NCBI GenBank assembly: GCA_028877205.1
Contig: JAPPHY010000003.1
Location: 143,830-205,044 of the forward strand
Origin: Chloroflexota bacterium
GTDB taxonomy: Bacteria > Chloroflexota > Dehalococcoidia > Lucifugimonadales > UBA2985
Direction: 5' to 3'
Length of the DNA stretch: 61,215 nt
The notes below the pieces were generated by a model. That model worked only from the letters and a program-made list of their open reading frames with translations, had not been told where the DNA came from and ran no database searches. The translations under genes and the position numbers were made by a program. Within the stretch, counting starts at the first letter, position 1. Every line of letters begins with the position of its first letter. Of this stretch, positions 1-61,215 are shown piece after piece.

Positions 1-40
1 CGTGGGCGTGGCCCCTATTGCTGCCTGTGTCCTGCGCCAT
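1..40 (-). CDS. 5' end of an unknown gene, cut by the window edge
   Basis: An ATG at 40 reads leftward for 13 codons (M-A-Q-D-T-G-S-N-R-G-H-A-H) and leaves the window open. A purine-rich GGGAGAG ribosome site lies about 7 nt upstream of the ATG and an extended -10 promoter is found a little further up (67-75), which is why I call a gene start in so short a stretch. Nothing about function can be seen. It would be transcribed in the same direction as the metal-transporter genes at 342-1933 but has its own promoter. Confidence 0.4.
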   Translation of the reverse strand, partial: MAQDTGSNRGHAH

Positions 41-66
41 GCTGCGTCTCTCCCAAATCGCTGCCA

Positions 67-75
67 ATTATATCA
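67..75 (-). promoter_or_regulatory. Extended -10 promoter for the left-edge gene
   Basis: On the minus strand the sequence reads TGATATAAT, a perfect TATAAT preceded by the TGn extension. No good -35 hexamer is present at 16-18 nt. It ends 26 nt before the ATG at 40. Between here and the stop codon at 342 (about 265 bases) I see no convincing gene or structured element. Confidence 0.45.
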
Positions 76-341
76 CAGTCTCAATAAGGTTGTGTCGGAC
101 TTGAGTTCCGGAAACGCGGATTGTGCAGCCGCCAAGCGTTTCAAGGTATGGAAAGACCAACAGCAGAGGGAGCGGGACTCAAACACTGACAAGCGCCGCA
201 ATGCCAGCTTCGCCGCCATGCAGCAGACGTGTCCAGCGCGGCGTCAAGGAGTGCCCACGAGCCGGAATCGAGCATGGGAGTCGCGCTGGAGATTGCAGGA
301 GGGTTTCGGCTTCTACAGCCGTGGAATCAACTAGCAGCCGC

Positions 342-1169
342 CTAAATGGCTCTTCGCGCCATGCGGCCGCGCTTGGCCACCGCTGCGGCGGCGAACAGCA
401 TTGTGGCCACCAGCGCCATTGCCGGACCGGACGGCAGGTCTGCGTAGTACGAGAGGTACAGACCGGACACAGCCGACGTCGCTCCTACAAGCGCACCGAT
501 CACCATGACTTCCACGAACCTCCTGGCGAGCAGGTAGGCGGTAGCCGCGGGAGTGATGAGCATCGCCATCACCAGCACTATGCCGGCCGCCTGTATGCCG
601 ATGACGATCACGAGCGCAAGGAGCGCAAGAAGCACGTACTCCACGAGCGACGTCTTGATGCCGACCACGGATGCGCCCACTTCGTCGAATGTCGTGTATA
701 CGAGTTGACGGTGAAAGCCGTAGAGCCCGGCCAGCACCACGGCCGTCAGGCCCAGTGAAACGAATACGTCGGTCTGTGATACCCCCAGCACCTGTCCGAG
801 CAGCAGGTCCTCTATGTCCACGTTTATTCCGGTGGCCCTGGACAGCATGACAAGGCCCAGCGCGAACATGCCCGCGAAGATGATGCCGATGGAAGTGTCC
901 TCGCTTATGCCGGTGCGACGGCTGACGGCGCCCATCAACAGCGCGATCACTATTCCTGCCGGCACCGCCGCGAAGAACGGGCTGATGCCCAGAAGGAAGG
1001 CCACGACCATGCCAGGCAGGACGGAGTGGGCCAGAGCGTCGCCCATGAAGGCGCGCCCGCGGGTGATCACGTAAGCGCCCAGCAGAGGACACATCACGCC
1101 CACAAGCACGGAGACGATCATGGCCCGGACCATGAAGCTGTACTGGAACGGGTCCAGCAGGTAGTCCAC
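342..1169 (-). CDS. Zinc/manganese-type ABC transporter permease (ZnuB/MntB family)
   Basis: A 275-residue hydrophobic protein of the ABC-3 family, which forms the membrane channel for Zn2+ or Mn2+ (occasionally Fe2+) uptake. It shows the run of 7-8 membrane segments of this family, the early GRAFMGDALAHSVLPG stretch typical of these permeases, and a late ITPAATAYLLARR stretch. I chose the GTG at 1169 because it overlaps the stop of the ATPase gene by one base (TAGTG) and has GGAG about 9 nt upstream; a longer reading to 1304 would run inside the ATPase gene. Start overlap implies translational coupling with the ATPase. The binding protein is not adjacent; the likely partner is the lipoprotein gene at 22460. 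The metal specificity cannot be decided from sequence alone. Confidence 0.9.
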   Translation of the reverse strand: MDYLLDPFQYSFMVRAMIVSVLVGVMCPLLGAYVITRGRAFMGDALAHSVLPGMVVAFLLGISPFFAAVPAGIVIALLMGAVSRRTGISEDTSIGIIFAGMFALGLVMLSRATGINVDIEDLLLGQVLGVSQTDVFVSLGLTAVVLAGLYGFHRQLVYTTFDEVGASVVGIKTSLVEYVLLALLALVIVIGIQAAGIVLVMAMLITPAATAYLLARRFVEVMVIGALVGATSAVSGLYLSYYADLPSGPAMALVATMLFAAAAVAKRGRMARRAI

Positions 1170-1933
1170 TAAGAGGCTCCGACGTCGGTAGTGAAGTGGT
1201 TGGGCGCGAACTCGATGCCGTGGGAGCCGTACAGCTCCTCGAGCACCTCCGTCGTGAAAGCCTCGTTGGGAGGTCCGTAGGCGCAGACGTGGTGGTTGAT
1301 GCACAGCACCCGATCGAATCTCTGCGACAGGTTTGTGAGGTCGTGGGTTGCCAACAGCACGATCTTGCCCTCGTCACGAAGCGTCTGCAGTACCTCCACG
1401 ATGCCTTCCTGGGCGCCCACGTCCACTCCGCTGAACGCCTCGTCAAGGAGCACACAGCACGCCTCCTGCGCCAGGGCACGGGCTATGAACACTCGCTGGC
1501 GCTGGCCGCCGGACAACTCGGTTACGAGCGCCGAGCGCTGCTCCCACAGTCCAACGCGCTCCAGGCACGTCCGGACCGTGTCGCGGTCCCGCCGGCCGGG
1601 CTGCCGGAACAGCCCAAGCCTCCAGGTTCGTCCCATGGTGACCACGTCCATCACCGTGGCCGGAAACGCCCAGTTGATGCTGTCACGCTGGGGGACATAG
1701 GCGAGAGCGCCCCTTTCGGTTGCCGCTCCCAGCAGCTTCACGCTCCCCTGAGCCACGGGAAGGGTGCCGGCTATGGCCCCGAACAGAGTGCTCTTGCCGG
1801 CGCCGTTGGGCCCCAGGACTCCCGTGAGGGTGCCTGGCCCTACTGAGAATGAAACGTCGGTTAGCGCGGTGTGTCCGCCACGAACAACGCAGAGGCCCTC
1901 GCAGACTATTCCAGGTTCGGCAGTATCTCTCAT
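1169..1933 (-). CDS. Zinc/manganese-type ABC transporter ATP-binding protein (ZnuC/MntA family)
   Basis: A 254-residue ABC ATPase that powers the metal permease encoded immediately downstream. Walker A is GPNGAGKST, the ABC signature is LSGGQRQR, Walker B is CVLLDEAFSGVD and the switch histidine is in LLATHD. I placed the start at the ATG at 1933, preceded by GGGAGG with 6 nt spacing; an upstream in-frame TTG at 1999 has no ribosome site. Transcription probably begins near 2107 from a promoter overlapped by a Fur-type palindrome, so metal-dependent repression is likely. The gene is followed by the permease with a one-base overlap. Confidence 0.93.
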   Translation of the reverse strand: MRDTAEPGIVCEGLCVVRGGHTALTDVSFSVGPGTLTGVLGPNGAGKSTLFGAIAGTLPVAQGSVKLLGAATERGALAYVPQRDSINWAFPATVMDVVTMGRTWRLGLFRQPGRRDRDTVRTCLERVGLWEQRSALVTELSGGQRQRVFIARALAQEACCVLLDEAFSGVDVGAQEGIVEVLQTLRDEGKIVLLATHDLTNLSQRFDRVLCINHHVCAYGPPNEAFTTEVLEELYGSHGIEFAPNHFTTDVGAS

Positions 1934-2109
1934 CGCGCGCCTCCCGGTGTGGCTGCGGCATGGGAGAGCTCCCGCGTAGGGCCGTTCTGCTTGAGACAAC
2001 TAAGACTAAGTATCAATATCTGGCTGAACCGAAGGTAAGTAAGCGTCATCACGAGGCTTCACTCCGCCCGAATTGGGCGCCTGTACGCATGCGCCAATGG
2101 GCCAGTTCC

Positions 2110-2118
2110 TGCTATAAT
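2110..2118 (+). promoter_or_regulatory. Extended -10 element facing the small Cys protein gene
   Basis: TGCTATAAT on the plus strand is a perfect -10 with TGn extension, overlapping the minus-strand -10 of the transporter operon. No convincing -35 is present. Transcription from about 2125 would run through the operator at 2127-2141 into the small gene at 2269. Confidence 0.45.
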
Positions 2119-2142
2119 AATGCAATTGATGCAGAATATCAA
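2114..2142 (-). promoter_or_regulatory. Promoter of the metal ABC transporter operon
   Basis: On the minus strand TTGATA (2137-2142) and TATTAT (2114-2119) are separated by exactly 17 nt, each matching the sigma-70 consensus at 5 of 6 bases. Predicted transcription starts near 2107, giving a leader of about 170 nt before the ATPase gene. The Fur-type palindrome 2127-2141 covers the -35 and spacer. Confidence 0.6.
2127..2141. promoter_or_regulatory. Fur-family operator candidate (TGATGCAGAATATCA)
   Basis: This 15-base imperfect palindrome matches the established Bacillus-type 7-1-7 Fur box TGATAATNATTATCA at 10 of 14 defined positions. It shares 12 of 15 bases with the palindrome at 22377-22391 in front of the metal-binding lipoprotein. 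It lies over the -35/spacer of the importer promoter and just past the expected start of the opposing transcript, so one bound regulator could control both. A second AT-rich TATCAATATC stretch lies at about 2013-2022. Confidence 0.55.
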
Positions 2143-2268
2143 GTGGCTGGACTATGCCGTCCGACTCGCAGTCGCGCCATCCGCCGAACTTAGGGCGGAT
2201 CCGGTGCTTGGGGTATGCTCAGTGGCTTTGAGGCCTCAGCCGTGAGGACTTGGAGCGGAGGATAGGAA

Positions 2269-2415
2269 ATGGCGCCCTCGCCTAGAGCTTTCTTGAGAAA
2301 TCTGAGAGTGCCCATGCCGTGGCGGCTCCGGTCCAAGCTGGTTGCACGCAACAACGTGAGGAAGGTAACGCGGGTGCGCATGTGCTGCGGCAATCCCGGC
2401 CAGCCCGGCTGTTGA
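2269..2415 (+). CDS. Small basic Cys-containing protein, 48 residues, unknown function
   Basis: A short reading frame starting ATG with a good GGAGG ribosome site 8 nt upstream. The product is strongly basic (many Arg) and ends in the compact tail RMCCGNPGQPGC, with cysteines at residues 39, 40 and 48. There is no signal peptide or membrane segment. The frame is followed 15 bases later by a perfect 7-bp hairpin. It faces away from the metal importer and shares its Fur-box control region, so a role in metal handling is conceivable, but that is inference. I do not recognise the family. The ribosome site, terminal hairpin and distinctive Cys-Gly-Pro tail argue for a real gene. Confidence 0.6.
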   Translation: MAPSPRAFLRNLRVPMPWRLRSKLVARNNVRKVTRVRMCCGNPGQPGC

Positions 2416-2429
2416 GAGGACGTGAAGGA

Positions 2430-2446
2430 GGCTCCCGGTGGGAGCC
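2430..2446 (+). terminator. Hairpin after the small Cys protein gene
   Basis: GGCTCCC-GGT-GGGAGCC is a perfect 7-bp stem with a 3-nt loop, 15 bases after the stop codon at 2415. There is no T-run, so it may be a Rho-type or transcript-stabilising structure rather than a classic terminator. It also lies just past the end of the convergent gene at 2483. Confidence 0.35.
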
Positions 2447-2482
2447 CAGAGGAAGTAAGCTCCTCCTGACTCCGAAGCGCAA

Positions 2483-5020
2483 TTACAGCGCTCGGACCGC
2501 CTCCTCAATCGCATCTGTGGCGTCCTGGTAGGCAGTTCTAGGCGGAAACACCATCGGCTCCCCGAAGCGAATCTCAACCGAACCTCGCCTGAGTATCGGA
2601 TACTTGGCCGGGCTGCCGAATCGCTTGATCTGCAGTTTCATTGGTACCACCGGTAGTCTTCCCTCTACGGCAACCAGGCCGGTGCCATTCTTGAACGGCA
2701 GGATCGGCCCGCCCACCGTCAGCTTGCCCTCCGGGTAGATCAGCACGGACCACCCGCTGTCCAGGATCCGGCCCATGTTTTCGAGGCTGGGCCGTATAGG
2801 GCCATCCTGGGCCAGTGGGAAGCCGTTGCCCAGAAGCGGGTTCAGCACCGAGCGTACGGGGTTTCGCCATAGCTTAGCGGCGGCGGCAATGGCCAGTCGG
2901 CGTCGCCAAGTCTGTGGAATTGCCTTGATGATAAGCGGGTTGTCCAGGCCAAGGTTGTGGTTGGACGCAAAAAGCACCGGGCCTTCTACTCCGCGCAGTC
3001 TTTCCTGCCCGTGCACGCTCAGGCTGTAGGGCGCCAAGACCGCCGGGAACAGCATGGTGCGCTGCAGGAAACCGCGAGCCATTCGGCACCACCAGCGCAT
3101 GCCCCACGCAGGGAAGCGGTTCATGACGGGATTGGCTGCGCCTTCGTCCAGAATCCGCTGGAGCCGGTCGACTGTCGTCTCCGAATCTACCTGGCTCTCG
3201 TCCACGAAGATTCCAAGGTGTGTTTCCACGGCGGACAGCAGCTCCACCCTTCCAAGCGAGTCCAGCCCCAGGTCATTGCCGAGGGTCATGTTGTGGCCAA
3301 TCTCCTCGGCCTCCACCGGCGCCACCTCTGCGATGATCTCCGCGAGGCTCGGTACGCCGTCGCGACGGCGGCCAGAGGTTGGGGTCTGCCGGGCTGTGGA
3401 GGTCGGCGTTGCAGTTCTGAACGAACCGGTCGCCGCAATTTCGTTCAGCGCTTCAATGAGGACGGGCTTCTTGACCTTGAGCGTGTGGGTGCGCGGGAAG
3501 TCCTCTTCCGGCCATACGGTGAAGCCGCGCACGTGCTGCTGCTCCGCAAGCTGCGCGTTCGCCCACGCTACGATCGCCTCAGGGTCGTGGCTGTCCTCGA
3601 GGATCAGTGCGGCGTGCACCTCCACGCTCCCGGCGCGCGGCAGGCCAACGACTGACGAATCCGTCACGCCCGGGTGCCGGTTGAGCACCGCTTGGATGTC
3701 GTCCGGGTAGACGTTCTGGCCGCTGGGCAAGACTATCATGTCCTTCAACCGGCCGCGGATGTGCAGGAAGCCCTCGTCGTCAAAGTGACCCAGGTCGCCG
3801 GTCCTGTACCATCCGTCCACGAAGGCCGCCTCCGTCTGGTCTGGAGCGTTGTAGTAGCCGGGGGAGATGTTCTCGCCGCGCGCCAGGATTTCGCCTTCGC
3901 TGCTGATGACCACCTCGACGTTGGGCAGGGGACGTCCAACGGAGCCCGGTCTGCGGTCCTCCAGCGTGTGGTTGCTGATTACGGGCGACGCCTCGGTTGC
4001 ACCGTAGCCCTGCACGATCTTCACGCCCATTAGCTCCCACTTCCGGCCAAGGTCCGGGTCCAGAGCAGCGCCGCCGGAGACGATGAAGTCCAGCCTCCCA
4101 CCGAACCGCCTGTGGACACGCCCGAACAGATACCTCCGCAGGCGGAACGGAGTCCTTTCGGCCAGCTTCATCAGTTTGCCCCAAAGTGCCTCCTTGCCCT
4201 GATTTCGCACCTCCCGCTCGATGCCGTTCATCAACAGCTCAAGTCCCTGGGGTACCAGGAGCAGGGTGGTTACCCGGCGCTCGCGCATCGTGCGGGCAAG
4301 CACCGCGGGCTGACGGCTGGTGGGATAAGTCACGCTGGCGCCGAAATGGAGCACTGCAAGGAGGCCTCCCATCTGCTCGTACATGTGGCTGAGGGGCAGG
4401 ATTGACAAGAGCCGGCTGGAAGTGTCGCAAGCGATGTACTGCGTAATGCCCTCAATGTTGGCGGTCAGGTTGCGATGCGTCAGCATGACGCCCTTGGGGT
4501 CTCCCGTGGTGCCTGAGGTGAACATGATCTCGACAAGATCGTCAGGCTCTATGTTCACCGGCTCCGGCTCCGGCAGGTCGTATATGGCGCTCTCCAGCTC
4601 CTCAAAGGTAATCTCCGGCACACCGAGGTCCGCATCGCCCTTGGGAGTATAGCGAGAGGTGAAGGCCAACCGCGGCGCAGCGCGATCAATCACGCGGCCC
4701 ACGTAGTCCGGGGCACTTCGCAGGTCGAGCGGCACCACCACTGCGCCGGCTCTCACGCATCCGAAGAAGGCCAGCACCCACTGCGGTGAGTTGGGCCCCC
4801 ACAGCAGCACCTGGTCGCCCTTTGACAGTCCGCGTGACTGGAGCAGCGAGGCCACCTTGCCGGACTCGTTCCAGAGCCTACTGTAGCTCCAGCGCAGGTA
4901 ACGGAAGCCCGGCTTGAAGAGCAGGGCGTCGCGCGAGCCGTACCGACGGGCCCTGCTCTGCAGAAAATCCACCAGCGTTCTCTCCATCTCGGAGTTGGGT
5001 CTACCAGCCGTCTGCTGCAT
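2483..5020 (-). CDS. Acyl-CoA/acyl-ACP synthetase - acyl carrier - glycerolipid acyltransferase fusion
   Basis: An 845-residue three-part protein. Residues about 10-530 are an adenylate-forming fatty-acyl ligase (TSGTTGDPKG at 168-177, GYGATEASP near 338, GWYRTGDLGHFDDEGF near 403). Residues about 555-625 are a carrier domain with LGLDSLG, Ser588 being the expected phosphopantetheine site. Residues about 670-845 are a PlsC-like acyltransferase with NHNLGLD (His688, Asp693) and a YPEGK block at 762-766. It can be read as a self-contained machine that activates a fatty acid, holds it on its own carrier and hands it to a lysophospholipid or glycerophosphate. Start ATG at 5020 has GGGAGG 7 nt upstream and overlaps the end of the upstream hydrolase gene by 20 bases, suggesting an operon. 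Confidence 0.88.
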   Translation of the reverse strand: MQQTAGRPNSEMERTLVDFLQSRARRYGSRDALLFKPGFRYLRWSYSRLWNESGKVASLLQSRGLSKGDQVLLWGPNSPQWVLAFFGCVRAGAVVVPLDLRSAPDYVGRVIDRAAPRLAFTSRYTPKGDADLGVPEITFEELESAIYDLPEPEPVNIEPDDLVEIMFTSGTTGDPKGVMLTHRNLTANIEGITQYIACDTSSRLLSILPLSHMYEQMGGLLAVLHFGASVTYPTSRQPAVLARTMRERRVTTLLLVPQGLELLMNGIEREVRNQGKEALWGKLMKLAERTPFRLRRYLFGRVHRRFGGRLDFIVSGGAALDPDLGRKWELMGVKIVQGYGATEASPVISNHTLEDRRPGSVGRPLPNVEVVISSEGEILARGENISPGYYNAPDQTEAAFVDGWYRTGDLGHFDDEGFLHIRGRLKDMIVLPSGQNVYPDDIQAVLNRHPGVTDSSVVGLPRAGSVEVHAALILEDSHDPEAIVAWANAQLAEQQHVRGFTVWPEEDFPRTHTLKVKKPVLIEALNEIAATGSFRTATPTSTARQTPTSGRRRDGVPSLAEIIAEVAPVEAEEIGHNMTLGNDLGLDSLGRVELLSAVETHLGIFVDESQVDSETTVDRLQRILDEGAANPVMNRFPAWGMRWWCRMARGFLQRTMLFPAVLAPYSLSVHGQERLRGVEGPVLFASNHNLGLDNPLIIKAIPQTWRRRLAIAAAAKLWRNPVRSVLNPLLGNGFPLAQDGPIRPSLENMGRILDSGWSVLIYPEGKLTVGGPILPFKNGTGLVAVEGRLPVVPMKLQIKRFGSPAKYPILRRGSVEIRFGEPMVFPPRTAYQDATDAIEEAVRAL

Positions 5021-5768
5021 CCAGACCTCCCGTCGGCGGCTCGATGGCGCTTGAGATTCGCCTATGCTCGCCCAACATTACCCGCAACTCCGCCTTGGCG
5101 CCGGTTCGCATTGGTGGAAAGTGGGAGAAACAGATGGCATCGAAGTCCATGCCGAGCAGCCTCTCCAAAGAGGCCAGGGACCGCTCCGGGTCCTCGGTGA
5201 CGGCCGCGGCCGGTGGGCTGAGCCTGCGACCCAATCTGTACTGAAGTGAGTCCCCAATGATGACAAGACCACGGTCCGGCACGTACAGCGCAATGCTGCC
5301 GGCGGTGTGCCCAGGCAGATGTATCGCTCGCACGGGCAAAGGGAAGGGCACTTGGTCTCCGTCCTCCAGTTCCACGGCCACAGGAATGGGCCCTCCGCTC
5401 ATCGTGTGGAGGACGGGCGCGGCAAAGCGTGTAACGAGCGTTCTGCGAATGGGGCCGGAGTCAACGCAGCGACCGGCCAGGACGGCGGCATCCAGGCGGT
5501 GGGCCATCACCGCGATGCGTCGGCCTGCTACCAGCTCCGTGACGCCGGATGCGTGGTCAGGATGGTGGTGCGTCAACACGAGCGAGCCGACCGTGTCGAG
5601 CGAGATGCCGAGAGCATCCATGCCGCTGGCGATGAGACCTGAACTGCCGCGCATACCCGCGTCCACAAGGAGCGTCTCCCCGCCAGAGGAGACCACAGTG
5701 ACCCTCGCTCCAATGGCTCGGATCTGGTACACGCCATCTACAACACGAATCGGATTACCCAGCTTCAC
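5001..5768 (-). CDS. Metallo-beta-lactamase-fold hydrolase
   Basis: A 255-residue MBL-fold protein with the metal motif HHHPDH (inside LTHHHPDHASG), a later GHTAGS histidine and GDS aspartate, and a terminal SHFPP histidine. This order matches the dinuclear-zinc hydrolases related to glyoxalase II and AHL lactonases. The substrate is unknown. I chose the GTG at 5768 because GGAGG lies 7 nt upstream; an upstream ATG at 5855 would add an Arg-rich, non-homologous-looking tail. The 3' end overlaps the acyl-ligase fusion gene by 20 bases, so the two are probably co-transcribed. Confidence 0.85.
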   Translation of the reverse strand: MKLGNPIRVVDGVYQIRAIGARVTVVSSGGETLLVDAGMRGSSGLIASGMDALGISLDTVGSLVLTHHHPDHASGVTELVAGRRIAVMAHRLDAAVLAGRCVDSGPIRRTLVTRFAAPVLHTMSGGPIPVAVELEDGDQVPFPLPVRAIHLPGHTAGSIALYVPDRGLVIIGDSLQYRLGRRLSPPAAAVTEDPERSLASLERLLGMDFDAICFSHFPPMRTGAKAELRVMLGEHRRISSAIEPPTGGLDAADGW

Positions 5769-5922
5769 TTGCCGGCCTCCACGTAACGTCGCATGGTCAG
5801 GTGCCCGGTTGACCCTTGGCCGTGGGTACAAAGTATGCCATCCACTCTTGGCCAAATCAAGACGCCGGTCTGTCGTAAACTACAGCCCCGAGTCGCACAA
5901 CACAAGGCGAACAGCCAATGTC

Positions 5923-5952
5923 TTGACTTATGCGCTATGAGTACATTACACT
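5923..5952 (+). promoter_or_regulatory. Promoter 1 of the vapBC locus, leaderless type
   Basis: TTGACT (5923-5928), 18-nt spacer, TACACT (5947-5952). The -10 ends exactly 6 nt before the ATG at 5959, so the predicted transcript starts at or next to the initiation codon, and there is no ribosome site. The identical arrangement recurs 201 bases downstream. Confidence 0.6.
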
Positions 5953-5958
5953 GCGCAC

Positions 5959-6405
5959 ATGACAAAACGATTGCAGGTGATGCTCTCTCAAGAGGAATAC
6001 ACGGAGATCCACAACACGGCACGCAGCAACCGAATGACCGTGGCAGAATGGGTGCGACAGACACTTCGCAAGGCAAGGGAAGGCAGGGATGGGAACTCAC
6101 TCAGGGAAAGCCCGGGAGCCTACTTGACTTATAGGCCATTAGTATATTACACTACTCACATGACAAAGCGGCTACAGGTCCTGCTAGATGAAGAAGAAAT
6201 CACGGAGATTCAGGACGTTGCCCGCGAGCAGCGGCTGACCGTTGCGGAGTGGGTCCGTCAGTCCCTGCGTGCCGCGCGGCATGAACGCCCCGGCGCCACG
6301 GACGTCAAGCTGCGCGCAATTGCGGAGGCGTATCGCCATTCATTTCCAACGGGTGACATAGACTCCCTGCTGGATGAGATTGAAGCCGGCCGGCAGTTGC
6401 AGTGA
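5959..6405 (+). CDS. VapB-like ribbon-helix-helix antitoxin, tandem two-domain form
   Basis: A 148-residue frame with two ribbon-helix-helix DNA-binding units: residues 1-43 and 68-110, each beginning MTKRLQV and containing TVAEWVRQ. Residues 44-67 are the translated second promoter region (including an ITYR-like low-information linker), so this is a fused duplication rather than a designed two-domain protein. The C-terminal tail (about 111-148), rich in acid and aromatic residues, occurs only after copy 2 and is the expected VapC-neutralising segment. RHH antitoxins bind their own promoter as dimers; a fused pair could bind as an intramolecular dimer. The stop overlaps the toxin start (GTGA), the usual antitoxin-toxin coupling. 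An independent short product from 6160 is listed separately. Confidence 0.7.
   Translation: MTKRLQVMLSQEEYTEIHNTARSNRMTVAEWVRQTLRKAREGRDGNSLRESPGAYLTYRPLVYYTTHMTKRLQVLLDEEEITEIQDVAREQRLTVAEWVRQSLRAARHERPGATDVKLRAIAEAYRHSFPTGDIDSLLDEIEAGRQLQ
6124..6153 (+). promoter_or_regulatory. Promoter 2 of the vapBC locus, inside the first antitoxin copy
   Basis: TTGACT (6124-6129), 18-nt spacer, TACACT (6148-6153), ending 6 nt before the ATG at 6160. It duplicates promoter 1 in hexamers, spacing and distance to the start, and again lacks a ribosome site, so it predicts a second leaderless transcript carrying only the downstream antitoxin and the toxin. Confidence 0.6.
6160..6405 (+). CDS. vapB: VapB antitoxin, stand-alone product of the second copy (alternative start)
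   Basis: Starting at the ATG at 6160, in the same frame as the longer protein, gives an 81-residue antitoxin of normal family length: ribbon-helix-helix domain at 1-43 and a C-terminal toxin-binding tail ending DSLLDEIEAGRQLQ. It has its own leaderless promoter. This is probably the ancestral functional antitoxin, with the 148-residue form being an N-terminally extended variant. Which product predominates cannot be told from sequence. Confidence 0.65.
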   Translation: MTKRLQVLLDEEEITEIQDVAREQRLTVAEWVRQSLRAARHERPGATDVKLRAIAEAYRHSFPTGDIDSLLDEIEAGRQLQ

Positions 6406-6797
6406 TTTTCATAGACTCCAACGTGCCCATGTATCTGGTAGGCGCCCCACACGCCAACAAGGACCGCACGCTGGCACTTCTCACCAAGCTGATTGGGGAC
6501 GGGGAACGCATGGTGACAAGCGTGGAGGTGTACCAGGAGATTGTCCACAGGTACATCAGGATCAAACGTCCGGATGCAATTGACCACGCCTTCCGGGCTC
6601 TTGACGACGTGGCCGATGAAGTACTGTCGTTCGGCATGCCTGAAGTACGCGACGCCAGGGAGCTAATCCGGTCCGGAATTGGACTATCCTCGCGTGACGC
6701 GCTCCACGTGGCCGTGATGCGCAGCGCCGGCACCAACCGCATTCTCAGCTTTGACGCGGGGTTCGACGAGTGCCCGGGCATACAGCGCTTGGCGTAA
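6402..6797 (+). CDS. vapC: VapC-like PIN-domain ribonuclease toxin
   Basis: A 131-residue PIN protein starting GTG at 6402 and overlapping the antitoxin stop by 4 bases (GTGA). Acidic metal-binding residues expected in PIN nucleases are visible: Asp5 (FIDSN), Glu42 (SVEVYQE), Asp99 (SSRDALH) and Asp118 (SFDAGFD). Family knowledge: VapC toxins cleave tRNAs or rRNA and are held inactive by VapB. All four acidic positions are present, so the toxin appears intact. Length is typical. Confidence 0.85.
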   Translation: MIFIDSNVPMYLVGAPHANKDRTLALLTKLIGDGERMVTSVEVYQEIVHRYIRIKRPDAIDHAFRALDDVADEVLSFGMPEVRDARELIRSGIGLSSRDALHVAVMRSAGTNRILSFDAGFDECPGIQRLA

Positions 6798-6831
6798 GGT
6801 GGGAGAGATTGCCCGTGGGTGTTCCTAAGGG

Positions 6832-8091
6832 CTATTCGCAGGCATCCGTCAGAGCAGTAGGCGCGTTCTCCAATGGCACCTCGCGTTGCTCGGCGCGGGA
6901 CATGTCGCGGAACACGACTACGCCGCGGCTCAGCTCGTCGTCGCCGAGAATTAGCGCATAGGGGACGTTCATGGAGTTGGCGTAGCGCAGCTGCGCCCTG
7001 AGGCTGCGACCGGCCGGCGCCAGCACGGCTCCAAGCCCAGCGCTTCTCAAATCGGAGGCTAGGGCTACAGCCCGTTCCGTCGCTGCTTCTCCCAGGTGAA
7101 TCACTACTGCTCTGAGGGGCGCTTCCTCAACCGGAGGCACGCCCTGGCGCTTCAGGTTGAGGATGATTCGTTCCATGCCGGCTCCGAATCCAATGCCGGG
7201 CGTTGGTGGGCCTTCGAGCTGCTCCATCAGTCCGTCATAGCGGCCGCCGCCGCAGATGTTGGTCTGGCCGCCTTCCTCGGGGGGTTGAATCTCGAAAACC
7301 GTCCTTGAGTAGTAGTCCAGGCCGCGCACCAATCGAGGCTCCACGCGATACGGAATATCCAGTCCGCGCAGGTAGCCAAGCAGGCGTTCCCAGTGGTTCC
7401 TGCAATCCGGACAGAGGTGTTCCTCGGTGCGGGGCGCCTCGTGGGCCATCTCTATACAGGCCGGCTGCTTGCAGTCGAGCAGGCGAAGCGGGTTGCGCTC
7501 CAGCCTGAGCTTGCAGTCGTTGCAAAGATACTCGATGCGGGCAGCGTAGTGGGCGCGGAGCTGTTCGAGATACGCAGGCCTGCAGTTTGCGTCGCCAATC
7601 GAGTTGACGAGCAGCGAGAGGTCCTTTAGGCCCAGGTCGCTCATCAGACGCCACGCCAATTCAATGATCTCGGCGTCCACGGACGGGTCGGCATCCCCGA
7701 TGGCCTCCACACCGAACTGGTGGTGCTGGCGGTACCGACCGGCCTGCGGGCGGTCGTAGCGGAAAATCGGGCAGAAGTAGAAGAGCCGCACGGGCTGGGG
7801 AAGGTTGCGCATGCCGTGCTCCAGGTATGCGCGGCAGACGGGGGCAGTCCCCTCGGGTCTCAGGGCTACATGGTCGCCGCCCCGGTCCTCGAAGGTGTAC
7901 ATCTCCTTCTCCACGATGTCGGTGACCTGGCCGACGCCGCGCACGAACAGTCCGCTGCTCTCGAACACGGGCGTATCCAGACGGCCATAGCCGAAGCGGC
8001 GCGCCACGTCGCGGGCGATGCCTTCCACGTAGCGCCAGTATGGCTGCTCCTCTGGCAGGACGTCTGCCGTGCCTCTTGGTGCTCGGTACAA
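6832..8091 (-). CDS. hisS: Histidyl-tRNA synthetase
   Basis: A 419-residue class II aminoacyl-tRNA synthetase that charges tRNA-His. Visible blocks include RGTADVLPEE at the N terminus, the motif 2 region around FRYDRPQAGRYRQHHQFG, the histidine-specific LVRGLDYYSRTVFE, and motif 3 near GIGFGAGMERI. An insertion contains CNDCK and CPDC, a zinc-binding type knuckle seen in some HisRS proteins. Start is TTG at 8091: GGAGGG lies about 6 nt upstream and no ATG fits. The anticodon-binding domain occupies the last 100 residues. The downstream neighbour is convergent vapC. Confidence 0.95.
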   Translation of the reverse strand: MYRAPRGTADVLPEEQPYWRYVEGIARDVARRFGYGRLDTPVFESSGLFVRGVGQVTDIVEKEMYTFEDRGGDHVALRPEGTAPVCRAYLEHGMRNLPQPVRLFYFCPIFRYDRPQAGRYRQHHQFGVEAIGDADPSVDAEIIELAWRLMSDLGLKDLSLLVNSIGDANCRPAYLEQLRAHYAARIEYLCNDCKLRLERNPLRLLDCKQPACIEMAHEAPRTEEHLCPDCRNHWERLLGYLRGLDIPYRVEPRLVRGLDYYSRTVFEIQPPEEGGQTNICGGGRYDGLMEQLEGPPTPGIGFGAGMERIILNLKRQGVPPVEEAPLRAVVIHLGEAATERAVALASDLRSAGLGAVLAPAGRSLRAQLRYANSMNVPYALILGDDELSRGVVVFRDMSRAEQREVPLENAPTALTDACE

Positions 8092-8270
8092 TCAGCCCTC
8101 CGAACTGGTGGAATTGCCGGATTGAAGAATAGACCATGAGGCGGCGTTTGCCAAGGAGGACGCCGCTTGCTGGCATCGCCCGCATGCAATACAATGGTGA
8201 CTGCCATCGTCACCGAGCTAAGCACGGGAAGGAGCACGGCAAGGTCTGTCCCTTGGCGGTCATCCGCAAT

Positions 8271-8348
8271 GCGCTTGTAGCTCAGATTGGATAGAGCGCA
8301 GCCCTGCGAAGGCTGAGGCCGTGGGTTCAAGTCCCGCCAAGCGCACCA
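8271..8348 (+). tRNA. tRNA-Arg, anticodon GCG
   Basis: A complete cloverleaf: 7-bp acceptor GCGCTTG/CAAGCGC, D-arm GCTC/GAGC, anticodon stem CAGCC/GGCTG with loop CTGCGAA, T-stem GTGGG/CCCGC, discriminator A and an encoded CCA. The anticodon at 8306-8308 is GCG, reading CGC (Arg). Position 20 is A and position 35 is C, both arginine identity elements. A GCG anticodon is unusual because most bacteria read CGU/CGC/CGA with inosine-modified ACG. Confidence 0.93.
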
Positions 8349-8429
8349 CCTCCGATCGACCGCGGGAGGCACCGGCCGGCTGACCGGCACCTCCCGCACG
8401 GCCCGAATCGCTTCACGCAAGGAGGAACG

Positions 8430-10715
8430 ATGACGACCACTGAGAATCGCCCTACAGACTACAGGGTCATTGGGACTCGTCCCATCCGGCACGACGGCGT
8501 GGACAAGGTCACCGGTCGTGCCAAATACGGCGCAGACGCCAACCTGACCGGCGTCCTGTACGGCAAGGTGCTCCGCAGCCCCCACGCACACGCACGCATC
8601 CTGAGCGTGGACACGAGCAGGGCAGAAGCCATGCCGGGCGTCAGAGCCGTGGTTACCGGACAGGACATGCCGCGCATCTCGGGCAGAGTGTCCATTGCCG
8701 GAGGCGAGGGTGGCGCCATCAATCTGGACTACTACCGCGAGATGATCCTGGCCTCCGAGAAGACGCTATTCAAGGGCCACCCCGTAGCAGTGGTGGCCGC
8801 CGACAGCCGGCACGTGGCAGAGGAGGCACTCTCGCTGATCGACGTTCAATACGAGGTGCTGCCCTACGTGCTAACCGCGCCGGAGGCGATGGCGGATGGC
8901 GCGCCCATAATCCTGGAGGACCTGCAAACCCGGTCTATGGGCCGAGTCACGGAAAGCGTGGGCAACGTGGCCACCTATGACAAGTATGCGCTTGGCGACT
9001 CAGAGGAGGGGTTCCGACAGGCGGACATTGTGGTGGAGCGCGAGTTCACCACGTCCACCGTCCATCAGGGCTACATCGAACCGACCAACTCCACGGTGCT
9101 CTGGAACCCCGACGACGAGGTTACCGTATGGACCAGCAACCAGGGCCCGTTCTACGTGCGCCGCGCCACGGCCGCGCTTCTCGGACTCTCGGAGTCCCAA
9201 GTACGAGTCATACCGATGGAGATCGGAGGCGGGTTCGGGGGCAAGATACTCTGCTATCTGGAAGCTCCGGCCGCTTTGCTGTCACGGAAGACCGGCCGTC
9301 CCGTTGAGATCGTGATGACGAGAGCTGAGGTGCTGGAGGCCACCGGGCCGACGTCAGGCTCCTACATGCGCGTGAAGATCGGCGCAACAAAGGAGGGCAA
9401 GATAACCGCAGCGGAGGCCTACCTGGCCTTCGAGGCGGGAGCCTACCCCGGCTCGCCTGTTGCGGGCGCCGCCCGGTGCATGTTCTCTCCGTATGCAATC
9501 GAGAATGTGACGATCGACACCTACGACGTAATCGTCAACAAGCCCAAGACCGGTGCATACCGCGCGCCCGGCGCGACGCACGGCTCCTACGCCGTGGAGA
9601 CCATCGTGGACGAGATTTGCCGCACGCTGGGAATCGACCCGATGGAGTTCAGGATCCGAAACGCCTCCGCAGAAGGCGACCGCCGGTCCGACGGCGTGGT
9701 ACACCCGCGCGTTGGAAACCTGGAGACCCTGCAGGAGGTCGTCGCAAGCGACCACTGGAATACACCCCTCGAGGGCCCGAACCGCGGGCGAGGCATCGCA
9801 AGCGGCTACTGGGGTAACGGCGGCCTGGAGTCCAGCGCCACGCTGAGTGTCAATTCGGACGGCAGCGTGAGCCAGGTGACGGGCTCAGTGGACATCGGCG
9901 GTACTCGGGCTGCCACGGCCATGCACGCCGCGGAGGTGCTGGGCATCCGCGCCGAGGACGTCCACCCCATCGTCGGGGATACGGGAGCCATCGGCTACAC
10001 GGCGGTCACCGGCGGCAGCCGGACCGCCTTCGCAACCGGCTGGGCCACCTACGAAGCGGCGCACGACGTCGTCTGCAAGATGAAGGAGCGCGCCGCCCTC
10101 ATCTGGGAGACCACAGCAGAGCAGGTAGACTTCGCAGATGGCGCATTCATCCACAGGGCCAACCCGGAGCAGCAGCACAGCTTCAAGGAGCTGGCGGCCA
10201 GGCTCATGGACACGGGTGGCCCCGTTATCGGCAGCGCGACCGTCAGTCCCAAGGGCGTTGGGCCGTCTTTCTCGACCCACCTCGTTGACGTGGAGGTGGA
10301 CCCGGAGACGGGCAAGGTGGACATACTGCGCTACACCACCTTCACGGACGTGGGCAAGGCCATTCACCCAAGCTATGTGGAGGGGCAGATTCAGGGCGGC
10401 GTTGTGCAGGGTATCGGCTGGGCCCTCAACGAGGAGTACTACTACGATCCGCAGGGCCGGATGGCGAACTCCAGCCTGCTGGACTACCGGATGCCCACCT
10501 CGCTTGACCTCCCGATGATCGATACGGTGCTGGTCGAGGTGCCGAATCCCGGACATCCCTACGGCGCGCGCGGGGTCGGTGAGATTCCGCTGGTGCCGCC
10601 CGTGGCCGCCATCGCCAATGCCATCTACGACGCCGTCGGCGTGCGGATTCAGCAGACGCCGATGTCGCCGGGCCGCGTACTGGAGGCGCTCTGGGAGAAC
10701 GAACCTAAGGCTTAG
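8430..10715 (+). CDS. Xanthine dehydrogenase/aldehyde oxidase-family molybdopterin-binding subunit
   Basis: A 761-residue large subunit of a molybdenum hydroxylase. It has the N-terminal a/b hammerhead segment (VTGRAKYGADANL, PGVRAVVTGQDMP), the glycine-rich MoCo-binding EIGGGFGGK near residue 265, YRAPGATHGSYAVE, and the C-terminal GARGVGEIP with Glu718, the position of the catalytic base in xanthine oxidases. These enzymes hydroxylate aromatic heterocycles or aldehydes with water as oxygen source. The FAD and 2Fe-2S subunits normally encoded alongside are absent here; the next gene is a CoA-transferase. The substrate is unknown. The start follows AAGGAGG. Confidence 0.92.
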   Translation: MTTTENRPTDYRVIGTRPIRHDGVDKVTGRAKYGADANLTGVLYGKVLRSPHAHARILSVDTSRAEAMPGVRAVVTGQDMPRISGRVSIAGGEGGAINLDYYREMILASEKTLFKGHPVAVVAADSRHVAEEALSLIDVQYEVLPYVLTAPEAMADGAPIILEDLQTRSMGRVTESVGNVATYDKYALGDSEEGFRQADIVVEREFTTSTVHQGYIEPTNSTVLWNPDDEVTVWTSNQGPFYVRRATAALLGLSESQVRVIPMEIGGGFGGKILCYLEAPAALLSRKTGRPVEIVMTRAEVLEATGPTSGSYMRVKIGATKEGKITAAEAYLAFEAGAYPGSPVAGAARCMFSPYAIENVTIDTYDVIVNKPKTGAYRAPGATHGSYAVETIVDEICRTLGIDPMEFRIRNASAEGDRRSDGVVHPRVGNLETLQEVVASDHWNTPLEGPNRGRGIASGYWGNGGLESSATLSVNSDGSVSQVTGSVDIGGTRAATAMHAAEVLGIRAEDVHPIVGDTGAIGYTAVTGGSRTAFATGWATYEAAHDVVCKMKERAALIWETTAEQVDFADGAFIHRANPEQQHSFKELAARLMDTGGPVIGSATVSPKGVGPSFSTHLVDVEVDPETGKVDILRYTTFTDVGKAIHPSYVEGQIQGGVVQGIGWALNEEYYYDPQGRMANSSLLDYRMPTSLDLPMIDTVLVEVPNPGHPYGARGVGEIPLVPPVAAIANAIYDAVGVRIQQTPMSPGRVLEALWENEPKA

Positions 10716-10826
10716 AGGCCGCTCCCGCGGTGCTCCATCCTCGTTATGCGGAGCAGGACAGGTGCCTGCTTCGCTCCGATACTCGGGTCAGGGACGGGAA
10801 GCTCTCTCGATTAGAGGAGGAAAGCG

Positions 10827-13526
10827 ATGGTACAGGTACAGGCGGAGACGACCACCAGACCGCAGTCCCTGGCGGGCATACGGGTGCTGGACTTCACGTG
10901 GGTACGCGCCGGCCCGTGGGGCTGCCGGTGGCTGGGCACGCTCGGAGCGGAGGTCATCAAGATCGAGTGGCCTCAGAACCCGGACATGATTCGCAACCCC
11001 GGTCTCATGAGCCTGCCGGGCATTGAGCCGAGCCTCAACTCCAACTACATGTTCAATGACACGAACGCCAACAAGCTCGGGGTCACTCTCAACGTCCGCT
11101 CAGAGAAGGGCATGGGCATCCTTAAGCGGCTCATCGCCGTTTCGGACGTCATCGTTGAGAACTACAGCTCCCGCGTGCTCCAGAACTGGGGTCTCCCATT
11201 CGAGGAGCTGAACAAGATCAAGCCCGGCATCATCTACGTCTCACAGGCGGGTTTCGGCCACACGGGGCGCAACCACACCTACCAGACCATGGGCCCCGTC
11301 GCGCAGGCGCTGTCCGGCATGACCCACCTCTCCGGGCTGCCGGGCGAGGAGCCGGCAGGCTGGGGCTGGTCTTACCTGGACGATACCGGCGGCATGTACA
11401 CCGCGATGGGCGTGCTCACTGCGCTCAACCATCGAAACAGGACCGGCCAGGGGCAGCACGTCGACCTGTCACAGATGATAATCGGCATACCGCTCAATGG
11501 CCCTGCGCTCATTGACCTGACCATCAACGGCAGGAGTCTGCGGCGCGAGGGCTTCCCAACCGGCAACCGGGCTCATTGGCCCGGCACGCCGCTGCTGCCC
11601 AACTACCGCGGTCCGGTCGTGGCGCCTCACAACGCCTATCGAACAAAGGGCGGCGGCTACTACGATTGGTGTACCATCGCGTGCTTCTCCGACGCCGAGT
11701 GGTGCAGCCTTGTAGAGGTGATGGGCTCGCCGGAGTGGGCTACGGACGACAGGTTTGCCACTGTCCGAGGCCGCCTCGAGCACCAGGAAGAGCTGGACCA
11801 ACTCATCGAGTCCTGGACGCTCACAGTGGAGCGGTATGAGATCATGGAGCGCTGCCAGGCCGCCGGGGTTCGATCCATGCCGGTCCAGAGCAACAAGGAC
11901 CGCGTGGCCAACGACCCACAGCTGCGGCATCGAGAGATGTACAAGGAGATGGAGCATCCCCTCCTGGGCACGCACCTGTTCCAGAACGCGCCCTTCAAGA
12001 TGTCGGACTCGCCCGCCTTCAACCACCGTCCGGCCCCGATGATCGGCCAGCACAACCGGCTGATCTTCGAGGGCCTGCTGGGAATGTCGCACGACGAGCT
12101 GGTCGAATGCTACGATGACGGAACCTTCTGGCCATCCTCGATGGACCGCTACCCGTACGTGGATGAGCTGATGGAGGCGGGGCCGCTGACGCCGGAGGAG
12201 GCCGCCGAGGTAGCCACGCCCAGGCCGTTGCACGAGGCGGACGCCTCGCAGAGGAACGGCGCCGACGCTGTAGACCACGGCCCTCTGCACGGCCTTCGCG
12301 TGCTAGAGCTCTCGGACGAGAAGGCGCAGTGGGCCGGCAAGCTCATGGCCGACTTCGGGGCCGACGTCATCAAGATCGAGCCGCCCGGCGGCGAATCAAC
12401 CCGCACGGTCGGGCCGTTCTACCAGGACGTGCCAAACCGGGAGCGGAGTCTCTACTTCTGGCACTACAACACGTCCAAGCGCGGCATTACGCTGGACCTG
12501 GATTCAGAGGACGGCCGAGGCCTGTTCCGCAGGCTGGCGGAGGGCGCTGACGTCATTCTGGAAACGTTCAAGCCCGGCTACCTGCCTTCCCTGGGTCTGG
12601 GGTACGACGACCTGAAGGAGAGCAACCCCGGCCTGATCATGTGCTCGCTGACGCCGTTCGGCCAGAGCGGCCCGTGGAGCGGCTTCGTGACGAGCGACCT
12701 GATCCAGCTGTCGGCGGGCGGCCAGATGGGCTGCTGCGGCTACAACGAAGAGGACGTCGACGACCCACCTCCCATTGCCGGCGGCGGAGGCCAGGCGTGG
12801 CACATGGGCAGCCACTACGCCTACATTGCCATGATGGCGGCGCTCAACCAGCGGGCCGTCACCGGACGCGGCCAGTACATCGACTCCGCCGTCCACGACG
12901 CCTGCGCCCTCACCACGGAGATGCACGTCCTGACCTACATCTACACCGGCGAGGAGGTCCGGCGCAACACCGGCCGGCACGCCTCGTCTCCTACCGGCTT
13001 CACGCAGCCCAAGAGCCAGCTGCGGTGCAGCGACGGCAAGTACGTGAACGCATCGCTGCCCCCGCTGCGCCTCACTCCCGCGCAAGTGAAGACTCTGGCG
13101 GAGTGGATGGACGGCTACGGCATGGCAGGAGACCTGATGGACGAGAAGTACCAGGACCCGGAGACCATCCGCGAGAATGGGGCGTACATCCATGGCCTGT
13201 TCGTGAAGTTCGTGGGAAGCCGGACACAGGACGAGATCTACCATGGTGGGCAGGAGCGCGGCTTCACGTGGGGCGCAATCCGCGCGCCGGACGACCTTGT
13301 GGAGGACGGCCACCTGAACGACCGCGGCTTCTGGACGCCGGTGGAGCACCCGGAGCTGGGCGAGACCTTCACGTATCCGGGCCCTGCGGGCATCTACAAC
13401 GGCTCGCCGTGGCGCATCTCACGGAGGGCGCCCTTGGTTGGCGAGCACAACGCGGAGGTGCTTTGCGGAGAGCTTGGCCTGACGGCCGCGGAGCTGTCGG
13501 TACTGGCTGAAAGCGGAGCGGTCTAA
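10827..13526 (+). CDS. Double-length CaiB/BaiF (class III) CoA-transferase
   Basis: An 899-residue protein made of two class III CoA-transferase domains, about 14-435 and 487-895, joined by a Pro/Glu-rich linker. Each half has the family signatures: GADVIKIE-like block (AEVIKIEWP; ADVIKIEPP), the YNTSKRGITLDL-type block, and TGQGQHVDLS / TGRGQYIDSA. The N half keeps the catalytic-aspartate neighbourhood (YLDDTGGM, Asp185/186), while the C half has Trp658-His659 there. The family moves CoA between carboxylic acids through an aspartyl-CoA thioester. It starts at ATG 10827 behind GAGGAGG and probably follows the molybdenum-hydroxylase gene in one unit (111-base gap). Confidence 0.9.
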   Translation: MVQVQAETTTRPQSLAGIRVLDFTWVRAGPWGCRWLGTLGAEVIKIEWPQNPDMIRNPGLMSLPGIEPSLNSNYMFNDTNANKLGVTLNVRSEKGMGILKRLIAVSDVIVENYSSRVLQNWGLPFEELNKIKPGIIYVSQAGFGHTGRNHTYQTMGPVAQALSGMTHLSGLPGEEPAGWGWSYLDDTGGMYTAMGVLTALNHRNRTGQGQHVDLSQMIIGIPLNGPALIDLTINGRSLRREGFPTGNRAHWPGTPLLPNYRGPVVAPHNAYRTKGGGYYDWCTIACFSDAEWCSLVEVMGSPEWATDDRFATVRGRLEHQEELDQLIESWTLTVERYEIMERCQAAGVRSMPVQSNKDRVANDPQLRHREMYKEMEHPLLGTHLFQNAPFKMSDSPAFNHRPAPMIGQHNRLIFEGLLGMSHDELVECYDDGTFWPSSMDRYPYVDELMEAGPLTPEEAAEVATPRPLHEADASQRNGADAVDHGPLHGLRVLELSDEKAQWAGKLMADFGADVIKIEPPGGESTRTVGPFYQDVPNRERSLYFWHYNTSKRGITLDLDSEDGRGLFRRLAEGADVILETFKPGYLPSLGLGYDDLKESNPGLIMCSLTPFGQSGPWSGFVTSDLIQLSAGGQMGCCGYNEEDVDDPPPIAGGGGQAWHMGSHYAYIAMMAALNQRAVTGRGQYIDSAVHDACALTTEMHVLTYIYTGEEVRRNTGRHASSPTGFTQPKSQLRCSDGKYVNASLPPLRLTPAQVKTLAEWMDGYGMAGDLMDEKYQDPETIRENGAYIHGLFVKFVGSRTQDEIYHGGQERGFTWGAIRAPDDLVEDGHLNDRGFWTPVEHPELGETFTYPGPAGIYNGSPWRISRRAPLVGEHNAEVLCGELGLTAAELSVLAESGAV

Positions 13527-13542
13527 GCCGGGGTGCCGCAAC

Positions 13543-15147
13543 GTGCGGACGGTCGGTGTCACTGTCGTCGCTGCGCTTACCGCGCTGGTGGCGGTGGCCT
13601 GCAACGCGCCGCCTCCAACGCCGACCGAGGCGCCAACGCCTACTCCTGCCTCAGAGATTGCCGCGTCCGAGCCCGTCGCAATCGCCTTCGCTGACCGGAA
13701 CCTGGAGAGGGCCGTAAGGGACGCCATGGGGCTGTCCAGAACGGCGGCAATCACTGAGGCCGATGTGTCCGGGCTCACGAGCCTGGACGCCACCGCGCGA
13801 GACATCGACGACCTTGACGGCATACAGGGGCTGACGGGCCTAACGGAACTCTACCTGCACTTCAACCATATAGAGGATCTCTCGCCGCTGTCGAACCTGA
13901 CCGAACTGAAGCGGCTTGACGTCAGGACCAATGCCGTCAGCGACCTGTCGCCCCTCGCATCGCTCACGAACCTTACGGAGCTGAGCCTCCGCTCCAACGA
14001 GGTCAGGGACGTCTCGTCTCTGGCCGGCCTGACAGGGCTGGAGACTCTGGATCTGGGGACTAACAAGATAGCGGACATCTCTTCCCTTTCGTCCCTTACT
14101 AGCCTCACTTGGCTCAACGTGAAGGAGAACCGCATCGAGGACGCGTCGTCCCTGGCGTCTCTCACCAAGCTCACGCAGCTCTACCTCCACTGGAACAAGG
14201 TTGGCGATCTGACACCGCTCAGCTCACTGATCCGGCTCAGGGCCTTGGGTTTGGGCGCCAACGGGATCGAAGACCTTTCGCCCCTGGAGCCGCTCGTTAA
14301 TTTGGAGCTGCTCCAACTGTGGGGCAACGACGTAGACGACCTATCACCCCTGGCCAACATGACCGGCCTCACCGAGTTGCATCTCTGGCGCAACCGGGTG
14401 AGCGACGTTTCGCCGCTTGCCTCAATGACCAGGCTCAGACGGCTGGAGCTTTGGGAAAACGAGGTGAGCGACATTTCGCCGCTGGCCTCGATGTCGTCGC
14501 TCACCGATCTTCTGTTGTGGGACAACCAGGTGAGCGACATAACGGTCCTGGCGTCCACCACAAGCCTCACGCACGCTCATCTGGACCAGAACCGGATATC
14601 TGATCTGTGGCCTCTGGCTTCCCTCCCCCGCCTGAAAACCCTTGACGTAACGGAGAACCGGGTGCATGACGTCTCTCCGCTGCGCACCTTAACCACCCTG
14701 ACTGTGCTGAACTTGAGCGGAAACCTGATTGTTGACGTAACGCCCCTGGCGACCCTCGTAAACCTTGAATCCCTCAACGTGGGTGACAACGAGATTGTGT
14801 ACTTCGAGCCGCTCTCGGGGCTGACCGGTCTGACCAGCCTGTCCCTGGACAGAAATGAGATTGCGGACATTTCCCCGCTGGCTCCGCTCACGGGGCTGAC
14901 GCTTCTCGACCTGAGCCATAACGGAATAGAGGACGTGTCCGTTCTGGCGACCCTGACCAACCTGGAGGAACTCCACATTCAGTCCAACCGGATAGCGGAC
15001 ATAGGGCCGCTGGTGGAGAACCCCGGACTGGGCTGGGGCGACGTCGTAGAGTTAAGGTACAACAAGCTGGATCTCATGGAGGGACTTGAGGCCTGGGAGG
15101 ACGTGGAACAACTACGGGCGCGCGGCGTGGAGGTGCGTCAGAGGTAG
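13543..15147 (+). CDS. Leucine-rich-repeat lipoprotein (internalin-like repeats)
   Basis: A 534-residue protein with a signal peptide ending LVAVAC, Cys20 being the probable lipidated residue, then a short Pro-Thr stalk (21-40) and 18 tandem leucine-rich repeats of about 22 residues from roughly 75 to 515. The repeat consensus is L-x-x-L-T-x-L-x-L-x-x-N-x-I-x-D-I-S-P-L-A, the SDS22/internalin type, predicting a curved solenoid on the outside of the cell. There is no C-terminal anchor and no enzyme domain, so a protein-binding role is likely. The start is GTG at 13543, 16 bases after the CoA-transferase; it may be at the end of that operon. Confidence 0.85.
   Translation: MRTVGVTVVAALTALVAVACNAPPPTPTEAPTPTPASEIAASEPVAIAFADRNLERAVRDAMGLSRTAAITEADVSGLTSLDATARDIDDLDGIQGLTGLTELYLHFNHIEDLSPLSNLTELKRLDVRTNAVSDLSPLASLTNLTELSLRSNEVRDVSSLAGLTGLETLDLGTNKIADISSLSSLTSLTWLNVKENRIEDASSLASLTKLTQLYLHWNKVGDLTPLSSLIRLRALGLGANGIEDLSPLEPLVNLELLQLWGNDVDDLSPLANMTGLTELHLWRNRVSDVSPLASMTRLRRLELWENEVSDISPLASMSSLTDLLLWDNQVSDITVLASTTSLTHAHLDQNRISDLWPLASLPRLKTLDVTENRVHDVSPLRTLTTLTVLNLSGNLIVDVTPLATLVNLESLNVGDNEIVYFEPLSGLTGLTSLSLDRNEIADISPLAPLTGLTLLDLSHNGIEDVSVLATLTNLEELHIQSNRIADIGPLVENPGLGWGDVVELRYNKLDLMEGLEAWEDVEQLRARGVEVRQR
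13830..15065 (+). repeat. 66-bp tandem coding repeats (LRR)
   Basis: Eighteen diverged units of about 66 bp encode the leucine-rich repeats; the phrases for NxxxDxSPLAxLT recur in register. Divergence at third positions suggests an old array rather than a recent slippage expansion. Confidence 0.7.
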
Positions 15148-15175
15148 CCTCTGCGTGGCGAAGTGTGCGTTCGTG

Positions 15176-15204
15176 TTGACAAAGTGCAAGGCTGGTGCTA
15201 CTCT
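15176..15204 (+). promoter_or_regulatory. Promoter of the peptide-type ABC transporter operon
   Basis: TTGACA (15176-15181), 17-nt spacer, TACTCT (15199-15204) preceded by TGc (extended -10). The transcript start would be near 15211, immediately before the AGGAGG ribosome site of the binding-protein gene. Confidence 0.55.
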
Positions 15205-15231
15205 TGCGCCATCTTCCTCAGGAGGCCAGAT

Positions 15232-17184
15232 ATGAAGTTACGATATTCGCGCCTTGCTAGTAGGATGGTGATTACGATAATCGCAGCCGCCGCCCTGGTG
15301 GCGGCTGTCGCCTGCGGGGAGGATCCAACCCCCACACCTGTACCCACGTCAACACCCAGCCCTACCAACACGCCTGCGGCCACAAACACTCCCGAAATGA
15401 TAGAGCCCACGGCAACCGCCGTTCCGGAAGTGGCTACGGACGCCTTCCGGGAGGACTGGGTGAACTATCTCAAGACCCATCCCGGCTATCAGGCCGAGTG
15501 GGGAGAGCCCCAGTACGGTGGCGTCGTCAGGCTGAGCGGTCCCGCCAACCCCACCCGCTCTCAGATCACGCTGGGTTGGAGCGCCTTCATCAACCTGTCC
15601 TTTGAGGCGCACAACAGCCTGCTCATGTTCGATCCCTGGCTGGAGCAGGACGACGGAGTGTTCTGCGACCTGTGCGAGAGCTGGGAGGTGTCGGAGGACG
15701 GCAAGACCTACACATTCAAGCTCAGGGACAACGTGCAGTTCCACTCCGAGGGACACGCCAAGGACATGGGCGCGCCCGGCTTCGGGACGGAGCTCGTGTG
15801 CGAAGACGTGAAGCACAGCATGGAATGGTTCGCATCGCCGCCGGAAGGAACCGTTGCCAGCACTGCTGCCGCCGGCAAGGAGAAGATGGGACACCTGGAC
15901 GAAGTCACGTGCCCGGACGGCCCGGAGGGCAAGACCGTGGTGCTGAACTTCGCCATGTTCAGGAATCCCACGACGGGCTGGCTGGCCTCCGGCATCGCCA
16001 TCTGGGACAAGGACTACAGGGAATGGATGGATGCGGAGCACCCGGCCGTCCAGTCCAGCGGTGAGGAGCTGGGCTACCTCCTGGACATGGGCACCGGCCC
16101 GCAGATCCCCGTGTCCTGGGAGCCGGAAGTGGTGCTGAAGAGCCGCACCAATCCGAACTACTGGATAAAGGGCGCGCCGCTGGTGGACGGCTACGAGTTC
16201 TACCCCATCCTGGACTACAACACCAAGTTCACGTCCTTCATCACGGGTAAGATTGACCACGCCGGCCACGGCAGCAGCGGCCTGACCAAGGCCCAGGTCA
16301 AGCAGATTCAGGAGAGCTACCCGGACTACACGGTCCACGAGGTGCAGTACAACCACATATCCCAGCTGCCCATGAACCCCTTCAGGCCGCCCTTCGACGA
16401 GTGGAAGGTCCGCTGGGCCGTCCACCTTGCTCTGGACAGGCAGGCCTGGCTGGAGTTCAACAAGGCGGGCACCCTCAACATGGCTGCGCACAACTACTAC
16501 CTCCATCGAGCCAGCCCGTGGTCATGGCCTGAGGAGGAGTTCCTGAAGTTCCCCGGCTGGAGGGCCGACCAGAAGGACGCGGACATAGCCGAGGCCAACC
16601 GCATCCTGGACGAGGTCTTCGGACCCGGGGAGCGTCCCAAGGATACGGAGATGACTATCTGGACGCTGCTCAGCCGCCGTGAGATTGGCGTGTGGGCTCT
16701 GGACCAGTTCAGGGAGTCCCTGGGCTGGGAGCTGGATGCCAGGTTCGTAGAGGTGGGCGAGTGGATCCAGAAGCGCCAGGAGGGCACCTTCGTCCTCCAG
16801 CCGGACGCAGCCCCGATGCACGGCATGGGGTACATTCCGGACCCCAGCGACGGCTTCTTCGGCGCTCACTCCAAGACGGGCACCAGACCGGACGCCTACG
16901 TCCGGGCCTGGAAGGGAGAGAACGAGGGCAAGGAGCTCCAGCCCGAGCTGGACAGGATAGACGCCCTCATTGAGGCGCAGGACATCGAAACCGACCAGGC
17001 GATTCGCCTGCCGGCGGTCCGGGAGCTGTCCAAGTACATGATCGAGGAGCGCACAACCGGCGTGTTCCTGGGCGCCATGAACGTTGCCTGGGGCACCGCG
17101 CCAAGGCTGCAGGGCACCCACTTCTACAGGCTGGGGACCTACTCCCAGCAGCGCCTCTACGACCGGTGGTGGATCAACGAGTAG
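15232..17184 (+). CDS. Family 5 ABC transporter substrate-binding lipoprotein
   Basis: A 650-residue solute-binding protein of the peptide/nickel/opine (SBP_bac_5) type. The signal peptide ends in AAVACG with a lipobox cysteine, followed by a Pro-Thr stalk of about 30 residues that spaces the binding domain from the membrane. Family features include GYQAEWGEPQYGG at the start of the mature domain, CESWEVSEDGKTYTFKLRD and DWPEE-like helices near the end. The start is ATG at 15232 behind AGGAGG; a longer frame from 15163 would include the promoter. Two permease genes follow, but no ATPase genes. The substrate (oligopeptide or other) cannot be told. A paralogue sits at 35735. Confidence 0.9.
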   Translation: MKLRYSRLASRMVITIIAAAALVAAVACGEDPTPTPVPTSTPSPTNTPAATNTPEMIEPTATAVPEVATDAFREDWVNYLKTHPGYQAEWGEPQYGGVVRLSGPANPTRSQITLGWSAFINLSFEAHNSLLMFDPWLEQDDGVFCDLCESWEVSEDGKTYTFKLRDNVQFHSEGHAKDMGAPGFGTELVCEDVKHSMEWFASPPEGTVASTAAAGKEKMGHLDEVTCPDGPEGKTVVLNFAMFRNPTTGWLASGIAIWDKDYREWMDAEHPAVQSSGEELGYLLDMGTGPQIPVSWEPEVVLKSRTNPNYWIKGAPLVDGYEFYPILDYNTKFTSFITGKIDHAGHGSSGLTKAQVKQIQESYPDYTVHEVQYNHISQLPMNPFRPPFDEWKVRWAVHLALDRQAWLEFNKAGTLNMAAHNYYLHRASPWSWPEEEFLKFPGWRADQKDADIAEANRILDEVFGPGERPKDTEMTIWTLLSRREIGVWALDQFRESLGWELDARFVEVGEWIQKRQEGTFVLQPDAAPMHGMGYIPDPSDGFFGAHSKTGTRPDAYVRAWKGENEGKELQPELDRIDALIEAQDIETDQAIRLPAVRELSKYMIEERTTGVFLGAMNVAWGTAPRLQGTHFYRLGTYSQQRLYDRWWINE

Positions 17185-17242
17185 CCGGCGCTCGACTGAC
17201 GAAGAAGCTGCTCTGCGTCCGCGGAGTGTGTGATATGATGAC

Positions 17243-17317
17243 GGCCAATTATGGGGCAAGAACCGCCCCAGAATTGGCCCGCGATGGTGGAAGGGGCGGA
17301 GTGACCCTCTTTGAGGG
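17243..17317 (+). other. Intercistronic hairpins between binding protein and permeases
   Basis: GGCCAATT-at-GGGGC pairs with GCCCC-ag-AATTGGCC (17243-17279): 13 base pairs with a 2x2 internal loop and a 7-nt loop. A smaller CCCTC-ttt-GAGGG follows at 17305-17317. No T-run follows either. Position between a highly needed binding protein and its permeases is typical of transcript-stabilising or partial-termination structures. Confidence 0.45.
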
Positions 17318-17390
17318 GAATACAGGACACAGTTCCGCCAACAAGGTGGCAAAGCTCGCCGAATAAGCGGCCCAGAGATCAGGAGGCAAT

Positions 17391-18344
17391 ATGACCGAGT
17401 ACATCCTTCGCAGGTTGCTGCTGGGGGTACTGACCGCGTTCCTGGTGTCCATACTGGTCTTTACCCTTCTTCGCATCGCTCCCGGCGACGTGGTGGACGC
17501 CATCCTTGGAGGCGAAGGCGAGGTCTACTCCGATGAGGTGAGGGAGGCGCTCCGCGAGCAGCTGGGCCTGAACAGGCCGCTTCCCATTCAGTACTTTACC
17601 TTCATGCGGGACTTTGTCACCCTGCAGTGGGGAGAGTCACTCCGAAACAACACGGAGATCTGGCCGCAGATCCAGAAGAAGCTGCCCATCACCCTGGAGC
17701 TCTCCGTGATGACGTTGCTCATCTCCATAGTCATGGGAATACCCATCGGGACACTTATGGCCCTGTATCGTGACACGTGGGTGGACTACCTGCTCCGCGT
17801 GTTCTCCCTGGCGGGCCTGTCCATTCCGAACTTCTGGACCGCCACCATGATAATCCTTGGAGGCGCCTTCTTCCTCAACTGGAGCCCGCGGCTGGAGTAC
17901 ATATCTCCCTTTGAGGATCCGCGGGCCAACTTCGTCATGTTCTTTTGGCCGGCCCTGGCGGCGGGATGGGTTGGTCAGGCTACTCAGGCCAGGATGATGC
18001 GTTCCACCATGCTGGAGGTCCTGCGCCAGGACTACATTCGGACCGCACACGCAAAGGGACTGAGGTACTACGTGGTGGTCTATCGCCACGCCCTGAAGAA
18101 CGCCCTTCTGCCGGTGATCACCATAATCGGGATAACTGTGGCGCTGATCCTGGGCGGAACGGTCATCATTGAGACCATCTTCCAGCTGCCCGGGCTGTCC
18201 CGGTACCTGGTGCAGAGCCTTCAGAACTGGGACTACACCGTGGTCCAGACCGTGGTGCTGTTCCTTTCGATATGGATCGTGCTGTCCAACCTTGTGGTTG
18301 ACCTGGCCTACGGCTGGCTGGACCCCAGGATTCGATACGACTAG
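17391..18344 (+). CDS. ABC transporter permease, DppB/OppB-like
   Basis: A 317-residue inner-membrane permease of the peptide-type importer. It starts MTEYILRRLLLGVLTAFLVS, the standard first transmembrane helix, and has the cytoplasmic EAA-type loop for ATPase contact (RTAHAKGLRYYVVVYRHALKNALLP). Six membrane segments are evident. ATG at 17391 is preceded by AGGAGG at good spacing. It should pair with the next permease and the binding protein at 15232. No ATP-binding subunits are encoded nearby, so they must be elsewhere or shared. Confidence 0.92.
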   Translation: MTEYILRRLLLGVLTAFLVSILVFTLLRIAPGDVVDAILGGEGEVYSDEVREALREQLGLNRPLPIQYFTFMRDFVTLQWGESLRNNTEIWPQIQKKLPITLELSVMTLLISIVMGIPIGTLMALYRDTWVDYLLRVFSLAGLSIPNFWTATMIILGGAFFLNWSPRLEYISPFEDPRANFVMFFWPALAAGWVGQATQARMMRSTMLEVLRQDYIRTAHAKGLRYYVVVYRHALKNALLPVITIIGITVALILGGTVIIETIFQLPGLSRYLVQSLQNWDYTVVQTVVLFLSIWIVLSNLVVDLAYGWLDPRIRYD

Positions 18345-18392
18345 GCCGGCACCGGCGCAGCCGCCCCATGGAGGCGGCGTCAAGGAGGCGCG

Positions 18393-19295
18393 ATGGCGAC
18401 TCGGGAAGAGAGACTGGAACCACTGGCACGCCGGACCAGGGCGACTCTGTCGGCACGCCTGCTGAAGGGGCTGACCAACTTCATTGTCAGAAAGCCACTG
18501 GGCGCGTTTGGGGCAGCCATTATCCTGGCCATGGTGTTTATGGCCCTGGCGGCGCCCTGGATCTCGGGAGACCCAAACAAGTGGCACATAAGCGACGCCA
18601 TGTACGGTCCTTCGCTCAAGTACTGGCTGGGAACCAACGACCTGGGCCAGGACATGTGGGCGATGATAGTGAGAGGCGCCAGAGTGTCGCTCTACGTGGG
18701 ATTCCTGTCAGTGGCCCTTGGTTCCTGCACAGGCGGGATCATAGGGCTGGTCAGCGCCTACTATGGCGGGAAGGTGGACATAAGCATTCAGAGGCTCATG
18801 GACGCTCTCATGTCCATACCCACTCTCATCCTGGCTCTCGCGATCATGGCTGCACTCGGCCAGTCACTCAACAATGTGGTCCTGGCAATCGGTATCGTGC
18901 AGATACCCAGGGCAAACCGGATTGTGCGCTCTCAGGCTCTGTCCGTAAAGGAGTCGGAGTTTGCCCTGGCGGCCCGTTCCATCGGCGCGGGTGACATGCG
19001 AATAATGCTGTACCACATACTTCCCCAGTGCATGGCTCCGTGGCTGATCATAGCCTCCGCGGGCCTCGGCACTGCCATCATCTCGGAGGCCTCCCTGAGC
19101 TTCCTGGGAATGGGAGTGCCTCCCACCGTGCCGACCTGGGGAGGAATGCTCTCCACTCGAGGCAGGGAGTTCTTCATAGACAACCCCTGGATGGCCATAT
19201 GGCCGGGGGTGGCCATATCGCTGGCTGTCTACGGCTTCAACCTCTTTGGAGACGCGCTGCGCGACGTGCTGGATCCGAGGCTGCGCGGCCTTTAG
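18393..19295 (+). CDS. ABC transporter permease, DppC/OppC-like
   Basis: A 300-residue second permease. The N terminus is a long cytoplasmic stretch before the first helix (LGAFGAAIILAMVFMALAAPW), then GTNDLGQDMWAMIVRGARVSL, diagnostic of DppC-type proteins, and an EAA loop around AARSIGAGDMRIMLYHILPQ. Five or six membrane segments follow. Its ribosome site AAGGAGG lies after a GCCGCC/GGCGGC hairpin (18360-18378) in the 48-base gap from the first permease. The product ends with the usual LDPRLRG. No further operon gene follows; the next gene is convergent. Confidence 0.92.
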   Translation: MATREERLEPLARRTRATLSARLLKGLTNFIVRKPLGAFGAAIILAMVFMALAAPWISGDPNKWHISDAMYGPSLKYWLGTNDLGQDMWAMIVRGARVSLYVGFLSVALGSCTGGIIGLVSAYYGGKVDISIQRLMDALMSIPTLILALAIMAALGQSLNNVVLAIGIVQIPRANRIVRSQALSVKESEFALAARSIGAGDMRIMLYHILPQCMAPWLIIASAGLGTAIISEASLSFLGMGVPPTVPTWGGMLSTRGREFFIDNPWMAIWPGVAISLAVYGFNLFGDALRDVLDPRLRGL

Positions 19296-19381
19296 GCGGG
19301 ATATCGCTGCAGGATTCGGGAGGGGGAGGAGCGCTCCAAGTCGGGAAGCGGGGCGTTCAAGAACTGGGGTGACTAGTCCGG

Positions 19382-19795
19382 TTATCGGCGTGCGACGATC
19401 GTCAGGCGGTTCTGATCGTTTTCGCGCTTGTAGTGCATCTGGTCCATCAGGGTCTTCACCAGGTGTACGCCCAGTCCGCCTATTCGCCGCTCTTCCACGG
19501 CAGCTTCCAGGTCAGGCTCCGGTGCGTCGCTAAGCGGGTCGAAGGGTTTACCGCTGTCCACTATCTCTATGGTGATGGCGTCAGAGTCAGAGGTTACGTT
19601 GATCTCGATGTCCTGCATGTTGTCATCGTAGCCGTAGTCCATGACGTTGAGGACCAGTTCCTCCAGCGCGAGGTGCACACGATACGAGAAGTCCGGGGCC
19701 CACTCCTCACGCTCCGCCATCCCTTCTACGGCTTCTATGACCTCCCCCAGTTGGGCGCGGTCACTCTTGACCTTCAGAGAAATTGCTTCACTCAC
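19382..19795 (-). CDS. RsbW-like anti-sigma factor / serine-protein kinase
   Basis: A 137-residue GHKL ATPase. N-box residues are in LALEELVLNVMDYGY, G1 is DSGKPFDP and G2 is GGLGVHLVK. In the family such proteins bind either a sigma factor or a phospho-sensitive antagonist and phosphorylate the latter. The start is GTG at 19795, overlapping the phosphatase stop by 4 bases (GTGA). With the STAS and PP2C genes upstream it completes a partner-switching module. The target could be a sigma factor elsewhere or a different output, since no sigma gene is in the window. Confidence 0.85.
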   Translation of the reverse strand: MSEAISLKVKSDRAQLGEVIEAVEGMAEREEWAPDFSYRVHLALEELVLNVMDYGYDDNMQDIEINVTSDSDAITIEIVDSGKPFDPLSDAPEPDLEAAVEERRIGGLGVHLVKTLMDQMHYKRENDQNRLTIVARR

Positions 19796-20970
19796 TGTTG
19801 GTACTCGCCTACGCTCAGGATCAGGCATGTAATGTCGTCGGACTGAGGAGTGCCGTCGGCAAAGTTACGCACCGCTTCGAACACGGCATCGCTGGCCTGC
19901 TGGGCATCCTTGGGCGCGCCGCCCGCGAAGATGCCGAGCAGCCGGTCGTTTCCAAACTCCTCGTCTACGCTGTTCATGGCTTCCGTGACGCCGTCCGTGT
20001 AGAGCACCACGGTCTCGCCGGGCGCAAGCGTGGTTACGACTTCTTCGTACGGGAAGTCCGGCATGAGTCCCAGGGCAAGTCCCGAGCTGAGAGTCAACAA
20101 TTCAGACGTGCCGTCCCTGCGGATAACGAGCGGGGGATTGTGGCCGCCGTTGGCTATGGTGAGATGGCCAGTCTCCGGGTTGTAGACGGCATACAGGACG
20201 GTCACAAACATGGAGGACTCGTTGTCTTCCTGCAACAGGTTGTTGACCTCCGTGAGCACGCTCTTGGGTTCCATGTGGCCGATCGCCGCCCCCTTGAGCA
20301 GTGTGCGCGCGGACATCATGAACAGGGCCGCAGGCACTCCCTTGCCGGAGACGTCCGCAATCGCAAGGCCGACGCGGTCATTGTCCAAGCGAACAACGTC
20401 AAAGAAGTCACCGCCCACGCTGCGAGCGGGGTCCATGCTGGCGAAGACCTGGTAGGTACGGCCTGAAGGGAAGTGGATTGGAAGAATGGACTGCTGCATT
20501 TCCGATGCCACGTCCAGCTCGTTCTGGATCGCTACCAGCTTGTCGCGGGAGGCGAGGGCCTCTCTCCACTGAACGATGTTGGCCAACGTTCGCTCTATGG
20601 TGACCTCAAGGTCCTCGAAGTCGATAGGCTTGGTGACGAAGTCAAAAGCACCGCGGTTCATTGCGGTGCGAATGTTCTTCATGTCGCCGTATGCGGAAAT
20701 GATGACGGCGCGGAGCTCCGGGTCTAGCTTGGAGATCTGCTCCAGGAGGGTCAGTCCGTCCATCTGGGGCATGTTGATGTCGGACAGTACCATGTCAATT
20801 TCCGAATCGTCCCGCAGCCGCTCCAACGCCTCAACGCCGTTCTGAGCGAACACGAACGAGTACTTGCCGGCGCGAATCTGCCGCCTCATTCGCTGCAGGA
20901 CCAGCGGCTCGACGTCCGGTTCGTCGTCTACCACCAGGATCTTGTAGGGTTGCTGATCTTCCGTAGTCAT
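19792..20970 (-). CDS. Response regulator - PP2C phosphatase (RsbU/SpoIIE type)
   Basis: A 392-residue two-part signalling protein. Residues 8-130 are a receiver domain with acidic pair VVDDE, phospho-acceptor Asp64 (SDINMPQMDG) and FVTKP lysine. Residues about 150-392 are a SpoIIE/PP2C phosphatase: GGDFFDV, IADVSGKG, GGHNPP, YTDGVTEA and the C-terminal DDIT metal ligands. A sensor kinase would phosphorylate the receiver and switch the phosphatase, which should dephosphorylate the STAS protein encoded just upstream. I start at ATG 20970 (MTTEDQQPYK); a GTG at 21039 would add a Gly/Ser-rich tail. Ribosome site is weak. No histidine kinase is adjacent. Confidence 0.88.
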   Translation of the reverse strand: MTTEDQQPYKILVVDDEPDVEPLVLQRMRRQIRAGKYSFVFAQNGVEALERLRDDSEIDMVLSDINMPQMDGLTLLEQISKLDPELRAVIISAYGDMKNIRTAMNRGAFDFVTKPIDFEDLEVTIERTLANIVQWREALASRDKLVAIQNELDVASEMQQSILPIHFPSGRTYQVFASMDPARSVGGDFFDVVRLDNDRVGLAIADVSGKGVPAALFMMSARTLLKGAAIGHMEPKSVLTEVNNLLQEDNESSMFVTVLYAVYNPETGHLTIANGGHNPPLVIRRDGTSELLTLSSGLALGLMPDFPYEEVVTTLAPGETVVLYTDGVTEAMNSVDEEFGNDRLLGIFAGGAPKDAQQASDAVFEAVRNFADGTPQSDDITCLILSVGEYQQ

Positions 20971-21081
20971 ATCTGGAAATGTCGGCTTGATGATGGAGCA
21001 AGAGCCGCCCAAGGCTTGACCACTCGAGCGCGGAAGCACGGTTGGAGGCGCGCCAAGTGACCTTCCGCGGGGGATGCGCTG

Positions 21082-21468
21082 CTATCGAGCAATAGCCGAG
21101 AGTGCGTCGGACTGAGCAGCATGCGTAGGAATGATCTTGTCGAAGCCACTGATCTGAAACACCTCGCTGATGGCGCTGGAGAGGGAGCAGACTCCGAACT
21201 TTGCGCCCTTGCCCTGTAGCTGCTTGGAGATCAGGAGAATGACCCGGAGGCCGGCGCTGCTGATGTAGGAGAGGTTCTCCAAGTCCAGGATCATTGCGTT
21301 GGCGTTGTCCTTGAGGAGTGTCTCCAGGGCGTCCTGAAACTCCCTGGCGTTGGCTCCGTCAACTCGGCCCGCGGTGTTGGCTATTAGCACACCGCCCTTG
21401 ATTTCGCCTTGTACGGTGAGGTTCTTGGTGTCGGCAACTGTCCAGGTAGCTCCGCTTTCCTGAGTCAT
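21082..21468 (-). CDS. STAS-domain anti-sigma factor antagonist (RsbV/SpoIIAA-like)
   Basis: A 128-residue STAS protein with the phosphorylatable-serine block LSYISSAGLRVIL (Ser70 or Ser71) at its usual position. Dephosphorylated antagonists bind the kinase-like anti-sigma factor. The ATG at 21468 is preceded by AAAGGAG at about 10 nt. It is the first gene of the three-gene module and is transcribed from a strong promoter at 21648-21676, leaving a leader of about 170 nt. The N-terminal 20 residues are not part of the STAS fold. Confidence 0.87.
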   Translation of the reverse strand: MTQESGATWTVADTKNLTVQGEIKGGVLIANTAGRVDGANAREFQDALETLLKDNANAMILDLENLSYISSAGLRVILLISKQLQGKGAKFGVCSLSSAISEVFQISGFDKIIPTHAAQSDALSAIAR

Positions 21469-21647
21469 GGGCAAATGCTCCTTTAAGGTGGATAGCCGTG
21501 GATTGCTCTTGCTCTGTCGGTTGGCAGATTACCTGCCTTCCAAGCGAGTGGTACGCAGCACCCGGTCTCACCGTCGCCGCTATCCGCTCACTTGCCCGGA
21601 ATATAAGCACACCTCAGGGGCCGGAAGGCCCACTGGCGTTCTGCGCA

Positions 21648-21676
21648 ATTATAAGCCTCGCAGGATGGGTGGTCAA
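21648..21676 (-). promoter_or_regulatory. Strong sigma-70 promoter of the partner-switching module
   Basis: On the minus strand TTGACC (21671-21676) and a perfect TATAAT (21648-21653) are separated by 17 nt. Transcription from about 21641 gives an untranslated leader of about 170 nt whose function, if any, I cannot tell. Confidence 0.7.
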
Positions 21677-21803
21677 TAGGGTGTATCAGTTCAGCTTGTT
21701 GGGCTTGGCGCGGTAGCCTGGGTGTCGTCGACACGCACGAGAAGCATGCGATTGAATTGACTCTCCTCTCAAGAGACTCTGGTTGGTAATGGGTCTCGCC
21801 GTG

Positions 21804-21832
21804 TTGACATCTCACAGCTATGGGTGTAGACT
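21804..21832 (+). promoter_or_regulatory. Promoter of the Fur-family regulator gene
   Basis: A perfect TTGACA (21804-21809), 17-nt spacer and TAGACT (21827-21832). The start would be near 21839, about 55 nt before the ATG. There is no recognisable ribosome site in front of that ATG and no copy of the Fur-type palindrome here, so autoregulation is not evident. Confidence 0.6.
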
Positions 21833-21893
21833 TCGTATCATCCAGTTTGAGCATTCGGCGTACTTACGCACAATTTAATCGATACACAATACC

Positions 21894-22328
21894 ATGAGTC
21901 AAGCGCAGACCCTTCGCCCTGACCTCATTGCCGTACTGGAGGACCAGGGATACAGAATCACGGCCCCGCGTCAGGCCATAGTCCAGCTGCTGGAGCACAA
22001 GCAGGAGGGCTTCACGGCCGAGGAGATCATCGCAGACCTAGACTCGGTCGGCCGCGCCACCGTTTACAGGACCATCAAGCTGCTGCTGAGGGCCGGCGTA
22101 GTCTGTAAGCTCGCCACCATGGACGGCGCTCCCAAGTACAGCCTCTCCCGCGCCGAACATCACCACCACACGGTCTGCGTCTCCTGTGGAGCCGTGGGCG
22201 AGTTCCGGGCCGCAACCGTAGAGCGACTCCTGCGAGGCCTGGCCGGCGACATACCCGGCCGCATCCTCGGGCATCGCATCGAGTTCTACATCACGTGCGC
22301 AGCGTGTCTGCCGGTCGATAGCAACTGA
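21894..22328 (+). CDS. Fur-family metal-dependent transcriptional regulator
   Basis: A 144-residue Fur-type repressor. The winged helix spans about 1-85 (GYRITAPRQAIVQLLE, FTAEEIIADL, GRATVYRTIKLLLRAGVV), and the metal-binding dimerisation half has AEHHHHTVCVSCG and a second CAAC pair, which is the structural zinc site of Fur/Zur/PerR proteins. A metal-binding lipoprotein gene lies 130 bases downstream behind a Fur-like palindrome, so zinc (Zur-like) or manganese sensing is the simplest reading. Iron or peroxide sensing cannot be excluded from sequence. Confidence 0.9.
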   Translation: MSQAQTLRPDLIAVLEDQGYRITAPRQAIVQLLEHKQEGFTAEEIIADLDSVGRATVYRTIKLLLRAGVVCKLATMDGAPKYSLSRAEHHHHTVCVSCGAVGEFRAATVERLLRGLAGDIPGRILGHRIEFYITCAACLPVDSN

Positions 22329-22376
22329 GCGCGTTCCATGATGGACATTCCGGTATGAACAAGCCTTCGCACATGA

Positions 22377-22391
22377 TGATACTGCATATCA
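22377..22391. promoter_or_regulatory. Fur-family operator candidate (TGATACTGCATATCA)
   Basis: A palindrome with perfect 5-bp arms TGATA/TATCA and 5-nt centre, matching the 7-1-7 Fur-box consensus TGATAATNATTATCA at 11 of 14 defined positions. It lies 69 bases before the metal-binding lipoprotein start and shares 12 of 15 bases with the site at 2127-2141 upstream of the importer ATPase/permease. Confidence 0.6.
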
Positions 22392-22395
22392 CTAC

Positions 22396-22425
22396 CGGCC
22401 GGGCCAAGACTGAAGGGCCCGGCCG
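22396..22425 (+). terminator. GC-rich hairpin in the leader of the metal-binding lipoprotein
   Basis: CGGCCGGGCC pairs perfectly with GGCCCGGCCG (10 bp) around a 10-nt loop. No T-run follows. It could end the Fur-family transcript or shape the 5' leader of the next gene; it begins 4 bases after the Fur-like palindrome. Confidence 0.4.
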
Positions 22426-22459
22426 AAGCTGCTAGACGAAGAGTTCCGGAAGGAGAAAG

Positions 22460-23839
22460 ATGGTCCAACTGCCACTGATACTGAGACTCAGATACGCTCC
22501 GCTGGGGCGGCTGGTGCGAGCGTGGTCGCTCGTCGTGGCGCTTGCGGCGGTCGCGATCTTTGGCGCATGTGCCGGCGAGGACCCCACGCCGACCACCGCG
22601 CCGACGGCGACAACCGCGCCCACTCCCACGGCCGCTCCAACCGCTACGCCGGAACCCCCTCCTCTGCAGGTTGTCACCACCACCAACATCATGGCAGACT
22701 GGGTTGAGAACATCGGCGGCGGTCACGTTGAAGTTACCAGCCTGCTGGGCGAGGGCGCGGACCCGCACACCTATCAGCCCGGAGCCCGCGACGTCACCGC
22801 CATCGCCGACGCCGACCTGGTGCTGAGCGTTGGCTTGGGCCTGGAGGGCGCTTGGTTGGTGGAGCTGCTGCAGAACGCCGCCCGAGACGCATCGACGGTT
22901 ATTGACTTCGACGAGACCATCGACCCCATCGAGTTCGGCGAGACTCACATTGAAGATGTCCACCTGCTGGAGGAGCTCAGCCACGTTGTCCACGAGGTGG
23001 AGGAAGGCGAAATCTCCGCGGAAGAGGGCCTTGCGGAGATCAAGGCAGCGATAGAGGCCTTTGAGGCCGCTGAGGAAGACCACCACGAGGAAGGCGAGCA
23101 GGGCGAGGAAGAGGAAGAGGACCACGAAGAGGGTGAGGAGAAGGAAGGCGAAGAAGAGGAGCATCACGACGAGGAGGGAGAGGAGATCAGCGCGATGGTT
23201 CTCGAGCTGATCACGGAAGTGGAGGAAGGACACATGGATGCCGAGGAAGCCATCGAAGAGATCGAGCACCTCACCGAGGAAGGCGAGGGTGAGCACGAGG
23301 GCCACGGGCACGGCATCTTCGATCCCCACTTCTGGTTCGATCCGCTGCGCGTCAAGGTGGCAGTGGACGACATCGCCGCCCGCCTTTCTGAGCTGGACCC
23401 AGACAACGCGAGCGTCTACTTCGAGAATGCCTCAGAGTACGGGAAGAAGCTCGACGAGCTGCACGCATGGACGCTGGAACAGGTGGCGGTGGTGCCGCAG
23501 GAGCGCAGGCTGCTCGTGACCTCTCACGACAGCTTTGGCTACTTCGCAGACCTGTACGGCTTCGAAGTAGTGGGCGTGGTGCTGTCCATAACCACCGACG
23601 TGGAGCCTTCCGCGGAGCACCTAGTGGAACTGGTGCACGAGGTGGAGGAGCTAGGAGTGCCTGCCGTGTTCGGCGAGACAACGGTGAGTGAGAGGCTCGC
23701 TCAGACCGTCGCGGATGAGTCGGGGGCAACACTGGTTCGCCTGTACTCCGGTTCGCTGGGCGCCGGCGGCAGCGGCGCCGATACCTACCTGGACATGGTG
23801 CGCACGAACGTGGACCGCATCGTCAACGCCCTTAAGTGA
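22460..23839 (+). CDS. Metal ABC transporter substrate-binding lipoprotein (ZnuA family) with His/Glu-rich insert
   Basis: A 459-residue cluster A-I binding protein for Zn2+ or Mn2+. Signal peptide with Cys37, Pro-Thr stalk (41-68), then the binding domain. Expected ligands are visible: His103 (DPHTYQ), His290 (FDPHFWFDP), His356 (TSHDSFGYF) and Glu406 (FGETTVSE). Between residues about 160 and 286 lies an unusually long charged insert, mostly Glu with many His, ending HGHG; family members carry a shorter His-rich loop here that is thought to collect metal. Ribosome site GGAAGGAG precedes the ATG. It has no permease or ATPase beside it and probably supplies the importer at 342-1933; both share the same operator motif. 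Confidence 0.92.
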   Translation: MVQLPLILRLRYAPLGRLVRAWSLVVALAAVAIFGACAGEDPTPTTAPTATTAPTPTAAPTATPEPPPLQVVTTTNIMADWVENIGGGHVEVTSLLGEGADPHTYQPGARDVTAIADADLVLSVGLGLEGAWLVELLQNAARDASTVIDFDETIDPIEFGETHIEDVHLLEELSHVVHEVEEGEISAEEGLAEIKAAIEAFEAAEEDHHEEGEQGEEEEEDHEEGEEKEGEEEEHHDEEGEEISAMVLELITEVEEGHMDAEEAIEEIEHLTEEGEGEHEGHGHGIFDPHFWFDPLRVKVAVDDIAARLSELDPDNASVYFENASEYGKKLDELHAWTLEQVAVVPQERRLLVTSHDSFGYFADLYGFEVVGVVLSITTDVEPSAEHLVELVHEVEELGVPAVFGETTVSERLAQTVADESGATLVRLYSGSLGAGGSGADTYLDMVRTNVDRIVNALK

Positions 23840-23885
23840 GGCCGATAGGGACAAACAACTAGCACTGTATACACACCCCCTCCAC

Positions 23886-23928
23886 TGCGCCGCTCATCCG
23901 GTCCGTCAAGCCTGGAATGAGCGGCGCA
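23886..23928 (+). terminator. Long inverted repeat after the metal-binding lipoprotein
   Basis: TGCGCCGCTCAT pairs perfectly with ATGAGCGGCGCA (12 bp) around a 19-nt loop, 46 bases after the stop codon. There is no T-run, so termination would not be of the simple intrinsic type. Confidence 0.45.
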
Positions 23929-24025
23929 GCCGCGCCCAGCGATTGACGGCGCGAAGGAGCGACACTACAATCGCTGCATTCCGGCGCGCTACAGACCCTG
24001 CCGCCGCGGCGAAAGGACATCCCGC

Positions 24026-24583
24026 ATGAAGATAGGTCTCATCTCGGACACTCAGTACCCTTCGGCGGAACTCTCGCCCAACCTGAGGACGGCCTTCGAA
24101 GGAGTCGATCTCATCCTCCACTCCGGTGACATCCTGATTCCCGCCTGCCTGGACCTGCTGGAGGAAATCGCTCCGGTGATGGCCGTAGAGACTGGAGCCG
24201 AGCGGCAGTTTGCCGGGGACTCCAGGGTGGCGGAGCACCACCGCGTGGTGGAGGCGGAGGGCCACTCCATCGGCATGGTGCACGAGTTGTCCATCCCTCA
24301 CATCATCGCTCTGGAGGTCCTGCCGGGTGTGATTGGGAATCGCTTCCCGCCGGACGCATCGCTGCCGGACGCCCTGGCCCAGGTGTTCGGTGAGAAGGTG
24401 GATATTGTGATGTGCGGTTTCTCGCACGTCAGCTTCATCGAGGAGCACCAGGGGATAATGATCATTAACCCAGGCTCCGCAACGTGGCCCAACCAGCGCG
24501 TGATGCCGGGCACCGTGGCCGTCCTGGAGCTGACGCCGGACAGCCGGGAGGCGCGGATCATCGACCTGAACGCGATGAGCTAG
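24026..24583 (+). CDS. YfcE-like metallophosphoesterase-fold protein, catalytic residues altered
   Basis: A 185-residue protein with the order of motifs of YfcE/MJ0936-type phosphodiesterases: IGLISDTQ (normally SDTH), LILHSGD, then AVETGAERQF where the family has GNCD, MVHEL in place of HGH, and GFSHVSF where the family has GHTH, ending INPGSATWPNQR. Asp8 and Asp35 remain, but several metal ligands are changed. It may be a non-catalytic or differently metallated relative. Start ATG 24026. It stands alone between two structured intergenic regions. Confidence 0.75.
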   Translation: MKIGLISDTQYPSAELSPNLRTAFEGVDLILHSGDILIPACLDLLEEIAPVMAVETGAERQFAGDSRVAEHHRVVEAEGHSIGMVHELSIPHIIALEVLPGVIGNRFPPDASLPDALAQVFGEKVDIVMCGFSHVSFIEEHQGIMIINPGSATWPNQRVMPGTVAVLELTPDSREARIIDLNAMS

Positions 24584-24629
24584 CGGGCCGGCCGCTCACG
24601 GACAAGCCCAGAGTTGGCTCGGAGAATTA

Positions 24630-24750
24630 GTCGTAGCCACTCCTGCGGAGGCAGGAATCCACGACGTGGACGCACTTTGAGATGGATTCCCGCTACCGCA
24701 TCAAGTGCGGGACAGGTTGCGCGGGAATGGCGGGAGAAGGGGAGGTCGGG
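24630..24750. repeat. Dispersed palindromic intergenic repeat, copy A
   Basis: Contains ACTCCTGCGGAGGCAGGA, then TGGATTCCCGC, CCGCATCAAGTGCGG and GCGCGGGAATGGCGG, forming nested inverted repeats. The same modules in the same order recur at 58461-58590 and, shortened, at 37898-37955. All copies are intergenic. Confidence 0.55.
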
Positions 24751-24753
24751 AGC

Positions 24754-25647
24754 CTACGCGCCGGGGGCCATTGTCCTGATGAGCTCCGGACGGATGCGCA
24801 CCATAATATCGGCGATGTGGAAGTGGCGGTTCAGCACGTAAAAGTGAATACCCGCCACGTTGTGCTCCAGCAAGTCTGAGGCCTGCTCGGCCGTGTGCGA
24901 AATACCCACCTCGTGGACCTGCGCCTCATCGTCGCCCGCCTCCTCCAGCCGCCGCATGAGGCCCTCGGGAATGGTGGCGCCGCACATGCCGGTGATGCGC
25001 TTGATCTGGTCCACGTTCAGTATGGGCATCAGTCCCGGTACGATTGGCTGGCGAATGCCGATAGCGCGGCACCTCTCCACGAAGTCGTAGAAGTCCTGGT
25101 TGTCGTAGAAGAGCTGGGTGATGATCACGTCCGCTCCGCTGTCCACCTTGCGCTTCAGGTGCTGCAGGTCGGTCTCGGAGTCCGGGGCCTCCTGGTGCGT
25201 CTCCGGGTATCCCGCGACGGCTATGCCGAAGCCCCCGTGGCGCTTCACGTGCTCCACAAGCTCATGGCCGTGGCTGTAGCCGTCGGCGGGCGGCTTGAAG
25301 GTGGTTTCCCCGCGGGGCGGGTCGCCGCGCAGCGCCACGATGTTCTCGATGTTCTGCGCCTGGATGTCGTCGAGCAGCCGCTCGATGTCGTCCCGGCTAG
25401 AGCCCACGCAGGTGAGGTGGTGCGCCGCCTCCATGCCAAGCCGGTTCTTGATCAGGGACGCAACCTCCAGCGTGCGCTCGCGGGTGCTGCCCATAGCGCC
25501 ATAGGTGACAGTCAGTAGAGAAGGCCCCAGGCGGAGGAGCCGCGGAATGCGCTCTTCCAGCTCGGCCATGGCAGAGTCGGTACGCGGCGGGAACAGCTCG
25601 AACGAGAGTGCAGGCTGTCCGGTCGCGTAAACGTCGGCAAACTTCAT
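24754..25647 (-). CDS. metF: 5,10-Methylenetetrahydrofolate reductase
   Basis: A 297-residue TIM-barrel flavoprotein that reduces methylene-THF to methyl-THF for methionine synthesis or a methyl branch of C1 metabolism. Diagnostic segments: SFELFPPRT near the N terminus with the catalytic Glu, VTYGAMGSTRERT, HLTCVGSSRDD, and ADVIITQLFYDNQDFYDFV. I start at ATG 25647 (MKFADVYATG); 29 upstream codons to 25734 look unrelated. It is the last gene of the long minus-strand series and lies 52 bases after oadB. Confidence 0.93.
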   Translation of the reverse strand: MKFADVYATGQPALSFELFPPRTDSAMAELEERIPRLLRLGPSLLTVTYGAMGSTRERTLEVASLIKNRLGMEAAHHLTCVGSSRDDIERLLDDIQAQNIENIVALRGDPPRGETTFKPPADGYSHGHELVEHVKRHGGFGIAVAGYPETHQEAPDSETDLQHLKRKVDSGADVIITQLFYDNQDFYDFVERCRAIGIRQPIVPGLMPILNVDQIKRITGMCGATIPEGLMRRLEEAGDDEAQVHEVGISHTAEQASDLLEHNVAGIHFYVLNRHFHIADIMVRIRPELIRTMAPGA

Positions 25648-25699
25648 GGCTGTTGCTCGTCGAAGGGCCGCATGGCCCCGAGTCTTCGGGCGCGGTGCG

Positions 25700-26806
25700 C
25701 TACAGGAGCGCTCCCAGGACCACGCCTCCCGCAATTGCGGAGCCGAGCACGCCGGCCACGTTGGGCCCCATCGCGTGCACTATGAGCCAGTTATCGCTGT
25801 CCGACTCCTGCCCTACCGAGTGGGCCACGCGGGCAGCCATTGGCACTGCCGACACCCCCGCCGCCCCTATCAGCGGGTTGATCTTTCGCCCGGAGGCCAG
25901 ATACATGATCTTGCCGAGCAGTACGCCGGAGACCGTGGCGATGGCAAACGCGAACAGGCCCAGGGCGAATATGCCAAAGGTGTGAGGCTCAAGGAACCGG
26001 TCGGCCGTCATGGTGGAGCCGACCGCCAGGCCCAGGAAGATGGTGGTCACGTTTATGAGCTCGTTCTGGGAGGCCTTGGCCAGGCGCTCAACTACTCCGG
26101 CCTCTCTCAGGATGTTGCCGAACATGAGCATTCCCACCAGTGGGGCGGCTTTGGGCGCTACGAGGCTGGCCAGGATGATGACGATGATTGGGAATAGGAT
26201 CCTGGCCTTGTAGGAGGCGGCGCGGGAGGGATACGGCATCTTGACCTGTCGCTCACGGCGTGTCGTGAGCAGCTTCATGATGGGTGGTTGAAGAAGCGGC
26301 ACCAGCGCCATGTAGGAGTAAGCGGCTACGGCAATAGGTCCCCACAGGTCGGGGTCGGCAAGCTGCGTGGACACGAAGATAGTCGTGGGGCCGTCGGCGG
26401 AGCCAATGATGCCGATGGCTCCCGCGTTGTTCAGGTCCCAGCCAAGCAGCAGGGCGGCCATGATGGCCGCGAATATGCCGAACTGCGCCGCCGCGCCCAG
26501 GAGCACGGTGGTTGGGTTCTGCAAGAGCGGCGTGAAGTCCGTGAGCGCGCCCACGCCCAGGAACATGAGGAGCGGGAACAGCTCGTTGTCCAGTCCAACC
26601 TTGCGCAGGATGCCCAGGAAGCCGTCCTCTTCAGCGATGCCGGCTGCGGGAAGGTTGGCAAGCAGTACCCCAATGCCTATGGGAAGCAGGAGTAGGGGCT
26701 CGTACTTGCGGGCCAGCCCCAGGTACACCAGCAGAAGGGCTACGGCCATCATCGCGACCGCTCCCCACGTCAGGTCCGGTATTGCGCCAAGTGTCTCGCC
26801 GAACAT
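25700..26806 (-). CDS. oadB: Sodium-translocating decarboxylase beta subunit (OadB/GcdB family)
   Basis: A 369-residue polytopic membrane protein with about ten hydrophobic segments. It carries the family motifs [12 protein letters not shown] (sodium-binding aspartate region), [17 protein letters not shown] and [14 protein letters not shown], plus a C-terminal [19 protein letters not shown]. The family couples decarboxylation of oxaloacetate, methylmalonyl-CoA or glutaconyl-CoA to Na+ export. ATG at 26806 directly follows the gamma-like gene. The alpha (carboxyltransferase/biotin) subunit is not in this window, so the substrate is undetermined. Confidence 0.92.
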
Positions 26807-26807
26807 G

Positions 26808-27356
26808 CTACGCCCCCCCGCCTCTGGATGATGGGTATGCGCTGTGCGCCCTGTGACCGTAGGCGGACGGCCTCCGTCCCTGGCTCTGCCACAGGGCGGC
26901 CCTTCCCAGGATGCCCCAGTTGCTCGTCGGCTGCGACGGCTGCGTGTCTGCCTGCGAAGCGGCGGCGACGGACGGGGTGGGACTGGCACCGGCGCGCTCT
27001 GCCTCTTCCTGCTCCATTGCCAGGTACACTGCCACGGCCAACGCTGCTACTTTCGATCCGGGCACGCCGTCTCGTGCCGGCGCGGCGATTGCGTCGGGCT
27101 GAGGCACAGGGGCCGATCCGGTAGCCGGCGCCGCAGCCGCTTCGATGGGCGCGGGCGGCTCGGCAACCGGCGCGGCGGCTTCATCCTGAGCCGCCGGCGC
27201 GTGCGTATCAGGAACTTCGACGGCCTCTTCGGCTTCCTCGCCAGGGAAGAACCTGCCGAGCGCGAAGAGTATGACCATCAGCGCGACCAGCGTGGCGAAC
27301 ACCAGGCCCATGCCTGCACCGGCAAGCCTGAGGCCCTCGGCAAACTCCGCGCTCAT
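26808..27356 (-). CDS. Decarboxylase gamma subunit (OadG-like)
   Basis: A 182-residue protein with one N-terminal membrane helix (about 13-36, [20 protein letters not shown]) followed by an Ala/Pro/Glu-rich tether and a second weak hydrophobic stretch, [21 protein letters not shown]. This pattern matches OadG, which anchors the alpha subunit to the beta subunit. The match is by architecture and position immediately before oadB rather than by conserved residues. Start ATG has GGAGGGG upstream and overlaps the end of recO by 4 bases (ATGA). Confidence 0.75.
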
Positions 27357-28171
27357 GCCTGTTCCCCTCCGGCAGCGCTAGCGGCCAGCTCTGCGGCCGC
27401 ACCGCGCTTGCTGCCCTGCGAGACCTGGCCAAGAAAGCGAGAGCCCCTTGGCTCCCGGTCCAGGACGTAGTGCAGCAACGCCTCCATCAGGCGTCTCATC
27501 TCGGTCAGGGTCTCGTCGTCCAGTCGAAGCTTCACCGCGTCCTCGATGCGCTCGCACCTCTGGAGGAATCGCAGGACCTTGAGCGTGTTCAGGGACAGGG
27601 GCAGAACGGTTACGCCCGCAGGGTGGCACCCGTCGCAGAGGCATCCCCCCTGCCCGGGCGCGAAGCGATGGCGGCCCGGCTCCAGGGGCGTTTCGCACTC
27701 CACGCAGCGGTGGAGTTCCGGCATGAATCCGCTGTGTCCAAGCAGTTTCAGCTGGAAGTGGGGAAGCAGGGCCGGAGCTGCAGGGCCGTCCAGCGACCGC
27801 AGGGTCTCCAGCAGCAGCCGGTAAATGGGGTAGTTGGACTGGCCCTCCGGCGTTGAGGCTTCCACCAGTTCCGCCATGTAGATGGCCTGCGAAAGCCTGT
27901 CCAGGTCCTCCCTGACGGCGCGGAATCCCTCCAGCACCTCGGCCTGCTGTACGGAGTCAAGGCTCTGCCCGCGCGCCACGAGCAGCGACGAACGCATTAG
28001 AGGCTCCAGGTGGCCTCCCAGTCGGCTCTTGATCTTCCGCGCGCCCCTTGCGACGGCGCGGAGCTTGCCCTGGTTGGGCGTATACAGAGTGACCAGGTAG
28101 TCGGCCTCTCCCAGCGGGAGGTGCTTGAGCACGATGGCCTCGGTCTTGTGTATGCGTGGTTGAGTGGTCAT
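27353..28171 (-). CDS. recO: DNA repair protein RecO
   Basis: A 272-residue recombination mediator that loads RecA with RecR. The N-terminal OB fold (KTEAIVLKHLPLGEADYLVTLYT, KLRAVARGARK) is clear, and the C-terminal half has a CVEC...CDGC zinc knuckle around residues 155-185. The last 25 residues are an Ala-rich tail. It overlaps the next gene (oadG) by four bases and follows recR after 16 bases. Confidence 0.93.
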   Translation of the reverse strand: MTTQPRIHKTEAIVLKHLPLGEADYLVTLYTPNQGKLRAVARGARKIKSRLGGHLEPLMRSSLLVARGQSLDSVQQAEVLEGFRAVREDLDRLSQAIYMAELVEASTPEGQSNYPIYRLLLETLRSLDGPAAPALLPHFQLKLLGHSGFMPELHRCVECETPLEPGRHRFAPGQGGCLCDGCHPAGVTVLPLSLNTLKVLRFLQRCERIEDAVKLRLDDETLTEMRRLMEALLHYVLDREPRGSRFLGQVSQGSKRGAAAELAASAAGGEQA

Positions 28172-28187
28172 GGCTTCTGCGAGGCTT

Positions 28188-28802
28188 CTAGATCTCCTGC
28201 CGTCCCTCTAGGGCGCGGCTGAGCGTCACGGAGTCGGCAAACTCCAGGTCGCTGCCAACGGGCAGTCCCCGGGCCAGCCGCGTGACCCGCGACACCAGCG
28301 GCGACAGCAGCCTGTGGACGTACATCGCAGTACTCTCGCCCTCCAGGCTGGGGTTGGTAGCCAGGATCACCTCCGAAACCTCGCCGTCCCGGAGCCGCTC
28401 CAGGAGCTCGCGGATCCGCAGGTTCTCCGGGCCGATGCCCGTCGCCGGCGAGATCGCGCCGTGTAGAACGTGGTACAGCCCTCGATAGGATTGCGTACGC
28501 TCCAGAGACAGCACGTCCAGCGGCTCCTCCACAACGCAGATGCGGGAGCGATCCCGGCCAGCGTGCGAGCAGAGGTAGCACGGGCTCTCCTCCGTGATGT
28601 TCTGGCACACGCCGCAGAAGACTACTCTCTCCTTGACGGAGATGATGGACTCGGCGAGGGACGCTGCGTCCTCCGCCGGCATGCGTATGAGGTAGTAGGC
28701 CAGGCGCTGCGCGCTCTTGGGGCCTATGCCGGGCAGCTTGTGGAACTCCTGTATCAGGCGTGCCAAGGGCGCCGCCACGGATGGTAGGAAATCGTAGGTC
28801 AT
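28188..28802 (-). CDS. recR: Recombination protein RecR
   Basis: A 204-residue protein with helix-hairpin-helix (LPGIGPKSAQRLAYYL), a C4 zinc finger (CGVCQNITEESPCYLC), and a Toprim domain (ICVVEEPLDVLSLERT). It forms a ring clamp that works with RecO. Length and motif order are typical. The dnaX-ybaB-recR order is a conserved arrangement. Confidence 0.96.
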   Translation of the reverse strand: MTYDFLPSVAAPLARLIQEFHKLPGIGPKSAQRLAYYLIRMPAEDAASLAESIISVKERVVFCGVCQNITEESPCYLCSHAGRDRSRICVVEEPLDVLSLERTQSYRGLYHVLHGAISPATGIGPENLRIRELLERLRDGEVSEVILATNPSLEGESTAMYVHRLLSPLVSRVTRLARGLPVGSDLEFADSVTLSRALEGRQEI

Positions 28803-28848
28803 GGGGTTGTCCGGGCAGTGGTCTGCTGTCTCCGCTCGTCCTGATTCT

Positions 28849-29154
28849 CTACGTCAGCCCCGGTATCTTGAATCCGCCGGTGATGGCCGAGATGCTGTTC
28901 TGGGCCATGGCCTGCGCCTTCTCAAGCGCCTCGTTGGTGGCGGCCGTGACCAGGTCCTGGAGCATCTCCACGTCCTCGCTGTCCACCACCTCCGGGGCGA
29001 TCTCGATCGAGCGTATCCTGAGACTGCCTGTGATCACAACCTTGACCGCGCCGCCGCCGGCGGTGGCCTCCACCTCGGCGTTCTCCAGCTCCTCCTGGGC
29101 CTTGGCCAGCCGTGCCTGCATCTGCTGCGCCTGGCGAAGCATGTTCCTATTCAT
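28849..29154 (-). CDS. ybaB: YbaB/EbfC-family nucleoid-associated protein
   Basis: A 101-residue protein starting MNRNMLRQAQQMQARLAKAQEELENAEVE (first helix) and ending in a VTAATNEALEKAQAMAQ helix, with a conserved VKVVITGSLRIRSIEI strand region between. Family members bind DNA as tweezer-like dimers. The start at 29154 overlaps the end of dnaX by 8 bases, implying coupled translation. Confidence 0.93.
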   Translation of the reverse strand: MNRNMLRQAQQMQARLAKAQEELENAEVEATAGGGAVKVVITGSLRIRSIEIAPEVVDSEDVEMLQDLVTAATNEALEKAQAMAQNSISAITGGFKIPGLT

Positions 29155-30832
29155 TCTGAGCCTCCTCGGTTCCGGCTTCCTGAACAATCTGGGCGCCCAT
29201 CGCACGCGCCGCCCGCACCAGGTGGCCCCTGGGAGCGACGGTGCGGCCAGCACCCTGGTCTGCGAGGCACAGGCGCAGGTTGTACTGGACGCCCGTTACG
29301 CTTCGCACTGTATCCTGAATCTGCCTGCGGCCGTCCGGGTTGTCGATCTCCTCCTGCAGCCTCTCCATGTTGGGCCGCGTCCTGAACTCCAGCACCAGCG
29401 TATCGTCCTCCGTGTAGCGGCTGGAGCAGTCCAGCAGAAGAGCCCGGATGTTGAACTTGTTGGGCTTGAGGACGCGCGTGGCCTTTAGGAGAGCCTCCCA
29501 CTGGGCTTCGGGCAACCTGCCGTCAGCTTGTTCCTGCTCCCCATGAGCGCCGTTGCCGGCCAAGGCTGGGGTTGCAGGCGGCTGCGGCCTGTACTGCTGG
29601 GCGTCCGAGTCCGCGGTGGCGCGGGCTGGGCCGGCGGAAGGCGCGGGCGCGGTTGGGCGAGCGGGCGTGGGCCCCGGTGTCTGCTGCTGTGCGCGGGGCT
29701 GAGGCGCCCGCGGCGCGGGCGCAGGTGCAGGAGTCTCCGCCTGTGGGCGGATTGGCGGCGCCGGTTCCAGGCAGCAGTCCAGGAGCGCCAGCTCCAGCGA
29801 CAGGGTGGACAGCTCGTCCTGGCGTGGGGCGGCGCCCTCGAAGGCGCGGACCGCCCTGAGGACTCGCTCCAGCGTAGTAGCTTGCGCAATCCCGGTCAGC
29901 GCCTGCGCCGCCTCCGGCGAGTGCTCCAGGAGCTCGCCTGCGCCTGCGCTCACAAGCAGCAGGCCTCGCAGGTAGTCCTGCACCTGCCGGTGGAAGCGCC
30001 GCAGGTCGAGGCCGCGCTCCGCCACGGAGCTGATGGCCTCCAGGCCCTCCCTAGCCTCGCCGCGCAGGACGTGACCGACGAGGGCCAGAGCAATCTCATC
30101 GTCGCCCATGCCCAGCATCTCTCGCACATGGGCCAGGCTGACGTCCGAGTCGTGGGAGACGACCAGCTGCTCCAGCAGGTTCTCGGCGTCGCGGAGGCTG
30201 CCTGCGGAGCTGCGGGCGAGGGCCTTCAGCGCCTGCGACTCCGCGCGGATGCCTTCGCCTTCGCACAGTTCCGTCAGGCGCGCCTCGATGTCCTCCTGTG
30301 ACAGGCGGTGAAAGTCGAACCGCTGGCACCTGGATACGACCGTGGCGGGCACCTTGTGCGCCTCCGTGGTGGCCAGGATGAAGATTGCGTGAGCGGGAGG
30401 CTCCTCCAGCGTCTTTAGGAGTGCGTTGAAGGCAGGCTCCGTCAGCATGTGGACCTCGTCTACAATGTAGACCTTGAACGCGCCCTCCGCGGGAGTGAAG
30501 TGGACCTTCTCGCGCAGGCTGCGGATGTCATCGATGCCGCGGTGGCTGGCGGCGTCGATCTCGATCAGGTCCATCGACCTGGCCTCGTTGACGGCTGAGC
30601 AGGTGCGGCACTCGTTGCACGGCTCGCCGTCCCGCGGCTCCAGGCAGCTGACGGCCTTGGCCAGTATGCGCGCGGTGCTGGTCTTGCCCGTGCCACGTGG
30701 CCCGCAGAACAGGTAGGCATGCGCCATCCGGCCCTGCACGACCGCCTGCCGCAGCGTACGGGTCACGTGCTCCTGTCCTCGGACGTCCGCCAGCAGGCGG
30801 GGGCGCCACTTGCGATAGAATACCTCAGGCAA
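29147..30832 (-). CDS. dnaX: DNA polymerase III gamma/tau subunit
   Basis: A 561-residue clamp-loader ATPase. Walker A is GPRGTGKTS (44-52), a zinc module uses Cys63, Cys72, Cys75 and Cys78, Walker B/DExH is IVDEVHML, sensor 1 is ILATTEAHKVP. After the AAA+ module and collar (to about 360) there is a Pro/Ala-rich linker (about 363-440) and a short tau-like C-terminal domain. The start is TTG at 30832 with AGGA about 7 nt upstream. No A/G-rich slippery site for a gamma-type frameshift was evident. Confidence 0.95.
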   Translation of the reverse strand: MPEVFYRKWRPRLLADVRGQEHVTRTLRQAVVQGRMAHAYLFCGPRGTGKTSTARILAKAVSCLEPRDGEPCNECRTCSAVNEARSMDLIEIDAASHRGIDDIRSLREKVHFTPAEGAFKVYIVDEVHMLTEPAFNALLKTLEEPPAHAIFILATTEAHKVPATVVSRCQRFDFHRLSQEDIEARLTELCEGEGIRAESQALKALARSSAGSLRDAENLLEQLVVSHDSDVSLAHVREMLGMGDDEIALALVGHVLRGEAREGLEAISSVAERGLDLRRFHRQVQDYLRGLLLVSAGAGELLEHSPEAAQALTGIAQATTLERVLRAVRAFEGAAPRQDELSTLSLELALLDCCLEPAPPIRPQAETPAPAPAPRAPQPRAQQQTPGPTPARPTAPAPSAGPARATADSDAQQYRPQPPATPALAGNGAHGEQEQADGRLPEAQWEALLKATRVLKPNKFNIRALLLDCSSRYTEDDTLVLEFRTRPNMERLQEEIDNPDGRRQIQDTVRSVTGVQYNLRLCLADQGAGRTVAPRGHLVRAARAMGAQIVQEAGTEEAQNE

Positions 30833-30850
30833 CTTTCTGTCCTGCTCCTG

Positions 30851-31336
30851 TTACATGGGCACTCGGGCCAGCACGTCGTCCTGAACGGCCCACATGCGCT
30901 GCTTATCGTCGTCGTCCGCGTGGTCGTAGCCGAGGAGGTGCAGCACGCCGTGGACAACGAGCAGGGCCATCTCCGCCCTTACGAGCTTGCGGGCTTCCCT
31001 GGCCTGCCGCGCCGCCTGCGGGTACGAGATGATTACCTCGCCCACCGGTGCGCTCACCTCCGGTGGCAGGCCGTCAACGCCGTTGTCCTCACCGGATCGC
31101 GACTCCCAGAGCGGGAAGGCCAGCACGTCCGTCGTCTCGTCCAGGCCGCGATAGTCACGGTTGAGGCCGTGCACAGTCTCGTCGTCGGCCACCACCAGGC
31201 TGATGGAGAGCGGCGACTCCTCGTCCCGCACGTCCAGGGCAAGCTCCACTACCTCACGCAGCCAGGCCCTGGACAGCCTGCGCGAATACGGAGGGAACAC
31301 CTGAACGTCAATGCTCCGGGAGGGGGCTTGCACCAC
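30851..31336 (-). CDS. ybeY: Endoribonuclease YbeY
   Basis: A 161-residue metalloprotein for rRNA maturation and ribosome quality control. The family zinc motif HGVLHLLGYDH (H-x3-H-x5-H) is intact, and LNRDYRGLDETTDVLAFPL precedes it. It lies 18 bases upstream of dnaX in the same direction and is the first gene of that minus-strand series. Confidence 0.95.
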   Translation of the reverse strand: MVQAPSRSIDVQVFPPYSRRLSRAWLREVVELALDVRDEESPLSISLVVADDETVHGLNRDYRGLDETTDVLAFPLWESRSGEDNGVDGLPPEVSAPVGEVIISYPQAARQAREARKLVRAEMALLVVHGVLHLLGYDHADDDDKQRMWAVQDDVLARVPM

Positions 31337-31438
31337 GGGGCTTCCTCACAACCCAAATGCAGGTATCGACCGCAGCCATCATAACATAGCGCGTTTGCGG
31401 GCTACAAGAAAAGCCCGCCGGAGGAGAGGCTGCCTCCA

Positions 31439-31467
31439 TCGACTGGCGAGCCTGCGCAGGCTAAAAT
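31439..31467 (+). promoter_or_regulatory. Promoter with embedded palindrome before the zincin-like lipoprotein
   Basis: TCGACT (31439-31444), 17-nt spacer, TAAAAT (31462-31467). The spacer contains the perfect 14-base palindrome AGCCTGCGCAGGCT (31449-31462), a possible operator. Confidence 0.4.
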
Positions 31468-31502
31468 GGATGAGATGACGACGCGCCCGGCACGCGCAAC
31501 TC

Positions 31503-33707
31503 ATGTCGATGAACTTCCTCCCATTCTCACTGCGAACCCCGCTCACCCCGCTGCTACACGCCGCTCGGTGGCTCGCTCCGGCGATGCTGGCCGCGTTTCT
31601 TGCGGTGCTCGGCTGCGAAGGCGACCCAGCGCCGGATGTCGCGGTCATCGAGGCGGACCGCCCTGACTGGGTAGGAGCCAGACTTGAGGCGATCAAGGCT
31701 ATATACGGCCTCACGCCCGAGGGCGAGCGTTTCCTGGAAGAGCACGACCTGCGCTGGATGCGGGGCGAGCCGGGATGGTTCGGGAGCTTTGGCTACGGTC
31801 GGTGGACCGGTGTCGGGGAGTCACGCCTGGGCTCGATCATGCATGAGCTGGGCCACGCCTACTGGGGCGCGTTCGGCGTCACAGGCCGCTCGGACTTGAG
31901 CTGGGACGACCCGGACGGCCGCCATGAGTCAACCGCTATCCTGCAGCTCCACGCTGACCTGCTGACCTTCATGGCGCAGCCTCCCGACCCGTTCGAGCCT
32001 CTGCGAGAGAGGCTGCGCAACCTGCCGGAGGTGCAACTGGGCGACGAGTCCGGCCTGCTACACTTCGGGGAGGCCGACCTGGTGCACACGACGGGAGGCA
32101 ACCTCCTCCTGATTCCGCCCATTCTGCACAAGTACTTCGACGGCTACCTGGCGGGCGGCTCGTTCGACTCGTGGTACGCGGCGCTGGAGTGGTACCAGGG
32201 CCTCTCGCATGAGGACGCCCGCGCGGCGGCCGTCTACTTCGGTCTCGACCACTTGGACTTCGACCTGTACCGCGACCTGTCGCCGGAAGGGCAGACGTCG
32301 CTGCCGGAGGGAATCTCGGAGTTTGTGGAGCGCGAAGAGACGCAGCGGCTGGAGGACTTCGCCCTTCAGTTCGACGCCGTCACAGGGCTGGAGGCGGTGG
32401 ACGGCAGGCGCATGATGCCCGACCTGCTGTTCCTGCGCGGCTACCTGGAGGACAAGCTGGCCCTACACAGGCGTTATCCGGGCGCCCTTGCCGCCCTCGC
32501 GGTGCCCGAGGCTGCCGACCTGGAGCGGGTGCTGGACGCATTTGCGGAGCTGGACGGCAAGCAGACGGTTGAGCGCGCCGACCTGCTCGGCCCCCGCATG
32601 GAGGAGCCGTTATTCTCGGTGTTCTGGCCGATGGTGGACGGCCGCACGCTGATGGAGTTGCACGCTCGCGGCACCACTCCGCGGGACTCCGACCCCGCGG
32701 ATCGTACCACGGACGGGGAGATCGAGCGACTGGGGCGGATTGCGGACGCCGCCGCGTCCATCCTGAGGCGCGCCCGCGACGATCTGGATGTCGGCGTGCG
32801 TGACCTGGAGGCGCTGCTTCTCGACGTGCTGGAGAGGGACGACCGCGAGGCCGGCATGGTGATCGAGCTGGCGCTGGCGGCCGACCGCGAGCTGGCAGAG
32901 ACGGTGGTGCTGCGCCTGGACGATGAGATGGTGCGCGCCCTGCTCGCCGAGGAGCCGGGTGTGCTGAGACTGCTACTGCCGCCGGAGCGGCTGCTGCCCA
33001 TCCTCGGCATCACGGCGGACGCGAGCGCCGGTGACCTGGCGAGCGGAATTCGAGAGCTAATGCAGGCCACGTCCGGCAACTACCGCACCGACCGGCCCTA
33101 CCTGTCGACGGTGTACGAGCTGGTCGCGGAGCGCGGCGAGGCAAGGCCGGACGAGGCGCTTGACGTGATGCTCGGCTCGGGCCTGTTCGCGGAGGTAATG
33201 CTCAGGGAGCGCCCTGCCGAGACGATCGCCATCCTGTCCTCCGACCCGGAGCGGGCGGCTGAGCTCATAGCCGGCACGACCGGCCACGGCCGGACGCCGC
33301 AGGCGCTGGTGCACGCCATAGTCTACGAGGACCCGCTGCTGGCCGCGCGTCTGGTGGACTTGATGGGACAGACGCACCCGGAGGCAGCGCGCGAGGCGCT
33401 GGTGCAGTTCGCCTACGACTCGCACCGCAAGGCGGCTCTGCCGTCGCTTCGCGTCTCGCCGGAGAACGACGGCGCGTTCATCCTGGCGCTTGCCGGCCTG
33501 CAGAGCGACGGCGGCGTGACGGAAACGATAGCCGACGCTATCGCGGCCTACCGTGCGCTTGTGGAGGACGGGACGGCGCCGCCGGACTTCCTGGAGGCGT
33601 ATGCCGCCACGCTGGAGGAGGCCGCCGCCGCACAAGACGACTCGGCGGACGGAGAACGGCTGCGGCGCATCGTACGGGAGGCGTTCGCGCTGGCGGGCGA
33701 GGGGTGA
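31503..33707 (+). CDS. Large lipoprotein with HExxH zincin-like motif, unknown family
   Basis: A 734-residue protein with a signal peptide ending AVLGC (Cys38, good lipobox), so probably anchored outside the cytoplasmic membrane. Residues 114-118 read HELGH in a helix context (SIMHELGHAYWG), the zinc-protease signature, preceded by an aromatic/glycine-rich strand region (GWFGSFGYGRWTGVGE). A third zinc ligand is not obvious; candidates are in GRHESTAILQLHADLL (about 142-158). Residues 200-734 are acidic, helical and recognisable as no domain. There is no sign of a tandem repeat. Probable secreted metallopeptidase by motif only. It converges on the next gene with a 9-base gap. Confidence 0.65.
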   Translation: MSMNFLPFSLRTPLTPLLHAARWLAPAMLAAFLAVLGCEGDPAPDVAVIEADRPDWVGARLEAIKAIYGLTPEGERFLEEHDLRWMRGEPGWFGSFGYGRWTGVGESRLGSIMHELGHAYWGAFGVTGRSDLSWDDPDGRHESTAILQLHADLLTFMAQPPDPFEPLRERLRNLPEVQLGDESGLLHFGEADLVHTTGGNLLLIPPILHKYFDGYLAGGSFDSWYAALEWYQGLSHEDARAAAVYFGLDHLDFDLYRDLSPEGQTSLPEGISEFVEREETQRLEDFALQFDAVTGLEAVDGRRMMPDLLFLRGYLEDKLALHRRYPGALAALAVPEAADLERVLDAFAELDGKQTVERADLLGPRMEEPLFSVFWPMVDGRTLMELHARGTTPRDSDPADRTTDGEIERLGRIADAAASILRRARDDLDVGVRDLEALLLDVLERDDREAGMVIELALAADRELAETVVLRLDDEMVRALLAEEPGVLRLLLPPERLLPILGITADASAGDLASGIRELMQATSGNYRTDRPYLSTVYELVAERGEARPDEALDVMLGSGLFAEVMLRERPAETIAILSSDPERAAELIAGTTGHGRTPQALVHAIVYEDPLLAARLVDLMGQTHPEAAREALVQFAYDSHRKAALPSLRVSPENDGAFILALAGLQSDGGVTETIADAIAAYRALVEDGTAPPDFLEAYAATLEEAAAAQDDSADGERLRRIVREAFALAGEG

Positions 33708-33716
33708 TGTGGTAAG

Positions 33717-35594
33717 CTACTCAGCTTCGCGGACGGTGAGGGCGGTGTTGGCCTTCACGTCCTGCAGGCGCGTCACTTTGCCGCTGGGCCACACCACCTC
33801 GATCTCATCCACCGTCGACATGCTGCCCAGCCCGCAGAGGATGTCCCGGCCGTTGCCGCCCAGGTAGCCGGAGCCGCCGCGCACCTCCGCGATCTGGCTC
33901 CACTCGTCCGTGTGGAAGGTCACGCGGGCACCGATGCCGTCGCGGTTGGCCGCCGAGCCCTCTAGGTGCAGCATCACCCAGTTGTTCTGTCCGGCTAGCT
34001 CGTTGCGATAAAGGGCGTTGTCGCCGTCGGCGTTGACCACGTAGAAGTCGATAGCGCCGTCGCCGTCGAAGTCGCCAACGGCGGTGCCTCGGCCCACGCC
34101 GGGGTTGCCGAAGCCAGCCGGGACGCTCACGTCCGTGAATGTACCGTCGCGGTTGTTGCGGTAGAGGAGGTTGGGCTCCAGGCGAGCCTTGCCGCCCCCG
34201 CCACCCTCCTCCTTGGGCACGCCGACCAGGCCGTTGGTCACGTAGATGTCCATCCAGCCGTCGTTGTCGTAGTCCACGAAGCCGGTGGCCCATCCCACGT
34301 TGGCGTCCCACACGCCGGCGTCATTGCCGATCTCCGTGAATGTGCCGTCTCCGTTATTGCGCCACAGGTAGTTCTCGTTGTAGTTGGTCCAGTAGACGTC
34401 GAAGTGGCCGTCCTTGTCGAAGTCGCCGGCGTCGATGCCCATGCAGCTTCCCAGCACGAACATGCCCGCGTCCTCCGTTACGTCCGTGAAGGCGCCGTTG
34501 CCGTCGTTGCGATAGAGCGGGCTGACGCCCTGGTCATTGCACTCGATGAAGTCCTGGTCGCCGTCGTTGTCGTAGTCGAACCAGATCGACTCGAAGGTCA
34601 TGCCGCTCTTTACGACCGGGCCGCCGGCCCAGCGGTATTTGACGGGGCCGTGCTCCCCTCGGACGCCCGCCTGCTCCGCTATGTCCGTGAAGGTGCCGTC
34701 GCCGTTGTTGCGGTAGAGTACGTTGGCGTCGCCCATGCCCTCCATACCCTCGCCGTAGATGCCGAAGTTGGCAACGTAGAGGTCCAGGTGGCCGTCCATG
34801 TCGAAGTCCACCCAGGTTGCGCCGGAGCCGTGCGCCACGTGGTCGACCCCGGCGAGCGGGGCGACGTCCGTGAAGGTGCCGTCGCCATTATTGCGGAAGA
34901 GGTAGTTGGGCTCGCTGGCCTTGTGGTCGATGGAGACACCCTGGTCCTCGCTGTGGCAGACAACGTAGAGGTCCTGGTCGCCGTCGTTGTCGTAGTCGGC
35001 CCAGGCGACGCCGTAGGCGTTGCACGGGGCGGTGACACCCGCCTCCGCCGTCACGTCCGTGAAGGTGCCGTCGCCGTTGCTGCGATAGAGGAAGTTGGGG
35101 CCGGCGGAGGAGACGTACAGGTCCGGGTGGCCGTCGTCGTTGTAGTCGGCCCACGATGCGCCCGGCCCGAAGCCGTTGCGGAAGTTCTGCGTACCGCCGC
35201 CGGGCACGCCAGCCGTTGCGGTGACCTCCGTGAACCAGGGCATAGCCTGCATCACGAAGGCGTTGGGCGCGCTCTTGCGGCTGCCGTCGCTGACGGTAAG
35301 GTGCACCTCGTACTCGCCGGGCACGTCCGGCGTGAGGCTGGTGGTCGAGAGGTCAAGGCTGGTGAGCTGCGCCACGCTGTCCTCGGGCGCACGCGCAATC
35401 TGCCACGAGTAGGTGAGCGGTTTGCCGTCCGCGTGTACGCTGGCGTCGCCGCTGAGCGCGGCGGCGTGTCCGGCGAGCACGGTTGAGTCGCCCTCCACGC
35501 TGGCCTCCGGCGGAGGGCTGCTGCAGCCCGCGAGCACGACAGCGATGATGGCCATCGCCGCGGCAAGTGGCAGGACTATCCTCTGCATTGTCAC
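33717..35594 (-). CDS. FG-GAP/VCBS repeat lipoprotein with C-terminal ASPIC/UnbV domain
   Basis: A 625-residue exported protein: lipobox LAGC (Cys24), a PKD-like Ig domain (about 35-115), seven or so FG-GAP/VCBS units with calcium loops of the D-x-D-x-D-G type (WADYNDDGHPDLYV, WFDYDNDGDQDFIE) separated by YRNNGDGTFTDV phrases, predicting a beta-propeller, and a terminal ASPIC/UnbV domain (about 535-620; ARVTFHTDEWSQIAEVRGGSGYLG). This domain order is that of the CRTAC1-like family, probably adhesive or carbohydrate-binding. Start is GTG at 35594 with GAGG 5 nt upstream; an ATG two codons later is an alternative. Confidence 0.88.
   Translation of the reverse strand: MTMQRIVLPLAAAMAIIAVVLAGCSSPPPEASVEGDSTVLAGHAAALSGDASVHADGKPLTYSWQIARAPEDSVAQLTSLDLSTTSLTPDVPGEYEVHLTVSDGSRKSAPNAFVMQAMPWFTEVTATAGVPGGGTQNFRNGFGPGASWADYNDDGHPDLYVSSAGPNFLYRSNGDGTFTDVTAEAGVTAPCNAYGVAWADYDNDGDQDLYVVCHSEDQGVSIDHKASEPNYLFRNNGDGTFTDVAPLAGVDHVAHGSGATWVDFDMDGHLDLYVANFGIYGEGMEGMGDANVLYRNNGDGTFTDIAEQAGVRGEHGPVKYRWAGGPVVKSGMTFESIWFDYDNDGDQDFIECNDQGVSPLYRNDGNGAFTDVTEDAGMFVLGSCMGIDAGDFDKDGHFDVYWTNYNENYLWRNNGDGTFTEIGNDAGVWDANVGWATGFVDYDNDGWMDIYVTNGLVGVPKEEGGGGGKARLEPNLLYRNNRDGTFTDVSVPAGFGNPGVGRGTAVGDFDGDGAIDFYVVNADGDNALYRNELAGQNNWVMLHLEGSAANRDGIGARVTFHTDEWSQIAEVRGGSGYLGGNGRDILCGLGSMSTVDEIEVVWPSGKVTRLQDVKANTALTVREAE
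33990..35210 (-). repeat. Coding repeats of the FG-GAP propeller
   Basis: The DNA for NGDGTFTDV recurs about every 150-200 bases (for example near 34130, 34330, 34480, 34680, 34870 and 35050) with long near-identical stretches, reflecting propeller blades and not a mobile or CRISPR repeat. Confidence 0.65.
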
Positions 35595-35675
35595 ACCGTC
35601 CTCAGTGATGTCGATATGATACGCTCAGCAGGCACATTGTACAAGAGGACTCAGCCTGCCTCCGACGCAGACGCG

Positions 35676-35704
35676 GAAGCGCCCCCGTTCGGGGGGCGCT
35701 TCCT
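35676..35704. terminator. Strong hairpin terminator after the second binding-protein gene
   Basis: GGAAGCGCCCCC pairs perfectly with GGGGGCGCTTCC (12 bp) around a 5-nt loop, 31 bases past the stop codon at 35735 on the minus strand. There is only a weak T-tract on either side. It separates the binding protein from the FG-GAP gene. Confidence 0.65.
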
Positions 35705-35734
35705 TGCTGTCCAAGTCGCTCTGTCGCTGTGCGG

Positions 35735-37723
35735 CTACTCTACCAGCCAGATCCTGTCGTGGAGCCTCTGCTGCGAGTAGGTGCCCAGGTTGTAGTACCG
35801 GACTCCCTTGGCCTCCCATCGGTTCGGCCACGCCACGTTCATGATACCCAGGGGCGTGTGCACCGCCGACTCGTACAGGTACAGCTCCAGCTCCCTCACG
35901 ATCTCCTCGCCGCGAGCCCTGTCCTGCGTCACGTCCAGCTCTTCGATCTTGGCGTCCAGCTTGGCCCACTCAGCGGCCGGAATGGGGCCGTCGTTGGTCC
36001 ATCCCGGGTTGTCCCGGCAGTCCTCGCGGCCGTGCCACTGGCTGTGGACCTTCCAAAGCCCGTCGATAGCGTGCTCGATGTAGGACTGCCCGTAGGTGGG
36101 ACTCGCCTCCGAGCGAATGGTGTACAGGCACTCGGTCTGGATGTTGCCGTAGCTGTCGACGTACTGCACGTCGAACTCCCAGTTCAGGTGCTTCTTGAAG
36201 AAGTCCAGACCCCACAGGCTGACCTCACGCCGGCTCAGCAGCTCCCTGACGTATTGGTCCGTCCTGGGCCTTACGCCCGGACCGAACACCTCGTCCAGGA
36301 TCCGGTTAGCCTCGGCCAAGTCCGCGTCCTTTGTCGCGGGGTTCATGCCCGGGAACGTCTGGAACTCCTCTATCGGTATGCCCCAGCCGGCGTCCGAGTG
36401 GAGCACCAAGTACGGGTCTCCCATCTTCACCGCGCCGACCGTCGTGAACCTCAGCCAGTCCTCGCGGTCGAGAGCCAGCTGCACTGCATGCCTGACGTTC
36501 CAGTCGTCGAACGGGGGCCGCAGGTGGTTCAGCAGGAAGTGCTGCTGGTGGTTGTACCGGACTATCTGCAGCTCAATGGTGTCCGAGTACTGGTCCTGCA
36601 CCTGCTGCACCTGGGCCTTGGTTATGCCGCTGCTGCCGTGGCCGGCCTGGTGTATCTTGCCGGTCAGAAGCGCAGCGAACTTGGTGTTGTAGTCCTGGAT
36701 GGCGAAGTTGTCCATCCCGTCGATGAACGGCGCTCCGGTCAGCCAGTAGTTCGGGTTCGTCCGGGACTTCATGACCGTCTGCGAGTTGGCGGACAGGGGG
36801 ATGAACGGGCCGGTGCCCATGTTGATCATGAATCCCTCGGGCACCGCAGTGGACTGGATCCCCGGATACTCGGCATCCATCCACTCGCGGTAGTCCTTGT
36901 CCCAGACGGCTATGCCAGCAGCGAGCCAGCCCAGCGTTCCGTTGCGCACCCGGTCGAAGTTCAACACCGCGGTCTTGCCCTCGGCGCCGTCCGGGCAGCT
37001 CACCTCGTCCAGGTGGCCCATGATGAACTCGCCGGTCTTGATATAGCTCGCGCGGGTTTCGGGAGGCGGGTTGGCAAACCACTCCATGCTGGCCTTGATG
37101 TCCTCGCAGGCCAGCTCAGTGCCGAAGCCGGGAGCGCCCTGCTCCTTGGCCCAGCCTTCCTCGTGGAACTTCACGTTGTCACGCAGCACGAACGTGTAGG
37201 TCAGGCCATCCGCGGAGATCTCGAAGCTCTCGCACAGGTCGCATATCGGCGAGTCCGTGATCGCGCCCCACGGGTCCATCATCATGAGGCTGTTGTGCGC
37301 CGAGAACTGCCACCGGCTGAACGCACCGTATCCCAGCGTCGTCTGGAAGCGTGACGCCGGCCTGGGTTCCGCCGTCTTGTATATGCCGCCGTACTGCGGC
37401 TCGCCCCACTCGGGCTTGTAGCCGCGGTGTTCAAGCAGGAAGTTGACCCAGTCATCCCGGTAATCATCAGTAGCTGTCTCCGGGACCGGGGTGTCGGTGG
37501 GAGCCGGCGTGTTGGTGGGCTGCCCGGGCCTGAGGGTCGCCGTTGGCTCCGCCGGAACCTCTGTGGGAGTGGGGGCGGCTGTCGCGGTAGGAGGTGCAGT
37601 GGTCGCAGTTGGCGCAGGAGTGTTGGTTGGTTCCTCCCCTCCGCACGCGAGCGCCACCGCCAGGATGGTCGCGGCAAGCACCGCCAGAAGTGGCCTCACT
37701 CTCGGTGCATAGCGTAAACGCAT
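35735..37723 (-). CDS. Family 5 ABC transporter substrate-binding lipoprotein (second copy)
   Basis: A 662-residue SBP_bac_5 protein with lipobox ALACGG, a Pro-Thr stalk of about 45 residues and the mature-domain start GYKPEWGEPQYGG. It is a clear paralogue of the protein at 15232: blocks such as CESFEISADGLTYTFVLRD, FGTELACEDIKASMEWFA, DYNTKFAALLTGKI and NVRHAVQLALDREDWLRF correspond throughout, and both end TYSQQRL-D-R. Unlike the first copy it has no permeases nearby. It may be an alternative specificity subunit for the same importer. The ATG has GGGAGG 7 nt upstream and a near-consensus promoter. Confidence 0.92.
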   Translation of the reverse strand: MRLRYAPRVRPLLAVLAATILAVALACGGEEPTNTPAPTATTAPPTATAAPTPTEVPAEPTATLRPGQPTNTPAPTDTPVPETATDDYRDDWVNFLLEHRGYKPEWGEPQYGGIYKTAEPRPASRFQTTLGYGAFSRWQFSAHNSLMMMDPWGAITDSPICDLCESFEISADGLTYTFVLRDNVKFHEEGWAKEQGAPGFGTELACEDIKASMEWFANPPPETRASYIKTGEFIMGHLDEVSCPDGAEGKTAVLNFDRVRNGTLGWLAAGIAVWDKDYREWMDAEYPGIQSTAVPEGFMINMGTGPFIPLSANSQTVMKSRTNPNYWLTGAPFIDGMDNFAIQDYNTKFAALLTGKIHQAGHGSSGITKAQVQQVQDQYSDTIELQIVRYNHQQHFLLNHLRPPFDDWNVRHAVQLALDREDWLRFTTVGAVKMGDPYLVLHSDAGWGIPIEEFQTFPGMNPATKDADLAEANRILDEVFGPGVRPRTDQYVRELLSRREVSLWGLDFFKKHLNWEFDVQYVDSYGNIQTECLYTIRSEASPTYGQSYIEHAIDGLWKVHSQWHGREDCRDNPGWTNDGPIPAAEWAKLDAKIEELDVTQDRARGEEIVRELELYLYESAVHTPLGIMNVAWPNRWEAKGVRYYNLGTYSQQRLHDRIWLVE

Positions 37724-37749
37724 ACTTCACCTCCCATCGAAATGCCGCC

Positions 37750-37778
37750 ATTTTAGCAAGTCCAAAGGTGCTTGTCAA
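37750..37778 (-). promoter_or_regulatory. Near-consensus promoter of the second binding-protein gene
   Basis: On the minus strand a perfect TTGACA (37773-37778) and TAAAAT (37750-37755) are separated by 17 nt. The transcript would start about 20 nt before the ribosome site. This is the best sigma-70 match in the window. The rest of 37780-38073 holds one dispersed repeat and a possible TATACT -10 for trpS near 38021. Confidence 0.75.
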
Positions 37779-37897
37779 TTAACGCGCGCTTTCCGAACAT
37801 CGCAACTTGCATGCCACAATCATAGGGGATTGACGTATTTCGTAGTGAGTACTACCGGGCCAAGTTCATTCTCGCCGTCAGCCCGGCGCGTCATCAC

Positions 37898-37955
37898 ACG
37901 CCCTGGATTCCTGCTCCCGCATCATTGCGGGACGAGTTTCTCAGCAATGACGGTG
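37898..37955. repeat. Dispersed palindromic intergenic repeat, copy B (short)
   Basis: Contains TGGATTCCTGCTCCCGC, ATCATTGCGGGACGAG and CAGCAATGACGG, matching the second half of the copies at 24630 and 58461. The CCCGC/GCGGG core is a hairpin. Confidence 0.55.
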
Positions 37956-38073
37956 GAACAGCTCCTCTGGGCGGGCGGCCGCCGGAAGGTGGAATTCGTC
38001 ACTCCAACGCGCTATACTTCACGTCTCAGGTGCAAAGCGCGTCAGGTACACACGAGGAGAGGAGCTTAGGGTC

Positions 38074-39084
38074 ATGACCACCGGCGGGCACAGGGTATTC
38101 TCGGGGATGCGGCCATCGGGCCGGCTTCACGTGGGCAACTACGTTGGAGCACTGCAGAACTGGGTTGCCATGCAGGACGAGTTCGAGTGCATCTACTGCG
38201 CCGTTGACGTCCACGCTCTCACCGACATGCAGGGCGAGGACACCAGGGAGATACGTCCCAACGTGCGCGAGATGGTGCTCGACTGGCTGGCCGCGGGCAT
38301 CGACCCGGACAGGAGCCTGGTGTTCGCGCAGTCGCAGGTGCCGGAGGTGATGGTGCTCCACACGCTGCTGAGCATGGTCACGCCCCTGGGCTGGCTGATG
38401 CGCGTGCCCACCTTCAAGGACAAGGTGAGGCAGATGCAGGAGACGGAGGAGTCGGTCAGCTACGGTCTGGTGGGCTACCCCGTGCTGATGACGGCGGACA
38501 TCATCCTCTACAAGGCGGACACCGTCCCGGTGGGCGAGGACCAGCTGCCGCACCTGGAGCTGGCGCGGGAGATCGCCCGCCGGTTCAACCACCTGTACGG
38601 CCCCACGTTCCCGGAGCCGCAGGCGCGGCTGACTGAGGTGCCGCTGGTCGTTGGGCTGGACGGCGCGCACAAGATGAGCAAGAGCCTGGACAACCACATC
38701 GAGCTGGCCGCCTCGCCCGAGGAGACTACTGCCAGGATAGCCACGGCCTTCACCGACCCGGAGCGCCTTCGCCGGTCCGATCCCGGCCGCCCGTGGGTGT
38801 GCAACGTCTACTCCCTGCACAAGCTGTTCAACCCCGGCAGGCTCGACGAGGTGTACCAGGGGTGCACGTCCGCGCAGCTGGGATGCGTGGAGGACAAGCG
38901 CCTGCTTGCGGACGGAGTGAACGAGAACCTGGCGGCATTCCGTGAGCGCCGCAGCGAGTTCGAGTCCCGGCCGGGCTACGTGGAGGATGCGCTTCGAGAG
39001 GGCGCCCGCCGCGCCCAGGCCATCGCTCGCGAGACGCTCGCCGAGGTGCAGGAGCGGCTTGGCCTAGCGAGTGTCGCCCTGTGA
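38074..39084 (+). CDS. trpS: Tryptophanyl-tRNA synthetase
   Basis: A 336-residue class I aminoacyl-tRNA synthetase. The HIGH-equivalent is HVGNY (GRLHVGNYVGAL), the KMSKS loop is intact (HKMSKSLDN), and the tryptophan pocket block VGEDQLPHLELAREIARRFN is present. GGAGAGGAG lies upstream of the ATG. The stop overlaps the start of the next gene by four bases (GTGA). Confidence 0.96.
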   Translation: MTTGGHRVFSGMRPSGRLHVGNYVGALQNWVAMQDEFECIYCAVDVHALTDMQGEDTREIRPNVREMVLDWLAAGIDPDRSLVFAQSQVPEVMVLHTLLSMVTPLGWLMRVPTFKDKVRQMQETEESVSYGLVGYPVLMTADIILYKADTVPVGEDQLPHLELAREIARRFNHLYGPTFPEPQARLTEVPLVVGLDGAHKMSKSLDNHIELAASPEETTARIATAFTDPERLRRSDPGRPWVCNVYSLHKLFNPGRLDEVYQGCTSAQLGCVEDKRLLADGVNENLAAFRERRSEFESRPGYVEDALREGARRAQAIARETLAEVQERLGLASVAL

Positions 39085-39905
39085 TCGACGGCTCCGCAGC
39101 CGCCGCGCGCCTGTCGCGAAGCGGCCGCACCGCGATGGAGGTGGCCCTGGACGTGTCGCGGGAGGCCGGCGAAAGGCTGCTGTCGCGGCTTCATACCGAC
39201 CTGGAGGTCTCCTACAAGGGCCGCGCCGACCTGGTGAGCGACGTGGACAAGCTGGTCGAGGCCCGCGTCATCGAGCGTCTGCGGTCGGAGTTCCCGGAGG
39301 ACGGATTCCTGGCGGAGGAATCGACGGGAGTGGAGACGTCGTCAGGTTACACGTGGATCATCGACCCGCTGGACGGCACTCGCAACTACGTCCTGGGTAT
39401 ACCCTTCTTCTGCACGGTGCTCGCAATGGCGGAGGGCCAGGAAGTGGCGCTCGGCCTGACGTTCGACCCTGTGCGCGGCGAGATGTTCCGTGCCGTGCGC
39501 GGCGGAGGCGCATTCCTCAACGACAGCCCGATCGAGGTCTCCGGCAAGACAGAGGTCGAGGAGGCGGTGCTCAGCTACGACCTGGGCTCCGTGAGCGCGA
39601 GGGCGGGGACCGCAATCGAGATGGTGCTCCACCTGTGGCCCAACTTACAGGCCACGCGCATCATGGGCTCGGCGGCACTGGGGCTGGCCTACGCGGCCTG
39701 CGGCCGGACGGACGTGTACTTCCATCACCACCTCTCGCCGTGGGACCTGGCGTCGGCGCTCGTCCTGGTGCCGGAGGCCGGCGGCGTGGTTACCGACAAG
39801 TACGAGAATCCGGGCTCGCTCTGCTCCGAGAGCGTTATAGCCGCGGGACCCGTTCTGCACGCGAAGTTCCTTCGGGCGACCGACGGTCTCGCGTGGCGGC
39901 GGTAG
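39081..39905 (+). CDS. Inositol-monophosphatase-family phosphatase
   Basis: A 274-residue Mg2+/Li+-sensitive phosphatase fold. Motifs: SDVDKLVE, FLAEES (metal Glu), WIIDPLDGTRNY (metal Asp pair) and SPWDLASALVLVPEAGGVV (base Asp). Substrates in this superfamily include inositol phosphates, fructose-1,6-bisphosphate, histidinol phosphate and PAP; none can be assigned here. GTG start at 39081 is coupled to trpS. The same family is often next to unrelated housekeeping genes, so context adds little. Confidence 0.9.
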   Translation: MIDGSAAAARLSRSGRTAMEVALDVSREAGERLLSRLHTDLEVSYKGRADLVSDVDKLVEARVIERLRSEFPEDGFLAEESTGVETSSGYTWIIDPLDGTRNYVLGIPFFCTVLAMAEGQEVALGLTFDPVRGEMFRAVRGGGAFLNDSPIEVSGKTEVEEAVLSYDLGSVSARAGTAIEMVLHLWPNLQATRIMGSAALGLAYAACGRTDVYFHHHLSPWDLASALVLVPEAGGVVTDKYENPGSLCSESVIAAGPVLHAKFLRATDGLAWRR

Positions 39906-40025
39906 GCGAGACGCAGCGCCCCGCAACCTATTCTCCGAGCGTCTCGATTCAAGCGGCGAGAGACAGCGGCCTACCCCTGTGGTAAACTCTAGTGCGTCCA
40001 CTATCGACCCACGCGGAGGTGCGAA

Positions 40026-40436
40026 GTGCCCAAACTCATTCCGGTCCCCGACGAGCTCAGCAAGCCCTTCTGGGACGCCGTCAACGAGAAAAGGCTGATT
40101 GTTCAGCACTGCACCGGCTGCAACACGCTTCAGTATCCGCCTCGCCCTGACTGCCAGGACTGCGACTCCGGTGAGCTGCAGTGGAAGGAAACCAGCGGGC
40201 GCGGCCACATACTGGCGAACATGGTCGTGGCGGACGGCAGGCTTGGGAGAACCAGGCCGGACCAGCCGTTCAACCTCGCGGTCATCTCGCTGGACGACGA
40301 CCCGAAGATCAACTTCTTCTCGAACCTGCCGGGCGTACCGCCGTACCAGGTGCCCATTGGCGCCGCTGTGGAAGTGATGTTCGAGGAGGTCGAGCCGGGC
40401 CAGCTCATCCACGAGTGGCGGCTGGTCGAGGAGTAA
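40026..40436 (+). CDS. DUF35 zinc-ribbon/OB-fold protein
   Basis: A 136-residue acyl-CoA-associated protein. The rubredoxin-like zinc ribbon uses Cys29, Cys32, Cys43 and Cys46 (HCTGC...DCQDC), followed by an OB fold (residues 52-130). Family knowledge: DUF35 proteins form complexes with thiolases or HMG-CoA synthase and channel substrate. The partner thiolase gene is immediately downstream. The start is GTG at 40026, behind GGAGGTG. Confidence 0.9.
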   Translation: MPKLIPVPDELSKPFWDAVNEKRLIVQHCTGCNTLQYPPRPDCQDCDSGELQWKETSGRGHILANMVVADGRLGRTRPDQPFNLAVISLDDDPKINFFSNLPGVPPYQVPIGAAVEVMFEEVEPGQLIHEWRLVEE

Positions 40437-40477
40437 GGGCAACCAGCCGAACCGAATCAGGACTCGGAGAAGAGATC

Positions 40478-41830
40478 ATGACACAACAGAGCGCCGAATG
40501 GCGGAGAAACAGGTTGGGAATGGGCGTCTGGCCTCATCAAGGTGAGGTGGCGATTGTGGGCTGGGGCCAGTCTCCCGTCGACCGCAGGTGGGACGGTGTG
40601 AACATGGACAGGACGCTGGGCGCTTACGCAATCCTGGCAATCAAACGCGCACTCGAGGACGCTGGTATCGAGCCTGAGGACCTCGACGGATTGCTGTGCT
40701 GCCCGGAGAACATGGCCGGCAACCCCGGCCCGGCCGGCTCGTGGGGGCCGTACCGGCCCTACTTCCCGCCGCCATATGACTCCGAAGACGGGCTGACCGT
40801 TGTGACCAACAACTGGCTGCGAGGCCAGATGCCGGAGCTGACCAACATCCAGTACGCGCCCGACAACGTGCCGGCCATCGGAGACGGCATGGGGTTCGCG
40901 GCCCAGGCGTGCGCCGACGGGATGTATCAGGTCGGCGTGTACGTATATACGGCCAACAACCTGGAGGGCAGATACCGCCAGGGCGGCGAGTTCGACAACG
41001 CTCACGTCAGCGGAAACCGCCAGTGGGGCCAGCCGTGGGGCGACTACCAGGGCCTGATGACGTCGACCAACGTGCCAATCCAGCAGTACTGCGAGCGATA
41101 CGGCATAACCTGGGACGAGCTGCTGAGCCCGTTCGTCATCAACCAGCACCGCAACGGCCTGCTGAAGAACCCCGACGAGTACGAGGGGTGGAGCTACTAC
41201 TACCAGTACGGCCCATCCCAGCTGACCACCGAGGACTACGTGAACTCCAGGCACATCTACTTCCCCCTCAAGATCTGGGACTGCGACCGTCCGGTCAACT
41301 CCGTGGGGGCGTTCGTATTCGCCACGGCGGAGCGCGCCAAGGACATGAAGCAGAAGCCGGTCTACGTGGCAAACCACAGCCAGGGCAGCGGCGGACGAGC
41401 CCGGAGCACCCAGGAGACGCTGGAAGATACGGAGAAGGCCAAGGAGTGGGTGGCCCGCCTGGTGTACGAGGGTTCGGGCTGGTCGCCGAGCGACGTGGAC
41501 ATTTTCAACCCGTACGACGGGTTTTCCACCTTCATGCCGACCACGCTGGAGGCCTTCCAGTGGCACGGCGTCGGAAAGGGCGACGCGGCAGCCTTCCTGA
41601 CGGGCGACATCCGGGTGGAAGGCCCGCACCCGTTCTGCTCCGGCGGCGGCAACCTGGGCAACGGGCGGACGCGTACGGCAATGTACATCGACAGCATCCA
41701 GCAGCTCAGGGGAACGGCCGGACCCAGGCAGGTGAGCATCAAGGGCGGCCGGCCGCAGACCGCGATCTGCGCATTCGCTCCAGGCAACAGCGCAGCCTAC
41801 CTTTGCCTGACCAACGAGGCTCCAGGATAA
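40478..41830 (+). CDS. Thiolase-family protein (SCP-x-like) paired with DUF35
   Basis: A 450-residue thiolase-fold protein. The N-terminal strand VAIVGWGQSPVDRR and LAIKRALEDAGIEPEDLDGLLC are typical of SCP-2/non-specific thiolases. Cys145 in AAQACADGM is at about the place of the thiolase nucleophile; the C-terminal active-site loop is HPFCSGGGNLGNGRTRTA, of the DUF35-associated kind, instead of the classical HPxGxSG. A role in side-chain or branched acyl-CoA cleavage (steroid-type) is plausible but unproven. Start ATG 40478 behind GGAGAAG; the frame remains open upstream but that part overlaps the DUF35 gene. Confidence 0.85.
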   Translation: MTQQSAEWRRNRLGMGVWPHQGEVAIVGWGQSPVDRRWDGVNMDRTLGAYAILAIKRALEDAGIEPEDLDGLLCCPENMAGNPGPAGSWGPYRPYFPPPYDSEDGLTVVTNNWLRGQMPELTNIQYAPDNVPAIGDGMGFAAQACADGMYQVGVYVYTANNLEGRYRQGGEFDNAHVSGNRQWGQPWGDYQGLMTSTNVPIQQYCERYGITWDELLSPFVINQHRNGLLKNPDEYEGWSYYYQYGPSQLTTEDYVNSRHIYFPLKIWDCDRPVNSVGAFVFATAERAKDMKQKPVYVANHSQGSGGRARSTQETLEDTEKAKEWVARLVYEGSGWSPSDVDIFNPYDGFSTFMPTTLEAFQWHGVGKGDAAAFLTGDIRVEGPHPFCSGGGNLGNGRTRTAMYIDSIQQLRGTAGPRQVSIKGGRPQTAICAFAPGNSAAYLCLTNEAPG

Positions 41831-41840
41831 GCGGCGCGCA

Positions 41841-42644
41841 GTGCCAACCGCAGACGTCAACGGACTGAGCCTCTTCTACCGCATCGACGGCGATGAGGGC
41901 GCGCCCGCCGTGCTGCTCATCACGGGTCTGAGCGGCGATAGTCGCATGTGGGCCGGGCTGATTCCCAAACTTGCGGAATCATTCCGCGTCATCGCGTTCG
42001 ACAACCGGGACAGCGGCCGGAGCGACCGCGCCGATGCGCCGTACGCAATCCTGGACATGGCGCGCGACGCCGCCGGCCTACTGGAGTCGCTGGGCGTGAG
42101 CCGCGCCCACGTGGTGGGCCACTCGATGGGAAGCGCCATTGCGCAGGAGATCGCGATTTCCTTCCCATCGATCGTAGACCGGCTTGTGCTGCTGGGCACT
42201 TACGACGCGCCGGACCCCCGCGGCGCGGCGCTGTTCAGGGGGTTCGCATCACTCAGGCGGGAGATGCCCCGGGACGAGTACCTGCGCCTAACGCTGCCGT
42301 GGTCTTTCACGTACCTGGAGTACGAGCAGCCTGAGTTCATCGACTGGCTGGTCCAGATCGTCATGGACGATCCCTACTACCAGGAGCCGGACGCCTACGA
42401 GCGTCAGATGGAGGCCACCATTGCGTTCGACTCGCGAGGGCGGTTGCAAGACATATCGTCTCCCACGCTGCTCGTGTTTGGCGAGGATGACGTGCTGACG
42501 CCCATGCGGTTTGCGCACGAGATGCTGCAGCGCATAGAGGGGTCGCGGCTGGTCACGCTGCAGGGAACGGGCCACGGCTTCATCACCACCAGGGGCCGGG
42601 AGATTGTGGACGCGGTGTACGGTTTCCTGCGTGAGGGCGGATAG
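41841..42644 (+). CDS. Alpha/beta hydrolase
   Basis: A 267-residue hydrolase with nucleophile elbow GHSMGS, oxyanion-side LITGLSGDSRMW, acidic residue in VFGEDDVLTP and catalytic His in GTGHGFI. It resembles the 3-oxoadipate enol-lactonase/epoxide-hydrolase group, but the substrate is unknown. It begins GTG 10 bases after the thiolase stop, so it is probably in that operon. Confidence 0.88.
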   Translation: MPTADVNGLSLFYRIDGDEGAPAVLLITGLSGDSRMWAGLIPKLAESFRVIAFDNRDSGRSDRADAPYAILDMARDAAGLLESLGVSRAHVVGHSMGSAIAQEIAISFPSIVDRLVLLGTYDAPDPRGAALFRGFASLRREMPRDEYLRLTLPWSFTYLEYEQPEFIDWLVQIVMDDPYYQEPDAYERQMEATIAFDSRGRLQDISSPTLLVFGEDDVLTPMRFAHEMLQRIEGSRLVTLQGTGHGFITTRGREIVDAVYGFLREGG

Positions 42645-42657
42645 GCGGGGCGTTCAT

Positions 42658-42691
42658 CCGCTCATGGTTCGACGGGCTCACCACGAGCCGG
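42658..42691. repeat. Second type of short palindromic intergenic repeat
   Basis: CCGCTCATGGT and ACCACGAGCCGG form an imperfect stem around TCGACGGGCTC. The motif family with TGGTTCGACGGGCTCACCACGA resembles intergenic repeats I know from many high-GC genomes. It lies in the 88-base gap between two convergent hydrolase genes and may act as a two-way terminator. Confidence 0.45.
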
Positions 42692-42732
42692 TTGGGGGAG
42701 GCCGCCTTTTCCACAAGCGCGCCGGGAACCCC

Positions 42733-43422
42733 CTATGTGTGCTCCAGCAGCCAGCCCTTGAGCACCGGGTGAAGCTCATCGCGGCACTCGCGCAGGTTGT
42801 GGCCCGTGCCGGGGTAGAGGATCAGCCGCTTCGGCTCCCGCGCCCACTCGTAAATCAGGATGGAGCAGCGCGCCGGGAGCCGGTCGTCGTCCTCGCCGTG
42901 GGCCAGTAGCAGCGGTCTGGGGCTGACCAGGTGTGCGTACCTTGCCCCGTGCGTCTGGCTCGCGAGTCCCACCACCGTCGTAACTGCGTCCGCCAGCGGC
43001 GCGGCGGCGATCACTACGGCCCCGCCGAACGAGTGGCCCACCAGCGCAACGCGCTCGCAGCCCTGCGACTGCAGGAAGCTTACGCCGGCAAGCACGTCCA
43101 TGATGGAGTGGTGGAGGACGTTGGGATGCCGGTAGTCGAGTCGCAGGGAGGACACTCCGTCCGCGATCAGCTCATCTGACAGGATGGAGTAGAGGCCGCC
43201 TCCTCCGCTGAACCCGCCGTACGCGCCGGAAACCCACACAACTGCCCGTTCGGCTGACGGCGCTGCGTGGTAGAGGCAGCGTATGGGGCCGAGGTTGGTG
43301 AGGACCTCTATACCGGTACCGCCGCGGTCCTCCGGTGGCTGCCAGGGGCGGGAGCCCTCATATTCGATTGCAACGGGAGTCCGCCCCAGCACGAGGCCCT
43401 CCCAGGTTGAATCAAGAACCAC
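42733..43422 (-). CDS. Alpha/beta hydrolase, dienelactone-hydrolase-like
   Basis: A 229-residue hydrolase with nucleophile motif GHSFGG, an acid in AHGEDDDRLP and the His in GTGHNLRE. The N-terminal 40 residues (VAIEYEGSRPW) form an added strand region. A possible acyl-peptidase or lipase activity cannot be specified. Its start overlaps the end of the aminotransferase gene by 11 bases, so it is the last cistron of the gatC-to-hydrolase chain. Confidence 0.82.
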   Translation of the reverse strand: MVLDSTWEGLVLGRTPVAIEYEGSRPWQPPEDRGGTGIEVLTNLGPIRCLYHAAPSAERAVVWVSGAYGGFSGGGGLYSILSDELIADGVSSLRLDYRHPNVLHHSIMDVLAGVSFLQSQGCERVALVGHSFGGAVVIAAAPLADAVTTVVGLASQTHGARYAHLVSPRPLLLAHGEDDDRLPARCSILIYEWAREPKRLILYPGTGHNLRECRDELHPVLKGWLLEHT

Positions 43423-44617
43423 CCTTGACCTTCCGAACGAAACGCCCGATTCGCTCTAGCGCCTCTTCGATCTCCTCCGTGGCCACGGCGTAGCAGCAGC
43501 GCACGTGTCCTTCGCCGCTGGGGCCGAAGGCCGAGCCGGGCACCAGCGCGACGTGCTCCTCCATGAGCAGCCGCTCCGCGAACTCCATGGACGTCATGTC
43601 CAGACTCTTGATGGAGGGGAAGGTGTAGAAGGCGCCCTGCGGCTCCAGGCAGGCGAGGCCCATGCGGTTCAGCCCGCTCATCATCAGGTGGCGGCGGCGG
43701 TTGTACTCCTCGCGGGCGTCCTCCACCGAGCTGTCGCCGGAGCGCAGCGCCTCGATGGCCGCCATCTGGCCCTGAATGGGCGCGCACATCATCGTGTACT
43801 GGTGCACCTTCATCATGGCCTCGATTATCTCCGGGTGGCTGCAGGCGTATCCAACGCGCCAGCCTGTCATGGCGTAGGACTTCGAGAAGCCGCTCAGGTG
43901 TACCGTCCGCTCCGCCATGCCGGGCAGGGATGCGAAGGTGGTGTGCTCCGTGCCGTACACCAGCCGCTCGTATATCTCGTCCGACACCACGAACAGGCCG
44001 TGCCTCTCGGCGATGCCTGCGATCTCCTCTAGCTCTCGCCGGGGCATCACCGCGCCCGTGGGGTTGTTTGGGTACCCTATGAGAATGGCCTTGGTCCTGG
44101 GCGTCACCCTGTCCTCGATGTCCTGCGGCCGGACGCGGAAGCCGTTCTCCATGTGCGTGGGCACCGGCACAGCCACGCCTCCGGCCAGCGTTACGCATGG
44201 GACGTAGGACACGTAGGTCGGTTCGGGGACTATGACCTCGTCGCCGGGATCGATGAGGGCGCGCATGGCCAGGTCGATCCCCTGGCTCACGCCCACCGTC
44301 ACCAGCACCTGGTTGGCCGGGTTGTACTCCAGCCCTGTGCGCCGGTTCATGTAGCCGCTGATCTCCTGGCGAAGCTCCATCAGTCCAAAGTTGGAGGTGT
44401 ACATGGTGTACCCCTTCTCGATGGAGTAGATGGCGGACTCGCGGATGCGCCACGGCGTCACGAAGTCCGGCTCGCCCACGCCCAGCGAGATCACATCGTC
44501 CATGGTGTAGAGAAGCTCGAAGAACTTCCGAATGCCGGATGGCGAAAGCGCCCTCACGCGCTGCGAGATGGGTGTTCCGTTCGTACCTGACTGTGATGCG
44601 TTCTGCAAGGTTGTCAC
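43412..44617 (-). CDS. Class I/II pyridoxal-phosphate aminotransferase
   Basis: A 401-residue fold-type I enzyme. PLP-lysine is Lys246 in SGFSKSYAMTGWRVGY; GYPNNPTG (substrate/PLP Asn), VVSDEIYERLVY (Asp) and the C-terminal VRCCYA arginine are present. It resembles aspartate/aromatic aminotransferases of the I-gamma kind that often pair with Lrp-type regulators; the amino acid is not determinable. The GTG start abuts the stop of the Lrp-family gene (TAGGTG). Confidence 0.92.
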   Translation of the reverse strand: MTTLQNASQSGTNGTPISQRVRALSPSGIRKFFELLYTMDDVISLGVGEPDFVTPWRIRESAIYSIEKGYTMYTSNFGLMELRQEISGYMNRRTGLEYNPANQVLVTVGVSQGIDLAMRALIDPGDEVIVPEPTYVSYVPCVTLAGGVAVPVPTHMENGFRVRPQDIEDRVTPRTKAILIGYPNNPTGAVMPRRELEEIAGIAERHGLFVVSDEIYERLVYGTEHTTFASLPGMAERTVHLSGFSKSYAMTGWRVGYACSHPEIIEAMMKVHQYTMMCAPIQGQMAAIEALRSGDSSVEDAREEYNRRRHLMMSGLNRMGLACLEPQGAFYTFPSIKSLDMTSMEFAERLLMEEHVALVPGSAFGPSGEGHVRCCYAVATEEIEEALERIGRFVRKVKGGS

Positions 44618-45112
44618 CTACGGGGCCAGGGCGAGGCGCCGGGCCGTCTCCTCCTCGTCCAGGATCACGCCGTCCTCCTTGAAGCGCTTGAGCAGGAAGT
44701 GGGTCGTGGTGCCCTGCACCTCTTCCAGGGCAGCGAGCCTCATGGCGACGAAGCTGGCAATTTCCTGCATCGTACGGCCGGCCAGCAGCACAGACAGGTC
44801 GTAGTCGCCGGACATGAGGTGAATGGAGCGCACTTCCGGGAAGCGGGCGATGCGCTTGGCGACGCCGTCGAAGCCCACGTCTCGCTGTGGCGTCACGCGC
44901 AGCTCCACCAGCGCGAGCACCTCTTGTTCGCCGACGCGGTCCCAGTTGACCACCGCCTTGTACTTGACGATGGCACGGTCGCGCTCCGCCGCGGCGATGA
45001 CCTCACGCACATCCTCCGCCGAGCGTCCCGTCATCTCCGCGATCTCCTCGGGCGTGGCCCTGCCGTCCTGCTCAAGGACGGCGAGTATGTCTCTTGTGGC
45101 TTCCTGTGTCAC
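44618..45112 (-). CDS. Lrp/AsnC-family transcriptional regulator
   Basis: A 164-residue protein with an N-terminal winged helix (ILAVLEQDGRATPEEIAEMTGRS) and a C-terminal RAM ligand domain (SGDYDLSVLLAGRTMQEIASFV). Such regulators sense amino acids and form octamers; control of the adjacent aminotransferase is likely. GTG start at 45112 has GAGGCGG upstream and overlaps the methylase stop by 4 bases. Confidence 0.88.
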   Translation of the reverse strand: MTQEATRDILAVLEQDGRATPEEIAEMTGRSAEDVREVIAAAERDRAIVKYKAVVNWDRVGEQEVLALVELRVTPQRDVGFDGVAKRIARFPEVRSIHLMSGDYDLSVLLAGRTMQEIASFVAMRLAALEEVQGTTTHFLLKRFKEDGVILDEEETARRLALAP

Positions 45113-46089
45113 TTTTTTGCCGCCTCTGCGATAATCAGCAGCTCGTGGGAGCCCTTCACGTAGCTGGTTGTACCCCTGTCCAGGCGATGCTTGCCGATCC
45201 GCTTCTCACCCTGTCCAAGCGTGTACTGCCATCCGACCTCCACTATCCGGCAGTCCGCGTACATCTCCCGGACGGCCGAGCAGTCGTTATAGGATAGCAC
45301 AAATCCGCCCCGGTGCTCAGCCAGCAGGTCGCGGAGCAGCCCGTGGTCGAAGCCGCGGTGGTGCACGGGGAAGTTCCGCTGCGGGTAGATCCCGCGAAAC
45401 ATCCTGCTGTCTCCGTCCAGGTAGTACGGCGGATCGCAGTAGAGGAAGTCGTCGCGATGCTGCGGCAGGACGTCCGCGAAGTCGCCTTGCTCCACGCTCA
45501 GGCCGGGACACCGGAAAGTCCGCACCTTGTCCAGCAGGCGCTGGTACCGCTCCGGCTCCTCGTAAATGCGGGACATCCAGCCCAGGAAGCCGGGGCCGTA
45601 GCTCAGGTTGTGGTTGAACCAGTAGTGCGCCGCAAGCTCCAACTGGTCCTCGATTGGCTCCGAGCGGTCCCAGTGCCCCTTGAGCCGCTGCTTCACCGAT
45701 GCGTAGGTCTCCTTGGTCGGCTGCCAGCGTGCGATGCAATCCGCAAGCGCCTCCGGTGAGTCCAGTTGCACCTGCCAGTAGCCGGTGAGGATGTCGAACA
45801 CGTCGTAGGCCGTCACCTCCACGCCCAGCTCATTGGCGCAGGCTATCTCCACCGACGCGCCGCCCACGAACGGCGACACCAACCTGGTCAGGCCCGCGGG
45901 CAGCTGCTCGACGACATGGCCCACCGCCAGGCTCTTGCCGCCGCCGTACCGCAGCGGCAGGCCGCCGTACCGGCTGTAGCGATATGTGCCCTTGCCCCGC
46001 AGGCGTGACAGGAACGCCGTCCTGCGCGACTTCTGATTGCGCAGGGCCAGGCGCGGCGAGTCGACCTTGGCTGTGAGGGTAGCCGTCAC
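45109..46089 (-). CDS. D12-class DNA adenine methyltransferase, orphan
   Basis: A 326-residue Dam-like enzyme. SAM-binding motif I region is [10 protein letters not shown] and [10 protein letters not shown] (Dam has KWAGGK and PFxG), and the catalytic tetrad is DPPY at 219-222 ([10 protein letters not shown]). It transfers methyl to N6 of adenine; the recognition site is unknown. I start at GTG 46089, which overlaps the gatA stop (GTGA) with GAGG 8 nt upstream; a GTG at 46113 has less support. No restriction enzyme is adjacent. The first 40 residues are basic and unlike Dam. It sits unusually inside a tRNA-amidotransferase operon. Confidence 0.88.
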
Positions 46090-47546
46090 AGGTCCGGCCT
46101 CATCGTGTGCCACTCCGTCGCCTGCTCGTAGGCGTGGGCCGTGCGCAGGATCGTCTCCTCGCCCAGCGGGCGGCCGATGATCTGCATGCCCACCGGCAGC
46201 CCGTCCACGAACCCGGCAGGCAGCGACATCGCCGGCACGCCCGCGATGTTGATCGGTATGGTGCAGACGTCGCTCAGGTACATCTGCACGGGGTCCTCCA
46301 CCTTGTCGCCCAGCTTAAACGCGACCGTGGGCGAGGTGGGCGTGACAAGCACGTCGTACTTCTGGAAGGCGTCGCGGAACTCGCGGCCGATGAGCGTTCG
46401 CACCTTCTGCGCCTTGAGGTAGTAGGCGTCGTAGTAGCCGGCCGAGAGGGCGTAGGTGCCGAGCATGATGCGACGCTTCACCTCTGGCCCGAAGCCCCGC
46501 TGCTTGGTCAGCTCCATGGCCTCCCACATGCCGCCCGCGTCCTGCGCCGAGTAGCCGTACTTCACGCCGTCGTAGCGGGCAAGGTTGGCCGACGCCTCCG
46601 ACGGCGCCAGGATGTAGTAGACCGCCAGCGCGTAGGAGGTGTGCGGCAGCGACGTCTCCTCGACGACGGCGCCCAGGCTCTCCAGCTTGGCCAGCGCCTG
46701 CCGCAGCGTGTCCGCAACGGCGGGGTCGATGCCCTCCGCGTAGTACTCGCGCGGCACGCCGATGCGCAGGCCGCGCACGTCGCCGGTGAGTGCCGCGGTG
46801 TAGTCGGGCGGCTCCATCGGGATCGACGTGGAGTCTCGCGGGTCGCTGCCGGCTATCGCGCCGAGCACGATGGCGCAGTCGGTCACGTCCTTCGTCAGTG
46901 GGCCGATCTGGTCGAGCGAGCTTGCGAAGGCCACCAGGCCGTACCGGCTCACCAGCCCGTACGTCGGCTTGATGCCAACGATGCCGCACAGCGACGCGGG
47001 CTGCCGGATGCTGCCGCCCGTGTCCGAGCCGAGCGAGAAGACGCTCTCGCCTGATGCGACCGCCGCGGCAGGGCCTCCGCTGCTGCCCCCGGGCACTCGA
47101 TGCACGTCCCACGGGTTGCGCGTGGGGAAGAACGCCGAGTTCTCTGTGGAGGAGCCCATTGCGAACTCGTCCATGTTGCCCTTGCCGACCATCACAGCGT
47201 GCCGGTCGCGCAGCCGCTCGACCACGGTTGCGTCGTAGGGCGGCACGAATCGCTCCAGCATCCGCGACGAGCAGGTGGTGGCAATGCCTCGGGTGCACAT
47301 GTTGTCCTTGATCTGCATGGGGATGCCGGCCAGCGGGCCCGCATCGCCGCGAGCGATGGCGGCGTCGGCCAGGTCGGCCTGCCGTAGCGCCTCTTCGGGC
47401 GTCACGCTGACGAATGCGCCCACGCGCGGGTCGATGTCGCGGATGCGGTCCAAGTGGGCTTGCGTGAGCTCGCGGGCGGAGACCTCACGCCGGTCGAGGA
47501 GGCTGCGCGCCTCGCTGATGGTGAGGCCGTGGAGGGCGGAAGGCAT
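46086..47546 (-). CDS. gatA: Asp/Glu-tRNA amidotransferase subunit A
   Basis: A 486-residue amidase that releases ammonia from glutamine for GatB. The catalytic Ser-cisSer-Lys triad is Ser179, Ser155 and Lys80 ([30 protein letters not shown]). Length is normal. Its start codon overlaps the gatC stop (TGATG). The gatB gene is not in the window. Alternative amidase families are less likely given gatC upstream. Confidence 0.95.
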
Positions 47547-47842
47547 CAGTCGAGCACCGCCTTCACGCGGAAGAAGTCGTCCTCGCGCAGCGGGGCGTTG
47601 GCGAGCGTGTCCTCGGCGGGCATCGGGGTGAAGGTGTCGTCGTCGCGCATCACGTTGAGCAGCTCGACGGAGTGGCCCGTGGGCGGAACGTCGGTGGTGT
47701 CGACCTCCTGGAGCGCGCGGAAGTTCGCCAGGATGTCGGAGAGCTGGTTGCGCAGGCGTTCGACCTCATCTTCGTCGAGACCCATGCGGTACAGCAGGGC
47801 GATGTGCCTGACTTCTTCCGGGGTGAGCCTTGGGGAGTCCAT
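47546..47842 (-). CDS. gatC: Asp/Glu-tRNA amidotransferase subunit C
   Basis: A 98-residue subunit wrapping around GatA. It has [25 protein letters not shown], the standard N-terminal helices, and the C-terminal [14 protein letters not shown] signature. I chose the ATG at 47842 (GAGAGGCG upstream) rather than one at 47878, which lies at the promoter -10. It is the first gene of a six-gene overlapping minus-strand chain. Confidence 0.93.
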
Positions 47843-47868
47843 GTGCGCCTCTCTGGGTGGGTACGGCA

Positions 47869-47897
47869 AGTGTAGCAAAGAGGGCAGGACGCTTCAA
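47869..47897 (-). promoter_or_regulatory. Promoter of the gatC operon
   Basis: On the minus strand TTGAAG (47892-47897), 17-nt spacer, TACACT (47869-47874) with a TGc extension. The start would be near 47862, giving a short leader of about 20 nt that contains the ribosome site. Confidence 0.55.
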
Positions 47898-47914
47898 GGT
47901 TGGGGAATGTCCGC

Positions 47915-47943
47915 TTTACTTCCGAACAGATGTTGTGTACAAT
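47915..47943 (+). promoter_or_regulatory. Promoter of the restriction-modification gene
   Basis: TTTACT (47915-47920), 17-nt spacer, TACAAT (47938-47943). It is divergent from the gatC promoter. TTGTGTACAA and ACAATTGT palindromes overlap the -10 (47933-47946) and could bind a regulator. The GCAGGAG ribosome site precedes the ATG at 48001. Confidence 0.55.
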
Positions 47944-48000
47944 TGTTGCGCGACTTCAACAACGGCGGCGGCCTTGGGAGTATGCTAAGCAGGAGAATCA

Positions 48001-51000
48001 ATGACTACACACTTTGAGCCAACCGACCCCAGATTCTCCGAAGCGGCCGAACAAGTCCTGGGACGTCACAATCGGAACGAGGCCGAGGCCAATATTACAA
48101 GTGCGGTACGAGACTTTCTTGTACTCACCGACCTTGCGAAGCCTGCCGAGATAGTAGAGGAAACCTCGCCAGCCCTGGGTTCACGTCGGGCCGTGGATCT
48201 AACGGCGTTAGACACGTTCATCGAGGTCAAGCGCAGGCTTGGCACCACGGCTGGTTTTGACCCCAACCCGGCGTATGTGGAGCAGATTGATGACTACCTT
48301 GCGGAGTCAAGCAAGCAAGGCAGTGTACGCACAGGCATTTTGACTGACGGCAAGTACTGGCTGCTGCGCTGGCCGGACGCAGGTGTGGTCAAGACCTACG
48401 CTCCCTATGGCTTCACGCTGGAAAGGCCAGATCAGGGCTACCTTCTCTACGAGTGGCTGCGGGACAACGCTCTCAAGCCGGAGACCGACATTCGGCCCTC
48501 AAAAGAGTCGGTCGAAGGTCACTTTGGGCCGGAAAGCATCACTTACCAGCGAGACATTGCAGCGCTGGGGCGCCTATACAAGGATTACGATTCCTTTGGC
48601 ACCATCAGGGTCAAAAAGCAGCTTTGGGAGAACCTGCTTGCCGCTACCCTTGGGGAGATCGCCAGAGACCCAGCAGAGTTGGACGACCTGTTCGTCCAGC
48701 ACACCTACCTGACTGCCGTCGTGGGCATCATTGTTCAGGCATCGTTCGGCATAGACATCCGCAAGCTCGCGGAGATTGATCCCGCAGACCTGATCCTGGG
48801 GCGAGAATTCCGCAACAAGACGGGACTGCAGGGGGTTGTGGAGTCAGACTTCTTCGCTTGGCCCGCTGAAGTCGGTGGGCTGCCTCTGCTCAGGACCATC
48901 GCCCGCACGGTCAGCAAGTTCGACTGGCAAGGGTCTCCTAACGACATTGGCGCCATCCTGTACCAGACTATGATACCCAGGGACGAAAGGCGCCAGCTTG
49001 GCGAATACTACACTCCGGCGTGGCTGGCCAGGACAATCGTGCGAGAATTGGTTACGGAGCCGCTGAATCAGACCGTGCTTGATCCGGCCTGCGGTTCCGG
49101 CACCTTCATCTCTGAGGCCGTATCGCATTATCTGGATGCGGCCCGCGGCTCCAAGCTGGAGCCCCAGAAAATCCTAGACGGCCTACGATCCGCGGTAGCG
49201 GGCATTGATGTGCACCCAGTCGCGGTACACTTGGCCCGTACGGCGTGGGTCATGGCTGCTAGGCCTGCGATCGAGGCCGCCGCCGGTTGGAGTTCGGCCA
49301 CGAGCCTCACAATTCCAGTCTACCTGGGAGACGCGCTGCAGCTGAGATACCATACGGGAGACATGTTCGCCCAGCACAACGTGACGCTTCAAGTAGAGGA
49401 CGACGAGAACACCTCGTTGGTCTTCCCCAGAAGACTGGTTGAACTAGCTGACTCCTTCGACGCGTTCATGGGAGACGTGGCAGACGCCTTGGAGCACGAT
49501 CACGATCCTCATTTCGCTCTCTCTGATCACGGCATCACTGACCCAGCGGAGTACCGCACCCTCGAGGAGACAATCGAAGCGCTGCGAAAGCTGCACAATG
49601 AGGGTCGCAATCACATCTGGGCATACTACACGCGCAACCTTGTACGCCCTGTGGCTTTGTCCCACAACAAGGTTGACGTCATAGTTGGCAACCCGCCGTG
49701 GATCAACTACAACCAGACGATAGGAATCCTGCGCACCGAGCTGGAGCGAATGAGCAGAAACGTCTATGGCATCTGGGCAGGAGGCAACTACTCCACCCAC
49801 CAGGACGTTGCCATACTTTTCTTCGCAAGGTGCGTTGACCTTTACCTGAAGAATGGCGGCCTCATAGGCATGGTTCTGCCACACAGTGTCCTGCAACAGG
49901 GCCAGCACGCCAAGTGGCGAACCGGCACTTGGACGGATCGCGGCCGCCTCAACAGTATCGCAGTAGATTTCGGCCACAAGACTCCATGGGATCTTGAGAC
50001 TTTGAATCCGAACACGTTCTTCCCCATAGCGTCCTCAGTTGCGTTTGCCAAGCGGCTGAGCCCAGCCGCGAAGGGGTTGCCCCTACAGGGTGAGGTGGAG
50101 CGATGGTTCGGAACACCGGGAAGTCCCTTAGTGGAACGCCGCTCTATGCCTATCGCGGAAGTTTCGCTAGGAACCTCGCCATATGCGAAGTTCTCGCGCC
50201 AAGGAGCAACAATCGTCCCGCGCTGCCTGTTTTATGTACAAGAGGCAGAGAATCCCGCGTTAGTCCAAGCGGGAGGCACAGTGACGCTGAAACCAAGAAA
50301 GAGTAGCAATGACAAGGAACCGTGGTCCAAGCTTGACCTTACACCGCTGGAGAGCCAGACCATTGAAGAGAAGCACGTGCAGAGCATGCACCTAGGAGAG
50401 ACCCTGGCACCTTACGTAATCTTAGAGCCACTCAGGGCCGCTCTGCCAGTGAGGCGGGGTGAGTTTCGGGTCCCTAGGGACAGGGACGGAGAAGGTGGCG
50501 TACGTATCGCCGACCTAGACCGACTTATGCGGGACAGGTGGAGGACTATAGTTGGTCTGTGGGACGAAAACAAGGCGAATGCTAACAATCTAAAGCTTGT
50601 CGAGAGATTGGATTATCACGGGGAACTCTCCGCGCAGTTCGCTTGGCAGCAAGACCCTGAGGATAGGCCAATTCGGGTAGTGTACGGCAGCTCAGGCAGA
50701 CCCACTGCCGCGATAGTTGCGGATTCGCAACCCCTGATTGACTATACGCTATTCTGGATCACGTGCCTCAGCACTCAAGAAGCCAACTACCTGCTGGCCA
50801 TAATCAACAGCGATGCTTTGTATGAGTCCGTTAGCCAGTTGATGCCAAAGGGCCTTTTCGGTGCCCGTCATCTCCAGAAGCATCTTTGGAGATTGCGCAT
50901 TCCAGCATTCGACGCCAGCAAGGCCCTGCACTTGGAAGTGTCTAAGGGGGGCAAGGCGGCGGGGGACGGCGCCAAGAGGCAGCTCGCCCGGGTGCGGAAG

Positions 51001-51114
51001 GAGCACCCGGATGCCGGCGTCACGAGAATCCGGCGCGAGCTTCGCGATTGGCTCAAAACGTCCAGGCAGGGCAAGGCCGTGGAATCGGCGGTAGAGCGGC
51101 TGCTGAGCGGCTAA
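48001..51114 (+). CDS. Single-polypeptide restriction-modification enzyme (Type IIG / Eco57I-MmeI-like)
   Basis: A 1037-residue protein. Residues 1-160 look like a PD-(D/E)xK nuclease: Asp66 and IEVK at 74-77 (Glu75, Lys77). The helicase-free connector (160-330) leads to a gamma-class N6-adenine methylase: GEYYTP at 335-339, motif I DPACGSGTFI at 361-370, catalytic NPPW at 564-567. The region after about 650 should contain target recognition. With endonuclease, methylase and specificity in one chain, no separate R or S gene is needed. BREX- or DISARM-type methylases are alternatives, but their partner genes are absent. Base composition is visibly less GC-rich than surrounding housekeeping genes, suggesting acquisition. 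Confidence 0.85.
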   Translation: MTTHFEPTDPRFSEAAEQVLGRHNRNEAEANITSAVRDFLVLTDLAKPAEIVEETSPALGSRRAVDLTALDTFIEVKRRLGTTAGFDPNPAYVEQIDDYLAESSKQGSVRTGILTDGKYWLLRWPDAGVVKTYAPYGFTLERPDQGYLLYEWLRDNALKPETDIRPSKESVEGHFGPESITYQRDIAALGRLYKDYDSFGTIRVKKQLWENLLAATLGEIARDPAELDDLFVQHTYLTAVVGIIVQASFGIDIRKLAEIDPADLILGREFRNKTGLQGVVESDFFAWPAEVGGLPLLRTIARTVSKFDWQGSPNDIGAILYQTMIPRDERRQLGEYYTPAWLARTIVRELVTEPLNQTVLDPACGSGTFISEAVSHYLDAARGSKLEPQKILDGLRSAVAGIDVHPVAVHLARTAWVMAARPAIEAAAGWSSATSLTIPVYLGDALQLRYHTGDMFAQHNVTLQVEDDENTSLVFPRRLVELADSFDAFMGDVADALEHDHDPHFALSDHGITDPAEYRTLEETIEALRKLHNEGRNHIWAYYTRNLVRPVALSHNKVDVIVGNPPWINYNQTIGILRTELERMSRNVYGIWAGGNYSTHQDVAILFFARCVDLYLKNGGLIGMVLPHSVLQQGQHAKWRTGTWTDRGRLNSIAVDFGHKTPWDLETLNPNTFFPIASSVAFAKRLSPAAKGLPLQGEVERWFGTPGSPLVERRSMPIAEVSLGTSPYAKFSRQGATIVPRCLFYVQEAENPALVQAGGTVTLKPRKSSNDKEPWSKLDLTPLESQTIEEKHVQSMHLGETLAPYVILEPLRAALPVRRGEFRVPRDRDGEGGVRIADLDRLMRDRWRTIVGLWDENKANANNLKLVERLDYHGELSAQFAWQQDPEDRPIRVVYGSSGRPTAAIVADSQPLIDYTLFWITCLSTQEANYLLAIINSDALYESVSQLMPKGLFGARHLQKHLWRLRIPAFDASKALHLEVSKGGKAAGDGAKRQLARVRKEHPDAGVTRIRRELRDWLKTSRQGKAVESAVERLLSG

Positions 51115-51231
51115 GCGTGGGGTTGGTGGTATAGGGCCCAACAGGAAAGGTGTGAAGAATTAAGCTGAGTTCCTGACTCGGGCTGGAGCTATAAACTTCA
51201 GTCTCGACAGATTTTACATAGGAGGAGCACC

Positions 51232-51438
51232 GTGACACCAGAAGCAGCCCGGGAGGCGTACGCGGACATGACTGAAATGCTTGAATTTCTGCACTCAGAG
51301 TGGCACACAAAGGTACCCGTGCTTACCAGAGATGCAGACGAGGTCAGAGCCGAGTCTATTTCCATTGTCCAAGCCTATGGCACGTTGGTGCTGGCGATGA
51401 TTGAGTTGGACAAACAGGCTGGAGGCACACTTCAATAG
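51232..51438 (+). CDS. Small protein of unknown function next to the RM gene
   Basis: A 68-residue, mainly helical acidic protein (MLEFLHSEWHTK, AESISIVQAYGTLVLAMIELDKQ) with no signal or membrane segment and no recognised domain. GTG start at 51232 is supported by AGGAGG at 7 nt. It follows the restriction-modification gene by 117 bases and precedes a membrane protein; whether it belongs to the same system is not clear. Confidence 0.6.
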   Translation: MTPEAAREAYADMTEMLEFLHSEWHTKVPVLTRDADEVRAESISIVQAYGTLVLAMIELDKQAGGTLQ

Positions 51439-51485
51439 TTGGTGCCGCGGCGGCAAGGCGCGACCACGTTACACGCGCACGGAGG

Positions 51486-52124
51486 ATGGACGGGAAATGT
51501 CTTGGAACATCCAATCGCCCTTTGGGAGCTGAAATCTTGGCTACGCGAGTTGGCGCGAGAAGGAAGTGGTACAGAGTTGCCCGTATAGCTATCCCTGTGC
51601 TGGCCATTGCCGGGATAGGCACCTACTCTTACTTACAGCATGGACTCACCTTGCGGACGCTATATCCGGTTGCGATTTTCTTGGTTTCCTTTCTGTACCA
51701 CTTCTTCGGTCCCTCAAGAATGTGTCAAGTCAACTACCTGCTGCTATTCCCCACAGGATACTGTCTCTGGACATCATTTCTCTTATGGGACCCTTCAGAA
51801 CACCTTCCATTTGGCTCTGATATGGAGTATCCCTACTCGGCGGCGTTAGCTTTCGGAACGGTTGTGGGAATGACGGTGTTACTTGCGAAAGCCATTGTCG
51901 ACGAAGACGCAGATGTGACGCCGACTTGGACTCAATATCTAGTTCTGCTATCAACTGTTGCGGTTGCTGGGTACGCAATGTTCTTGCCATACGCTTTTGC
52001 GATGTACCAGATCCTTGTCGAGGGTAACCACATATTTGCATTGTTAGCCGTCTTTAGCGTAGTCGCATTCTTGGCATTCGCGCACTCAAGGGTCCCACAC
52101 GAGCAGTGCGGACAGGAGAGCTAG
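51486..52124 (+). CDS. Membrane protein of unknown function, about five transmembrane segments
   Basis: Up to 212 residues with hydrophobic segments at roughly 33-50, 56-76, 85-100, 117-134, 150-170 and 181-199 and a loop WDPSEHLPFG. It resembles no family I know. The ATG at 51486 abuts a GGAGG too closely; an in-frame TTG at 51537 with GGGAG 8 nt upstream is a better start (195 residues). The stretch is AT-richer than most of the window, as in the upstream RM gene. Confidence 0.6.
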   Translation: MDGKCLGTSNRPLGAEILATRVGARRKWYRVARIAIPVLAIAGIGTYSYLQHGLTLRTLYPVAIFLVSFLYHFFGPSRMCQVNYLLLFPTGYCLWTSFLLWDPSEHLPFGSDMEYPYSAALAFGTVVGMTVLLAKAIVDEDADVTPTWTQYLVLLSTVAVAGYAMFLPYAFAMYQILVEGNHIFALLAVFSVVAFLAFAHSRVPHEQCGQES

Positions 52125-52247
52125 TGGCCGGGGATTGATTCCTTCTCTAAGCTTCTAGACCGCCGCTTCCGCGAGGGTGACGTCGGGCGCGGGTGTATAC
52201 TACATGTCGCCCAATGCGGGACTCTGCTACCGGCGGCATGGCAGCGA

Positions 52248-53468
52248 ATGAAACCCTCGAGACGGATACCGGCAACACTCGCGCTCCTGGGGCTATGCAT
52301 TGCATCGCTGGCGTGCGTTCAGGACTCGCCGCCGACCGCCGTTGAACCCGGACCCGCAGTCGAGACGGTCGGGCCCCGGCCCACCGGCACGCCTCAGCCC
52401 ACGCCGACCGCAACCGAGGTTGCCGCGTCAGCTTCGACCAGCACGCCTTCGCCCACTCTCGCTGTCACTCCGATCCCAACGCCAACCCCTGCGCCGACGG
52501 CAATAGCCACGCCAACCAGGTCTCCCACGCCTGCGCCCGCGCCCACCCCGACCTCGACGCCTACGGCAGTAGCCACCGCTACGCCGGTCCCGACGCCAAC
52601 CACTGCCCCAACACCCACACCGATTCCTGTACCAACAAGGACTCCCGCGCCCACTGCGGTTCCCACTCCAACTCCAGCGCCCACGTCAAATCCCAGGGAC
52701 GTCCCCTTGCAGGACCTCTACACGCTGGAGTGGGGAGAAACGGTTGACATCTGGTTTCCCGTTGGCTTGCCGAGACCTTCGGGGGTTTACTGCGCCTACA
52801 CAGGTAGGTTTCCGAAGTTCCTGGAGTTCAGCGATGAGGAGTGCAGGCTGAGCGGAAAGGTAATCGATCCCGGCAGGACGGTCTTCACCTACCACTGGGT
52901 GGACGAGAGCGGCAACAAGCGGGAGGCGACCATAATCATCATCGTGGGAGGCTCCGGCGAGCCCTGGATCCTTCCGCCTCCCACTCCGACTCCCACGCCA
53001 ACTCCTCCGGACCCTTCCCTCGACCAGCTGCTGCCTACGCCGGTCCCCGGCGGCGGGATTCAGTCTGCAGGCACACCAACTCCCGAACCTGCCGCCACTC
53101 AGACTCCCGAACCCGCAGTCACTCTCACCCCTGAGCCCACTCCGAGGTCCTACTTCACGGCTCAGTTCTACTGCACAGGAAGTATGGAGCCTACCATCAC
53201 CTGCCTGGATACGGCGACCTTCCTCGCCGACCCGCTGCCCTCGGAGGTGGAGGTTGGGGCCATCATCAGCTTCACGGCCGAGTGCCTGGCGGGCCTCATA
53301 GGGCACAGGGTTATCGTCGTCTTTGGCATTGGAGAGGACCAGGCGTATACTGCTCAGGGGGACAACAATCTCAGGCCTGATCCGTGTCCGGTCCTTCACG
53401 AAGATGTGACCGGTCTGCTCCTGGAGATCCACAGAGGCGCCAACGATACCCCAGAAACAGGGCACTGA
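52248..53468 (+). CDS. Secreted Pro-Thr-stalk protein with Ig-like domain and ER-type signal-peptidase (S26) domain
   Basis: A 406-residue protein: signal peptide ending about Cys23 (IASLAC, an imperfect lipobox), a Pro/Thr-rich stalk (about 43-150), a putative Ig/He-PIG-like domain (about 151-234; LSGKVIDPGRTVFTYHWVDESGN), a second stalk (about 241-300) and a C-terminal domain (about 301-395) with all signal-peptidase boxes: GSMEPT (Ser312, box B), VGAIISF (box C), IGHRVI (His353, box D) and YTAQGDNNLRPD (box E, Asp372/378). His in place of the bacterial general-base Lys is the ER/archaeal/SipW pattern. Six cysteines lie outside the signal sequence, some possibly disulfide-bonded. It may be an external peptidase or a non-catalytic remnant. 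Confidence 0.72.
   Translation: MKPSRRIPATLALLGLCIASLACVQDSPPTAVEPGPAVETVGPRPTGTPQPTPTATEVAASASTSTPSPTLAVTPIPTPTPAPTAIATPTRSPTPAPAPTPTSTPTAVATATPVPTPTTAPTPTPIPVPTRTPAPTAVPTPTPAPTSNPRDVPLQDLYTLEWGETVDIWFPVGLPRPSGVYCAYTGRFPKFLEFSDEECRLSGKVIDPGRTVFTYHWVDESGNKREATIIIIVGGSGEPWILPPPTPTPTPTPPDPSLDQLLPTPVPGGGIQSAGTPTPEPAATQTPEPAVTLTPEPTPRSYFTAQFYCTGSMEPTITCLDTATFLADPLPSEVEVGAIISFTAECLAGLIGHRVIVVFGIGEDQAYTAQGDNNLRPDPCPVLHEDVTGLLLEIHRGANDTPETGH
52380..52690 (+). repeat. Low-complexity Pro-Thr coding tract
   Basis: CCAACGCC/CCCACGCC-like short units encode the stalk. A second shorter tract is at 52975-53150. These are slippage-prone coding repeats. Confidence 0.7.
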
Positions 53469-53476
53469 GGGAGGAA

Positions 53477-53716
53477 GTGAACTCGGCTCTGGCTGAGCTG
53501 AGGGCGAGAGACGCGGCCCATGAGGACGCCCTCGCCCGCTACGTAGAGCTCAGAGACCGGCACTGCACGCGAGGCGAAGATGGCGTATACGTATGCGAGA
53601 GCGAAGCGTTCGATGAAGTCGAGCGCCTCAGAGACGAGGTGAACCGGGCGGTGGATGCCTACAACGCTGCTTTGGCGGTTTGGCGTGAAGCGTACAACAA
53701 GGCACTACAGGACTAG
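53477..53716 (+). CDS. Small coiled-coil protein with a Cys pair, unknown function
   Basis: 79 residues from GTG at 53477, with GAGG 6 nt upstream, eight bases past the previous gene stop. It is charged and helical ([40 protein letters not shown]), with one loop HCTRGEDGVYVCES holding two cysteines that could form a disulfide, so a helical hairpin is likely. No signal peptide is visible in this frame. A frame starting earlier, at 53384, would overlap the upstream gene. The tight linkage to the signal-peptidase-like gene suggests a common function. Confidence 0.55.
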   Translation: MNSALAELRARDAAHEDALARYVELRDRHCTRGEDGVYVCESEAFDEVERLRDEVNRAVDAYNAALAVWREAYNKALQD

Positions 53717-53763
53717 CTAGAGAGACGGCAAAGTGACAAGCGAAGTCGGAAAGGATGGCTTGT

Positions 53764-55152
53764 ATGGCGGACTATGACTTTGACGTGGCGGTAATCGGCG
53801 GCGGGCCCGGCGGCTACGTGGCAGCCATACGCGCGGGCCAGCTCGGCCTGCGGGCGGCGCTGGTGGAGGAGGCGGAGCTCGGCGGCATCTGCCTCAACTG
53901 GGGCTGCATTCCCTCCAAGGCGCTGCTCAAGAACGCGGAGGTGCTCAGCCTGTTCCACAGGGCGGAGGAGTTCGGCATCACCGTCGACAACCTCCAGTAC
54001 GACTTCGGCAAGGCGATCGACCGCAGCCGCGGCGTGGTGCGGCGACTGACCGCGGGCGTCGGGATGCTGCTGCGAAAGAACAAGGTGGAGCACGTGAAGG
54101 GCCGCGGCCGCCTGTCGGACGCGCACTCCGTCGTTGTCGACGGCGGCGAGCGCAGCTTCACCGCCGCAAACGTCATCATCGCCACAGGCGCGCGGCCGCG
54201 GCCGCTGCCGGGGCTGGAGATGGACGGCGACACGATCATCGGCAGCCGCGAGGCGCTGGAGCTCCGCGACGTGCCGTCGCCGGTGGGAATCGTGGGCGGC
54301 GGCGCCACGGGCGTCGAGTTCGCCTACCTGTACCGCGCCTACGGCGCAGAGGTCACCGTCATTGAGCTGATGCCGCGGCTCGTCCCCAACGAGGACGAGG
54401 AGATAGCGCAGCAGCTTGAGCGGGCCTTCTCCGGCCAGGGCATCAAGACGCTCACCGGCTCCCGCGTGACCTCCGTCGAGAAGCGACCGGATGGCGCTGT
54501 CCTGAGCGTGGAGACGCCCGACGGCAGCCGCGAGCTGGAGGTGCAGAAGGTGCTGGTGGCCGTGGGCGTGCAGGGCAACGTGGAGGACCTGGGTCTGGAG
54601 GAGCTCGGCGTCCCGATCGAGAGGGGGTTCGTGCAGGTAGACGACAACATGCGCACGGGCGTGCCGGGCGTGTACGCCATCGGCGACGTGACGGGCAAGC
54701 TGCTGCTGGCGCACGTGGCGCAGGCGCAGGGCGTGCTCGCCATCGAGACCATCGCGGGCATGGACAGCCAGACGCTGGACTATCGGATGATGCCGCGCGC
54801 GGTCTACTGCCAGCCGCAGGTGACCAGCTTCGGCTACACGGAGCGCGAGGCCGGCGAGGCGGGCCTCTCCGCGAAAGTGGGGCGCTTTCCGTTCCGGGCC
54901 AACGGCAAGTCGCTCGCGGCCGGCGACTCGGAGGGCATGGTGAAGGTGGTGGCGGACGGCGACACCGGCGAAATACTGGGCGCGCACATGATCGGTGCAG
55001 AGGTCACGGAGATGCTGCCGGAGCTCACCATGACCAACCTGCTGGAGGGCAGCGTGAACGAGCTGGGGTGGCTGGTGCACTCGCACCCCACGCTTTCGGA
55101 GGCGGTGAAGGAGGCCGCACTGGACGTGGAGGGAGCCGCGATTCACATCTGA
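53764..55152 (+). CDS. lpdA: Dihydrolipoyl dehydrogenase (E3)
   Basis: A 462-residue FAD/NAD disulfide reductase. FAD motif GGGPGGYVAA, redox-active cysteines Cys43 and Cys48 (GICLNWGCIPSK), NAD motif VGGGATGVEFAY, FAD-phosphate block YAIGDVTGKLLLAHVA, and the C-terminal HSHPTLSEAVKEAALD with the catalytic His-Glu pair. It reoxidises lipoyl groups of the E2 encoded downstream. ATG at 53764 has AAGGA about 9 nt upstream; an ATG three codons earlier lies too near. Confidence 0.95.
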   Translation: MADYDFDVAVIGGGPGGYVAAIRAGQLGLRAALVEEAELGGICLNWGCIPSKALLKNAEVLSLFHRAEEFGITVDNLQYDFGKAIDRSRGVVRRLTAGVGMLLRKNKVEHVKGRGRLSDAHSVVVDGGERSFTAANVIIATGARPRPLPGLEMDGDTIIGSREALELRDVPSPVGIVGGGATGVEFAYLYRAYGAEVTVIELMPRLVPNEDEEIAQQLERAFSGQGIKTLTGSRVTSVEKRPDGAVLSVETPDGSRELEVQKVLVAVGVQGNVEDLGLEELGVPIERGFVQVDDNMRTGVPGVYAIGDVTGKLLLAHVAQAQGVLAIETIAGMDSQTLDYRMMPRAVYCQPQVTSFGYTEREAGEAGLSAKVGRFPFRANGKSLAAGDSEGMVKVVADGDTGEILGAHMIGAEVTEMLPELTMTNLLEGSVNELGWLVHSHPTLSEAVKEAALDVEGAAIHI

Positions 55153-55222
55153 GCGGTGTGCGGAATCCGCCAGATGATACAAAATTCGGGCGAATGGCGC
55201 GCCACCATCTTCCCACATCCGT

Positions 55223-55228
55223 TATAAT
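55223..55228 (+). promoter_or_regulatory. Perfect -10 box for a leaderless E1 alpha transcript
   Basis: TATAAT is followed by exactly 6 nt (gcgggc) and then the ATG at 55235, so transcription should begin on the start codon. No ribosome site precedes the ATG. A -35 is not obvious. The 82-base gap from lpdA suggests the dehydrogenase genes can be transcribed independently of lpdA. Confidence 0.55.
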
Positions 55229-55234
55229 GCGGGC

Positions 55235-56215
55235 ATGGCTTCCGGAGACAAGCTGGACGGCGCGCAGCTTATCGACTTCTACCGCCGTATGCTTCTCATT
55301 CGCGTCTTCGAGGAGAGGTCGGCGGAGCAGTACATGCTCGGACGGATCCGAGGCTTCCTGCACCTCTACAACGGCGAGGAGGCCATCGCCGTCGGCGCAA
55401 TCTCCTCCCTACAACCCACTGACTACGTGGTGACCCACTACCGCGACCACGGCCACGCGCTGGCGAAGGGCATGGATCCCAACGCTGCAATGGCGGAGCT
55501 GTTCGGCAAGGCGACAGGTTGCAGCAAGGGCAAGGGCGGCTCCATGCACCTCTTCGACCTCGAGAAGCGGTTCATGGGCGGCCACGCCATCGTGGGCGGA
55601 CAGCTGCCCCTCTCAACGGGCTTTGCGCTTGCGAGCAAGCTGCGGGGCGACGGCGACATTGCGCTGTGCTTCCTGGGCGACGGCGCCATCAACGAGGGCG
55701 AATTCCACGAGTCGCTCAACCTGGCCTCGCTTTGGAAGCTGCCGGTGCTCTTCTTCGTGGAGAACAACCTGTACGGCATGGGCGCCACCGTTGAGCAGAT
55801 GCTGGCGTTTCACGACGAGATTTACAAGTTTGCAAACGGCTACAAGATTCCGTCCGTTCGCATAGACGGCATGGACGTGCTGAAGGTGCGGGAGGCCACG
55901 CAGGAGGCGATTGCCCACGTGCGAGGCGGCAACGGCCCCTTCCTCATCGAGGCGATGGCATACCGCTTCCGCGGCCACTCCATGGCGGACCCCGCGGAAT
56001 ACCGTGCCAGGTCCGAGGAGGAGCGCTGGCGGATGCGCGATCCCATCACCACCTTCGGCGCATCGCTCGTGGACGGCGGCACCGCCACGCAGGAGGAGCT
56101 GGACGAGATTCGCACCGAGGTCGAGGAGATAATCGACGCGGCCGTTCAGTTCGCAGAGGACAGCCCGTTCCCGGAGCCGGAAGCGCTCTACGACGACGTA
56201 TACGGAGGCATGTGA
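55235..56215 (+). CDS. 2-Oxoacid dehydrogenase E1 alpha subunit (pyruvate/acetoin type)
   Basis: A 326-residue thiamine-diphosphate subunit. TPP/Mg motif is GDGAINEGEFHESLNLA...ENN, the phosphorylation-loop-like YRFRGHSMADPAEYR is present, and the start MASGDKLDGAQLIDFYRRMLLIRVFEER is typical. Short length and position by E1 beta mark the pyruvate/acetoin/branched heterotetramer type. Pyruvate is most likely. It overlaps or abuts the E1 beta gene, GGAGG being inside its 3' end. Confidence 0.93.
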   Translation: MASGDKLDGAQLIDFYRRMLLIRVFEERSAEQYMLGRIRGFLHLYNGEEAIAVGAISSLQPTDYVVTHYRDHGHALAKGMDPNAAMAELFGKATGCSKGKGGSMHLFDLEKRFMGGHAIVGGQLPLSTGFALASKLRGDGDIALCFLGDGAINEGEFHESLNLASLWKLPVLFFVENNLYGMGATVEQMLAFHDEIYKFANGYKIPSVRIDGMDVLKVREATQEAIAHVRGGNGPFLIEAMAYRFRGHSMADPAEYRARSEEERWRMRDPITTFGASLVDGGTATQEELDEIRTEVEEIIDAAVQFAEDSPFPEPEALYDDVYGGM

Positions 56216-56217
56216 GC

Positions 56218-57192
56218 ATGGCGGTCATCACCTACAGAGAGGCCGTTGGCCGTGCGCTCCGAGAGGCGCTTCAGGACGAGCGCGTCTTCATGATGGGCGA
56301 GGATATCGGGCGATACGGCGGGGCGTACGCTGTGACGCGTGGCCTGCTCGACGAGTTCGGGCCGGAGCGCATCCGCGAGACCCCCATCGCCGAGTCGGGG
56401 TTCACGGGCGCGGGCGCAGGCGCCGCGATGGCGGGCATGCGGCCGATCGTGGAGCTGATGACCATCAACTTCAGCCTGCTGGCGATGGACCAGATAATCA
56501 ACCACGCCGCCAAGGTGCGGTACATGTCGGGCGGACAGCTCTCGTGTCCGCTCATCGTGCGCACGGTCACGGGCGGCGGCGCTTCCGTGGGAGCCACGCA
56601 CTCGCAGAGCCTGGAAGGCTGGTTCGCCGCCGTTCCCGGCATCCGCGTGGCCGTACCGTCCACTCCACACGACGTGCTGGGCCTCTTCCGCGCAGCGATG
56701 CTGCAGGAGGACCCCGTGATGTTCGTTGAGCACACGCTACTCTACAGCACCCGCGGCGAGGTGGAGGATGAGCCGTACGTGATTCCGTTCGGCAGGGCGG
56801 ACATCAAGCGATCGGGCACCGACATAACGATTGCGGCGTACTCGCGCATGGCCGTGGTGGCTATGCGGGCCGCGGAGCAGCTGGAGTCGAGGGGCATCAG
56901 CGCGGAGGTCGTTGACCTGCGCACGCTCAGCCCGCTGGACTCGGAGACGGTGGTGGAGTCCGTGCGCAAGACGGGCCACGCGGTGGTCGTCGAGGAGACG
57001 TGGTACACCGGCGGGTTCGGCGCTACCGTCGTGGGACTGATACAGGAGCGGGCCTTCGACTACCTCAACGCGCCAGTGGGCCGCGTGGCAGGCGAGGAGG
57101 TCCCCACACCCTACTCTCGATACCTTGAGCAGGCCTCCATACCGGACGAGGCCCGCGTGATCCAGGCGGTTGAGGCCGCCCTCGGTCGCTGA
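56218..57192 (+). CDS. 2-Oxoacid dehydrogenase E1 beta subunit
   Basis: A 324-residue transketolase-like subunit. Key blocks are GEDIGRYGGAYAVTRGL, ETPIAESGFTGAGAGAAMAG, MSGGQLSCPLIVRTVTGGG and DLRTLSPLDSETVVESVRKTGHAVVVEE. ATG at 56218 has GGAGG 9 nt upstream; GTG at 56212 is closer to that site than usual. It forms the alpha2-beta2 E1 with the upstream gene product. Confidence 0.94.
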   Translation: MAVITYREAVGRALREALQDERVFMMGEDIGRYGGAYAVTRGLLDEFGPERIRETPIAESGFTGAGAGAAMAGMRPIVELMTINFSLLAMDQIINHAAKVRYMSGGQLSCPLIVRTVTGGGASVGATHSQSLEGWFAAVPGIRVAVPSTPHDVLGLFRAAMLQEDPVMFVEHTLLYSTRGEVEDEPYVIPFGRADIKRSGTDITIAAYSRMAVVAMRAAEQLESRGISAEVVDLRTLSPLDSETVVESVRKTGHAVVVEETWYTGGFGATVVGLIQERAFDYLNAPVGRVAGEEVPTPYSRYLEQASIPDEARVIQAVEAALGR

Positions 57193-57216
57193 CACCAACG
57201 GCAGGAGGCACGGGAA

Positions 57217-58440
57217 ATGGCTACATCGGTTGTAATGCCTCAGATGGGCTACGACATGCAGGAAGGAACCCTCGTGCGCTGGCTGAAGCAGGAGGGGGAG
57301 GCAATCGCCAGGGGTGAGGCCATCGCCGAGATCGAGACCGACAAGGCCGTGATCGAGATGGAGGCCTACGCCTCCGGCGTGGTGCTGAAGACCGTGGTTG
57401 ATGAGGGCAGCACGGTGCCGGTGGGTGACACCATCGCGTTCATCGGAACTCCCGGCGAGCCGGTGCCCGACGTGACGCCATCGGCCGCGGCTACCGCGGA
57501 GGCGGCACCCGAGCCTGAGCAGGCAGCTGAACCGGCAGCACCCGCCGCTGCACCGGCATCCGGCCCGGTGAGGGCTTCGCCCGTGGCGCGCAGGCTGGCG
57601 CAGGAGAAGGGCATCGACCTGGCGCAGGTCACCGGCACGGGGCCGAACGGTCGCATCACCAAGGAGGACGTGGAGGCCCACGAGAGCGCGGCAGCCGCCG
57701 CTCCCGCCTCCGCAGCCGAGGCACCCGCTGCGGTCGAGCCGGCGGCCCGCAGACAGCAGGGCGAGCTTGTGCCGCTCACACGCATGAGGCAGGCAATCGC
57801 TCGGCGCACGGCGCAGAGCAAGCGCGAGGTGCCCCACTTCTACGTATCGGCGGGAGTGGACATGACGGCGGCGATGGCGCTGCGCTCGCAGATCAACGAG
57901 GCGCTTGCGGGTGAGGCTCGCGTCTCAGTGAACGACCTGATCGTGAAGGCGTGCGCGCTGACGCTGGCCAAGTACCCGGCCTTCAACGCATCGTTCGAGG
58001 GCAACAACCTGCGCATGAACCCGGCCATCAACGTGAGCATCGCGGTGGCCGTCGAGTACGGTCTGTTGGTGGTCTCGCTGGGAGACTGCCGCGGCAGATC
58101 GCTGGTCGACATCTCGAAGGCGGCGCGCGGCGCAGTGGAACGCGCGCAGAGCGGCGTGCTGCGCGAGGACGACTACACGGGCGGCACGTTCAGCATCAGC
58201 AACATGGGCATGTTCGACGTGGACAGCTTCTCGGCGATCATCTACCCGCCGCAGTCTGCGGTCATCGCCGTGGGCACGGTACGGCAGCAGCCGGTGGTGC
58301 GCGACGGCGAAATCAAGATCGCGCAGATGATGCAGGCCACGCTCTCCACCGACCACCGGGTCGCGGACGGCGCGCAGGCTGCTGAGTTCCTGGTAGAGGT
58401 GAAGCGGGTCCTGGAGAACCCGGTCACGCTGGTGGTGTGA
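57217..58440 (+). CDS. 2-Oxoacid dehydrogenase E2 dihydrolipoamide acyltransferase
   Basis: A 407-residue E2. Residues 1-77 are one lipoyl domain with Lys43 in ETDKAVIEMEA; a flexible Ala/Pro linker follows; a peripheral-subunit-binding domain at about 113-150 (ASPVARRLAQEKGIDLAQVTG); a second Ala-rich linker and the catalytic domain with STDHRVADG (His380, Asp384). It passes the acyl group to CoA and holds E1 and E3. Only one lipoyl domain is present, as in many acetoin or compact pyruvate complexes. Confidence 0.94.
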   Translation: MATSVVMPQMGYDMQEGTLVRWLKQEGEAIARGEAIAEIETDKAVIEMEAYASGVVLKTVVDEGSTVPVGDTIAFIGTPGEPVPDVTPSAAATAEAAPEPEQAAEPAAPAAAPASGPVRASPVARRLAQEKGIDLAQVTGTGPNGRITKEDVEAHESAAAAAPASAAEAPAAVEPAARRQQGELVPLTRMRQAIARRTAQSKREVPHFYVSAGVDMTAAMALRSQINEALAGEARVSVNDLIVKACALTLAKYPAFNASFEGNNLRMNPAINVSIAVAVEYGLLVVSLGDCRGRSLVDISKAARGAVERAQSGVLREDDYTGGTFSISNMGMFDVDSFSAIIYPPQSAVIAVGTVRQQPVVRDGEIKIAQMMQATLSTDHRVADGAQAAEFLVEVKRVLENPVTLVV

Positions 58441-58460
58441 GGGAGACCGCAACGTCCCTT

Positions 58461-58590
58461 GCAACCACTCCTGCGTAGGCAGGAGTCCACTGCGACTTAC
58501 ACCCTCTCCGTCACTCCCGTGAGAAGGGGAACTGGATTCCTGCTCCCCGCTTTCGCGGGGACAAGCTCCGCAGGAATGACGGACGGCGCT
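58461..58590. repeat. Dispersed palindromic intergenic repeat, copy C (long)
   Basis: ACTCCTGCGTAGGCAGGAGT, then TCACTCCCGTGAGAAGGGGA and TGGATTCCTGCTCCCCGC...GCGGGGACAAG...GCAGGAATGACGG. The second part is a strong hairpin with a CCCCGC/GCGGGG stem and outer ATTCCTGC/GCAGGAAT arms. It lies between the convergent E2 and YCII-like genes. Confidence 0.6.
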
Positions 58591-58635
58591 CGTCATGCAT
58601 GACGGTGTTGGCTTCAGTGCAGGTAACTCCAACCG

Positions 58636-58971
58636 CTACAGCGGCATCCGCATGGCTTGGTACACCTCGATCTCGCAGCCCTCGCCCCAGGCAATGTGCG
58701 GGTGGTCCGCAACCAGCGCGACCGCGGCCTCCATGTCGTCCGCCTGCACCACCGAGTAGCCGATGACGTCACTATCGCGGGGCGAGCTGCCCTCCGGCGT
58801 AACCCTCAGCCCGCCCATCAGGGCGGAGCCGGGGAAGACCAGGGCATCGCCGCACCGGTCGGCCCACGTCTTCCACGCCTGCATACCGGCCTGCATGTCC
58901 TCCGGCGCCATTTTCTGCGCCTGCTCTCTGACCAGCGCCGGCGCGTAGTAGATCACTACAAAGTCTGCCAT
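58636..58971 (-). CDS. YCII-related (dimeric alpha/beta barrel) protein
   Basis: A 111-residue protein with the YCII fold pattern: N-terminal strand FVVIYYAP, a helix with MAPEDMQAGMQAWKTWAD, GGLRVTPEGSSPRDSDVIGYSVVQADDMEAAVALV and DHPHIAWGEGCEIEVYQAMRM at the end. Family members are small stand-alone domains of mostly unknown function related to sigma-70 ECF neighbours. ATG at 58971 is 8 nt after AGGAG. No partner is adjacent. Confidence 0.8.
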   Translation of the reverse strand: MADFVVIYYAPALVREQAQKMAPEDMQAGMQAWKTWADRCGDALVFPGSALMGGLRVTPEGSSPRDSDVIGYSVVQADDMEAAVALVADHPHIAWGEGCEIEVYQAMRMPL

Positions 58972-59073
58972 CACTCGTTCTCCTGTCTAGTTGTGCAATG
59001 GTTCGGGGCACTGTACCAGCATCCAGTGGGCGTGGCAATCGGCCTCCGAAAGGGCCACCGGCAAGGCGTCTGC

Positions 59074-59103
59074 TTGACATTCAACCCTGCCTGCATGTAA
59101 GAT
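59074..59103 (+). promoter_or_regulatory. Promoter of the nitrite/sulfite reductase gene
   Basis: A perfect TTGACA (59074-59079), 18-nt spacer and TAAGAT (59098-59103). The start would be near 59110, leaving a structured leader of about 160 nt before the ATG at 59271. Confidence 0.65.
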
Positions 59104-59109
59104 TCCCGC

Positions 59110-59270
59110 AAATGTACGCACGGTTTTTCTCCCTCTGCTCCTGTCGTAACCCCTGAGAGGGGGAGTGCGCGTTTTCTATGGCTTTACGCGTCGCCCCCTC
59201 AGCTTTGCCCTGAGGGGCGATTCTTTTCAGCGCCAATCCCGCACCGGAGGCGGACTCCCAAGGAGGCATC
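59110..59270 (+). ncRNA. Structured 5' leader of the siroheme reductase gene (attenuator candidate)
   Basis: The leader contains CTGAGAGGGGG (59153-59163), which can pair with CCCCCTCAG (59194-59202), the 5' arm of a terminator-like hairpin at 59192-59219. The two pairings are mutually exclusive, the layout of a regulated antiterminator/terminator. A CTCCC/GGGAG pairing near 59130-59165 could compete in turn. No known riboswitch class was recognised; a CUGAGA match to the thiamine element lacks the rest of that fold. Confidence 0.45.
59192..59228 (+). terminator. Intrinsic terminator-like hairpin within the reductase leader
   Basis: CGCCCCCTCAG pairs with CTGAGGGGCG (10 bp, one bulged C) around a 7-nt loop, followed by ATTCTTTTC. 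It lies 43 bases before the start codon, so if it acts as a terminator it must be conditional. Confidence 0.5.
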
Positions 59271-61070
59271 ATGAGCCAGGCACGAATAAACGAGAAGGGC
59301 ATCCTGCCGGTACTGCAGGAAGAGCTCGACAACTTCGAGTCGGTCGTCGGCGAGTTCATCCAGGGCGACTGGGACCCCACCGCATTCCAGGCTTTCCGCC
59401 TGCGTATGGGCGTCTACGGCCAGCGCCAGCCGGACGTGCACATGCTCCGCGTGAAGCTGCCGGTGGGAGAGGTCTTCGCTGAGCAGCTTGAGACGCTGGG
59501 CACAATCGCGAGAGAGTACGCTCCCCTGAAGAAGGGCCACGTGACCACCCGCGAGAACATGCAGTTCCACTTCGTGCCCCTGACTGAGGCGCACGAGGCG
59601 CTGAACGTGCTCGGGCAAACGGGCCTCTCGACCCGCGAGGCCTGCGGAAACACCGTGCGCAACGTCGCCGGCTGCCCTCTGTCGGGCGTTTGCCACGAGG
59701 AGCCATTCGACGCCACGCCCTACGCAGGGGCCTTCGCTCGATACTTCCTGCGCCATCCCGTCACGCAGTCCATGCCGCGCAAGATCAAGACCGCCTTCTC
59801 CGGCTGCGAGAAGGACTGCGCCATCACCAGCATCCATGATATCGGCTTCATACCGCGGGTGCGGGAGGTGGACGGTCAGGAGGAGCGCGGCTTCAAGATT
59901 GTGGTTGGCGGGGGCCTTTCCATCATGGCCCGCATAGCACCCACGCTGTACGAGTTCGTGCCTGTGAACGACTACCTGCGCGTCAGCGAGGCGGTGCTGC
60001 GCGTGTTCGACGCTTCCGACGAGCTGCGAAAGAACCGAATGAAGGCGCGCATCAAGTTCCTCGTGGACCGCGTGGGCATCGACGAGTTCCGCGTGATGGT
60101 GGAGAGTGAACTGGAGAAGCCGTGGGCGCAGGTGACCATCGACCCAACGCCGCTGCTGTACCTTGACGACGAGGCCTCGGACGCGCCGGAAGCCGAGCCG
60201 GCGGCCGCGCCGGAAGCGCGCCTGTCGCCCAACGGCGACGCCGGTGAGTTCGACCTGTGGGCGGCAACCAACGTGGAGCCTCAGAAGCAGGACGGCTACT
60301 TTGTGGCGCTCATCAAGCTCCCGCAGGGAGACATCATGGAGGACCAGTTCCCGCTGCTGGCCGAGATCACCCGCAATTACTCCAGCGGCCGCGCCCGATT
60401 CACGCAGCAGCAGAACATGGCACTCAGGTGGGTTCGCGGCGAGTCGCTGTACCCGCTGTGGCGAGACCTTAGGGACGCCGGACTGGCCGAGCCCGAAGTG
60501 AACACGATCACCGACGTCACGTCCTGCCCCGGAACCGACAGCTGCAAGCTGGGCATCACGTCGTCGATGGGACTAGGCAGGGCGATCCGCGAGGAGCTGG
60601 CGACAATTGACCTGTCCGACCCGCTGGTGAAGTCGCTGCACATCAAGATGAGCGGCTGCCCCAACTCGTGTGGGCAGCACCACATAGCCAACATCGGGTT
60701 CCACGGAGGCTCCATGAAGGGCGACGGCGGGAACCAGGTGCCCGCGTACGAGATGTTCGTTGGCGGAAGCTACCAGGACCTGCGCGGCCAGGACGAGGCG
60801 CGCATCGGGATGCGGCCCAAGGGCAAGATCCCGGCCAAGCGCGTGCCGGAGGTGATACGCACGGTCCTGGAATTCTACCAGGGCAACCGCGCGGAGGCTG
60901 AGACCTTCAACTCGTTCGTGGACAGGGTTGGCCTCGCCCCATTCGAAGCCATCGCGGCGGAGTACCAGGACCTGGGTCCCCTCAACAGGGAAAACATCGA
61001 CACGTACATGGACTGGAGCAAGACGGTGCTCTACAAGGTGGAGCGCGGCGAAGGGGAGTGCGCGATCTAG
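59271..61070 (+). CDS. Siroheme nitrite/sulfite reductase, two iron-sulfur cysteine sets
   Basis: A 599-residue ferredoxin-type reductase with the NiR/SiR duplicated fold. The C-half has the conventional siroheme/4Fe-4S cysteines: Cys419, Cys425 (SCPGTDSC) and Cys463, Cys467 (SGCPNSC). The N-half has an equivalent complete set: Cys135, Cys141 (GCPLSGVC) and Cys179, Cys183 (SGCEKDC). In both halves the inner spacing is 38 residues. RENMQFHFV and RARFTQQQNMALRWV are paired siroheme-contact strands. It should reduce nitrite to ammonia or sulfite to sulfide for assimilation. The AAGGAGG ribosome site precedes the ATG. The leader suggests regulated expression. Confidence 0.9.
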   Translation: MSQARINEKGILPVLQEELDNFESVVGEFIQGDWDPTAFQAFRLRMGVYGQRQPDVHMLRVKLPVGEVFAEQLETLGTIAREYAPLKKGHVTTRENMQFHFVPLTEAHEALNVLGQTGLSTREACGNTVRNVAGCPLSGVCHEEPFDATPYAGAFARYFLRHPVTQSMPRKIKTAFSGCEKDCAITSIHDIGFIPRVREVDGQEERGFKIVVGGGLSIMARIAPTLYEFVPVNDYLRVSEAVLRVFDASDELRKNRMKARIKFLVDRVGIDEFRVMVESELEKPWAQVTIDPTPLLYLDDEASDAPEAEPAAAPEARLSPNGDAGEFDLWAATNVEPQKQDGYFVALIKLPQGDIMEDQFPLLAEITRNYSSGRARFTQQQNMALRWVRGESLYPLWRDLRDAGLAEPEVNTITDVTSCPGTDSCKLGITSSMGLGRAIREELATIDLSDPLVKSLHIKMSGCPNSCGQHHIANIGFHGGSMKGDGGNQVPAYEMFVGGSYQDLRGQDEARIGMRPKGKIPAKRVPEVIRTVLEFYQGNRAEAETFNSFVDRVGLAPFEAIAAEYQDLGPLNRENIDTYMDWSKTVLYKVERGEGECAI

Positions 61071-61130
61071 CACTTTCCCGGTTTCCCGGTAGCCGGTTCG
61101 CTCAGCCGGACTCAGATGCGAAGAAGCGCG

Positions 61131-61159
61131 GCCCCCCCCGGGGGCGGGTGTGGTTTTTG
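61131..61159 (+). terminator. Possible intrinsic terminator after the reductase gene
   Basis: GCCCCC-ccc-GGGGGC (6 bp, 3-nt loop) followed by gggtgtgg and TTTTTG. A further GGGTGT/ACACCC inverted repeat lies at about 61194-61211 near the window end. No gene is seen after 61070. Confidence 0.4.
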
Positions 61160-61215
61160 TTCAATCTCGGTTAAACATTGGGGTGGTAGTATCGGGTGTA
61201 TGTAAACACCCCGGG

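Follow-up and report, generated by a model that had tools for sequence, protein, structure and literature searches.

The window analysed here, a 61,215-nt stretch of a Chloroflexota genome, carries a toxin-antitoxin operon in which the promoter, the 6-nt gap behind it, and the N-terminal ribbon-helix-helix (RHH) codons of the antitoxin are present twice, in the same orientation (Table 1). Sequence self-comparison delimits a 147-nt direct repeat at positions 5922–6068 and 6123–6269, with 71% identity and a spacing of 201 nt, which bears out the duplication with this period that the initial annotation had proposed. The 201-nt period is divisible by three and the copies are not separated by a stop, so the frame is open across both and they are fused in frame as had been claimed. 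The family HMM matches the resulting 148-aa protein twice, at residues 1–44 and 68–147. Copy 1 has no toxin-binding tail, and amino acid similarity between the copies stops near codon 43. Copy 2 aligns to the HMM over its whole length (124 bits) and provides the normal 81-residue antitoxin frame that was also part of the earlier description. Provided promoter 2 is active, this 81-aa antitoxin would be leaderless from it. At such low identity between the copies, an assembly artefact was ruled out as the source of the double unit. Comparison of the copy 1 tail (residues 41–55) with the VapB C-terminus gave no convincing homology. On one side of the operon lies a divergently oriented metallo-beta-lactamase-fold-like ORF (window 5001–5855, minus strand) and on the other an opposing histidyl-tRNA-synthetase-like ORF (window 6832–8091, minus strand), both named by inspection of their translations only.

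Table 1 Features of the duplicated antitoxin locus, in window positions.
Feature	Position	Strand	Details
Promoter/operator 1	5923..5952	+	-35 TTGACT 5923-5928, N18, -10 TACACT 5947-5952
Operator 1 half-sites	TGACTTAT 5924-5931; ATGAGT 5937-5942	+	From sequence and family comparison
Double-RHH antitoxin ORF, 148 aa	5959..6405	+	No internal stop; leaderless from promoter 1
Copy 1, N-terminal RHH domain, residues 1-43	5959..6087	+	Family HMM 64.5 bits; predicted beta-alpha-alpha
Linker, residues 44-67	6088..6159	+	Promoter 2 supplies part of its codons (YLTYRPLVYYTTH); disorder predicted, from translation and model
Promoter/operator 2, within the long ORF	6124..6153	+	-35 TTGACT 6124-6129, N18, -10 TACACT 6148-6153
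Operator 2 half-site ATTAGT	6138-6143	+	In-frame stop lost (ATGAGT to ATTAGT)
Copy 2, complete 81-aa VapB-like antitoxin, RHH and C-terminal tail	6160..6405	+	Inner ATG at 6160
VapC-like PIN-domain toxin ORF	6402..6797	+	GTG start; 4-nt overlap with antitoxin stop (GTGA)

The downstream ORF is a PIN domain (Pfam PF01850, E 1.3e-15), in agreement with the toxin called earlier, and by inspection its acidic residues D5, E42/E46, D99, and D118/D122 are all there. The -4 overlap between antitoxin and toxin is also found in 48 of 61 relatives. The antitoxin has RHH-like Pfam matches and is predicted to form a beta-alpha-alpha unit followed by tail helices, the latter being the putative toxin-binding part. 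For the 148-aa protein, the best curated match was PF21983 (NikA-like, 36 bits), an RHH family, with RHH_1 below the cut-off. In the search of curated family models no VapB model reached the cut-off for the antitoxin, a sequence search of solved structures gave no match for either antitoxin or toxin, and a PADLOC scan returned nothing convincing at the locus. Among relatives, an inverted repeat, TGACTCAT-N4/5-ATGAGTCA, is conserved over the -35 and -10 and is a candidate operator. Judged by sequence, the locus is a variant of a VapBC-like type II toxin-antitoxin operon, belonging to a leaderless-promoter family. Like VapBC and FitAB, it has an RHH antitoxin first and a PIN toxin second, a 4-nt overlap, and a putative operator formed by an inverted repeat across the promoter; FitAB uses RHH motifs to bind its operator (cited in PMC3384007). 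Unlike in these systems, the operator-promoter and RHH domain are doubled and fused here, with one tail per two RHH domains and a nested second promoter.

Relatives were gathered from 84,980 species, each represented by one genome, and from 1,379 whole genomes. Approximately 110 single-antitoxin loci were found in Chloroflexota, Gemmatimonadota, Acidobacteriota, Pseudomonadota, Actinomycetota, Binatota, and others, with antitoxins mostly of 81–95 aa. In most, a PIN toxin follows the antitoxin, and the ATG lies 6–7 nt after the -10 in the arrangement TTGACTCAT-N4/5-ATGAGTCA-..-TAnACT(CAT)-ATG. Leaderlessness, the 6-nt gap, and the spacing are the family norm and not peculiar to the duplication; the unusual part is the second unit and the open frame. 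A second tandem unit is absent from all of the approximately 110 relative loci, and the double unit appeared in no other genome searched within the family (5 genomes), order (250), class (393), or phylum (400). Only one genome is known to encode the 148-aa long form. Two candidates for extended relatives, L006 and L025, were rejected as having no upstream copy, and no relatives were found among viral contigs and plasmids. The leaderless reading of the family agrees with published transcript mapping for M. tuberculosis: of 37 mapped toxin-antitoxin pairs that have a primary start site, 32 lack a leader (PMC3898074). A second antitoxin promoter nested as it is here was not seen described there. 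Across loci L005–L127, the leaderless operator-promoter (TTGACTCAT-N4/5-ATGAGTCA-..-TAnACTCAT-ATG) is conserved with the antitoxin over many phyla, and this joint conservation suggests that operator and antitoxin travel as a single module. One genome of the same order (G1172) has two separate single-copy family members, L120 and L127.

Each promoter ends 6 nt before its own ATG. The two TTGACT-N18-TACACT promoters that had been annotated have identical cores, and a search of the complete 2.0-Mb genome that tolerated up to three mismatches recovered no others. The family operator pattern has two sites in the window and none in 100 window shuffles. Between the copies, none of the 12 promoter core bases has changed, compared with 26 of 43 third codon positions (Fisher p 1.4e-4); core conservation gives p 0.009 against all other columns and 0.07 when only the remaining promoter bases serve as the comparison. 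The operator 1 half-site ATGAGT contains an in-frame TGA at 5938–5940. An in-frame operator stop is present in copy 1 and in 14 of 14 relatives with the 18/6 geometry, and only copy 2 lacks it. When relatives of every spacing are counted, 20 of 62 have an open frame through the operator; openness by itself is not rare, and the usual stop is absent exactly where the fusion requires none. Because its half-site has changed, operator 2 may mediate weaker repression.

An AlphaFold2 model of the 148-aa protein, built on a 51-sequence alignment, contains two beta-alpha-alpha units, the first with a strand at residues 2–10 and helices at 11–23 and 28–44, and the second with a strand at 69–77 and helices at 78–90 and 95–108. 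The model is of moderate confidence overall (mean pLDDT 66, pTM 0.53), with pLDDT at 74–83 in the RHH parts and below 50 at residues 44–66, the predicted disordered linker between the RHH units. In VIA-align comparisons, residues 1–111 of the model matched F TraY (Z 12.3), permuted single-chain Arc (Z 10.6), and AvtR (Z 8.6). As a prediction, this supports residues 1–111 forming the intramolecular RHH dimer that the initial annotation had envisaged. F-plasmid TraY and AvtR are natural single-chain RHH dimers, in which a pair of RHH motifs on the same polypeptide builds the dimer fold (PMC12117103, PMC5569661), and permuted single-chain Arc is an engineered one; all three have two RHH motifs per chain, as in the predicted model of the 148-aa protein. 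Unlike that protein, they are not antitoxins and have no toxin partner, and they bear no close sequence relation to it (about 8–14% identity in the structural alignments).

Fusions of a related type occur in Gemmatimonadota, where proteins of 137–150 aa (L128–L139 and L141) join the same RHH module in frame to a VapB-like second half of a different kind. The second half of L141 is PF09957-like, just under the cut-off, and those of the other fusions are VapB-like by inspection. These proteins also have a leaderless operator-promoter, e.g. ATGAGTATATCATACTCAT, and the next ORF is a VapC-like PIN domain, with a -4 overlap in most. They share with the locus described here a leaderless promoter and RHH module of one family, fused ahead of a second antitoxin. 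In contrast to it they are heterotypic, the second half being of another VapB type, and an internal promoter is absent. Going by these proteins, double-RHH antitoxins of two makes exist, and the existence of the other make renders the 148-aa fusion more credible as a working protein. The occurrence of differently built fusions in another phylum also suggests that antitoxins have gained a leaderless RHH module more than once.

The Gemmatimonadota proteins, which do without an internal promoter, also lend some weight to the possibility that the 148-aa double-RHH antitoxin is the sole product here, with promoter 2 no longer initiating and retained because it serves as an additional operator and encodes part of the linker. 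The altered operator 2 half-site and the lost stop would be expected of DNA that had become coding. Yet promoter 2 keeps a -35 and -10 identical to those of promoter 1, with the 18/6 geometry and the leaderless ATG intact, and we consider a sole long product unlikely.

The copies differ at 47 of 129 coding bases, 26 of these being third positions. Comparison of copy 1 with copy 2 (NG86) gives a dN of 0.25–0.30 and a dS saturated at about 3, so the duplication is probably old. The initial annotation had suggested checking copy 1 for purifying selection, and this was run against outgroups using a branch codon model (GY94-type, own script). Omega on the copy 1 branch is 0.05–0.07; with same-order outgroups, an omega of 1 is worse by 11.5 lnL units and an omega of 0.5 by 6.6. 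Copy 1 is under strong purifying selection, though part of the signal could predate truncation and fusion, since synonymous sites are saturated. Copy 1 also retains the invariant and nearly invariant RHH residues of the family, and its HMM score falls in the lower part of the family range. Both halves of the fused antitoxin seem to be maintained by selection. These results bear on the alternative that copy 1 is a relic in decay and that promoter 2, the 81-aa antitoxin, and VapC make up the working operon, with the open frame accidental. Copy 1 is absent from all relatives, lacks the tail, and sits on a branch roughly double the length of the copy 2 branch, all of which would fit decay. However, the low omega of about 0.07, with 0.5 and 1 rejected, and the retained RHH residues do not, nor does the frame open over 148 codons, and it is promoter 1 that holds the better-kept operator half-site (ATGAGT). 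The codon analysis disfavors a relic, which we regard as improbable.

In trees of promoter and coding DNA together, the copies are sisters with support of 84/88 to 94/96, and the best free 14-taxon coding tree (codon model) also pairs them; other coding-only trees leave the sister relation undecided (AU p 0.29 and 0.51). Residue T15 is common to both copies and missing in the other 63 family members, and both copies carry the promoter variants TTGACTTAT and AGTA.ATTACACT. These common features point to a local duplication with matched operators. The double unit could instead have arisen when an incoming module landed on a resident one and so joined two distinct vapB loci. Copy 2 coding DNA is nearer to single-copy relatives (95/123 to L127) than to copy 1 (80/123), and the dispersal of the family over phyla implies mobility. 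Against it, T15 and the promoter bases are shared derived features of the two copies, and the promoter-including trees and the free 14-taxon tree pair them. An old local duplication is probably the better reading, with a join of two loci somewhat unlikely. The two differ on origin only; on function, a join would work in the same way as the explanation that we favor and overlaps with the other readings.

We infer that both proteins are produced and that autoregulation is altered. In our favored explanation, which taken whole we judge to be about evenly poised between right and wrong, an old in-frame tandem duplication put an operator-promoter and RHH domain ahead of a complete antitoxin, and the in-frame stop of the operator was lost in copy 2. 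Promoter 1 would give a 148-aa single-chain double-RHH antitoxin, with an intramolecular RHH dimer and one toxin-binding tail, and promoter 2, inside the long ORF, would give an ordinary 81-aa antitoxin, with both transcripts able to continue into vapC. The putative DNA-contacting strand, TKRLQV, is present in both antitoxins. Both would act as repressors at two matching operators and would neutralize VapC via the single C-terminal tail. The long form would be pre-dimerized and bring one tail to each DNA-binding unit, so that repression should peak at a different antitoxin:toxin ratio. In type II systems, conditional cooperativity rests on antitoxin dimers and on the stoichiometry of the toxin. 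More tentatively, and with a somewhat less than even chance, the locus may have two-level autoregulation, in which one gene with two leaderless promoters, the second doubling as a linker, yields a pre-dimerized single-tail repressor and a normal homodimerizing antitoxin and follows a different conditional-cooperativity curve.

The second unit and the in-frame fusion with a nested promoter are new within VapBC-like operons, and make the locus an uncommon variant of a common system; no double-RHH antitoxins were found in the open-access literature searched, an incomplete body. A natural, tethered RHH dimer that carries one toxin-binding tail, beside a normal antitoxin, would offer a ready-made test of conditional cooperativity, and the use of the same DNA as promoter, operator, and protein linker would be a clear case of overlapping function. 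In the mqsRA system, extra promoters likewise yield antitoxin apart from the main operon promoter (PMC6918082). Those promoters drive mqsA without the toxin, whereas the inner promoter here, lying within the antitoxin gene, would also transcribe vapC.
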